IMG/VR virus record: IMGVR_UViG_3300033182_001093
Coordinates: 1 to 28,018 of that record
DNA: 28,018 bases
Source of the DNA: a virus
Strand: one strand, 5' to 3'
Shown here: in pieces, positions 1-28,018 of the stretch
Layout of the letters: each line of letters starts with the position of its first letter
How positions within the stretch are numbered: the stretch's first letter is position 1
Position numbers and translations under genes: made by a program
Notes under the pieces: generated by a model
The model's input: only the letters and a program-made list of their open reading frames with translations
Databases searched by the model: none
Told to the model about the DNA's origin: nothing

Positions 1-1105
1 CGCCATAAGTAGTGGCTAAGGATATAGTTAAGTTTGGGCCTTCGGAACCAGCAGCTCCTCCTAAAATAGGGCTTGTGGTAGCTAAACTTTGAACATAATT
101 ACCAGTAGTATCTGTACCTAAAGCTACTTTATTTGCTTGAATTGTTGTTTCAATGGAAATGTTATTCTGACCATCAACTCCTGTAGTTGTCCCTGAAACG
201 TCCCCAGTTAAAGTTATTGTTCGAGCTGTTTGCCATTTAGTGGCTGAATCAGCGTTCGCATTTATACCTAAATATTTAGACGCTAAAGCTGTGCTACCTT
301 CGGTTATGCTGCTGGCGGTCAAGGTTCCGCTAATATTTGTAGTGGTGGCATCAATGTCCAAAGTAGTGGTGGTTATTTCCACCTCAGTGTCAGCGTCGAT
401 ATCCAACTGACCATCTGCACTAGAGGCTATTGAAATAGCTGCATCTCTAAATTGAAGACCCTTATTTGTATTCAGCCTGATTGCCGTGTCAGCTATATGA
501 GTTAAAGAAACGTCATTGTCTGCACCAAAGTTAAGTACCGATCCGTCACTCTGTAAAGATACATCGTCACCAGCTACAACATCACCAGTGACTGTTAGAT
601 TACCACCAACGTCAGCGTTACCAACTAGGTTCAATGCATCAAAATGAGCATTATTAAACATGTTCGCAGCTACTGCACCTAAACCAGAACCGTTGAAGTA
701 AACTACAGCAGTTTTACCCCTCGGTACTGTGTAAGCGTTAGCTGCATCGTAGTTACCTTGAAAAAGTATTATAGAACGAGGAGAAGAGCTAGAAAAATTA
801 TTTCTAACATAAACTATCTTTTCCGCATCATTAGGGGTTAATTGTACGTAAGCGTCACCACTAAAAGAAGCTCCATCGGTAAAAATAAGCATTCTATTTC
901 TACCATCAGAAGAGTCACCATCGGTTATAGCTACAGTATTAGGTGAACCAGAAGTACCTGTACTCGCTAACTCAATACTTACTTGACCATCTAAAGAAGC
1001 GTCTATAAGCTCAAAGTTAGTATTTGTGGTATCTCCCCAAGTACCCGACTGCTCACCTGTTCCAATTAATTCAATACCGTTATTTGTTGTATACGTACTT
1101 GCCAT
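1..1105 (-). CDS. Tail-fibre-like structural protein (3' end outside window)
   Basis: An open frame runs from an ATG at 1105 to the left edge without a stop, so the C-terminal part is missing. About 368 residues are visible. The N-terminus (MASTYTTNNGIELIGTGEQS) and the low-complexity, Ser/Thr/Asp-rich beta-repeat composition with many GxLT/DxD turns resemble the tail-fibre or tail-spike-like proteins of marine podoviruses. A good ribosome site (AAGGAAAAATT) precedes the ATG and overlaps the stop of the upstream gene, which suggests translational coupling. It is the last visible gene of the late operon. The fibre role is inferred from position and composition; no catalytic or receptor-binding motif was identified. 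Confidence 0.75.
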   Translation of the reverse strand, partial: MASTYTTNNGIELIGTGEQSGTWGDTTNTNFELIDASLDGQVSIELASTGTSGSPNTVAITDGDSSDGRNRMLIFTDGASFSGDAYVQLTPNDAEKIVYVRNNFSSSSPRSIILFQGNYDAANAYTVPRGKTAVVYFNGSGLGAVAANMFNNAHFDALNLVGNADVGGNLTVTGDVVAGDDVSLQSDGSVLNFGADNDVSLTHIADTAIRLNTNKGLQFRDAAISIASSADGQLDIDADTEVEITTTTLDIDATTTNISGTLTASSITEGSTALASKYLGINANADSATKWQTARTITLTGDVSGTTTGVDGQNNISIETTIQANKVALGTDTTGNYVQSLATTSPILGGAAGSEGPNLTISLATTYG

Positions 1106-1114
1106 AATTTTTCC

Positions 1115-2002
1115 TTATGCCGCTAGGTTAGTCCAACCCGTACTTTCACTTTCCTCAGGAACCTCTGGAGTGACATTACTATACTGTGGATTTTGATTTG
1201 GCACAATCCTACCATACACTAGAACTTGACCCACTGCCGTACTTAGTGAAACTCCTGTCGGAAAGACATTTGCTTTTGCAATAACCTCAGATACACTATT
1301 TACACTAGAAGAAGCTCCCACCCCAGTGGTTGGTACATTTGCATCCGCTGTCACAACAACATCTTCAGTTCCCGATAAACCTTCTAATCCAGAAACTAGC
1401 TGATTTACATCCGTAATAAGGGAAACCCCGTTATTAGCAGAAGTACCACTTAATCCTGTAACGGAAGTGTTAGAATCCGCTGTCACAACGACAGAGGTTG
1501 TTTCTAAACTAGCCGAAAAGCCACTAACATCTAGATTTTGATCAGTAATCAAGTTCACTGAATTAGTGGCTCCAGAAGCCCCCACTCCTGAAGCCGATGC
1601 GTTAGCATCCGCTGTTACTGTACTTGAACCCACCGAGGCAGAAGCTTCAAAACTATTTACTTCAAAATTTACTTCAGTTGATAGCGTTACACTACCTACG
1701 CTGCCCGAAATAGACGGAGAGCTGACATCTAAGATAGCTTGAGTGGTTACAGTTGATGAAGGGTCTGAATTAAGTGAGGCCGCTAAACCTGTAACAGGAG
1801 CATCTATAGATATGCTTATAAATACTCCATTGTGGTAAGTAAAACCTGCAACAGAACTAGGGGTTGCGTTAGCGTCTGCCGTTACCGTAACAGCGCCTAC
1901 AGAAGCTGCTGCTCCAGAATTGGTAATTGACCCTTGATCCCATTCTAACTGGTTCCAAGAGCCTCTACCCCATCCCGTAAAAGCAACTACTGCATTAGAC
2001 AT
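1115..2002 (-). CDS. Repeat-rich virion structural protein
   Basis: This 295-residue protein has the aromatic/glycine N-terminus seen in many marine phage virion proteins (GWGRGSWNQLEWDQG). It continues with roughly seven imperfect beta repeats of the form VTVTADAN..VSGVGAS..VNLITD and ends in WTNLAA. Valine, serine, threonine and alanine dominate, with no cysteine and little charge, as expected for an extended beta-structured tail or decoration component. Its ATG shares a base with the TAA of the upstream gene (TAATG). The exact role is unknown; a tail or fibre-associated structural role is inferred from composition and from lying between the 144-residue protein and the fibre-like protein. 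Confidence 0.7.
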   Translation of the reverse strand: MSNAVVAFTGWGRGSWNQLEWDQGSITNSGAAASVGAVTVTADANATPSSVAGFTYHNGVFISISIDAPVTGLAASLNSDPSSTVTTQAILDVSSPSISGSVGSVTLSTEVNFEVNSFEASASVGSSTVTADANASASGVGASGATNSVNLITDQNLDVSGFSASLETTSVVVTADSNTSVTGLSGTSANNGVSLITDVNQLVSGLEGLSGTEDVVVTADANVPTTGVGASSSVNSVSEVIAKANVFPTGVSLSTAVGQVLVYGRIVPNQNPQYSNVTPEVPEESESTGWTNLAA

Positions 2003-2436
2003 TAAGCAATCCTTATAATCGCATTACTTGCATCTGCTGAAGGGAAAACAATAGTAAAATCCCCATTAGTTGAAGCTTTGTCTCCACCGAAATCTAAAAC
2101 AACCACAGAAGGATCGCCAGACGCAGTAGAGTTATAAATTAAAGCACCTCTAGCTGTTATTGTGGCATCACTAAATGTTAAATCACCAAAATCAACATAA
2201 GCTGTAGTTCCCGAAGTAGTAGGGTCTTGTTTAGTTAAAGAATCCCCTCCAGCAGTATAGCCTGTACCACTAACCTCGTTACTAGTAGTGTAAGCTGTAG
2301 TAGAAGCATCGAAAGAAGCACTGTTAGTATACAACGCTAGTTTAAAAACATTATCACTAGAAGTTCTAAAATCATGTAAACCCTCTAAAAGTTCTTTTTT
2401 AAAAGACGTACACATATAATTTCCGTTAAATGGCAT
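2002..2436 (-). CDS. Conserved marine-phage structural protein, unknown role
   Basis: The protein has 144 residues with an N-terminal helix containing FKKELLEGLHDF, then a beta-rich body. The motifs LALYTNSASFDASTTAYT, ARGALIYN, LDFGGDK and a terminal FPSADASNAIIRIA are typical of a family found repeatedly beside adaptor and fibre genes in marine phages. It overlaps the next gene by one base (TAATG) and follows the 93-residue gene by one base, so it sits in a tightly packed translational unit. A virion role is inferred from this context. No enzyme motif is visible. Confidence 0.75.
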   Translation of the reverse strand: MPFNGNYMCTSFKKELLEGLHDFRTSSDNVFKLALYTNSASFDASTTAYTTSNEVSGTGYTAGGDSLTKQDPTTSGTTAYVDFGDLTFSDATITARGALIYNSTASGDPSVVVLDFGGDKASTNGDFTIVFPSADASNAIIRIA

Positions 2437-2437
2437 A

Positions 2438-2719
2438 TCATAGCCTCCTTATCATTTGAGACAACTCTGGATGACCTGCCCCGTTTAATGCATTACATAT
2501 TGTAGTTCTGTCGCTATTTACAGCTTCTCGCATATAAAAAGACAAAACTTTAATTAAATCACCCTTAAAAGCGTTTGCTTGATCCCGTATAGCAGGAGGA
2601 GCAGTGCTGGAAACCTGAATTATCTTATCGGCGCAACGAGCCGCAACTTCTTCGGGAGTAAACCCCCTATTATGTGTTGTTTTTACAGTTACTTTGTAAT
2701 CTATGGGTAAATTAATCAT
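2438..2719 (-). CDS. Small conserved late protein, unknown function
   Basis: The protein has 93 residues with an N-terminal beta strand (YKVTVKTTHNRGFTPEEVAARCADKIIQV) followed by helices (AIRDQANAFKGDLIKVLSFYMREAVNSDR). The start overlaps the stop of the adaptor-like gene by four bases. It belongs to a type of small protein that accompanies head-tail adaptor genes in marine podoviruses. No catalytic motif or membrane segment is visible. A tail-assembly or accessory role is possible, but only by position. Confidence 0.7.
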   Translation of the reverse strand: MINLPIDYKVTVKTTHNRGFTPEEVAARCADKIIQVSSTAPPAIRDQANAFKGDLIKVLSFYMREAVNSDRTTICNALNGAGHPELSQMIRRL

Positions 2720-3366
2720 TGTGGGGGCCTCACTATTTTACCGTTTCTGTACATATCCATAACTTCTTTCGATTCTCCAAACTGCTTCAACGATTGAAGA
2801 GCTTCTACAAATCTTTTCTCATATTGGGCCAGCATATCAGCTTCACCCTTCATATATATATACGCTTCTAGAAGACTTCCATAAAGTAAAGCCATTTCAG
2901 CGTTTTCACTAAGCCAAGTAGTATCACTGTCGGAACCTGATGTTAAACTAGCAGGGCGGTAGAAGTAATGTAATTCGACTGTATATTGAGCATCAGGAAC
3001 TGGGCCTAATATGAAATGATTTACATCAAAAAAAGCATAATACCTTGGCAACCCTGTACTTTCAGATGGGTTAAACGTTTGAATAAAATCTACTTCTTTA
3101 TACTCTAAGAAAATATCATTCCCACTAGAGTCCTGAAACGAAAGAGCAAACGGAGATAAAAAATCACTAGGACAAGTTAAGAACTTGTTAGAAGCCGTCA
3201 TTAGTCCCGATACGTTTTTTCTAAAAAAGTTAAGTTGTACATTTTTTAAGATACGCTCTTCAGCTAATCTAATGAACACAGGTAAGTTATTCACAAAAGT
3301 CGTTTCAGAGTTTTCTGTGTAATCTTGAATGGAAGTCTTTAATTGAGCATAAGTAAAAGTCATCAC
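2716..3366 (-). CDS. Head-tail adaptor-like protein (second of two)
   Basis: This 216-residue protein opens with a helical region (FTYAQLKTSIQDYTENSETTF) and an IRLAEERILKNVQLNFFR helix. A beta core follows (FLTCPSDFLSPFALSF, ...PRYYAFFDVNHFILGPVP) and then a C-terminal helical pair (AEMALLYGSLLEAYIYMKG...MLAQYEKRF). This plan matches the phage adaptor family of SU10/P22-type podoviruses, which joins portal to tail. It lies two genes downstream of another adaptor-like protein at 3665-4333 that has a similar layout. The pair may be the adaptor and the nozzle/second connector. Function is inferred from fold resemblance and operon position. Confidence 0.7.
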   Translation of the reverse strand: MMTFTYAQLKTSIQDYTENSETTFVNNLPVFIRLAEERILKNVQLNFFRKNVSGLMTASNKFLTCPSDFLSPFALSFQDSSGNDIFLEYKEVDFIQTFNPSESTGLPRYYAFFDVNHFILGPVPDAQYTVELHYFYRPASLTSGSDSDTTWLSENAEMALLYGSLLEAYIYMKGEADMLAQYEKRFVEALQSLKQFGESKEVMDMYRNGKIVRPPQ

Positions 3367-3665
3367 ACACTCACTGTTACTGTTCCAACCTTACCAAAAC
3401 TTTTAGCAGGTTTAAGATTAGGGGCCTCCACCAAAGGAACGCCCACGAATGTTAAAAATGGTTCTACCCTATCAGGTCTTGAGTTTGGTAACGCCTCTGG
3501 GTCAACAACCTTTTTGAATGGGCCTAATTGAGGGTGTTTCGCCTCGTACTCATCAGGGCCAACTAAAAGACCGTTCCACTCTTTCTTCATAGAAGAATAG
3601 GGGTAACGCAAACCACTTCGATCTGAAATAGCGTATGACTTTTTACCTGTTGCAAACTTACCCAT
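3363..3665 (-). CDS. Conserved small late protein between adaptor genes
   Basis: The protein has 100 residues and is rich in Pro, Lys and Gly, with conserved-looking blocks YAISDRSGLRYPYSSMKKEWNG, GPDEYEAKHPQLGPF and RPDRVEP. Such proteins recur in marine phage late operons next to adaptor genes; their function is unknown. Its start shares one base with the stop of the 222-residue adaptor-like gene, and its end overlaps the next gene by four bases. Few hydrophobic stretches occur and no membrane segment is seen, so it is probably a virion or assembly component, by context only. Confidence 0.75.
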   Translation of the reverse strand: MGKFATGKKSYAISDRSGLRYPYSSMKKEWNGLLVGPDEYEAKHPQLGPFKKVVDPEALPNSRPDRVEPFLTFVGVPLVEAPNLKPAKSFGKVGTVTVSV

Positions 3666-4333
3666 CAGCTAGTCCTATAATATTCGTATTGAGGAACAAC
3701 ATTAAAAGAAGACCTATCACGATCCTCGGTAGCAGCTCTTTCGAATTCCTCTTCGTATATTGCTTTTAGCATTTGAACTCTGTTAGGAGCACGTTTTAGA
3801 GCAATGTAGTAAGCTAAACCAGCAGCTAAACAAGGATAGAACCTAAATGGCATATCCATTGTGTTGGTATAATCGTCTGCATCATCTATTCGGGTCAAAG
3901 CATCATAGTAAATAACGTCTGTACTATTCTCAGGAATAGGCCAGATTTTTAGGTTTGGGTTAAGTTGTCTATCCAGAAAAAATTGGCTTGGTCTACCTTG
4001 CGTAGATTTATTTGGAATGGTTAAAAAATCATCCCTGCTCAACCTCTCCAAAGAATAATCCGTACCCGCTCTTCGGATAACAACCGATAGAACGTCTATC
4101 ACATCCGTACCTAAGTCATATTCACCATCAGCTTGAGCAACCGTTAATGATCTTTGTTTGATTGTCCACTGGTTCAAACCTCTATTTGCCCAATCTGCCA
4201 ACAACAGATTCAAAGACCTTCGTGCAGTCTTGAGATCGTAACCAGTACGAACCTCTAAACCGCAGCGCTCAAAAGCCTCTTCAATATACTCAGAGACATC
4301 TAATTCAAAATTTTTACTACCAGAAGTTGCCAT
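3665..4333 (-). CDS. Head-tail adaptor/connector-like protein (first of two)
   Basis: The protein has 222 residues. Its helical N-terminus (SEYIEEAFERCGLEVRTGYDLKTARRSLNLLLADWANRGLNQW) is the typical opening of gp4/tail-tubular-A-like head-completion proteins. It is followed by beta segments including LSVVIRR, RPSQFFLDR and LKIWPIPE, and a C-terminal helix (LAAGLAYYIALKRAP). In this family the protein docks on the portal ring and forms the upper tail. It is not adjacent to the portal here; the head genes lie between. Assignment rests on sequence layout and on neighbouring late genes. Confidence 0.75.
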   Translation of the reverse strand: MATSGSKNFELDVSEYIEEAFERCGLEVRTGYDLKTARRSLNLLLADWANRGLNQWTIKQRSLTVAQADGEYDLGTDVIDVLSVVIRRAGTDYSLERLSRDDFLTIPNKSTQGRPSQFFLDRQLNPNLKIWPIPENSTDVIYYDALTRIDDADDYTNTMDMPFRFYPCLAAGLAYYIALKRAPNRVQMLKAIYEEEFERAATEDRDRSSFNVVPQYEYYRTS

Positions 4334-4341
4334 AATTAACC

Positions 4342-4725
4342 TTAAAACTGAGAAACAGAACCTTTAGTTCTTTTTCTCCTGTTTTTCATAACCTTGCCAC
4401 AACCACGAGCCACAGCAGTTCCTTCCACATTTTTCCCGTAAAACTTGCGTTTACAACGAGTGTTCGGAACAGCGCCCCCTTCAGCCATTTTAGTAACCTT
4501 TGCCGCTTTAGTGTTAGAAACAACTTGTTTACCTTTTTTACCTTCTCGTTTTTTCTTAGAAGCAGTAGCTTTACGCTGAGACTTAGAAAGACTCTGAGCT
4601 TTGCTTCTGGGTAAGCACCGATCTGGATTAGATTTATTTTTGGACGTACCGCACTCTCCAGCAATGTTTCCAGAGCTGTCTAGGCGTACCCAATCTTGAT
4701 CTAACCATTTCTTTAGCTCACCCAC
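4342..4725 (-). CDS. Basic cysteine-containing late protein (DUF5872-like)
   Basis: The protein has 127 residues and is very rich in Lys/Arg/Ser. It begins MGELKKWLDQDWVRLDSSG and contains GECGTSKNKSNPDRCLPRSKAQSLSKSQR, the pattern I associate with the DUF5872 family common in aquatic phages and giant viruses. A second block near the C-terminus (NTRCKRKFYGK..GTAVARGCGKVMKNRRKR) adds more basic and cysteine residues. It could bind DNA or metal inside the capsid, but that is speculation from composition. It overlaps the upstream 77-residue gene by eight bases. Confidence 0.7.
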   Translation of the reverse strand: MGELKKWLDQDWVRLDSSGNIAGECGTSKNKSNPDRCLPRSKAQSLSKSQRKATASKKKREGKKGKQVVSNTKAAKVTKMAEGGAVPNTRCKRKFYGKNVEGTAVARGCGKVMKNRRKRTKGSVSQF

Positions 4726-4951
4726 GTTTTTTCCTTTTTGAGGATTTAGCGTAATTAGGGTCTTTGCAATACTTAGAAGCAGCTAAATTAGCATAAGCCG
4801 AAGGGTAAGTATCAAATGTTCTTTCTGCCCAAGCTTTACCAGCAGGACAAATCTTACTACCTTTAGACTTTTTACTGACCGCTCCACCTTTACGGTAATA
4901 ATTAACACCGCAAGGACTAACGCTAGAACCTGTCTTTACTCTAGAACCCAT
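4718..4951 (-). CDS. Small basic cysteine-containing late protein
   Basis: The protein has 77 residues, is basic, and carries four cysteines and the block KICPAGKAWAERTFDTYPSAYANLAASKYCKDPNYAK. Proteins with this block are widespread in marine phages beside DUF5872-like genes, and the two are related in style. A role in packaging or binding nucleic acid is possible but unproven. It is followed directly by the DUF5872-like gene with an eight-base overlap. Confidence 0.7.
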   Translation of the reverse strand: MGSRVKTGSSVSPCGVNYYRKGGAVSKKSKGSKICPAGKAWAERTFDTYPSAYANLAASKYCKDPNYAKSSKRKKRG

Positions 4952-4952
4952 A

Positions 4953-5138
4953 TCATTTCCACAAATTGTGAACAGCCGGGGCTACTAAAACTAACACTCC
5001 TATGGCCCACAACTTACCATCAACTGATTTGATAAACTGAGAGTACTCAGATAACTTCTCATCAAGCCTTTGATAACGTAAGCTACATTCGGCTTCGTGT
5101 TTTTCTAACCTTGCTATTGCTTCTTCTGCTTCTTTCAT
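4953..5138 (-). CDS. Small coiled-coil plus single-membrane-segment protein
   Basis: The ATG at 5138 was chosen because GGTGAGG lies five bases upstream. The longer frame to 5216 would overlap the upstream gene by 71 bases. The resulting 61-residue protein has a charged helix (MKEAEEAIARLEKHEAECSLRYQRLDEKLSEYSQF) followed by one hydrophobic segment (LWAIGVLVLVAPAVHNLW) at the C-terminus. This helix-then-membrane layout resembles XhlA-type haemolysin/holin accessory proteins, which suggests a membrane role at lysis. The family match is not certain, and the holin proper lies at 10143-10550. Confidence 0.65.
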   Translation of the reverse strand: MKEAEEAIARLEKHEAECSLRYQRLDEKLSEYSQFIKSVDGKLWAIGVLVLVAPAVHNLWK

Positions 5139-5145
5139 AAAAACC

Positions 5146-5430
5146 TCACCAAGCTTTACACGACCAGTATCGTGCAGAAAATTTATCTGAGGCAGATTTA
5201 CACGAATGACGAGCACGAAAGCTCTTGCGTCTAGCTGGCTGATCTTTCTTAATAGTCATGTTAGGATCACCAAACCGAACCAGTTTAACTTCGTTACCCT
5301 TCTTCGCTAAAACCGCACTCTTCTTTGATTTACCGGGAGTTCGTTTAGGCTTGTTATAACCAGAAAAAGTTTCACCTCTGTATTGAAGTCTACCCGAAGG
5401 TAGCCTCTTTACATTCTTAGTTGTAGCCAT
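5146..5430 (-). CDS. Basic late protein (DUF6321-like)
   Basis: The protein has 94 residues and is strongly basic. The C-terminal half LVRFGDPNMTIKKDQPARRKSFRARHSC followed by SARYWSCKAW is the hallmark I recognise as DUF6321, a domain found in marine phages and bacteria with no assigned function. Two cysteines and two aromatic residues cluster at the C-terminus. It is the first of three consecutive small late genes rich in Lys/Arg/Cys, together with those at 4718 and 4342. This suggests a shared role in the virion interior or DNA condensation, by inference. Confidence 0.75.
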   Translation of the reverse strand: MATTKNVKRLPSGRLQYRGETFSGYNKPKRTPGKSKKSAVLAKKGNEVKLVRFGDPNMTIKKDQPARRKSFRARHSCKSASDKFSARYWSCKAW

Positions 5431-5444
5431 AAAACCCCCTAAAT

Positions 5445-5720
5445 TTAACTATAGAAAATAGTAACAGCGTCTACGTTTGTAGCAGTGTCTACGTGTATGT
5501 CATTAGCAAACAAAATACCCTCATCTGGAATATTAACTGAGTGTGAGTCAGATGCTAAAAAATCTAAATCCAAAACCGTCGAACCGCTGGCACCATCAGT
5601 AAAAATTAACCTGCCAGCACCCGCACCTGTTAACACCTGCACTTGCCGAAGACGAGCACGACCGACTCCAGCCGCACCTTCCCCAGCTAAACGCTTTGAC
5701 TTAATGTCTGAATTAGCCAT
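5445..5720 (-). CDS. Small virion-type protein, unknown function
   Basis: The protein has 91 residues with a basic helical start (SDIKSKRLAGEGAAGVGRARLRQVQVLTG) and a beta-rich body (GRLIFTDGASGSTVLDLDF...NIPDEGILFANDIHV). The FTDGASG.T.LDLDF pattern appears in many marine phage structural operons. It probably forms part of the virion or its decoration, judging by context. Its ATG overlaps the end of the 40-residue gene upstream (GATGGCTAA). Confidence 0.65.
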   Translation of the reverse strand: MANSDIKSKRLAGEGAAGVGRARLRQVQVLTGAGAGRLIFTDGASGSTVLDLDFLASDSHSVNIPDEGILFANDIHVDTATNVDAVTIFYS

Positions 5721-5835
5721 CCTGCTCCTCCAGCTTTTTTTGCTCTAGTTTCTCTTTAATAGAAATAGGTTTCTTAACCTTAGCTTCTTTAACTACAGGT
5801 TTTTCCACCTTTTTTTTACTTCTTAACTTGCCCAT
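5713..5835 (-). CDS. 40-residue lysine-rich protein
   Basis: A short frame from the ATG at 5835 encodes a 40-residue protein beginning MGKLRSKKKVEKPVVKEAKV and ending LEEQDG. Its ribosome site is clear (AGGTGG five bases before the ATG) and it exactly bridges two real genes, overlapping the next start by eight bases. Nearly half the residues are Lys or Glu. The function is unknown; it may be a nucleic-acid-binding or scaffold-like peptide. It is shorter than usual gene-calling limits, so it would often be missed. Confidence 0.6.
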   Translation of the reverse strand: MGKLRSKKKVEKPVVKEAKVKKPISIKEKLEQKKLEEQDG

Positions 5836-5849
5836 AAATACCACCTAGA

Positions 5850-6320
5850 TCAAGAAAAAGGAGTTGCTTCATCACCAGTAGATGACTGATGTATTTTTAC
5901 TAAATATTTGCCAGAATACAAATCTTGAAGCTCAACCATTCCACCTAAGATTCCACCTGTAGTTGATCCATTTAATGTAATGGTGTCAGTAGCTGCAAGT
6001 GTCTGAAAAATATTAGCGCTGTCACCATCATCATTAGCTACAACAGCAACACCTGACATAGTGTCACTACCACTAAGTTGAATAACGTAACTACCAGAAG
6101 CTAATGTACCTTTTACAAAAAACTTGTAAACATTACCTGAACCTGAAGCTGCTGGTAAGGTTGCAGTTAAGCCTCCAGCAGAGTTATCTAAAAGCATTAC
6201 ACGACCTGCGTGTGAAGATGAGCTTAAAGAAACGTCACTGCTTAAAGAAACAACAGAGCCTGATCCTGAGATGAACCCATTATTAGAAGTTACTGGGCCT
6301 GAAAAAGTAGTCGATGCCAT
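5850..6320 (-). CDS. Putative head-decoration or structural protein
   Basis: The protein has 156 residues, is Ser/Gly/Thr-rich and beta-structured (MASTTFSGPVTSNNGFISGS..., VMLLDNSAGGLTATLPAASGSGNVYKFFVKG). It contains no cysteine and few charged residues. Proteins of this type, beginning STTFSGPV, recur directly after the capsid gene in marine phages, which suggests a decoration or fibre role. It is the first gene after the terminator that follows the capsid gene, so it may have its own promoter in the 6321-6430 gap or depend on read-through. Confidence 0.65.
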   Translation of the reverse strand: MASTTFSGPVTSNNGFISGSGSVVSLSSDVSLSSSSHAGRVMLLDNSAGGLTATLPAASGSGNVYKFFVKGTLASGSYVIQLSGSDTMSGVAVVANDDGDSANIFQTLAATDTITLNGSTTGGILGGMVELQDLYSGKYLVKIHQSSTGDEATPFS

Positions 6321-6432
6321 ATAATTACCCCTTGCACAAGGTTTCGCTCTGTAGTCTGTGCAACGTCAGGAGGCTCGGATATACCTGTCTACAAAGCTGT
6401 GTTTTTGAGCCTATATTTATTCTAACACATGG

Positions 6433-6462
6433 AAAAGAAAAAGGGCTTCCGAAGAAGCCCCC
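6433..6462 (-). terminator. Intrinsic terminator with UUCG loop after major capsid gene
   Basis: Read on the minus strand, a perfect 7-bp stem GGGCTTC/GAAGCCC closes a TTCG tetraloop (6443-6460). It is followed by TTTTTCTTTT, an exceptionally stable hairpin with a U tract. It lies about 33 bases after the capsid stop codon and would reduce transcription of the downstream virion genes relative to capsid. Confidence 0.9.
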
Positions 6463-6492
6463 TGATCACAAAAAAATTGTAATTTAATCTAA

Positions 6493-7404
6493 TTAAGCAG
6501 CGCCCGGAGAACCGAACACACATCGCCAATCAGAAACGCCGAAGCTGTAACGCTCACGAGCTTTGAAACGCATATTACCTGTGTCGAAGTCTCCTTCCAT
6601 AGCAGTCTTAATAGGCGCTCGGTTGAAGTACTTGAAACCGTTAGGTGCGTCAGTCTTAATGAAGAATGCATCAGTGTCAGTTAAGAAGTGGTTTACAACC
6701 GCTCCATCTGGCAACATTCCCATCGACTTCATTGCGTTCAAGTCGTTGTCTGCACTTCCGGGTCGCAGGTTAGAGTTAAGAACTCGCTCTGCAATAAACT
6801 GAAGTTCCTTTGGAATAATCAGCTTCATACCACGAACTGCAATCTTTAGACCACGTTCATCAGTCATTCCAGCAATATCAATTAGCATTTGCTCTAAAGA
6901 AGTCTCATTGAGATCAGCAGCAGTTACTAAAAGGTTACGCTGGTTGCCAGACAAGCTAGGGTGAGCGTTCGAACATAAAGCAGCACCATCACCAATAGCG
7001 TGAACGCCAGTGTTGAAAGCATTGTTTAAGATCGAAGCAGCTTTAATCTGCTTAGTCTGTGCCATTGAACGAGCTAAAGCCTTCGTATAACGTGAAGCTA
7101 GACGATCATAAAGATTGTCTTCAATAGCCTCTTCAGTTATAGAGAAAGCCAAAGCTATAGTCTCGTGAGTGTAACGTGAAGTATAGGTTTCTTGTGCATC
7201 GTCAAAACTAATGCTCCCGCCTTCGTTTTTAACTGGTGCAGTTCCGAAACCACCAAGCATAACTTCTTCTTCAAAAGCTCTGTCAGAAGACTCTTCTTCG
7301 AAGATTTCACTATGCTCGTTCTCATATCGGTTGTATTCAAGCCCGAACAGCGCATTAAGGCCGGGTTCAAGCTCTTTCGCTAGTTGTGCTCTTGAAATAG
7401 CCAT
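6493..7404 (-). CDS. Major capsid protein (HK97-fold, Mu gpT-like)
   Basis: The protein has 303 residues. The run GGFGTAPVKNEGGSISFDDA, then YTSRYTHETIALAFSITEEAIEDNLYDRLASRYTKALARSMA, and later ADNDLNAMKSMGMLPDG and FIKTDAPNGFKYFNRAPI, match the major head-subunit (gpT-like) family of HK97-fold coat proteins. It forms the capsid lattice. Its location after scaffold and two head-associated genes, and the strong terminator just after it, fit the most highly expressed virion gene. The start is preceded by GGGGGG seven to twelve bases upstream. No N-terminal delta domain was recognised, consistent with a separate scaffold protein at 8570-9457. Confidence 0.92.
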   Translation of the reverse strand: MAISRAQLAKELEPGLNALFGLEYNRYENEHSEIFEEESSDRAFEEEVMLGGFGTAPVKNEGGSISFDDAQETYTSRYTHETIALAFSITEEAIEDNLYDRLASRYTKALARSMAQTKQIKAASILNNAFNTGVHAIGDGAALCSNAHPSLSGNQRNLLVTAADLNETSLEQMLIDIAGMTDERGLKIAVRGMKLIIPKELQFIAERVLNSNLRPGSADNDLNAMKSMGMLPDGAVVNHFLTDTDAFFIKTDAPNGFKYFNRAPIKTAMEGDFDTGNMRFKARERYSFGVSDWRCVFGSPGAA

Positions 7405-7416
7405 CCTAGTCCCCCC

Positions 7417-8064
7417 TTAAATTCCAGTGGAAGGAGCATTTGTTTGAGAATCAAACCTGCGACTTCCAGAGTTAAAGTGTGCGTTCAAGCGAACAATTAA
7501 AGGGATTCCAGCAGAAGTAAAATCTTCGTTTGCTGGATCATCCATAATACCTACAATACGCAATGGTAAAGTAGCTGTAACATCAATACTACTGACTGCT
7601 AAAGCAGCCGATGATAGACCAGTAGAGGAACTACCATCATGAGCAGAAGTTCCTAAACTAGCGTTAGCGAAAACACCAGTTAGAGCATTAGCTCTACTAG
7701 TTAAACTAGCATCAGAAGCTACCTTAAACAGTTGATTTGGATCATCAGCTACAAAAGCTTTTACTGGATAGTTAGTATCTGCATTAGCAGAACTACCGGG
7801 CCAGTAATTTTTATATACAGGTTTTTTACTTACAGAATCTACGTATTCCACACCCATCAGTACACCTAGAGCAGCTACACTACCACCAGCGGTATCACCT
7901 GCTCTGACGATAACGCCATCAGCCGTAGGAATTACAATCCCATACTGGTAAATAGCATCATTATTAGCGTGTGCAATCTCATACTGAGTTACCCCAGTGG
8001 AGTTTACACCACTACCAACTAGACCGATAGGACGAAGACCGTAGCTACTATCTTGATTAGCCAT
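7417..8064 (-). CDS. Head-associated protein, possibly capsid decoration
   Basis: The protein has 215 residues. The opening MANQDSSYGLRPIGLVGSG, the motif YEIAHANNDAIYQYGIVIPT and the C-terminal ...AHFNSGSRRFDSQTNAPSTGI are shared by proteins coded directly upstream of gpT-like capsid genes in marine phages. It is beta-rich with Gly/Ser/Ala loops and no cysteine. A decoration or minor capsid role is likely from position. A GGGGG-type ribosome site precedes the ATG. Confidence 0.75.
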   Translation of the reverse strand: MANQDSSYGLRPIGLVGSGVNSTGVTQYEIAHANNDAIYQYGIVIPTADGVIVRAGDTAGGSVAALGVLMGVEYVDSVSKKPVYKNYWPGSSANADTNYPVKAFVADDPNQLFKVASDASLTSRANALTGVFANASLGTSAHDGSSSTGLSSAALAVSSIDVTATLPLRIVGIMDDPANEDFTSAGIPLIVRLNAHFNSGSRRFDSQTNAPSTGI

Positions 8065-8090
8065 AATTTTCCCCCAAAATTAAAGCAGCC

Positions 8091-8567
8091 CTATCGTTTG
8101 GGGCCACCAAAAGTTACACGACTTTGCCGATCAGCATTGCCAATCCGCATGGTTGAATGAGCATTCTCCCTCATCATGTCCTGATCAACAGCTTGCATTT
8201 GATCTGCACTTCTTTGATTAAAGTAAGCCGATCTCTCTGCTACTGTTTCCTCTGGAAGTCGAGCGAGAAGTAATCCTCCAACGCCGAATACTCCTTCATA
8301 TTTACCTGAGTCAACGACAGGTGCTTCGAAGTCTGGGTACTCATCCTTACGGACTAATTCCCATCCCTCTCTAAGCTTGGCGCTGATGTTTTTAGTATCG
8401 TCGAATCCACGAGTCTCTGCTCGTATCCAACGATGCTTAAAGCCGTCTGGCGCAGGTGGAGCGTCCAACATTGATGGTGGGGACCACGGCTTACGCTGTG
8501 CCGTCTTCTCCCGGGTTTGGTTTGCACGAAGGGTTCTTACGGTTTTTTCTTCTGTTTTTTTACACAT
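8091..8567 (-). CDS. Conserved head-module protein, unknown function
   Basis: The protein has 158 residues with a basic N-terminus and a conserved-looking core (PDGFKHRWIRAETRGFDDTKNISAKLREGWELVRKDEYPDF). Next comes GKYEGVFGVGGLLLARLPEE and a polar helical tail (YFNQRSADQMQAVDQDMM...). Such proteins sit between scaffold and capsid genes in related phage operons. The role is unknown; a minor head or assembly protein is the best guess. It lies two bases after the scaffold gene. Confidence 0.7.
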   Translation of the reverse strand: MCKKTEEKTVRTLRANQTREKTAQRKPWSPPSMLDAPPAPDGFKHRWIRAETRGFDDTKNISAKLREGWELVRKDEYPDFEAPVVDSGKYEGVFGVGGLLLARLPEETVAERSAYFNQRSADQMQAVDQDMMRENAHSTMRIGNADRQSRVTFGGPKR

Positions 8568-8569
8568 AA

Positions 8570-9457
8570 TTAGTCCTTCACGTATTTAGCGTATTCTTCT
8601 AGTGGCACACCCAATTTTTTAGCAATAGCTACTTGGCTAGGGGTGAGTCTAACCTTTTTACTGCGCCCAGATGTTTTTGATCTAGAGGCTCCAACAACCG
8701 TCTGAGCGGGCCGTTTATTGGAATTGCCTGCGTCTAGCTTAAACTTCGAAGCTATACGTTTATCTAATTCATTATAATAGTCATCAGACTGAGGGTCAAA
8801 TCCCTCACTCTCGACAAGTGTTTTATGGATTCCAAAAGCAGCGTATGTCATCGCTTCATCCTGACCAAACCACTCGTTCTTCAAAGCCCACTTCTCTGCT
8901 TTTTTATCAGGACGTTTAGGAGCTTGTTGTTGAACTTGTGTTTGCTGTTGTCTTTGTTGCTGCGCTAAAGCAGCTTGCTGCTGTCTATACTGAGCTTGCT
9001 GCTCTTGCTGATACTTAGCTTGGTTAGCTCTATCTTCTTGAATAGCTAACGCAGTTAACTTTCTTTGAGCCTCTACAGCAGCAGCGGAATCACCTAGATC
9101 AATTGCTCTCGTTAAGTCATCTTCAACACGTTTAATCTCCGAAGAGACACGGCTAGAATACTCATTGACGTAATTTGTATCTAGGTTAGCTACTTTTTGT
9201 TTTAAGGTTTCAGACTCACTTTGAATAGCTTGAGCATAACGAAGAGCTTCTTGCTCTCGTCTTTCAGCCTCACGCATCTTCTTAGTAAGTCGGTCAATCC
9301 TTTTCTGCGTAGCGCTTTCCGCTTTCTTAAATTGATCCTCGCCCGAATCCTCTACCGTTACCTCAGAGCCAGTGTCCTCGGATACCGCTTCTTCAAGCAC
9401 CACCTCGGTTTCTTGCTCATCCGCACCGATTTCAACCTCTGTTGCTTCATCAGTCAT
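8570..9457 (-). CDS. Capsid scaffold protein
   Basis: The protein has 295 residues. An acidic N-terminus (Glu/Asp-rich to about residue 45) is followed by a long coiled-coil region (KRIDRLTKKMREAERREQEALRYAQ...). Next come a glutamine-rich stretch (residues about 145-180) and a basic C-terminus (SRSKTSGRSKKVRLTPSQVAIAKKLGVPLEEYAKYVKD), where scaffold proteins normally contact the coat protein. It acts inside the procapsid and leaves before maturation, as known for this class. Position two genes before the capsid and an AAGGAG ribosome site support the call. Confidence 0.85.
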   Translation of the reverse strand: MTDEATEVEIGADEQETEVVLEEAVSEDTGSEVTVEDSGEDQFKKAESATQKRIDRLTKKMREAERREQEALRYAQAIQSESETLKQKVANLDTNYVNEYSSRVSSEIKRVEDDLTRAIDLGDSAAAVEAQRKLTALAIQEDRANQAKYQQEQQAQYRQQQAALAQQQRQQQTQVQQQAPKRPDKKAEKWALKNEWFGQDEAMTYAAFGIHKTLVESEGFDPQSDDYYNELDKRIASKFKLDAGNSNKRPAQTVVGASRSKTSGRSKKVRLTPSQVAIAKKLGVPLEEYAKYVKD

Positions 9458-9466
9458 TTTATCTCC

Positions 9467-9901
9467 TTACAGATGATGTATGTCTTCGGGGTCTAAGATA
9501 GTCGCAAGAATCTCATCGTCGTTGAGAATCCTAACCTCTCCCCCGTCTATTTGAAATCTAGACCCCGCATAACGAGCAAACATCACCCATTGACGTTCCT
9601 CGCACCACGGACCCGTTGGAAACTTTTCTTTGTCTTTATAAGCTAAAGGGCCAGCCTTTAAAACATATCCCACTTGAGTAGAAATCTGCTTATTGTCCTG
9701 CACCAACGTAGGTAAAATAATACCGCTGTCGGTCTTCACTTTACCAGTGTAAGGTAAGATAAGGAGTCTCCATCCTGTGGGGGCAGGCATCCGCTCTAAC
9801 AAAGAGGCTCCAATGGCCTCTGGATTCAACTTAGGTTTGTCTACATAAACATCCGCTAAGGATTGTTGATTTTCTGTTTCTTTCTCAGTTGATTCAGTCA
9901 T
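9467..9901 (-). CDS. GroES-like co-chaperonin (Cpn10)
   Basis: The protein has 144 residues. A 30-residue acidic extension precedes a Cpn10 domain: PTGWRLLILPYTGKVKTDSG, the mobile-loop region GIILPTLVQDN, then VGYVLKAGP, WVMFARYAGS, IDGGEVRILNDDEILATI. These correspond to the strands and roof contacts of GroES. Family knowledge says it would cap the host GroEL cage, as T4 gp31 does for its capsid protein. Placement immediately before scaffold supports a role in capsid folding. The linker GPLAYKDKEKFPTGPWCEERQ is longer than in bacterial GroES. The start overlaps the preceding gene by eight bases. Confidence 0.88.
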   Translation of the reverse strand: MTESTEKETENQQSLADVYVDKPKLNPEAIGASLLERMPAPTGWRLLILPYTGKVKTDSGIILPTLVQDNKQISTQVGYVLKAGPLAYKDKEKFPTGPWCEERQWVMFARYAGSRFQIDGGEVRILNDDEILATILDPEDIHHL

Positions 9902-10091
9902 CTGATCGCTCCTGTTTATTTAGCAGGCTCTTGAGTTCCTGTTCCACGTAAGCTAGGCCTTCTAAGTTGCCCATAATCTCACGATAATGTTCCATTGATT
10001 TAATGTTACCGTTCGTCATAAATTCCACGCATTGTTCTCTACGTTCACGGATTAAACGAAAAACGGCTTCAGGTATACTAATATCTACCAT
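9894..10091 (-). CDS. Small helical late protein, unknown function
   Basis: The protein has 65 residues from the ATG at 10091; a GTG at 10109 is an alternative in-frame start. It is predicted all-helical (EAVFRLIRERREQCVEFMTNG, then MEHYREIMGNLEGLAYVEQELKSLLNK). No ribosome site is obvious before the ATG, and the upstream sequence is strongly AT-rich. Similar small helical proteins occur in marine phage head modules. Function unknown; the end overlaps the GroES-like gene. Confidence 0.65.
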   Translation of the reverse strand: MVDISIPEAVFRLIRERREQCVEFMTNGNIKSMEHYREIMGNLEGLAYVEQELKSLLNKQERSDD

Positions 10092-10142
10092 AATTGTATA
10101 AATTATCACATATTTTGTTATAAAATCTACTAATTTTATATA

Positions 10143-10550
10143 CTATCTAGTAAGTCCTTTAGATTTCTCATAAGTCCTTAAAGTACCTAGACCTAGTAGA
10201 CCACCTAGAACCGTCATTAAAGTAGACATATCGAACTCAGGTAAGCTAGGAATCTGTATCCCGTAGACTGTTAAACCAAAGATTAAGAAAGGTTGTAAGA
10301 CAAAATGGTAAGCAAACGCTATACCGCAAACCCAACCGATAAATGGCCTCCAAGAAGATTTGAAGAAATTAGGAGATTGGGCTTCAATCTTATTGACCTC
10401 AATCTGAGCTAAAGCTATCGCATGAGCCTGCTTTTCTGCCATAGTAGCAATCTCATGCGCTAACTTGTTCCGCTTATCCCTATCAGGGATAGCTTTTTCC
10501 AGTAATCCAGTGATTGGATTAATTAAACTACCAAAAATCTTATTTAACAC
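10143..10550 (-). CDS. Holin (3TM family)
   Basis: The protein has 135 residues. An amphipathic N-terminal half (LLEKAIPDRDKRNKLAHEIATMAEKQAHAIALAQIEVNKIEAQS) precedes WRPFIGWVCGIAFAYHFVLQPFL, a second hydrophobic stretch (IFGLTVYGIQI) and a third segment (LMTVLGGLLGLGTLRTYEKSKG). The KSSWRPFIGW motif and final GLRTYEK-type end are typical of the GTA-type three-membrane-helix holins. It would open the inner membrane at lysis. It lies in the late operon, while the candidate lysin is in the early module on the other strand. Confidence 0.85.
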   Translation of the reverse strand: MLNKIFGSLINPITGLLEKAIPDRDKRNKLAHEIATMAEKQAHAIALAQIEVNKIEAQSPNFFKSSWRPFIGWVCGIAFAYHFVLQPFLIFGLTVYGIQIPSLPEFDMSTLMTVLGGLLGLGTLRTYEKSKGLTR

Positions 10551-10565
10551 ATTTTCTCCAAACGC

Positions 10566-10868
10566 CTACTTTTTACTCATGTAGGCTGTAGCCCCAAAAT
10601 AAAAACCAACGACAGAAGCTTGCGCTAAATAAAATAGACCAAGTAAGTCACCTAAAGCGTTCACACGCTTCTCAGAAACGTAAGGAGTGAATAGAATGAA
10701 GGTGAAAATAACCATGCTAGCTAACGCTACCCATGCCATTTTCCGTTGAGCCTCCGCTTTTTCTTCACGAAGCTCTAACTCCAACATCCCCTGAGAGCTT
10801 TGAAGCTCTTCTTCAGTAACTATACCATCTCCGTCCAAATCGTAACCACCTAACCGTGAACGGACCAC
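10566..10868 (-). CDS. EF-hand membrane protein
   Basis: The visible protein has a perfect EF-hand calcium loop (DLDGDGIVTEEE, residues 10-21) near the N-terminus and then a charged helix. Two membrane segments follow (MAWVALASMVIFTFILF and LLGLFYLAQASVVGFYFGA). The start is uncertain because no ATG precedes the loop. The GTG at 10868 was chosen because it sits four bases after the upstream stop, with GGGG about ten bases ahead. A GTG at 10910 would overlap the upstream gene by 38 bases. Its place between the holin and portal suggests a membrane function, perhaps lysis timing; calcium control is inference. Confidence 0.7.
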   Translation of the reverse strand: MVRSRLGGYDLDGDGIVTEEELQSSQGMLELELREEKAEAQRKMAWVALASMVIFTFILFTPYVSEKRVNALGDLLGLFYLAQASVVGFYFGATAYMSKK

Positions 10869-10872
10869 GGCA

Positions 10873-11067
10873 TCAATACCCCATGTATTTAGTGCCACGT
10901 TTCGCAGCACCCGAACCCCGTACCTTCATTTCACGAGGTTTGTCAGATACTTTTGGAGCATCTGCACAATAACCATAAGGAATCTTACCTTGACCCTTTA
11001 TCTCCGCATACCCTACCGCTTTCGGACTTTTTGCAGGAGCCGAACCCTGATGCTTAACCTTTGCCAC
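10873..11067 (-). CDS. Small basic glycine-rich protein, unknown function
   Basis: The protein has 64 residues, is basic, and is rich in Gly/Lys/Ala. Its C-terminus (REMKVRGSGAAKRGTKYMGY) resembles the MKVRGxGAAxKG tail found in small proteins next to portal genes in many marine phages. It has two forms of low-complexity sequence (VKHQGSAPAKSPKAVGYAE; GYCADAPKVSDKP) and one cysteine. Function is unknown; a minor virion protein is possible. It lies ten bases after the portal gene. Confidence 0.7.
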   Translation of the reverse strand: MAKVKHQGSAPAKSPKAVGYAEIKGQGKIPYGYCADAPKVSDKPREMKVRGSGAAKRGTKYMGY

Positions 11068-11076
11068 AATTTCCCC

Positions 11077-13509
11077 CTAATTGTTGCGCTGTTTCAACAA
11101 CTCTCGATCCATCGCCGACTGAATCCTAGCAGCCGTTTGACGTTCTTGAGCCGCCAACCTCTGATTAAATTGCTCTGAACGCATCTGCTGGTTCTGAGCA
11201 TCCAACTGTAATTTTTGTTGATCTAGTTGATTATCTGCCTGATCTGCTTGAGCTTTAAGCTGCAATTCCTTCTCTTTTAGTTGAATAAGAGGATCTGGAC
11301 CTTGCTGCTGACCTTCGCCTGTTATTTCTTGAGAAACCTGACGAGCTTGAGCTAAACCCTCAGAAACAAGTTGAGCTACCATCTGCTCAAACATTAATTC
11401 AGAATCCATACCCTGCTGCATACCCTGTTGAGCTAACTGCTGTCTTGCATGTTCTCTAGCAGCTATTTGAATATGCTCCATAACATGCTTCTGCATTGCA
11501 ACACTTACCGTAGGCATCTGAGCAACCATAGGTGAAGTCATAAACATAATATGAGCCTTTATGTGAGCTTGGTGATTCTGACCCTCAAAAGCTTTTAGAG
11601 GCAACATATCAAAAGCGTTCATATTCTCTTTAGCAGGATCAATAGGTTCAGGTATTTCCGAAGGAGTAGCCTTCATAATACGATCTACGTCCTGAACTCC
11701 CAAAGCTTCGTACATATCCTTATACACTTCATGCAAATTATGCAACTCTGGAGCCTGAGAAGCTAACTGTAACTTAGTCTGAGCCAACATAATTCGCTGA
11801 GATTGACTAAATATATTCGGATTACTGACAGGCAAAACGTCCACACGATCATCAAAATCCTGAGCCATGATCGACTGATTACTGCCCGCTACCGTATATG
11901 GATACTCCTGTGGCAAACTCTCAGACATTACACGAGCCAAAATCTTAAATTCCTGACGCATCGCATAATGCAAACGCTTATGCACAGCACTCATGACCCG
12001 TGAGCCTTGTTCCATCATCGCAACAGTCGTGCCCACCGCTGCTTGCTGATTCCCATCGCCAACCTTCAAATCAGTTATCGTGGCAAACCGCTGACCAGCC
12101 TGAACTACAAAACCAAGCAAATTAAACAAAGTCGTATCAGCACCCTTAAATGGCAACAGCATCAAACTGTCTCTAATAGCACCACCGGGAGCATCAACAT
12201 CACGAAATTCACCGGGCTGTAAAGGATCATCGTCGTCCCTGATCCGTAGTCCACGGGCCTTGAACCCTGCTGGAAGATTCGATAACGTACCAGCATCAAT
12301 CAATTGACGCAAAGCAGCAGTCGCTGTACGAGATAAACCACCAATGGTATGAATTAAACCTAACCCATAAAACCCAAAGCCGGGTAGAAATTTATAATGT
12401 GTAAAATATTGTATCTTCTTCTTGAGAGGATCATCCTCTAAATAATTTCTACGGATCGCTAATATTTGTCCGTTGTCCTCGGATATCGTTACAATGTAAG
12501 GAACCTTAATTCCAGTAGGTTCACCATCCTCGTCAACCTCTTCGTAACCCTCTAAATCCAAATCAACATGAACTTCCAAGATCGTACAATCGTAGTCCAC
12601 GGTGCTCGGTTCAATGCCCTGAATACCGTCCAACTCCGAAGTGACTCCAGTCACCTCTTTCTGAGCAGGAATAACATCAACATCTAAATAAACTCCAGAT
12701 AACTGACGCTTACGTAAATCGTTCAAAGACATCCGAACTACCTGAGTAATATTAGGACAAGTCTCCAAATCCGAAGTCTCGTAAGGAACCACCAAATTCT
12801 CAGCAGGTACAAAGCGTGATACAGCACGGCCCAGAGTCTCATCGTAATAAGTCTTCTTGAAAGTTGAGCCAGCCAAAGGTAGATAGAACAACATCTGATC
12901 CATGTCTGGAGTGTATTCCTCCATGACGTTGGTGATGTAATAATTCATAAAGTGCTTGACCCGCTGTGATTGAGCCATCTTATCCGCAGATTCCTGACCC
13001 ATTACTACAGTACGGACAGGACCGCCGGGAGGAAGTAATTCGTTGAAAGCCTGAGCTTGAAACTGAGTCGCAGCTTCAGCCAAAAGAGGGTGAGTCACAC
13101 CAGAGGCTCCACGAAAAGGTTGTGTGCGCTCCTCGTAACTAAAACCCAAAAGTTCTAGACCGTTCGAATAGGTGTCTTCCCACTCCTGACGAGAGGATTT
13201 GTTCGCATCAAACTCTTCCAAAAGTTCTGAAGAAATACGAGCTAACTCACGCTCTGGTATAAATTCAGCCAAATTAGCATCAAAAGCACCTTCGTCGGAA
13301 AGTTCATCTTCTGGATCGAATTCGACAGTGACACCACCGTCTTCCATTTCAATAACTTCTATTTTTTCGTCTGTCTCAGGTAATTCAGAAACTAAAAGAG
13401 TCTGTGATGAAGGTAATTCAACCTCTATTTCTGCCCTTAAATCGTCTTCGTCTAGCTGTGAAGGCACGTTCCGAAACATCATGCCCGCATTTGGTTTACC
13501 ACTTTCCAT
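11077..13509 (-). CDS. Portal protein
   Basis: The protein has 810 residues, long for a portal but usual for the SU10/P22-like group. Recognisable blocks are LLEEFDANKSSRQEWEDTYS, PFRGASGVTHPLLAEAATQF, LPLAGSTFKKTYYDETLGR and FVPAENLVVPYETSDLETCPN. A mid-region block, LSRTATAALRQLIDAGTLSNLPAG, is also typical of this family. The last 150 residues are Gln-rich and coiled-coil, possibly a barrel or internal extension. It forms the dodecameric DNA channel at the capsid vertex and docks the terminase. It follows the terminase gene by 20 bases, with GGGGG ahead of the ATG. Confidence 0.92.
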   Translation of the reverse strand: MESGKPNAGMMFRNVPSQLDEDDLRAEIEVELPSSQTLLVSELPETDEKIEVIEMEDGGVTVEFDPEDELSDEGAFDANLAEFIPERELARISSELLEEFDANKSSRQEWEDTYSNGLELLGFSYEERTQPFRGASGVTHPLLAEAATQFQAQAFNELLPPGGPVRTVVMGQESADKMAQSQRVKHFMNYYITNVMEEYTPDMDQMLFYLPLAGSTFKKTYYDETLGRAVSRFVPAENLVVPYETSDLETCPNITQVVRMSLNDLRKRQLSGVYLDVDVIPAQKEVTGVTSELDGIQGIEPSTVDYDCTILEVHVDLDLEGYEEVDEDGEPTGIKVPYIVTISEDNGQILAIRRNYLEDDPLKKKIQYFTHYKFLPGFGFYGLGLIHTIGGLSRTATAALRQLIDAGTLSNLPAGFKARGLRIRDDDDPLQPGEFRDVDAPGGAIRDSLMLLPFKGADTTLFNLLGFVVQAGQRFATITDLKVGDGNQQAAVGTTVAMMEQGSRVMSAVHKRLHYAMRQEFKILARVMSESLPQEYPYTVAGSNQSIMAQDFDDRVDVLPVSNPNIFSQSQRIMLAQTKLQLASQAPELHNLHEVYKDMYEALGVQDVDRIMKATPSEIPEPIDPAKENMNAFDMLPLKAFEGQNHQAHIKAHIMFMTSPMVAQMPTVSVAMQKHVMEHIQIAAREHARQQLAQQGMQQGMDSELMFEQMVAQLVSEGLAQARQVSQEITGEGQQQGPDPLIQLKEKELQLKAQADQADNQLDQQKLQLDAQNQQMRSEQFNQRLAAQERQTAARIQSAMDRELLKQRNN

Positions 13510-13529
13510 GAAAATGCCCCCGTGAACCG

Positions 13530-14990
13530 TTAATAATACACCCTAACCTTAACAGACTTTTCGTCATCTTCCCAGTCATCTGTAGGTAACTGGACAAAAT
13601 TTCCTTGACGATACCGCATTAAAGCCTGAGTCATACTATCAACCAAATCATCATACTCACCGTTAGGAAACGCAGCTACCTCTTCCACCATTTCATCTGC
13701 CCACACTTCGTCAGGAACCCAAACCATCCCTGCTTCAAACAAAGGCGACACACTATGTACCCTCGATAACTTGTCATTTCCCCTACTTGGAGTGAAATTA
13801 ACCACAGGAATACCCATGTTCCGTAGTTCGTGGGTCAAGGGCATTCCACTAGCCTTCGCTTCTATTATAACAGTATCAGGCTCCCAGAACTTGTAATTAT
13901 CAAAAGCAATTTGCTTTAATTCAGGAAAATCCCATCTACCTTTCTTACTATCCAACAAAATTAAGTTTGGACCCGAACCGCCCTCATTTGGATAAAACAC
14001 TCCCCAAGTCGTTATCGCAGAAAAATCAGAAGTCTCTCTCTTACTAAAAGCAGTGTCGTAACTCTGTATAACATACTCTAACTGAGGAACCTTCTCCTTC
14101 TCCCACCTACGCCACCATTCACGAGGAATAATCGCATTGTCATCGCCAGTAGGGTTTTGTTGGTACTGAGCGTTCCATTTGCTAGGAGGTATTGATGCAC
14201 GGACGGCATTCAAATCTTCAATACTCCAAAATTCAGGCCAACAAGGAGTCTCATCTTCAAAAATTGCAGGTAATTCCACTACTTCCCATTGATCGGCTAA
14301 CGGGTCTTTAGCCATTGCTCGGAGTAACTGACCTGTCATATCCTTCTCTGACCAACGTGTTTGGACCAAAACTATTGATCCACCGGGCTGGAGTCGCTGT
14401 CGTGGACCCCCTGTGTACCAATCCCAAGCATCATCAAAACCTTTAGTACTCATAGCAGTCTGCTCTGAATGCGGATCATCAATAATAACTAAATCTCCAC
14501 CACGGCCAGCAAGGTTACTTCCGACACCGACTGCGTAATACATGCCTCCTGCGTCCGTGTCCCATCTACCAGAGGCTTTACTATCTGCCGCTAACTTAAC
14601 TTTAGGGAAAATAGTCTTGTACTCGTCCCCGTCAATAAGGTTTTTGGTCTTTCTACCGAAGTTCACGGCTAACTCGGTGGTATGAGTCGCTTGTATGATC
14701 TTCATCTTCGGGTTGCGGCCCATCATCCATGCTGGAAACAAGAACGATGCGAACTCCGATTTGGTGTGTCGAGGGGCCATATTGATGATTAATCGCTTCA
14801 ATTCACCCTTGGCTACCCGTTCAAGCTTCTCGGCGATGATATGATGATGCCTTCCTGCAATGAAATCGGGCCAAACGGTTTTGACAAAAGTTAAAAAATT
14901 ATTTTGACAGGCTTCGTTTTTCTCGATCTGCGCTAAACGGAGTTTCAGTTTTAATAAACGATCTTCTGAAGATAATAAATTACTGCTCAT
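13530..14990 (-). CDS. terL: Terminase large subunit
   Basis: The protein has 486 residues with ATPase and nuclease domains. The ATPase carries a deviant Walker A (APRHTKS, residues 72-78), Walker B LVIIDD (167-172) and coupling motif VQTRW (209-213). The RNase H-like nuclease has acidic residues at YDTAF (D312), IIEAKASG (E377) and YDDLVDS (D447/D448/D451). It translocates and cuts DNA into the procapsid through the portal. It is the first gene of the leftward late operon. A TATAAT box at 15012-15017 and a 24-bp element shared with the early promoter lie just upstream. Its small partner is encoded 4.6 kb away on the other strand. Confidence 0.95.
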   Translation of the reverse strand: MSSNLLSSEDRLLKLKLRLAQIEKNEACQNNFLTFVKTVWPDFIAGRHHHIIAEKLERVAKGELKRLIINMAPRHTKSEFASFLFPAWMMGRNPKMKIIQATHTTELAVNFGRKTKNLIDGDEYKTIFPKVKLAADSKASGRWDTDAGGMYYAVGVGSNLAGRGGDLVIIDDPHSEQTAMSTKGFDDAWDWYTGGPRQRLQPGGSIVLVQTRWSEKDMTGQLLRAMAKDPLADQWEVVELPAIFEDETPCWPEFWSIEDLNAVRASIPPSKWNAQYQQNPTGDDNAIIPREWWRRWEKEKVPQLEYVIQSYDTAFSKRETSDFSAITTWGVFYPNEGGSGPNLILLDSKKGRWDFPELKQIAFDNYKFWEPDTVIIEAKASGMPLTHELRNMGIPVVNFTPSRGNDKLSRVHSVSPLFEAGMVWVPDEVWADEMVEEVAAFPNGEYDDLVDSMTQALMRYRQGNFVQLPTDDWEDDEKSVKVRVYY

Positions 14991-15011
14991 AATAAGGTTC
15001 CTTGGGACCCT

Positions 15012-15048
15012 ATTATAGTCTATAAAGATATATAAATATATGCGATGG
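15012..15048 (-). promoter_or_regulatory. Leftward late promoter: 24-bp element plus TATAAT
   Basis: On the minus strand a 24-bp element (15025-15048, starting CCATCGCATATATTTATATA) is followed after seven bases by TATAAT (15012-15017). A short leader of about 15 bases then leads to the terL ATG. No TTGACA-type -35 box is present, and the element occupies that position. The same element occurs inverted at 15606-15629. Confidence 0.7.
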
Positions 15049-15193
15049 ACCTAAATGAAAAAAATTATTAATTGTTTGTGAAAAACTTAGCTAAAGCCCT
15101 TTTTTATTTTTTATATACCCGGGCGGGCGGCGCAAAGTCCGAGAAAAAAATAGCCCTTGACATTTGACCCGATATGTGAAGGGACCCTGAGCC

Positions 15194-15503
15194 GTTAGCT
15201 AGGTGAGTGACCGCTAACGTAGCTATGTGAGTAACTGCTAACGTAGCTAGGTCAGCGGGCCTTGGATAGCTAGGTGGTTAGCTTAGTGGATAGCTGGGTG
15301 ATTAGCTAGGTGGTTAGCTAGGTGGTTAGCGCACTGGGTAGCTGTGTCGTTAGCTATGTCACCGTGCTATCGACTAGCGGTCCTGTTAGCTCGGTCAGGG
15401 ATGATATGGTAGCACCTTGGATAGCTGGGTAGCTAGCTGTGTAACTGTGCTAATGGCTAGCGGACTGGGTAGCTATGTTAGCGGACTACGGACCACGGAT
15501 CAC
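15194..15503 (+). repeat. Degenerate 12-bp tandem repeat array, consensus GTTAGCTAGGTG
   Basis: About 26 units share a TAGCT core. From 15265 to 15503 nearly every unit is exactly 12 bases (one is 11). Examples are GATAGCTAGGTG, GTTAGCTTAGTG, GATAGCTGGGTG, ATTAGCTAGGTG and GTTAGCTAGGTG in a row (15265-15324). The first part (15194-15253) repeats as a 24-25 base pair of units. Stop codons occur in the repeat frames on both strands, so it is not coding. CTAG and AGCT, both self-complementary, are dense. Confidence 0.85.
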
Positions 15504-15555
15504 GGATCACGTCTTGACATTCTAGAATAATTGTGCATGGACCCCGAACAATAGC

Positions 15556-15570
15556 CCAAAAACTTTGGGA
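15556..15570 (+). other. Perfect hairpin CCCAAA-AAC-TTTGGG
   Basis: A 6-bp stem with a 3-base loop immediately precedes the third TTGACA repeat. It has no U tract, so it is more likely a protein-binding or regulatory structure than a terminator. Confidence 0.45.
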
Positions 15571-15605
15571 CTTGACAGCGGGCCGAGAATGTGCAGGTTT
15601 CACTA

Positions 15606-15642
15606 CCATCGCATATATTTATATATCTTGAAAAAATATTTT
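15606..15642 (+). promoter_or_regulatory. Rightward early promoter: 24-bp element plus TATTTT
   Basis: The inverted copy of the late-promoter element (15606-15629) is followed by seven bases and TATTTT (15637-15642). This is the same geometry as the leftward promoter, whose box is TATAAT. The shared layout supports one factor driving both divergent operons, but no start site is proven. Confidence 0.6.
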
Positions 15643-15720
15643 CACAGGCTGTATCCCTTTGTTGGTGCGGTTCTCGGAGTTTTTAGGTTTTTTGATTAGT
15701 GAATATTGTGAAACTTTTTG

Positions 15721-15750
15721 TTGAACAATTGTTCCGCATAATGCTACTAT
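15721..15750 (+). promoter_or_regulatory. Candidate promoter with operator-like palindrome
   Basis: TTGAAC (15721-15726) and TACTAT (15745-15750) are separated by 18 bases, a plausible sigma70-type promoter. The perfect palindrome GAACAATTGTTC (15723-15734) overlaps the -35 box, a usual place for a repressor site. It would drive the early leader and first early gene. Confidence 0.5.
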
Positions 15751-15861
15751 CTGGATGTCGGTTTAACTTTAACGAGTGTAAATCGCAAAGGAAGCTTATT
15801 AGGATGCGGCCAAAAAAGAACAAAACAGTGTTAAAAGAAGTATGACGCTGACTGAGTCGAT

Positions 15862-16040
15862 GAGATAGCAATCTCCATCTGAGTCTGGCTGAAGAGCCAA
15901 ACGACTTTCGAGAAGTCGGGACAGAACGGCGACTGGGTAAGAAATTAGAAACTTGAAAAGAGAATAAAGAAATTTTTCCGCTAGCGGCAACTGGTGGAGT
16001 TGCCGCATATGAACATACCCGGCTTAACAAGTCGGGCTTG
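15862..16040 (+). ncRNA. Hairpin-rich leader, possible structured RNA
   Basis: Five stems occur within about 180 bases: GAGAT-AGCA-ATCTC, GGCT-GAAG-AGCC, CGACTT-TCGAG-AAGTCG, GGCAACT-GGTGG-AGTTGCC, and CCCGGCTT-AAC-AAGTCGGG (one G-T pair). No open frame of useful length with a ribosome site runs through it. It lies in the 5' leader of the first early gene. It could be a regulatory or stability structure, an RNase III site or a separate small RNA; no known riboswitch class was recognised. Confidence 0.4.
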
Positions 16041-16068
16041 TTGATGTGACGAAAAGGGAGAATTAAAA

Positions 16069-16284
16069 ATGAATGCAAAGCAAAAAGCTTACAAAGAAAT
16101 CTACGTGAAACTACTTCAGAAGTATGGGGACGATCCATATTACAGAGATGTTCTTTACGAGATCCCAAAAAGAAACAAAGCTAGTATGGGTAAAGCAATC
16201 AAAGCCCTTGTGGCGGTACGAGGCGAACAAGCCTTCAAAATACTTATGGCTGATGTTAAAAAGATGACCAATGAAATAGGTTAA
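16069..16284 (+). CDS. First early gene, small basic protein of unknown function
   Basis: The protein has 71 residues, is lysine-rich and predicted helical: KQKAYKEIYVKLLQKYGDD, then KASMGKAIKALVAVRGEQAFKILMADVKKM. The start follows AAAGGGAGAATTAAAA. No family was recognised. As the first gene after the rightward promoter region it is a candidate host-takeover protein, by position only. It lacks the ACTACAGGAG element used by later early genes. Confidence 0.65.
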   Translation: MNAKQKAYKEIYVKLLQKYGDDPYYRDVLYEIPKRNKASMGKAIKALVAVRGEQAFKILMADVKKMTNEIG

Positions 16285-16293
16285 TTGAGTCAA

Positions 16294-16320
16294 TATACCC
16301 GACTTAAATAGTCGGGCTTA
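16294..16320 (+). other. Hairpin CCCGACT-TAAAT-AGTCGGG between early genes
   Basis: A perfect 7-bp stem with a five-base loop lies after the first early gene. It repeats the sequence of the hairpin at about 16018-16036 (CCCGGCTTAACAAGTCGGG), including the following CTTRTTGA. No U tract follows, so it is probably a processing, stability or attenuation structure. Confidence 0.5.
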
Positions 16321-16338
16321 TTGAACCAATGACAAGTA

Positions 16339-16348
16339 ACTACAGGAG
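16339..16348 (+). promoter_or_regulatory. ACTACAGGAG ribosome-binding element
   Basis: This is the first of about ten copies of the extended element ACTACAGGAG before early genes. Exact copies lie at 16339, 17556, 19007, 20503, 21780, 22525, 22817, 23094 and 27051. Close variants lie at 18460 (ATTACAGGAG), 20957 (ACTACAAGGAGG) and about 23654 (TTTACAGGGAG). Starts follow 5-9 bases after the GGAG. It fixes the true start of several genes whose frames extend further upstream. Confidence 0.85.
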
Positions 16349-16356
16349 TTTTTAAG

Positions 16357-17160
16357 ATGGAATTAGAAAGAATGTTAGAAGAGATCAAAAAGATTGACAG
16401 TAATAATATCCTTACGTTTGGGAATCCCAAACTTGATAAGGGAATAGCGATGGGATACCATACAGCCGGTATCCACCTAAGCCCGAGCGATAAATCGGGT
16501 ATTATGAATGTTTGCCCTCGGGCAACTGATGGATGCCGGGCTGCTTGCCTAGACACGGCAGGTAGGGGGGGGATTGGAGCTACTAACAGCTTCGAGACTA
16601 CAAACAACGTCCAAAAATGCAGAATTCGTCGGACATGGCTATTTAAATTAGATCCTATAAGATTCAGAAAGCTAGCAAAAAAAGCATTGAAAAGGCATCT
16701 ATTAAGATGTATAAAACTACAAGTTAAGGCCGCTATTAGACCTAATTTGACATCTGATTTGCTCAAGCTAGTTAAAATGCTTGATGAAATAATTACGGAA
16801 CTTTTACAAGAATTAAAAGCTGAAGGTTTAACGGTAGAAGTTCAATTATATGATTATTCAAAGAATGGTATCAGCTCAAGCCGTGTTAAAGATATCTTAG
16901 GACTCCAAAACAGATATAAAATCACACATAGCTTTTCAGAGAAAATGAGCATCGAAAAGGTTCGAAAGCTTACAGGACAAGGAGACAATGTAGCAGTTGT
17001 CTTTAGAGCTAAAGAATTACCCAAAAGTTGGGAAGGTATCGAAGTTATAAACGGAGATGATCACGACCTTAGATTTTTGGACAAAGCCGGGGTAATTGTC
17101 GGGCTTATCGCTAAAGGTAAGGCTAAAAAAGACCGATCCGGTTTTACGGTGGCAGCATGA
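16357..17160 (+). CDS. GP88-family protein
   Basis: The protein has 267 residues. The N-terminal block LSPSDKSGIMNVCPRATDGC followed by RAACLDTAGRG (cysteines 53, 60, 64) and the C-terminal WEGIEVINGDDHDLRFLD followed by GVIVGLIAKGKAKKDRSGF are the signature of the phage gene product 88 family. That family is widespread in mycobacteriophages and marine phages but has no established function. The cysteine cluster could bind metal. The start is set by an ACTACAGGAG element nine bases upstream, and the stop overlaps the next start by four bases (ATGA). It belongs to the early operon. Confidence 0.8.
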   Translation: MELERMLEEIKKIDSNNILTFGNPKLDKGIAMGYHTAGIHLSPSDKSGIMNVCPRATDGCRAACLDTAGRGGIGATNSFETTNNVQKCRIRRTWLFKLDPIRFRKLAKKALKRHLLRCIKLQVKAAIRPNLTSDLLKLVKMLDEIITELLQELKAEGLTVEVQLYDYSKNGISSSRVKDILGLQNRYKITHSFSEKMSIEKVRKLTGQGDNVAVVFRAKELPKSWEGIEVINGDDHDLRFLDKAGVIVGLIAKGKAKKDRSGFTVAA

Positions 17161-17402
17161 AAAAAATACAAATTCTAATTAAAAAAACAGAGATAAGGAA
17201 AAAACCGAATCAAGCCTTGATTTGGGAGTATATACCGCAATTCCTCGGAGAGTTTCGGAGTAAAAAAAATCTAGTATCAATATCGATTAGTCAAGATGAA
17301 CTTGACGCTATGGCCGATATGGCTCAAGTGCTAGATCTAAGCTTGTTATGTGATCATCACAGTTTAGATAGCTTGGTGATCGTAGAGAGGAAAAGAGTAT
17401 GA
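17157..17402 (+). CDS. Small early protein, unknown function
   Basis: The protein has 81 residues, with a basic N-terminus (KKIQILIKKTEIRKKPNQALIWEYIPQFLGEFRSKK) and an acidic/polar C-terminal half (ISQDELDAMADMAQVLDLSLLCDHHSLDSL). Translation is probably coupled to the GP88-like gene through an ATGA overlap, and the next small gene overlaps its stop in the same way. No family was recognised. Confidence 0.6.
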   Translation: MKKIQILIKKTEIRKKPNQALIWEYIPQFLGEFRSKKNLVSISISQDELDAMADMAQVLDLSLLCDHHSLDSLVIVERKRV

Positions 17403-17488
17403 AATACATTAAGGGTAATAAATGGGAGATAGCTTTAATACTGGTCTTGCTGCTGATGATAGCGAGATCTATAGGGTTGATTTTATAA
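17399..17488 (+). CDS. 29-residue membrane peptide
   Basis: The ATG overlaps the preceding TGA (ATGA). The encoded peptide has a basic start (MKYIKGNKWE) and one membrane segment (IALILVLLLMIARSIGLIL), ending at a TAA. Such short membrane peptides are common in phage early operons. It has no separate ribosome element, so it would depend on coupling. Function unknown. Confidence 0.5.
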   Translation: MKYIKGNKWEIALILVLLLMIARSIGLIL

Positions 17489-17493
17489 GTCGA

Positions 17494-17544
17494 AACACCT
17501 GCTAGGCAGGTGTCCAGATCTGGTGGCGCAGATCTGCTGATGAT
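17494..17544 (+). other. Hairpin ACACCTGC-TAG-GCAGGTGT and paired CAGATCTG palindromes
   Basis: A perfect 8-bp stem with a three-base loop is followed by two copies of the palindrome CAGATCTG (one after TC, one after GTGGCG) just before an ACTACAGGAG element. There is no U tract. The layout resembles the hairpin-then-ribosome-element pattern seen elsewhere in the early operon. Confidence 0.5.
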
Positions 17545-17571
17545 GACAGCCAAAAACTACAGGAGAAAATT

Positions 17572-18066
17572 ATGCATATTAAAAATTTAAAAGCATTGTA
17601 CAAGCTTTGTCCCGAAAACCTTATTAATCAAATGCGAGAAGATTTCGAGCACTCTGAGAGACTATTCAGAGAATCTCTATATTTATTACCAGATTGCATG
17701 CTGCTTTCTATCTATGAAGCTGAAGATATCAATCAAGCTATCGAGCACTATAAAGCTGCGATGATGTTACTTGATGACGTCAAAGGGAATTTATGTAGTC
17801 TCATTAATGCGCTTCAGAATTTAGATAATGAAGAGTCATATATCAATTTTGACTTTGAAAAAAGATTACAAAAAGCTATGTATGATGTGTGCTTTTCGAG
17901 TGTACAAGATAGAAGAATTTACCAAAATATTACATCCAGAGAAAATGACGACAATTTAATCCATTATTTGAAAGATCACGTCACGCAGCACTTTTATATG
18001 CTGCAAGATGCAATTATAACGGTCACTGATGCTTTTGAGCTAGTAAATGAAGGAGAAAGACAATGA
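17572..18066 (+). CDS. Early helical protein, unknown function
   Basis: The protein has 164 residues, is predicted almost entirely helical, and has acidic and aromatic positions (FEHSERLFRESLYLLPDCML, INQAIEHYKAAMMLLDDVKGNLCSLINALQNL). No domain was recognised. The ACTACAGGAG element at 17556-17565 defines the ATG. The stop overlaps the next gene, the ribbon-helix-helix protein, by four bases, so the two may be co-translated. Confidence 0.65.
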   Translation: MHIKNLKALYKLCPENLINQMREDFEHSERLFRESLYLLPDCMLLSIYEAEDINQAIEHYKAAMMLLDDVKGNLCSLINALQNLDNEESYINFDFEKRLQKAMYDVCFSSVQDRRIYQNITSRENDDNLIHYLKDHVTQHFYMLQDAIITVTDAFELVNEGERQ

Positions 18067-18287
18067 AAAAAATTAAAGTAGATCTCGAGCAGTGGAAAAA
18101 ACTGCTCAAGCAAGACAAGTTAGATGCTAGTGTTAATGTCAGGATGACGTTAGAGATGAAAAATTGGTACGAAAAAACAGCTTTAAAGTTGGGTACAAAT
18201 AGCAATCGTTTGATTAGAAAAGTCTTACAGACTTATATGGAAGTTTCCGAAGAACAGGAGAAAAAAGCAACAGGAGGTATAGAATGA
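18063..18287 (+). CDS. Ribbon-helix-helix DNA-binding protein
   Basis: The protein has 74 residues. The core ASVNVRMTLEMKNWYEKTAL followed by KLGTNSNRLIRKVLQTYME fits the ribbon-helix-helix (Arc/CopG) fold: one beta strand then two helices. An N-terminal basic helix (KKIKVDLEQWKKLLKQDK) precedes it. Such proteins bind operators as dimers, so it is a candidate regulator of this phage's own repeats. It overlaps its neighbours by four bases on both sides (ATGA). Targets are not known. Confidence 0.75.
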   Translation: MKKIKVDLEQWKKLLKQDKLDASVNVRMTLEMKNWYEKTALKLGTNSNRLIRKVLQTYMEVSEEQEKKATGGIE

Positions 18288-18454
18288 ACTTCAAAGCAGG
18301 GGATCTGGTCATCTATACAGACCCTAATGACCCCATTGGGGGGACAGGAGTATACATCATTGATTCTATCAAAGGAGATCAAGTCAAGCTTACTCCGATG
18401 TGTGGATCACTTAGAAAAATAAAAGCAAAAATTAGTCAAATTGAAAAACCATAA
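18284..18454 (+). CDS. 56-residue beta-barrel-like protein
   Basis: The ATG overlaps the TGA of the ribbon-helix-helix gene. The protein reads MNFKAGDLVIYTDPNDPIGG, TGVYIIDSIKGDQVKLTPMC, GSLRKIKAKISQIEKP, a layout like small SH3/KOW-type beta barrels (FKAGDLVIY...GVYIIDSIKGDQVKL). It may bind nucleic acid or act as an adaptor, but this is by resemblance only. It lies in the same coupled cluster as the regulator. Confidence 0.6.
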   Translation: MNFKAGDLVIYTDPNDPIGGTGVYIIDSIKGDQVKLTPMCGSLRKIKAKISQIEKP

Positions 18455-18476
18455 TTTAAATTACAGGAGAATAGAG

Positions 18477-19004
18477 ATGAGCAATGAAAAAATTGAACGA
18501 TGGCGAATCGGAGATAAAATCTATGGTCAGTATGAGTGGATGGTGTACGACTCATACGAGGACGCTATTAAAGGTAAGGAAAAGACTATAAAAGAACTTA
18601 TCAAAGACTACCTTGAACAGGAAATGAATCAGGTCAGGGATGAGCTTGAACGTGAAAACGAATGCATACCCGAAGATGAGATAGAGTCTGTCACCGAAGA
18701 AGAGATCCGTGAAACTGCTCTCACTAATATTAAAGAGCATATCTGGATCGCTCGAGCAAGAGCAAAACCTCAAAATGACATAGCTATATCAGCGTACAAT
18801 ATTGTCGAATTGTATGACCGTTCAATATTCCTGTTTGTAAGAGAAGTCCAACCAGAAGAATTTGAAAATGCTAATTTTTCTAAGATTACGAAAGATACCA
18901 TTCCCACAGAGGAGGCAGGGTATCAAAAAATAGATTTAGCTAACGGAGAATCGTACTGGTTTGAATCAGATGATTTAGATTCTGATTTGGATGATTTTGA
19001 GTAA
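18477..19004 (+). CDS. Acidic early protein, unknown function
   Basis: The protein has 175 residues and is acidic, with a Glu-rich helical middle (KTIKELIKDYLEQEMNQVRD, ELERENECIPEDEIESVTEE) and an Asp-rich tail (ESDDLDSDLDDFE). The N-terminus (IERWRIGDKIYGQYEWMVYD) resembles an SH3-like or beta segment. The ATG at 18477 was chosen because ATTACAGGAG ends eight bases upstream; a longer frame begins at 18441. The acidity suggests a DNA mimic or an inhibitor, but only as a guess. Confidence 0.65.
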   Translation: MSNEKIERWRIGDKIYGQYEWMVYDSYEDAIKGKEKTIKELIKDYLEQEMNQVRDELERENECIPEDEIESVTEEEIRETALTNIKEHIWIARARAKPQNDIAISAYNIVELYDRSIFLFVREVQPEEFENANFSKITKDTIPTEEAGYQKIDLANGESYWFESDDLDSDLDDFE

Positions 19005-19023
19005 TAACTACAGGAGAAAAGAC

Positions 19024-19239
19024 ATGAATCAAGAAGAAATAATTGCGGATTTGAAAGAAATAACTAAGCAGTTCCCAGCTATGTATAATCATTTTGCAAA
19101 GCTGGTACCGCTCGTCAAGGCAGGAGATTCAGCGAAGCTTTGCAAGAAGCTTAATCACTTGTACGGAGTGGTTATGTTATGCAGAAATTACGATTTGGGA
19201 GCATTGATAAAAAAATTAATGCAAAAACTAGGTGATTAA
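19024..19239 (+). CDS. Small helical early protein, unknown function
   Basis: The protein has 71 residues from the ATG at 19024, which follows an ACTACAGGAG element (19007-19016). It is predicted helical (NQEEIIADLKEITKQFPAMY, HFAKLVPLVKAGDSAKLCKK, LMQKLGD). No family recognised. It is the last gene before the AT-rich repeat region, so that region could lie in its 3' flank. Confidence 0.6.
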   Translation: MNQEEIIADLKEITKQFPAMYNHFAKLVPLVKAGDSAKLCKKLNHLYGVVMLCRNYDLGALIKKLMQKLGD

Positions 19240-19240
19240 G

Positions 19241-19272
19241 TTATTCACATCTTACTCACTTAATGTGAATAA
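19241..19272. repeat. 10-bp inverted repeat TTATTCACAT / ATGTGAATAA
   Basis: The two arms are perfect reverse complements separated by 12 bases. Each contains TTATTCACA, a DnaA-box-like sequence, in opposite orientation. The pair lies beside AT-rich DNA. Confidence 0.75.
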
Positions 19273-19276
19273 ACGG

Positions 19277-19458
19277 GGTTACAGGTAAATAAATCAATCT
19301 CTTATATATATAGAGAAAAAAATAAAAATTTTTTATAAAAGTATCTGTAACTCCGTAACTTATGTAACTATATATCTCAAACAGTATTGAATGCTAGTAT
19401 AAAGAGAGTTACACAACTCTTGTTTTATACTGTAACTACCTAGTTAAAATATGTAACT
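19277..19458. repeat. Seven TGTAACT-type repeats
   Basis: Plus-strand copies lie at 19346-19352, 19354-19360 (CGTAACT), 19363-19369, 19431-19437 and 19452-19458. Reversed copies lie at 19277-19283 (GGTTACA) and 19407-19413 (AGTTACA). The three copies at 19346-19369 are 8-9 bases apart. They may be binding sites for a phage protein or replication iterons. Confidence 0.65.
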
Positions 19459-19547
19459 CTATATTCACGGGTTTTTGCGTGCGCAGGAAGAAAAAAATAT
19501 TTTTTTGTTTCCATATATATAGGAATATCTTTTGCTAAAATGGACTC

Positions 19548-20075
19548 ATGTTAGAATTAAATATGGTAAAAAAGAAAAAAGAAAATCTACCTCTGACCCG
19601 TAAACAATGGGCATTTGTCAAAGAACTGGTATCCCAAGATGGCTTAATCACCCTGAGACAGGCCGCCATCAACGCAGGCTACGCTCCGAGGTCAGCGCAC
19701 CAAAGAGCGTATGAACTGACAAATCCTAAAATTTCACCACATGTGGTGGCCGAAATTAAGCGATATAGAGCCGAACTAGACGCTCAATATGGGGTGACAA
19801 GGGAGAGACACCTAGAACAGCTTCAACGCATACGTGAGCTTGCGATAGAGCATAAAAATTTCAGTGCTGCGGTGATGGCTGAATATCGTCGAGGTCAAAC
19901 GCATGGAGAAATCTACATTAATAAGAGCGAAGTCAGGCACGGAAGTATTGATTCCATGACGAAAGAAGAAGTTTTGAAAGCTTTGAAAGATTTAAGCGAT
20001 GAGCGCAAGATTATTGAATTTACTCCCTCCGCAGGAGAGGAAGAAGATCCCGAGAAAAGCGACACAGAAGAGTGA
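19548..20075 (+). CDS. Terminase small subunit
   Basis: The protein has 175 residues. The N-terminal helix-turn-helix (LPLTRKQWAFVKELVSQDGL, TLRQAAINAGYAPRSAHQRA, YELTNPKI) matches the phage terminase small-subunit DNA-binding domain. The tail (EIYINKSEVRHGSIDSMTKEEVLKALKDL) is typical of marine phage versions. It would recognise packaging DNA and load terL. Unusually, terS is on the plus strand 4.6 kb from terL. No ribosome element is obvious; TAAAAT lies six bases before the first ATG, so a leaderless message is possible. A second ATG at 19563 is an alternative. The end overlaps the nuclease gene. Confidence 0.78.
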   Translation: MLELNMVKKKKENLPLTRKQWAFVKELVSQDGLITLRQAAINAGYAPRSAHQRAYELTNPKISPHVVAEIKRYRAELDAQYGVTRERHLEQLQRIRELAIEHKNFSAAVMAEYRRGQTHGEIYINKSEVRHGSIDSMTKEEVLKALKDLSDERKIIEFTPSAGEEEDPEKSDTEE

Positions 20076-20472
20076 AGCGTCCTTTTGGAGGACACTCAAA
20101 GAACAGATAAAAAAATCAAATTTGTTTCACTCTTGGACTCGACTGGAGACTTGGGCGATGCCCGGTGTCCCCGATCTCCTGTTATGCGACAGGATTGGGA
20201 GGTTCCATTTTGTTGAACTGAAATCTATTACAGGCAAAGCAGTCAACCTAAGTCCCCATCAAGTTTCATGGCAGAATAAGCACGACATCTCAAGCAGTTG
20301 GATCTTAGTTTACAAAAACGCCACACAAACCAAACCAGAAAGCTTTCATCTTTATCACGCATCTCAAGCAGTAGATCTTTCGTTTAAGGGCTTAGACGTT
20401 AAGTCAGTCTATTCGTCGAACCAAAAAGTTGACTGGAACAAAATTTTTAAGTTAATATTAATTGATCCGTGA
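19999..20472 (+). CDS. VRR-NUC-like PD-(D/E)XK nuclease
   Basis: The protein has 157 residues. An E50, then PGVPD (D59), ELK (E73/K75) and LSPHQ (Q88) form the PD-(D/E)XK core of VRR-NUC/Holliday-junction-nuclease-like enzymes, followed by a WQNKHD helix and a conserved W. It probably cuts branched or flap DNA during replication, recombination or before packaging. It overlaps the small terminase gene by 77 bases in another frame, and the ATG has no strong ribosome site. A GCAGGAGAGG run upstream of ATC codon 17 could mean a shorter or unusual start, so the N-terminus is uncertain. Confidence 0.75.
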   Translation: MSARLLNLLPPQERKKIPRKATQKSEASFWRTLKEQIKKSNLFHSWTRLETWAMPGVPDLLLCDRIGRFHFVELKSITGKAVNLSPHQVSWQNKHDISSSWILVYKNATQTKPESFHLYHASQAVDLSFKGLDVKSVYSSNQKVDWNKIFKLILIDP

Positions 20473-20512
20473 TCCGAGTTCCGGGTTATACGATCAAACT
20501 ACACTACAGGAG
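20466..20512 (+). promoter_or_regulatory. Stem TTGATC...GATCAA and ACTACAGGAG element
   Basis: A six-base stem with a loop of about 24 bases spans the end of the nuclease-like gene and the following leader. ACTACAGGAG (20503-20512) follows directly. The layout matches the hairpin-plus-element leaders elsewhere in the operon. Confidence 0.5.
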
Positions 20513-20518
20513 AATCTT

Positions 20519-20953
20519 ATGAAATTCATGCGTTCCGAAGGCTGCCATTGTGATCCTGAGAATTATCGCAATTGCAGGAGTTGCGGTGTGGAATTCCTGC
20601 GAGTCGATTACAGGACTGGTCAGGACTATTCTCACTGCGAAAGATGTCGCAAATATAATCCCGATCTGGATAAAAGTTTCGATCACACTGGTTATCTGGG
20701 GTGGAGAGTTTTATTCAAGGTTGAAAACCCTAATAAAAATCCCAATGAGATGTGGTCTAACATCTGGCCTACATTGTTGAAGTTAACAAATGGCCGTTCT
20801 CTTTTTGAGATCAAGACTTTTCGGTCTGGAAAAAAAGCATGGAATTATTTCTATGAGAATGACAGTGAGTATTTGCGACCATTCGACACTGTAATGGCTA
20901 GATTTTATCACAAGGGACGAGTGCATTATTTCGTCGCTTCAACTTACTACTAA
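20519..20953 (+). CDS. Zinc-ribbon-containing early protein, unknown function
   Basis: The protein has 144 residues with a cysteine-rich N-terminus. Cysteines 19/22 (CRSC) and 40/43 (CERC) form a probable four-cysteine zinc ribbon, and cysteines 9 and 11 lie just before. The rest is aromatic-rich (GYLGWRVLFKVENPNKNPNE, EIKTFRSGKKAWNYFYENDS). The ATG at 20519 was chosen because of the ACTACAGGAG element six bases before. No family was recognised. It may interact with nucleic acid or with host protein. Confidence 0.65.
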   Translation: MKFMRSEGCHCDPENYRNCRSCGVEFLRVDYRTGQDYSHCERCRKYNPDLDKSFDHTGYLGWRVLFKVENPNKNPNEMWSNIWPTLLKLTNGRSLFEIKTFRSGKKAWNYFYENDSEYLRPFDTVMARFYHKGRVHYFVASTYY

Positions 20954-20975
20954 TAAACTACAAGGAGGACATCAT

Positions 20976-21224
20976 ATGTCTATTAAACCAGAGGCCGTAG
21001 GCTGCCTTAAAAGAGGGTACTTCGTATTCTCGAAGCCTAATAAACCAAAGCAGTACTATCACTTTGATAGTATAGCTAATGCGATACTGGCTAATCATCC
21101 CGAGTGCATTGGTCAGCATATCTTTGCCCAACTCGATGCACTAGGCTTAACGGAAATTTTCTCGGAGTCGGAGACTCCTATCACATTGCCTTTTACTTTT
21201 GTCCGGGAGGGAAACAATGATTAA
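20976..21224 (+). CDS. Small early protein, unknown function
   Basis: The protein has 82 residues (KPEAVGCLKRGYFVFSKPNK, YYHFDSIANAILANHPECIG, ETPITLPFTFVREGNND). It follows a variant ribosome element with AAGGAGG (20957-20968). The stop overlaps the start of the first MORN-like gene by eight bases, so it may help couple its translation. No family was recognised. Confidence 0.6.
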   Translation: MSIKPEAVGCLKRGYFVFSKPNKPKQYYHFDSIANAILANHPECIGQHIFAQLDALGLTEIFSESETPITLPFTFVREGNND

Positions 21225-21768
21225 TGGATACTTTGATTTTTTTCAAGAAGGTATTGTCTGGAATTATGATACAAAGAAGTCTTCTAAAGAGGTTCCGCAG
21301 AACGGAAGTTTTGAAATTAAGTATCCTTTCTGTCGCCTTCTCGGATTCTTGCAAGATGGCAAGAAGAATGGGTATTGGAGTATCCGTTGGAATAAGGGAG
21401 GTTTCCAAGAGGAGACTGGAACTGAGGGTGAGTACAAAGATGGAAAGAAGCACGGTAAGTGGAGATATAGAGAATATTCTCTTTATCATTATTTGCAGTA
21501 CCGTGTAATCGCACCGCTCATGTCAGAAGGTGAATATATAGATGGAAAAAAGGACGGGAAATGGGTCTACTATCGGCGTGATCTTTACTCGCAAGGTGAT
21601 TCTTTTGACACTGAGATCTTCAGACCTTTCAAGTACGACACCAATCAATTCGGTGACGAGTCGGATGTCTTCCGATTCATCAAAATTTATGATAATGGTG
21701 AATTAAAGAAATCATTTTACGAGTGCAAGAAAGGCAAAATTTTGAAAGCAGGGGAGGCAGTAGCATGA
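21217..21768 (+). CDS. MORN-repeat-like protein, first of tandem pair
   Basis: The protein has 183 residues. Three MORN-variant motifs are visible: GFLQDGKKNGYWSIRW, GEYKDGKKHGKWRYREY and GEYIDGKKDGKWVYYRR. Each has the G-x-Y/F-x-D-G-K-x-x-G-x-W pattern of MORN/YwqK-type repeats, which form open beta sheets. The ATG at 21217 has GGGAGGG five bases upstream; an ATG at 21199 lies inside the previous gene. Function is unknown. It is similar in layout to the next gene (21795-22412), so the pair probably arose by duplication. Confidence 0.72.
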   Translation: MINGYFDFFQEGIVWNYDTKKSSKEVPQNGSFEIKYPFCRLLGFLQDGKKNGYWSIRWNKGGFQEETGTEGEYKDGKKHGKWRYREYSLYHYLQYRVIAPLMSEGEYIDGKKDGKWVYYRRDLYSQGDSFDTEIFRPFKYDTNQFGDESDVFRFIKIYDNGELKKSFYECKKGKILKAGEAVA

Positions 21769-21794
21769 TCTTGCCCATAACTACAGGAGAAAAA

Positions 21795-22412
21795 ATGAAA
21801 AATATAAGTATTGATTTCGGCGGAATGATAATTCAAATACCTCTCAAGGATGGGAAGCCACATGGTGAGTTTTATGTTGATGGGCCAGTGGGTTTTATCA
21901 AAGGGGAATTCAAAGACGGTAAGAGACACGGAAAATGGTCCTCTGATTATGACTTCCGAGGCTACTCAGATGACGGAGACAACGGAGAATTCAAAGACGG
22001 TAAGAAACATGGTAAATGGGAGCATTATGAATATGATGCTGAGAACTTCGGAGAAGATAGCAGACTTAGCTATCTTTTGAGCGAAGGTAATTACGATCAA
22101 GGCAAGAAGGTAGGCACTTGGGTTTACTACCGATACACCCGAGAAGGTGTAGAGCATGAGATATTTGAAGGTCTTGATGAGGGGATTGTGAAATGTAAGG
22201 AGTACTATGACTCAGGTAATCTTCTTCGTAGGTCATTCTTCAATGACGAACATGCTTTTCATGGTCCGTTGACTGTGTACGACGAAAATGGGAAGCCTCA
22301 AACTACTGAGTATATAGATGGTATCCGTCACAAGAATAGCTTCGAGGCTTTTGAGCAAGACTTGAAAGCGTTGATCGAAAAACATTTTACAGGAGAAGGA
22401 GAGAGCGCATGA
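21795..22412 (+). CDS. MORN-repeat-like protein, second of tandem pair
   Basis: The protein has 205 residues. Three or four MORN-variant motifs are visible: GEFKDGKRHGKWSSDYDF, GEFKDGKKHGKWEHYEYD, GNYDQGKKVGTWVYYRY and, more weakly, GPLTVYDENGKPQTTEYIDG. The ATG at 21795 is set by the ACTACAGGAG element at 21780-21789; the frame runs further upstream to the end of the first copy. Repeats share strong DNA similarity with the first gene. MORN-type proteins are seldom described in phages; their role here is unknown. Confidence 0.74.
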   Translation: MKNISIDFGGMIIQIPLKDGKPHGEFYVDGPVGFIKGEFKDGKRHGKWSSDYDFRGYSDDGDNGEFKDGKKHGKWEHYEYDAENFGEDSRLSYLLSEGNYDQGKKVGTWVYYRYTREGVEHEIFEGLDEGIVKCKEYYDSGNLLRRSFFNDEHAFHGPLTVYDENGKPQTTEYIDGIRHKNSFEAFEQDLKALIEKHFTGEGESA

Positions 22413-22519
22413 TCTTACTATTCAAAGTTATGGAAGAAGTTTGTGTGTCTATCCTGTCATTGTTCTATGACAGGAAGTATATAGATCGGGCCTTGGGCCG
22501 TGATGAGTCAAAAAAATAA
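22409..22519 (+). CDS. 36-residue peptide after the MORN genes
   Basis: The ATG overlaps the TGA of the MORN-like gene. The 36-residue product begins MILLFKVMEEVCVSILSLFY and ends RALGRDESKK, a hydrophobic start followed by a charged tail. A ribosome-like AGGAGAAGGAG lies upstream. Both MORN-like genes end in the same bases (GCATGATCTT), which would also give this start after the first copy. It is an uncertain call. Confidence 0.4.
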   Translation: MILLFKVMEEVCVSILSLFYDRKYIDRALGRDESKK

Positions 22520-22540
22520 CCTTAACTACAGGAGGACAAG

Positions 22541-22711
22541 ATGATTTATTGTAAAAATTGTGGGAACGTAACTTCAGTAAGGAGTTATGAGGAATACGTC
22601 AAGCTCAATCCAAAAACAGAGTTTACTCGTGACGAGTTCTATGGAGCATGTTCCCTATGTGCAGATGATGATGACCGATTCGGAATCGGTCTGATAGAAA
22701 TTGACGAGTGA
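22541..22711 (+). CDS. 56-residue four-cysteine zinc-ribbon protein
   Basis: The ATG follows an ACTACAGGAGG element (22525-22535). The protein reads MIYCKNCGNVTSVRSYEEY... and ends ...GACSLCADDDDRFGIGLIEI. Its CxxC pairs (C4/C7 and C37/C40) are separated by 29 residues and make a likely zinc ribbon. It is short enough to be missed by length limits, but the ribosome element and cysteine spacing make it convincing. Function unknown. Confidence 0.65.
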   Translation: MIYCKNCGNVTSVRSYEEYVKLNPKTEFTRDEFYGACSLCADDDDRFGIGLIEIDE

Positions 22712-22753
22712 CAATAATTTTATTTATAGAAAAATAAATTTAATTATTTTCCC

Positions 22754-22790
22754 AAAAAAATAAAAGCCTACTCCCTTATAGGGTGAAGGC
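22754..22790 (-). terminator. Leftward intrinsic-terminator-like hairpin inside rightward operon
   Basis: On the minus strand an imperfect stem (22766-22790, GCC...GGC with two internal mismatches and a five-base loop) is followed by TTTTATTTTTTT. On the plus strand the same hairpin is followed only by As. It would stop leftward (antisense) transcription, possibly read-through from the convergent module. Confidence 0.5.
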
Positions 22791-22832
22791 AAAAAAATTA
22801 ACTAGCTTAAAGCTAAACTACAGGAGAAAAAA

Positions 22833-23051
22833 ATGCACAAAATGCAAAATTTCGAAGAGGGTATGTCGGTTCAGGATTTAATTAAAGTAGTCAAGGAAAT
22901 ACAAGACCAAACAAAGTCTTTGTCTTATCTTGAGATTAAAGAGAGCGTCGAAACGCTTTTGGCTCAAGATTTGGGTGAGGATTTTCTAAAGGGTTTCTAT
23001 TTCGCTCCCCTATTACTTGAGATAGTTAATAGGTTAGAGGACGAAGAATAA
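22833..23051 (+). CDS. Small early protein, unknown function
   Basis: The protein has 72 residues and is predicted helical (NFEEGMSVQDLIKVVKEIQD, LSYLEIKESVETLLAQDLGE, FLKGFYFAPLLLEIVNRLED). The start is fixed by ACTACAGGAG at 22817-22826. A short palindrome (TAGCTTAAAGCTA) lies just before the element. No family recognised. Confidence 0.6.
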   Translation: MHKMQNFEEGMSVQDLIKVVKEIQDQTKSLSYLEIKESVETLLAQDLGEDFLKGFYFAPLLLEIVNRLEDEE

Positions 23052-23065
23052 CCTTTCATTCATTC

Positions 23066-23090
23066 GCAGGTTGTCACGATGGCAACCTGC
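23066..23090 (+). other. Hairpin GCAGGTTG...CAACCTGC before an ACTACAGGAG element
   Basis: A perfect 8-bp stem with a nine-base loop ends three bases before the element at 23094. No U tract follows. It resembles a processing or translation-control stem and repeats the hairpin-then-element pattern. Confidence 0.5.
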
Positions 23091-23111
23091 TTAACTACAG
23101 GAGGACATAAT

Positions 23112-23648
23112 ATGTTCAGAGATCGAGAAGTCGACTACATCTCCCCACTAGATGCTTTAGGTTTTTTGGGAGTTCATGGCATCGAAGTGAAGGATGACAA
23201 AAAGATAATTGAAATGGGGAAGGGTTATCTTTACCGAAGTGATTTGGTAGAGATGTTTTATTTGATGTTTGATTTCCCTGAAGCAGGATTCATTTCGATG
23301 GAGTGTGATTTTATTGATGATAATGGAGATCACGTTAGTGGTTGTTGGGACCCCAGAATAGAGATGTGGAGGCAAGGAGAAGCAACCCTTGCCTTGGTTT
23401 GTAAAAACTATCGAGGGGATGAGTCTTATGCCAAGACTCTTTACTTATCTTTCGATAACTTCAAAGAAAAGTTAGAAGCTTTTATAAAGATTCCAGAATT
23501 CGAGGACTTTTTGGAAGAAACTCATTACTACAACGCCTGCGGTGAAATAGAAGCATTTTTTTGCTTTTTGATAACGGGAGAGTTACTCGAAGAACCAGAA
23601 ATATTTAAGGAAATTTCTGGGGATATGGAATGGCTTTACGACAATTAA
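23112..23648 (+). CDS. Acidic early protein, unknown function
   Basis: The protein has 178 residues, is acidic and rich in Phe/Tyr (YISPLDALGFLGVHGIEVKD, LVEMFYLMFDFPEAGFISME, LEETHYYNACGEIEAFFCFL). The ATG at 23112 was set by the ACTACAGGAGG element; the frame could extend to an ATG at 23079. No domain was recognised. Acidic surface and early timing are compatible with a host-inhibiting role, but nothing shows it. Confidence 0.65.
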   Translation: MFRDREVDYISPLDALGFLGVHGIEVKDDKKIIEMGKGYLYRSDLVEMFYLMFDFPEAGFISMECDFIDDNGDHVSGCWDPRIEMWRQGEATLALVCKNYRGDESYAKTLYLSFDNFKEKLEAFIKIPEFEDFLEETHYYNACGEIEAFFCFLITGELLEEPEIFKEISGDMEWLYDN

Positions 23649-23668
23649 TTAATTTACAGGGAGATAGC

Positions 23669-23938
23669 ATGAATATAAAAATAAATGAATTAAGTTTTAA
23701 CGAGAAAGAAATAGAGGCATTGTTCCCAGTGTCTCAAGACACTACTAGAAAAGAGGCGTGGGTATTCATTTCTGGGGATATTTTCGATAAGGATGAGCAA
23801 GGCAAAGCCTGTTATCCAGAAGCCCAATTTTTAGACGCTAAAATATTAGCTTCGTTGTTCAAAGAAAAAGGCTACAAAGCTGCTATATTTTTCTGCGAAA
23901 TTACTTTGCACTATATGGTGTTTCGCAGCTTAGATTAA
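23669..23938 (+). CDS. Small early protein, unknown function
   Basis: The protein has 89 residues (NIKINELSFNEKEIEALFPV, WVFISGDIFDKDEQGKACYP, LHYMVFRSLD). A variant ribosome site TTTACAGGGAG precedes the ATG at 23669; an upstream in-frame ATG at 23630 lies inside the previous gene. No family recognised. A strong terminator follows at 23987. Confidence 0.6.
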   Translation: MNIKINELSFNEKEIEALFPVSQDTTRKEAWVFISGDIFDKDEQGKACYPEAQFLDAKILASLFKEKGYKAAIFFCEITLHYMVFRSLD

Positions 23939-23941
23939 TGA

Positions 23942-24016
23942 TATAATTCTCGTGTTTCCATTTCGGAAGCTACGCTCTATTCAGAACCCTCGATCGTCTG
24001 CGTCGAGGGTTTTTTC
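23942..24016 (+). ncRNA. Possible small RNA (promoter box to terminator)
   Basis: A perfect TATAAT (23942-23947) is followed about 60 bases later by a strong terminator (23987-24016), with a minor TTCC-ATTTC-GGAA stem between. There is no good -35 box and no open frame. A short RNA of about 60 bases would result if the box is active, but the box may be chance. Confidence 0.3.
23987..24016 (+). terminator. Intrinsic terminator at end of early operon segment
   Basis: A perfect 7-bp stem CCCTCGA/TCGAGGG with a nine-base loop is followed by TTTTTT. It would end the main early transcript before the GIY-YIG gene, which has its own promoter just after. Confidence 0.9.
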
Positions 24017-24029
24017 ATTAGGTCTGCTT

Positions 24030-24058
24030 TTGTGCAAATGAGTTAAGTAATTTACAAT
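24030..24058 (+). promoter_or_regulatory. Sigma70-type promoter for GIY-YIG gene
   Basis: TTGTGC (24030-24035) and TACAAT (24053-24058) are exactly 17 bases apart. The expected start point lies near the GTG start codon at 24065, so the message could be leaderless. Confidence 0.6.
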
Positions 24059-24064
24059 AGCTTT

Positions 24065-24427
24065 GTGAAAAAGTCTGCAATTTTAGAGCGAGCTAATTTA
24101 AGTAGTCACCAGACGAGGAAAACTCGTGCCGTGTACCTACTTTTCTGCGAAGAAGAAGTGGTCTATATAGGTATAACTGATAATCTCGATTGGAGATTAA
24201 AAACTCATAACATCGTCAAAAAATCTGAGTATGATAGCTGCTATTTCCTTGAGGTCCCATTTGAAACTGACAGTGCCGATGGTGGACTTTCTAGAGCGAT
24301 TGAAAAAGCGTTTATCAAACAGTTTAATCCACGCTTAAATACTGATCTGAAAGATGGAAAATTAACTTACCCAGAAGTCTGGTTGCTACGACAAATTTTT
24401 GGTGACGATCTTGAAATTGAGTATTAA
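24065..24427 (+). CDS. GIY-YIG nuclease
   Basis: The protein has 120 residues. VYLL (23-26), VYIG (33-36), R44, E80 and N88/N92 match the catalytic core of GIY-YIG endonucleases. The protein is short, with no obvious extra DNA-binding domain, so it resembles small UvrC/SLX1-like or stand-alone nucleases more than a full homing enzyme. It starts with GTG, lies just after a terminator, and has its own promoter. It may act in repair, resolution or DNA breakdown. Its role in this phage is not shown. Confidence 0.85.
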   Translation: MKKSAILERANLSSHQTRKTRAVYLLFCEEEVVYIGITDNLDWRLKTHNIVKKSEYDSCYFLEVPFETDSADGGLSRAIEKAFIKQFNPRLNTDLKDGKLTYPEVWLLRQIFGDDLEIEY

Positions 24428-24428
24428 A

Positions 24429-24602
24429 ATGCATTCTGAAATTGAAGAAATCAAAGCTGAAATTGAGTACCTAAAAAGACATTTTAATGCTGCGTCAAAG
24501 CTAATCCAAATGTTGACAGAAGAAGTTACTAAATTGAGATGTGAGCAGGATTTTTTGAAAGAAGAATTGCTTAAAGTCTACGACAAAAGCCTTTGGAATT
24601 AA
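24429..24602 (+). CDS. 57-residue coiled-coil protein
   Basis: The ATG at 24429 lies one base after the stop of the GIY-YIG gene. The protein is a long charged helix (MHSEIEEIKAEIEYLKRHFN, ASKLIQMLTEEVTKLRCEQD, FLKEELLKVYDK) with heptad-like spacing. It may partner the nuclease, with which it is probably coupled. A longer frame begins at 24399 but overlaps the nuclease. Confidence 0.6.
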   Translation: MHSEIEEIKAEIEYLKRHFNAASKLIQMLTEEVTKLRCEQDFLKEELLKVYDKSLWN

Positions 24603-24621
24603 CCCAGAATCAGGAGAAGAA

Positions 24622-25188
24622 ATGATTGAAATATCCCCCGAATTTCGCACCGCTTTAGAAAAATTAAAAAAATCTCACCCTGAGCTTAGTTACCTGATTG
24701 GAGCGCAGTGGGCCTTGGAGAGCAATTTTGGCAGAAGCAAACTTGCTAAAGAAAATTTCAATTTTGCGGGCCTTGGATATCGAGATTTATCAAATTATTT
24801 ACCTCTAGAAACTCTTCAAAGAGTTCACGAAGTCACGTACATGGGTCAAGATCAAGATCGAAAATCGTATCTTAAACTGGACGATCCTGCGGATTTCGCT
24901 CAAGTCTTTTTCGCTTTTTTGAAACGTCCAATATATAAAATCCAATTTGGCGGTAGAGGTTTTTCAGAACAAAATTTGTATCCGTGGAAATGGATTGACC
25001 ATCCCTTACTATTTTTATCACACATAGCTACCAAAGGTTTCTGCGGTTGGACTCCTTCGGTCAAAAGAAAAGACTACGAAACAGACGAGGAATATTACCG
25101 AGACACCCATGCAGATTACGTCAAATCAGTTTTAGAATGTTCGTTGTCCGAGAACTATCGTCAAATTTACAACTCGATTGGTGCGTGA
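24622..25188 (+). CDS. Peptidoglycan hydrolase (glucosaminidase, GH73-like) - candidate lysin
   Basis: The protein has 188 residues. The segment SYLIGAQWALESNFGRSKLA followed by KENFNFAGLGYR has the catalytic Glu (E33) in ALES-x-FGxS and the following LAKENFN block typical of FlgJ/GH73 glucosaminidases. It would cleave the glycan strand at lysis. There is no signal peptide, so it probably depends on the holin, which lies in the late operon on the opposite strand. AGGAG lies nine bases before the ATG. Confidence 0.8.
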   Translation: MIEISPEFRTALEKLKKSHPELSYLIGAQWALESNFGRSKLAKENFNFAGLGYRDLSNYLPLETLQRVHEVTYMGQDQDRKSYLKLDDPADFAQVFFAFLKRPIYKIQFGGRGFSEQNLYPWKWIDHPLLFLSHIATKGFCGWTPSVKRKDYETDEEYYRDTHADYVKSVLECSLSENYRQIYNSIGA

Positions 25189-25191
25189 GCC

Positions 25192-25371
25192 GTGAGCCAA
25201 AAAGCAAGTAAAAAAATGGGCGAAATACGAGACATCGTCACGAACTACTACACAGGAGAAAAGTGGTTTTTAGTTGATCGCAAGGGCGATGGGCAGTTTA
25301 CTTATGTCCCCGAATCGGACTATAAAAAACTCAAAGAAGAAGAATTAGTTTCTGTCGATCCAATCAGCTAA
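25192..25371 (+). CDS. 59-residue protein, unknown function
   Basis: A GTG at 25192, four bases after the lysin stop, or an ATG at 25216 in the same frame, begins a protein ending ...VSVDPIS. The visible sequence (GEIRDIVTNYYTGEKWFLVD, RKGDGQFTYVPESDYKKLKE) looks like a small beta domain. No clear ribosome site precedes either start. The end overlaps the end of the convergent minus-strand gene by 27 bases, which makes both calls plausible but not certain. Confidence 0.5.
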   Translation: MSQKASKKMGEIRDIVTNYYTGEKWFLVDRKGDGQFTYVPESDYKKLKEEELVSVDPIS

Positions 25372-25512
25372 TTCCTGTAAAAGCTGCTTCCTTGCTTTTG
25401 ATTCTGCAAGCGAGGTTTGTGTGGGTGAATCCAAAAAATCAAACTGATTTTTCTCATGCTGTTCTTCGATCCATTTGCGAAGTTTGCGAAAGATGTATAT
25501 CTTTTCACGCAT
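25345..25512 (-). CDS. Small helical protein of leftward module
   Basis: The ATG at 25512 was chosen because AGGGGAG lies six bases upstream; the longer frame to 25638 would overlap the previous gene by 134 bases. The 55-residue product (MREKIYIFRKLRKWIEEQHE...LADWIDRN) is helical and charged. It overlaps the stop of the upstream zinc-binding gene by eight bases, and its end overlaps the convergent plus-strand gene by 27 bases. Confidence 0.55.
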   Translation of the reverse strand: MREKIYIFRKLRKWIEEQHEKNQFDFLDSPTQTSLAESKARKQLLQELADWIDRN

Positions 25513-25915
25513 CTTTTTCTCCCCTGCAAACGGGACAAAATCCTCCATCTCTTCTAGACCGTTTATAAACTCTCCCGCAGCAATTAAGACATAGCTGCCA
25601 ACCTTCGGGCATAGCCTCAAAATCCTCCTGCGGTCCATATCCGATCACAACACTTTCGTTTCTTCTTTCCGCAGATTTTTTTATTTGGGCTTGAGTTTTT
25701 TCTCTCGCTATTTTCGTCAGGATTTTTTTGTTTGTGTTAGCGCATTTGAGAGAACAGTAGAAATTTTTTGTTTTGAAAGATGCTCTTGAGATTGAGCGAG
25801 GTCTATAAAAGATTTTTGAGCAAGGCTCATATCGACAATTTTTTTGATCCGTATTTTCTGAAAAATTCGGATCGTCTGGAGTGACTCGCTTAGTTTCTTT
25901 TTTTCTCTTCTTCAT
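25505..25915 (-). CDS. Double zinc-binding protein
   Basis: The ATG at 25915 follows GGGAAGAGG, so the longer frame to 25969 was rejected. The 136-residue protein has two cysteine sites. The first is NCRYEPC (C27, C32) with YCSLKC (C54, C58), and the second is CLNC (C109, C112) with CPVC (C127, C130). A basic Lys/Arg-rich linker joins them. Such layouts bind zinc and often nucleic acid or protein. It is one of four small cysteine-rich genes in this module. Function unknown. Confidence 0.7.
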   Translation of the reverse strand: MKKRKKETKRVTPDDPNFSENTDQKNCRYEPCSKIFYRPRSISRASFKTKNFYCSLKCANTNKKILTKIAREKTQAQIKKSAERRNESVVIGYGPQEDFEAMPEGWQLCLNCCGRVYKRSRRDGGFCPVCRGEKDA

Positions 25916-26036
25916 CCTCTTCCCAAATCTCGAGGCATTTACAACATTCCAAAACGATTTTTTTCTCAACTTTTTTTTGGAACATTTTTATTAACTTCGA
26001 GCCGCAGCTCGGACATTGTTTTTTATAACGTTTCAT
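25890..26036 (-). CDS. 48-residue zinc-ribbon protein
   Basis: The frame begins MKRYKKQCPSCGSKLIKMFQ and ends in EEDEEEKKRN. Cysteines 8/11 (CPSC) and a second pair CCKC (C31/C34) form a probable zinc ribbon. The charged tail overlaps the start of the next gene by 26 bases. A weak GGAAAG lies upstream of the ATG. The frame is too short for usual length limits. Confidence 0.6.
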   Translation of the reverse strand: MKRYKKQCPSCGSKLIKMFQKKVEKKIVLECCKCLEIWEEDEEEKKRN

Positions 26037-26087
26037 GGTAATATCTTTCCGATATTTTTTAACTTTTAACTAAAGTTTGAATTGGGT

Positions 26088-26130
26088 ATAAAACTCATCA
26101 TTCGATAATTTTCGTCTGGTGAGTTTTTTG
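26088..26130 (-). terminator. Weak leftward terminator candidate
   Basis: On the minus strand AAACTCACC and GATGAGTTT pair around a loop of about 18 bases and are followed by TTAT. The stem is imperfect and the loop long, so this is a low-confidence call. Confidence 0.3.
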
Positions 26131-26256
26131 CTTTTCGGATTCAAAATTATACAAGTTCCAAAGCTTTTCTAAATCAAATTCAGGCTTAGTTAGTTCTTTA
26201 ATTTTTAGCTCAAGTCGTTTTATTCTTTTCTCTAACTTTTCTATTTTTTCTTCCAT
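26098..26256 (-). CDS. 52-residue coiled-coil protein
   Basis: The ATG shares one base with the TAA of the upstream gene (TAATG). The first half (MEEKIEKLEKRIKRLELKIK) is a coiled coil with heptads; the second half contains PEFDLEKLWNLYNF. No family recognised. It ends at an A/T-rich hairpin-like sequence. Confidence 0.55.
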   Translation of the reverse strand: MEEKIEKLEKRIKRLELKIKELTKPEFDLEKLWNLYNFESEKQKTHQTKIIE

Positions 26257-26378
26257 TAATTTATAACTTTCTTGACTTCAAGCCAATAAAATTTTTCTTT
26301 GTTATTAACTGTAAAACCGTTGGGGCACGTACACTCTAGTCGCTGTTGCTTACAAGTGGAGCATTTTTTCTTTTTCAT
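26256..26378 (-). CDS. 40-residue cysteine-rich protein
   Basis: The ATG overlaps the stop of the upstream gene by four bases (ATGA). The product, MKKKKCSTCKQQRLECTCPN followed by GFTVNNKEKFYWLEVKKVIN, has four cysteines as CSTC and CTC and is basic at the N-terminus. It is likely a small metal-binding or regulatory protein. It is too short for routine gene calling. Confidence 0.55.
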   Translation of the reverse strand: MKKKKCSTCKQQRLECTCPNGFTVNNKEKFYWLEVKKVIN

Positions 26379-26554
26379 AGCTTGCAGTTCAGTCCTTCCT
26401 CTGTCGTAAAGTAACTTCGAACAATAACTTCGTGGTCCGTGGAATCTTCAATTTTGTCTGCTTCTCTTTTGATCTTAGTTGCGAGATCAAAAATCTCTTC
26501 GTGATCTAACTTTGCCATTTTTACTTTTACCTCTACGATCAACTGGCTGCTCAT
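26375..26554 (-). CDS. 59-residue protein, unknown function
   Basis: The ATG at 26554 follows GGGAGAG; an internal ATG at 26518 and an upstream TTG at 26590 are alternatives. The product (MSSQLIVEVKVKMAKLDHEE, IFDLATKIKREADKIEDSTD, HEVIVRSYFTTEEGLNCKL) alternates beta strand and helix. It overlaps the upstream zinc-ribbon gene by 68 bases in another frame, so one of the two starts or genes may be wrong. Confidence 0.5.
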   Translation of the reverse strand: MSSQLIVEVKVKMAKLDHEEIFDLATKIKREADKIEDSTDHEVIVRSYFTTEEGLNCKL

Positions 26555-26636
26555 ATTCTCTCCCGCATTCTGGACATTGATACTCTTCAACGATACGAGT
26601 GCTATGATAACAAAAAGAACAAATTTTCATATACAT
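26487..26636 (-). CDS. 49-residue zinc-ribbon protein
   Basis: The ATG at 26636 is preceded by GAGG seven bases upstream. The protein, MYMKICSFCYHSTRIVEEYQ followed by CPECGREYEQ and a basic tail (RRGKSKNGKVRSRRDF), has C6/C9 and C21/C24, a compact zinc ribbon with a nucleic-acid-binding-like basic tail. A TCGCATA core related to the divergent promoter element lies upstream (26678-26685). Its end overlaps the next gene in another frame. Confidence 0.6.
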   Translation of the reverse strand: MYMKICSFCYHSTRIVEEYQCPECGREYEQPVDRRGKSKNGKVRSRRDF

Positions 26637-26688
26637 TTGTTTACCTCTATATTAATTTATATTATTTTATAGAAAGATATGCGATAAA

Positions 26689-27000
26689 TCAATTAATTTG
26701 ATTGCCCTCTGGAATATCTAATTCGACTCGGATTTCATATTCTTCGTCTTCGCAATCTTCGGGTTGTCCGAAATCTTGCGGTAAAGCATAGGTCATACAC
26801 GCTGAGATGATTTCTAACGCAGCTTTTTCATTGGGAGCACCTTGGATCACCATCTCGAATACTTTAGTCAGAACACCTGACACACCTGCCGATGCGTCTA
26901 TTCCTTCCTCTTTCATCTTCTTAAAAAGTCTGTCGCAGAATTTTCTTGCTCTGTGAAAATCGACGACATCTTTATCTTCTTTTTTTTCATCATCGCACAT
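26689..27000 (-). CDS. Small acidic-ended protein, unknown function
   Basis: The ATG at 27000 was chosen because AAGG lies seven bases upstream. The longer frame to 27051 would translate the terminator hairpin (giving MKPPDFFFWGFF). The 103-residue product is mostly helical (DVVDFHRARKFCDRLFKKMK, GVLTKVFEMVIQGAPNEKAA) with an acidic tail (QPEDCEDEEYEIRVELDIPE). No family recognised. It lies just after a terminator, so attenuation is possible. Confidence 0.6.
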   Translation of the reverse strand: MCDDEKKEDKDVVDFHRARKFCDRLFKKMKEEGIDASAGVSGVLTKVFEMVIQGAPNEKAALEIISACMTYALPQDFGQPEDCEDEEYEIRVELDIPEGNQIN

Positions 27001-27015
27001 TTTTTTAACCTTAAT

Positions 27016-27045
27016 AAAAAACCCCCAGAAAAAAAAATCTGGGGG
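27016..27045 (-). terminator. Leftward intrinsic terminator before the 103-residue gene
   Basis: On the minus strand an 8-bp stem CCCCCAGA/TCTGGGGG with an eight-T loop is followed by TTTTTTATT. It lies between the ribbon-helix-helix gene and the 103-residue gene, so it would end the replication transcript or act as an attenuator. Confidence 0.85.
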
Positions 27046-27050
27046 TTTCA

Positions 27051-27060
27051 ACTACAGGAG
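27051..27060 (+). promoter_or_regulatory. Orphan plus-strand ACTACAGGAG element
   Basis: An exact copy of the early-gene ribosome element lies on the plus strand in a minus-strand module. It is preceded by the hairpin at 27022-27045 as in the early operon. The plus frame that follows (ATG at 27074) is antisense to the ribbon-helix-helix gene and not convincing, so the element may be a relic of recombination. Confidence 0.6.
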
Positions 27061-27079
27061 AACATTACAGAGAATGTTC

Positions 27080-27235
27080 TTAATCTATTTTATCATACTC
27101 TCTACTTTTTTTGTGAGACTTTATGATTATTTTCAGTTGTCCCCCTATGGTCCTACCTTCTTCGGAAGCCATCTCTTTGACTTCGTCATAAATTTCCCGA
27201 GGGACCAAAATACTTTTCCATTTTTTAGTATCCAT
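27080..27235 (-). CDS. Small ribbon-helix-helix protein
   Basis: The ATG at 27235 (or 27238) follows GGAGGAGGGG. The 51-residue product, MDTKKWKSILVPREIYDEVK, EMASEEGRTIGGQLKIIIKS, HKKSREYDKID, has one beta strand (KSILVP) and two helices separated by GRTI, the ribbon-helix-helix plan. It would bind DNA as a dimer and may regulate the module. It lies just downstream of the polymerase gene and upstream of a terminator. Confidence 0.7.
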   Translation of the reverse strand: MDTKKWKSILVPREIYDEVKEMASEEGRTIGGQLKIIIKSHKKSREYDKID

Positions 27236-27291
27236 CATCCCCTCCTCCGTATATAATAATATCTTAATCTATGCGATTTTACAAGATGAGT

Positions 27292-28018
27292 TTACTTCGC
27301 TTCACCCCAACTTTCCCCTATCTCAACATCACATTTATTTGGCACAACCAAAGGTATGGCACTCTCCATTATCGTAGCAACTTCATTAGCTTCTTTAGCA
27401 TCTTTTACTGAGATAGCAATCTCGTCATGGATTTGAATCAAAGGGACTCTTCCAGTTTGGAATATATTTACCATCGCTTGCTTGGTCATATCCGCTGCTG
27501 ACGCTTGAATCAAGCGATTTAAGGCTTTATAAGTGTACGCTCTTTTCAATTTGGTAGTTGGACCCCAAGCTTCCACAGCTTCACGATAAGGGAGAGCTTT
27601 GTTCATGGCAAAAGTATCTGGTTCCCAAAGATCAAAACGACATTTTCTGCCCTTCAACGAGCGCAGCGATCCGTTGGCTCCTCTAGCATTTAAGCGATTC
27701 GTCACACCTTGCATCAAACCTTTAACGAATGGTACTCGCTTGTGATACTGGTTGATTATTTTCTTTGCTTCTTCAAATGGAAGATCAAGCTGCTCTGCTA
27801 ATTTACCAACACCCATTCCGTACATAATCCCAAGATTTACTGTCTTTGCCTGTTTTCTAGGTATCCTTGCCATTTCCGCAACGAGCGTGTGAAAATCTGT
27901 GGAAGGGTCTTCGTTGTAAGCTTTTACAAATTCTTCCGCACCCTCTAGTTGTATACCTCTGGAGTCGCCAAAAACTTTTGCGTAATGAGTTAAGATTCTT
28001 GGCTCCTGCTGAGAGAAA
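27292..28018 (-). CDS. A-family DNA polymerase, C-terminal part (5' end outside window)
   Basis: The frame runs to the right edge without a start, so the N-terminus is missing. The visible 242 residues contain the motif A remnant SQQEPRILTHYA, the O-helix motif B RKQAKTVNLGIMYG (R-x3-K-x7-YG) and motif C QIHDE. An insert with RKCRFDLWEP and YTYKALNRLIQASAADMTK is typical of marine podovirus polymerases. The residue equivalent to E. coli Pol I Phe762 is Leu (KTVNLG). It copies the phage genome. A downstream ribbon-helix-helix gene follows in the same direction. Any exonuclease domain lies outside the window. Confidence 0.9.
   Translation of the reverse strand, partial: FSQQEPRILTHYAKVFGDSRGIQLEGAEEFVKAYNEDPSTDFHTLVAEMARIPRKQAKTVNLGIMYGMGVGKLAEQLDLPFEEAKKIINQYHKRVPFVKGLMQGVTNRLNARGANGSLRSLKGRKCRFDLWEPDTFAMNKALPYREAVEAWGPTTKLKRAYTYKALNRLIQASAADMTKQAMVNIFQTGRVPLIQIHDEIAISVKDAKEANEVATIMESAIPLVVPNKCDVEIGESWGEAK

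Follow-up and report, generated by a model that had tools for sequence, protein, structure and literature searches.

A fast-evolving tandem-repeat (minisatellite) tract occupies a fixed position upstream of the terminase large subunit gene (terL) in a large, mostly marine, abundant and mostly uncultured phage group. Next to it lies a conserved, previously undescribed control region with the order R-box, ~80-bp spacer, B-box, promoter and terL. We tentatively favour, with somewhat less than even confidence, reading the R-box/B-box (R/B) unit as a pac-like region that adjoins the late promoter and at which packaging would start, with the array as its fast-evolving flank.

The window, meaning the whole stretch of DNA analysed, corresponds to a 28,018-b virus record in IMG/VR and covers about half of a ~57 kb genome. 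Its rightward operon, with terS and an endonuclease-like gene, lies on the far side of the array from terL (Table 1). Among the matches listed, TerL relatives at 83-90% identity are abundant in IMG/VR, and the nearest annotated phages by TerL are 023Pt_psg01, HTVC027P, DSL-LC04 and HTVC023P (53-62% identity). The IMG/VR contigs are metagenomic and many of them terminate near the array. The terS segment of the window (15606 to ~25300) is oriented opposite to terL, and the two are co-oriented in genomes G001-G005 and in DSL-LC04; the window may have undergone an inversion of ~10 kb that ends, on one side, at the array. The rightward operon also carries, among its small genes, a match to the type II hammerhead ribozyme (17488-17555, plus strand, Rfam RF02276, scoring 48.5 bits where the gathering threshold is 37), and a protein with a GIY-YIG nuclease domain is encoded at 24065-24427 (plus strand, PF01541, E 4.6e-7).

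Table 1 Features of the window discussed in the text.
Feature	Position	Strand	Basis or remark
Portal	11077-13509	minus	with terL at the head of the leftward structural operon
terL, terminase large subunit	13530..14990	minus	phrog_38, E 8.5e-108
GGGTCCC	15004..15010	.	20 bp upstream of the terL start codon
Promoter-like element CCATCGCATATATTTATATATCTT before terL, left inverted-repeat arm	15025..15048	minus	ATCGCATA conserved in relatives' terL leaders
B-box GCTAAGTTTTTCACAAACAATTA	15069..15091	minus	82 bp from ATCGGGTCA; ~81 in relatives, same coordinates
R-box GGGTCCC-TTCACAT-ATCGGGTCA, anchor between array and terL	15165..15187	minus	motif in >119 viral contigs
Whole repeat array, hypervariable minisatellite region	15194..15511	.	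autocorrelation, TRF, k-mer counts
24-bp-unit sub-block, ~2.4 copies, R-box-proximal	15196..15262	.	TRF score 93; lag-24 identity 0.72
Strict 12-bp-unit sub-block, ~8 copies, TGGTTAGCTAGG type	15263..15356	.	lag-12 identity 0.73, z 8.4
Degenerate part, TAGC in register with one further 1-bp slip	15357..15481	.	weak 12-bp signal
Four heptads, CCGTGGT/CCGTGAT type as in relatives	15482..15511	minus	TRF period 7, 4.3 copies; heptad census
Identical promoter-like element toward the rightward operon, right inverted-repeat arm	15606..15629	plus	
terS, SF6/SPP1-like small terminase, candidate reader of the R/B unit	19548..20075	plus	PF03592, E 2.1e-7
Endonuclease-like gene	19999..20472	plus	phrog_93 endonuclease, E 2.7e-7

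The repeat array in the window and in relatives

The 12-base repeat signal proposed in an earlier note on this DNA is real. The lag-12 identity of 15194-15503 is 0.430, compared with 0.263 +/- 0.028 in 1000 dinucleotide shuffles (z 6.0), and none of the 1000 shuffles reached the observed value (shuffle maximum 0.379). The high density of CTAG (8 observed, 0.9 expected) and AGCT (15 observed, 2.0 expected) was borne out as well, and TAGCTA is found 9 times (0.2 expected); the exact count of TAGCT is 15 (0.5 expected), short of the ~26 units that had been claimed. The 12-base register described as almost unbroken from 15265 to 15503 is strict only at 15263-15356, and the TAGC phases (4 at 15196-15244, 3 at 15267-15387 and 2 at 15410-15470) reveal two 1-bp slips. 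The lag-12 z-score is 7.3 over 15263-15503, where lags 24 and 36 are just as strong, and only 2.0 over 15357-15503. The distal end, to which 12-bp units had been assigned up to 15503, consists of 7-bp units read on the terL strand, and the unit length given by TRF is 24 bp at 15196-15252, 12/24 bp at 15263-15356 and 7 bp at 15482-15511. A scan of the array against Rfam gave no RNA family match.

Arrays were found at the same place upstream of terL in at least 115 related viral contigs, mostly with a 7-bp periodicity. When 115 loci were aligned on the R-box, with 350 bp of array-side sequence per locus, the mean autocorrelation had peaks at lags 7, 14, 21, 28 and on to 56 (besides lag 1), and the window alone among the loci compared exceeded z 4 at lag 12. 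By TRF, 58 of 91 arrays have a best period divisible by 7; the other best periods include 9, 10, 13, 22 and 45, with 12/24 in the window. In the relatives the heptads lie within ~250 bp of the R-box and are mainly CCGTGGA/CCGTGGG and similar; the unit types in the heptad census include CCGTGGN, CCCAGCT and others. Two loci of a sister clade carry, respectively, eight near-perfect 12-bp copies of TTTTCCCAGTAA, unrelated in sequence to the units of the window (L314), and a 23-bp unit (L312). Elsewhere, five contigs match the TAGCTA-type 12-bp array pattern. The array measures 97-572 bp between R-box and L-box, the latter lying beyond the array in 81 of 109 loci; a search of the window for the L-box did not find it. 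Near the R-box the heptad phase is common to the loci (resultant 0.52 at 0-60 bp, with 0.11 by chance, and 0.11 at 180-250 bp), although part of the agreement is shared descent, since a control period also exceeds chance.

DSL-LC04 has heptads upstream of terL, and HTVC027P has GCTTGAN heptads at 16500-16640, beside the terS-linked nuclease gene and ~4 kb from the terL locus. An array at terL was looked for in HTVC027P and HTVC023P (TerL identity 53-62%) and not found; these cultured viruses are thus functional phages lacking the array at this locus, which the earlier note had named as an observation against its reading. We note that the ORF annotated as gp32 in HTVC027P (MN698241, 16499-16747) overlies these heptads and is possibly not a true gene. 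In L294, a Maricaulis MAG contig whose TerL is 73% identical, no R-box, array or GGGNCCC was found, and a gene lies directly upstream of terL.

Since relatives have other unit lengths and sequences at the same locus, the 12-bp period is not conserved and the repeat unit is free to change. Selection for a 12-bp spacing or for one face of the helix, as had been suggested, finds no support in view of the 7-bp and other units of the relatives and of the unrelated 12-bp array of the sister locus; moreover, with 10.5 bp per helical turn, units of 12 bp do not fit complete turns. The register would have been made by tandem duplication and later blurred by point mutations, a process that is enough to explain it. 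None of the publications found in a literature search reports repeats upstream of terL in this phage group.

The conserved frame between the array and terL

The R-box motif GGGTCCC-N-ATATCGGGTCA was found in >119 viral contigs, and each of the 127 loci that could be tested has terL behind it, in most cases at a distance of 164-240 bp. The majority of the loci were recovered by the motif alone and share the R-box by construction; claims of R-box conservation therefore rest on the linkage to terL, the spacing and the sister clade. Over 105 loci, R-box and B-box are separated by 78-80 bp (5th-95th percentile), and the intervening ~80 bp are constant in length and unconserved in sequence. RNA structure between the two boxes was considered and rejected, as RNAalifold on 50 sequences returned a 3-pair helix in the conserved box with no covariation support. 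In the sister clade a diverged R-like box (GGTACC, GGATCC or GGGNCCC, then AATAGAGGCTAAA) is 78-80 bp from the B-box in 25 of the 25 loci where the box was found, and the B-box variant of the window is also present in 40 sister-clade contigs. The spacing in the window is 82 in sister-clade coordinates, within a range of ~80-82 in relatives and ~81 for ATCGGGTCA in the first group. The B-box is 45 bp from the TTAACT promoter element in 24 of the 34 loci compared; in seven, where an insertion is present, the distance is ~92 bp.

A perfect 24-bp inverted repeat, absent from the earlier note, brackets the array at 15025-15048 and 15606-15629. Both arms carry ATCGCATA and point outward, and we take the repeat as a divergent promoter pair that would not mark the ends of an element. 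A mobile element bounded by the inverted repeat was rejected because the arms match the promoter-like element conserved in the terL leaders of relatives. Two weaker ATCGCATA copies, with 7 mismatches to the 24-mer, were found on the minus strand at 26687 and 27279, upstream of small leftward ORFs. Of 135 relatives, 58 (for example L007, L012 and L016) have exact parS-like palindromes of the TGTTTCACGTGAAACA type in the stretch from array to terL, in some of them on a 47-bp insertion between B-box and promoter; no parS-like site was found when the window was searched. Capture of host ParB/Noc by these palindromes is possible.

The heptamer GGGNCCC marks the terL side of the region. It is found within 170 bp upstream of terL in 10 of 10 genomes checked (nine near-complete or complete relatives and the window). 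Across 81 non-redundant loci it is almost absent on the array side (0.00-0.13 per kb), while the terL side has 4.2 per kb in the first 300 bp and then 1.1, 2.5, 0.57, 0.55, 0.18 and 0.08 per kb out to 8 kb. The control heptamer CCCNGGG has no such gradient over the 81 loci, and the sister clade shows the same GGGNCCC gradient. In the nine near-complete or complete genomes, 55 sites were counted near terL, where 10 were expected, and 18 elsewhere, where 54 were expected. A mere protein-motif effect was rejected by synonymous-codon shuffles, which gave 43 +/- 7 sites in the terL genes of 76 relatives compared with 260 observed (CCCNGGG control, 7 compared with 7.7), although the z-score overstates this evidence, as the sites fall largely on a few recurrent Gly-Pro and Trp-x-Pro positions and are not independent events. 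Other coding DNA of five genomes has 17 sites, compared with 35.5 in such shuffles. G001-G005 and ~80 other loci have the one-sided GGGNCCC track together with a strong G-rich third-position skew over ~5 kb on the terL side. In the window GGGNCCC occurs only at 15004, 15181 and 23347, of which the first two are terL-proximal; its terL and portal genes are without a GGGNCCC zone, and no substitute motif stands out there.

A proposed packaging start and alternative readings

The suggestion of a terminase-linked site in the earlier note has become our leading reading, though it is unproven: terL adjoins the R-box in every testable locus, TerS is of SF6/SPP1 type, and conserved elements lie between array and terL. 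The TerS family profile matches SF6 TerS chains (PDB 4zc3/3zqp/2cmp, E 4.7e-6 to 1.7e-5), and homologues of the endonuclease-like gene adjoin terS in all relatives examined. The helix-turn-helix region of TerS is similar in the window and in relatives despite their different arrays, so that a sequence-specific contact between TerS and the array is unlikely, and the R/B unit is the better candidate contact. Previous studies of SF6 found that individual DNA-binding domains of TerS bind pac DNA weakly and non-specifically, and proposed a model in which the TerS ring selects bent DNA (PMC4737164, PMC6316719). The pac of SPP1 has direct repeats and overlaps promoters, and its boxA repeats are absent in SF6, yet the TerS proteins are exchangeable (PMC4737164, PMC6316719). 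By analogy, the SF6/SPP1-like TerS and TerL would start packaging at the R/B unit, by the late promoter, and the repeat tract may flank it as a bendable platform whose sequence matters little to TerS. Alternatively or additionally, the tract may be a scar left where DNA near the packaging cut has repeatedly broken and annealed.

A fixed terminus was sought in the contig ends. After artificially cut loci had been removed by hand, the ends near the array were smeared over hundreds of bp without a sharp terminus; smeared ends are also expected for a headful phage, and assembly breaks at the repeats would mask a fixed end. As to circular permutation of the genome, the two ends of G003 overlap exactly over 127 bp, ~2 kb from the R-box, which closes the contig, and the other four of G001-G005 have no exact end overlap. 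Several observations count against the pac-like reading: terS is ~4 kb from the site, HTVC027P and HTVC023P package without an array at terL, the R/B unit adjoins a promoter and could serve transcription control, and the window is without the GGGNCCC zone inside terL and portal.

Transcription control of terL is the strongest rival to a packaging start, although we consider it doubtful. A phage regulator would bind R-box and B-box to control the late terL promoter and, in the window, a divergent one as well, and the array would be a multi-site enhancer or spacer. The identical promoter-like elements on both sides of the array, their two weaker copies elsewhere, the usual 45-bp distance from B-box to TTAACT, a sigma-70 region 4 protein among the pooled early proteins, and the position of the relatives' array between a terminator and the terL promoter all fit this. 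However, the 47-bp insertion alters the B-to-promoter spacing in several loci and leaves the R-to-B spacing unaltered, which suggests that the R/B unit is independent of the promoter; in addition, enhancer sites should keep the bound sequence, and the array sequences differ completely. An iteron-type replication origin, in which the array would hold initiator sites next to an AT-rich unwinding region, is unlikely. An AT-rich stretch does follow the repeats, as in the oriR of SPP1, which lies in the late region and has direct repeats and an AT-rich element (PMC6316719), and the GC skew appeared striking at first: the minimum of the detrended cumulative skew is 78-270 bp from the R-box in 5 of 5 near-complete relatives, and the maximum lies at roughly half a genome's distance. 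On third codon positions, however, strong skew (0.16-0.53) does not extend past the first 5 kb, after which the values are irregular or close to zero; the minimum therefore marks a local zone of ~5 kb after the R-box and not two replichores. HTVC027P, HTVC023P, 023Pt_psg01 and DSL-LC04, all complete distant relatives, have no skew minimum at terL, even though DSL-LC04 has a heptad array, and the skew switch of the window, at ~15000, coincides with the change of gene direction. We rejected an origin inferred from GC skew on these grounds; none of the proteins scanned could be recognised as a dedicated initiator, with the window spanning about half a genome.

That the tract is a neutral minisatellite, persisting without a function of its own in one of the few long untranscribed gaps, we regard as quite improbable. 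Unit length, sequence and array length vary freely and some relatives lack the array at this place, as neutrality would predict; against it stand the single fixed place across a large, diverged group, the heptads of HTVC027P near terS, and a heptad register that prevails across unrelated sequences with its phase locked to the nearby R-box, which is partly shared descent. Very improbable, in our view, is a centromere-like or operator array coated by a small protein, as omega coats the heptads of pSM19035. Omega sites are 7-10 consecutive 7-bp repeats (PMC9499535), an arrangement shared by the contiguous degenerate heptads here, and parS-like palindromes are present near the terL promoter of many relatives. 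However, there were no ParA/ParB/TubZ matches, the unit in the window is 12 bp, the heptads do not match WATCACW, and the window is without parS-like sites. The ribbon-helix-helix proteins suggested as array binders found no support either: Pfam gave no RHH match among the window proteins scanned individually, and RHH_5 matched 1 of 66 early proteins pooled from the window and two relatives.

An extension of the packaging-start reading is possible, though we would not rely on it. Here packaging or another DNA transaction would start at the R/B unit and run into a one-sided GGGNCCC track across terL and portal, maintained by selection at synonymous positions and with its sites avoided in the rest of the genome; the minisatellite would be a rapidly renewed platform on the opposite side. 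If so, a polar, decaying sequence track would be attached to a viral packaging site, for which no precedent was found, and the window would be a derived member that kept the R/B unit and lost the track. The R/B region is one short place where packaging start, late promoter and fast repeat evolution may meet. If packaging starts at the R/B unit, recognition would be by geometry, with the neighbouring repeat tract free to change, and the unit would provide a sequence handle by which packaging sites could be located in metagenomic phages with no need for a culture. Both the R/B geometry and the GGGNCCC track offer concrete sequences that can be mutated.

Comparison with known systems

The herpesvirus 'a' sequence has variable-copy short tandem repeats between conserved packaging elements, and the herpesvirus terminase is related to that of tailed phages; the 'a' sequence is located at genome termini with defined cuts, unlike anything shown for this array. 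The omega/parS system of pSM19035 is similar in its contiguous degenerate 7-bp units, seen here in the arrays of relatives and at 15482-15511 of the window, and differs in sequence, in the 12-bp unit of the window and in that no cognate gene was found here. SPP1 oriR and other iteron origins are alike in having direct repeats by an AT-rich stretch in the late region; they differ in that no initiator was found here and the skew is local and not common to distant relatives. With regard to the pac of SPP1 and SF6, the SPP1 site spans a promoter and the start of terS, whereas the candidate region here (15004-15511) precedes terL, with terS at 19548, and it contains a short-unit minisatellite of 100-570 bp in this phage group, a feature not described in the cited SPP1/SF6 literature. 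The likenesses are a TerS of the same Pfam family (PF03592), an adjacent packaging motor gene, and direct repeats near a late promoter that are not conserved between phages with exchangeable TerS proteins.

Follow-up and report, generated by a model that had tools for sequence, protein, structure and literature searches.

The DNA analysed here (the window, all 28,018 nucleotides of the viral record IMGVR_UViG_3300033182_001093) ends inside a gene for a family A DNA polymerase in which leucine takes the place of Phe762 of E. coli DNA polymerase I, and the question raised by the locus is whether this residue marks a phage lifestyle or belongs to an altered active site. The sequence-only reading of this DNA stated that published work links residue 762 to nucleotide selectivity and fidelity, which is right as far as the available text of PMC6302109, PMC9069017 and PMC13228545 goes; these papers connect the residue with selectivity, with speed and with a supposed effect on fidelity. 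Polymerases of the Leu762 type and their abundance among virioplankton have likewise been described already in the accessible parts of two of these papers (PMC6302109, PMC9069017).

The polymerase gene and its residue 762

The terminal frame of the window (27292-28017, minus strand, 726 bases) is open up to the window edge, and the 241 C-terminal residues of the protein that it encodes match the DNA_pol_A profile (PF00476; E = 1.4e-32, 113.5 bits against a curated cut-off of 34.3) as well as PHROG 17 (E = 1.1e-48). The fragment begins at Phe706 of motif A, which leaves Asp705, the thumb and the 3'-5' exonuclease domain outside the window; in the alignment, the catalytic Asp705 is present in the polymerases of the relatives. 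The features of the fragment are as follows.

27292..28017, minus strand: 3' part of the family A DNA polymerase gene, 241 codons and the stop (PF00476, PHROG 17)
27997..28017, minus strand: remnant of motif A, FSQQEPR (E. coli 706-712), from the alignment with E. coli Pol I
28006..28008, minus strand: Gln at E. coli position 709, from the alignment
28000..28002, minus strand: Pro at E. coli position 711 (Leu616 of Taq), from the alignment; the residue found coupled with Leu762
27817..27858, minus strand: motif B, RKQAKTVNLGIMYG (R754, K758, L762, Y766), from the alignment
27832..27834, minus strand: CTT codon of Leu762, from the alignment with coordinates
27478..27519, minus strand: NRLIQASAADMTKQ with N845 and Q849, from the alignment
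27421..27435, minus strand: motif C, QIHDE (H881, D882, E883), from the alignment

The residues R754, K758, Y766, E710, N845, Q849, H881 and D882 are kept in the window polymerase when it is aligned with E. coli Pol I. In the same alignment the leucine of the window occupies the Phe762 position, while a HMMER alignment with Taq chains sets it beneath the Phe of 'AKTINFG' (Phe667); the assignment of leucine to Pol I position 762 from the bare sequence is borne out by both. Alignment with characterised polymerases had been proposed as the check on that assignment, and no other residue came to stand at 762.

Searching IMG/VR with this polymerase fragment gave at least 595 rows encoding relatives, of which the best 80 were kept (71-77% identity); six relatives compared with the fragment are 72-76% identical to it. 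Leu762 is present in 80 of these 80 best matches among at least 595 (73 recognised by pattern and 7 read by hand, the latter with Ala directly after Leu762), and six of the six leucine codons are in use at the position. Such constancy across all six codons excludes a sequencing accident and indicates that the amino acid itself is being kept. It also speaks against Leu762 being a neutral or drifting substitution devoid of functional meaning in this lineage, a view that is hardly credible, as the corresponding change in phage T7 (Y526L) leaves an enzyme that is nearly dead according to the available text of PMC13228545. Leu762 is correct, yet ordinary for this lineage.

Phage kinship and the link to lifestyle

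The best annotated polymerase matches over the fragment are those of DSL-LC04 (52.9% identity), 023Pt_psg01 (52.3%) and the pelagiphages HTVC023P (48.3%) and HTVC027P (41.2%), all of which carry Leu762 and Pro711 like the window. The capsid protein of the window is 70-72% identical to the capsids of these four phages, and the portal, terminase, GroES and adaptor genes are homologous and similarly ordered in the window, the HTVC023P-type phages and DSL-LC04. By its terminase, polymerase, GroES and capsid genes and by their order, the window belongs with the HTVC023P-type phages; its polymerase falls into the same broad group as that of HTVC023P but forms a distinct lineage, the nearest relatives being uncultivated IMG/VR contigs (71-77%).

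9467-9901, minus strand: co-chaperonin GroES gene (Cpn10), common to DSL-LC04 and the pelagiphages

A gene set of UvrD and SNF2 helicases and a primase has been reported for the Leu762 Group II polymerases of virioplankton (Nasko et al., 2018, PMC6302109, available text). The polymerase of one relative (L010) has a 3'-5' exonuclease domain and is neighboured by a UvrD helicase, an SNF2 helicase and an AEP-type primase; UvrD-like and SNF2-like helicases are also annotated in DSL-LC04, and the window ends before this region. Leu762 is common to Group II, as described in the accessible part of PMC6302109, and the window, while the helicase neighbours are common to Group II and L010. The window enzyme would be of the known Leu762 virioplankton type and, judged by these gene neighbours, most like Group II. 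The large subunit of ribonucleotide reductase (RNR; PF02867) has no match in the window fragment, in 25 IMG/VR records or in four annotated genomes. The Leu762 phages YuA and FP1 (L090, L092) do carry this subunit, which differs from the published statement of Leu762 groups without RNR.

Apart from the polymerase, the divergent terminase and early genes are separated by a gap of about 1.1 kb (14991-16068) in which tandem repeats of the TAGCTAGG/GGTTAGC type occur, with repeat arrays at 15196-15356; the GC skew changes sign in this gap, a pattern like that of an iteron-type origin. Short tandem repeats of another kind occupy the corresponding gap of DSL-LC04 (14573-14774), and none were found in the equivalent gap of two relatives (L004, L010). 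The gap further contains three exact TTGACA boxes (15157-15162, 15514-15519 and 15572-15577), each followed some 10-11 bases on by a similar ATGTG/ATTGTG, as if a promoter were repeated. On the plus strand, two adjacent open reading frames at 21199-22412 encode repeated G-E-Y/F-K-D-G-K-K-H-G-K-W units, which are MORN-like and unusual in a phage (the second frame gives a weak, sub-cut-off MORN_2 match), and positions 16357-17160, also on the plus strand, encode a member of the Gene product 88 family (PF17338; PHROG 1617, of unknown function).

The sequence-only reading had also repeated the association of Leu762 with slower or temperate lifestyles. On this proposal Leu762 marks a temperate or slowly replicating phage, a slower and more accurate enzyme being suited to lysogeny, and the association does stand in the available text of PMC6302109 and PMC13228545, with Schmidt 2014 as the cited source. 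As that reading had noted, the window shows no integrase: neither the tyrosine integrase profile (PF00589) nor the serine recombinase profile (PF00239) has a match within it. By itself, however, the window is unable to test the link because its record, linear and 28 kb long, is a fragment, and the genomes of its kin measure around 60 kb (57.6-61.5 kb). The integrase search covered 43 records: the window, the four annotated genomes and those 38 of the 80 IMG/VR relatives that are at least 10 kb long. None of the 43 records of this lineage, four complete genomes included, has a tyrosine integrase, and none of the 25 of them searched for it has a serine recombinase; a ParA-type partition gene (PF13614) is likewise absent from 33 records, among them the window, YuA, FP1 and T7. 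In 14 control genomes the same searches gave matches in 14 (PF00589), 10 (PF00239) and 14 (PF13614). In the records searched, the association with a slower or temperate lifestyle thus finds no support for this lineage.

Beyond the lineage, neither PF00589 nor PF00239 has a match above the cut-off in 22 further long records from the wider marine/YuA-like group; 21 of these were read as Leu762, the remaining one (L217) being identical to another row, and the record of L116 holds an 18.3-bit, sub-cut-off fragment from the recombinase search that contains a stop. Annotations of a 'putative integrase' on YuA gp26 and on a VP5 gene would favour the temperate reading, yet neither phage matches either recombinase family. 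The temperate reading is also favoured by actinophage-type records, in which a serine recombinase accompanies Leu762 in 4 of 6 cases with Val-Glu-Pro and in 3 of 3 without Pro711 (recombinase-bearing Leu762 records: L314, L333, L337, L508, L509, L531 and L555). However, recombinases are also present in Phe762 records of the actinophage type (L299, L300, L305, L315, L320, L332, L335, BeesKnees, Takoda and Success), and the His762 Mycobacterium prophage prophiGD24-3 (L578) has a serine recombinase as well. Furthermore, virulent phages of Bradyrhizobium elkanii with Leu762 have been published, in a paper whose available text itself remarks on the mismatch (PMC12656738). Recombinases follow phage lineage and not residue 762, the use of Leu762 as a marker of a lysogenic lifestyle is not supported in this lineage, and the temperate explanation is improbable.

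Association of Pro711 with Leu762

In the alignment with E. coli Pol I, a motif A of the form S-x-Q-E-P was common to the Leu762 polymerases, with the exception of VP5. The association was counted in a sample built from eight viral scans and one bacterial scan (best 80 matches each, hand-chosen seeds) together with named phages, which gave 574 polymerases and, after 67 identical sequences had been dropped, 507 distinct ones. Of the 228 polymerases in this sample that have Leu762, 222 carry Pro711, as do 0 of the 279 others (198 with Phe, 79 with Tyr, 1 with His and 1 unreadable at 762), which have mostly Leu, Met or Tyr at 711; the counts keep L407, which is unreadable, and OTA22, which is entered as Phe762 on a doubtful alignment. 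When the loci from scan A1 are removed, whose pattern contained motif A residues up to Glu710 with 711 outside it, the figures become 145 of 151 and 0 of 279. The six exceptions among the 228 are VP5 with the near-identical L423 and L424 (Val711), L314 and L531 (Leu711) and L555 (Met711), so that Pro711 is not strictly required.

Departures at the steric gate itself were seen in two polymerases: the IMG/VR contig L194 combines Phe762 with His in place of Glu710 (motif A SQVHYR), and prophiGD24-3 (L578) combines His762 with Asp in place of this Glu (motif A ADAR).

An association of this kind could mostly reflect shared ancestry, one old clade having fixed both residues and the other cases being few or misplaced. 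Coupling and shared ancestry were weighed on a tree of 68 representatives built without the motif A and motif B columns. L407 and OTA22 were also left out of the tree, motif B being unreadable in the former and misaligned in the latter. Among the representatives, Pro711 is the trait most associated with Leu762 (phi 0.91; next 0.64). Parsimony counts 6 changes for Pro711 and 7 for Leu762, and 5-7 for Pro711 across 1000 bootstrap trees; as the counts are unrooted, they leave the direction of the switches untold. Four well-supported independent pairs differ in Leu762, and on average Pro711 changes the same way in 3.0 of them, the opposite way in 0.0 and not at all in 1.0, a number of pairs with which a sign test is unable to reach significance.

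The likelihood ratio for correlated evolution of Pro711 and Leu762 is 32.9 with 4 degrees of freedom; it amounts to 24.0 without seven long rows and to 32.2-41.5 on 20 bootstrap topologies with equal branch lengths. For comparison, 160 other column/residue traits out of 384 were run as controls. Their median was 6.8, their 95th percentile 14.7 and their maximum 17.1; in the same run Pro711 reached 35.0, and Tyr727, at 21.9, is also above the control maximum. Gln709 was considered as the partner of Leu762 and set aside, with a likelihood ratio of 22.3 against the 35.0 of Pro711; it is frequent in Phe762 actinophage polymerases and absent from the Val/Ile-Glu-Pro enzymes.

Shared ancestry draws on the one large group that holds most of the Leu762/Pro711 rows, on the long branches and unsure placement of AXL3, EC99P1 and Kronus, which also combine Leu762 with Pro711, and on the low power of the sign test. 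Nevertheless, an actinophage-type group of six polymerases with Val-Glu-Pro and Leu762 (L333, L334, L337, L341, L508 and L509) sits within a starred clade of the tree that is mostly Phe762 and without the proline, and Kronus has Ile-Glu-Pro. Moreover, a Phe762 clade whose residue 711 is Tyr, Phe, Leu or Ser is nested in the Leu762/Pro711 group (support 97/80 and 99/95), and Pro711 stands far above the 160 control traits on the same tree. If the nested clade is placed right, residues 762 and 711 would have switched together there. Descent from one ancestor as the main cause of the coupling is therefore considered rather unlikely, and, because the deep branches of the tree are poorly resolved and the long rows uncertain, Pro711 and Leu762 are read as strongly associated through a modest number of independent changes.

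Proline beside the steric gate

In the available text of a 2026 T7 preprint, the role given to the Phe or Tyr ring at 762 is to set the incoming sugar in place for Glu710, the steric gate, and the T7 Y526L enzyme is reported there to lose 97% of its activity, with a phage that is not viable and does not complete its cycle (PMC13228545). Natural Leu enzymes, according to the same text, depend on compensatory mutations; looking for such mechanisms is called a key direction there, and the change itself goes unnamed. According to a review, shrinking the Taq equivalent of residue 711 opens space behind the residue at 762 (PMC4215692). The Pro711 of the window aligns with Taq 616 (3po4 chain position 324, offset by 292 from full-length Taq), and this alignment, taken with the packing described in the review, makes 711 and 762 neighbours in the sugar pocket and Pro711 a natural candidate for the compensator.

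In an AlphaFold model of the polymerase of relative L004 (pLDDT 90.7), Gln709-Glu710-Pro711 fall into the opening turn of the helix after the motif A strand. Proline is easily borne in the first turn of a helix. E. coli Pol I, Taq Pol I and T7 gp5 share the fold and the catalytic residues with the window-type polymerase; they differ from its Leu762/Pro711 in having Phe762 (Phe667 in Taq) or Tyr526 (T7) together with Leu at 711. Another Leu762 enzyme, DpoZ of vibriophage phiVC8, builds 2-aminoadenine DNA. Its structure (PDB 7pbk) is the nearest solved one both to the predicted fold of the relative and by profile, and DpoZ is near-identical to the VP5 polymerase. Unlike the window enzyme, it is without Pro711 (motif A ASFEVR) and has Phe in place of Tyr766, and 7pbk thus provides a useful contrast, a natural Leu762 without Pro711.

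It is probable that the gene encodes the replicative family A polymerase of a lytic-type, HTVC023P-related phage and that its Leu762 is one half of a Pro711-Leu762 active-site pair. In this pair, leucine would take the place of the aromatic ring by which the incoming sugar is usually held against Glu710, and proline that of the residue behind the ring; Pro711 may then reshape the turn beside Glu710 such that Leu762 is tolerated and activity is restored. Such an enzyme would be expected to discriminate against dideoxynucleotides as Phe762 enzymes do, or more strongly. More tentatively, and with less than even confidence, Pro711 and Leu762 might constitute a second, repeatedly evolved sugar pocket, in which the proline after Glu710 stands in for the lost ring at 762 and acts as the compensator that enables whole-genome replication, which would explain the lethality of the leucine in T7. 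Family B polymerases have a proline directly after their steric-gate tyrosine and are not known to have an aromatic residue at the equivalent of 762; the Pro711-Leu762 pair would then be a convergent solution.

No statement on a pairing of 711 with 762 was found in the main texts of the key Leu762 papers or by literature search, and motif A, proline and position 711 go unmentioned in those main texts, including the available part of PMC6302109. The Pro711-Leu762 coupling is accordingly the part that is new here, the Leu762 type itself being already known. Viromics infers phage lifestyle from residue 762, and the present lineage is a counter-case: it is a large marine lineage (at least 595 rows) with Leu762 in all 80 relatives read and integrases absent from the records searched, so that such a lifestyle guess can mislead. 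The coupled position, which adjoins the steric gate and is reported to pack behind residue 762, turns the question of compensation into an experiment on two residues of one enzyme.
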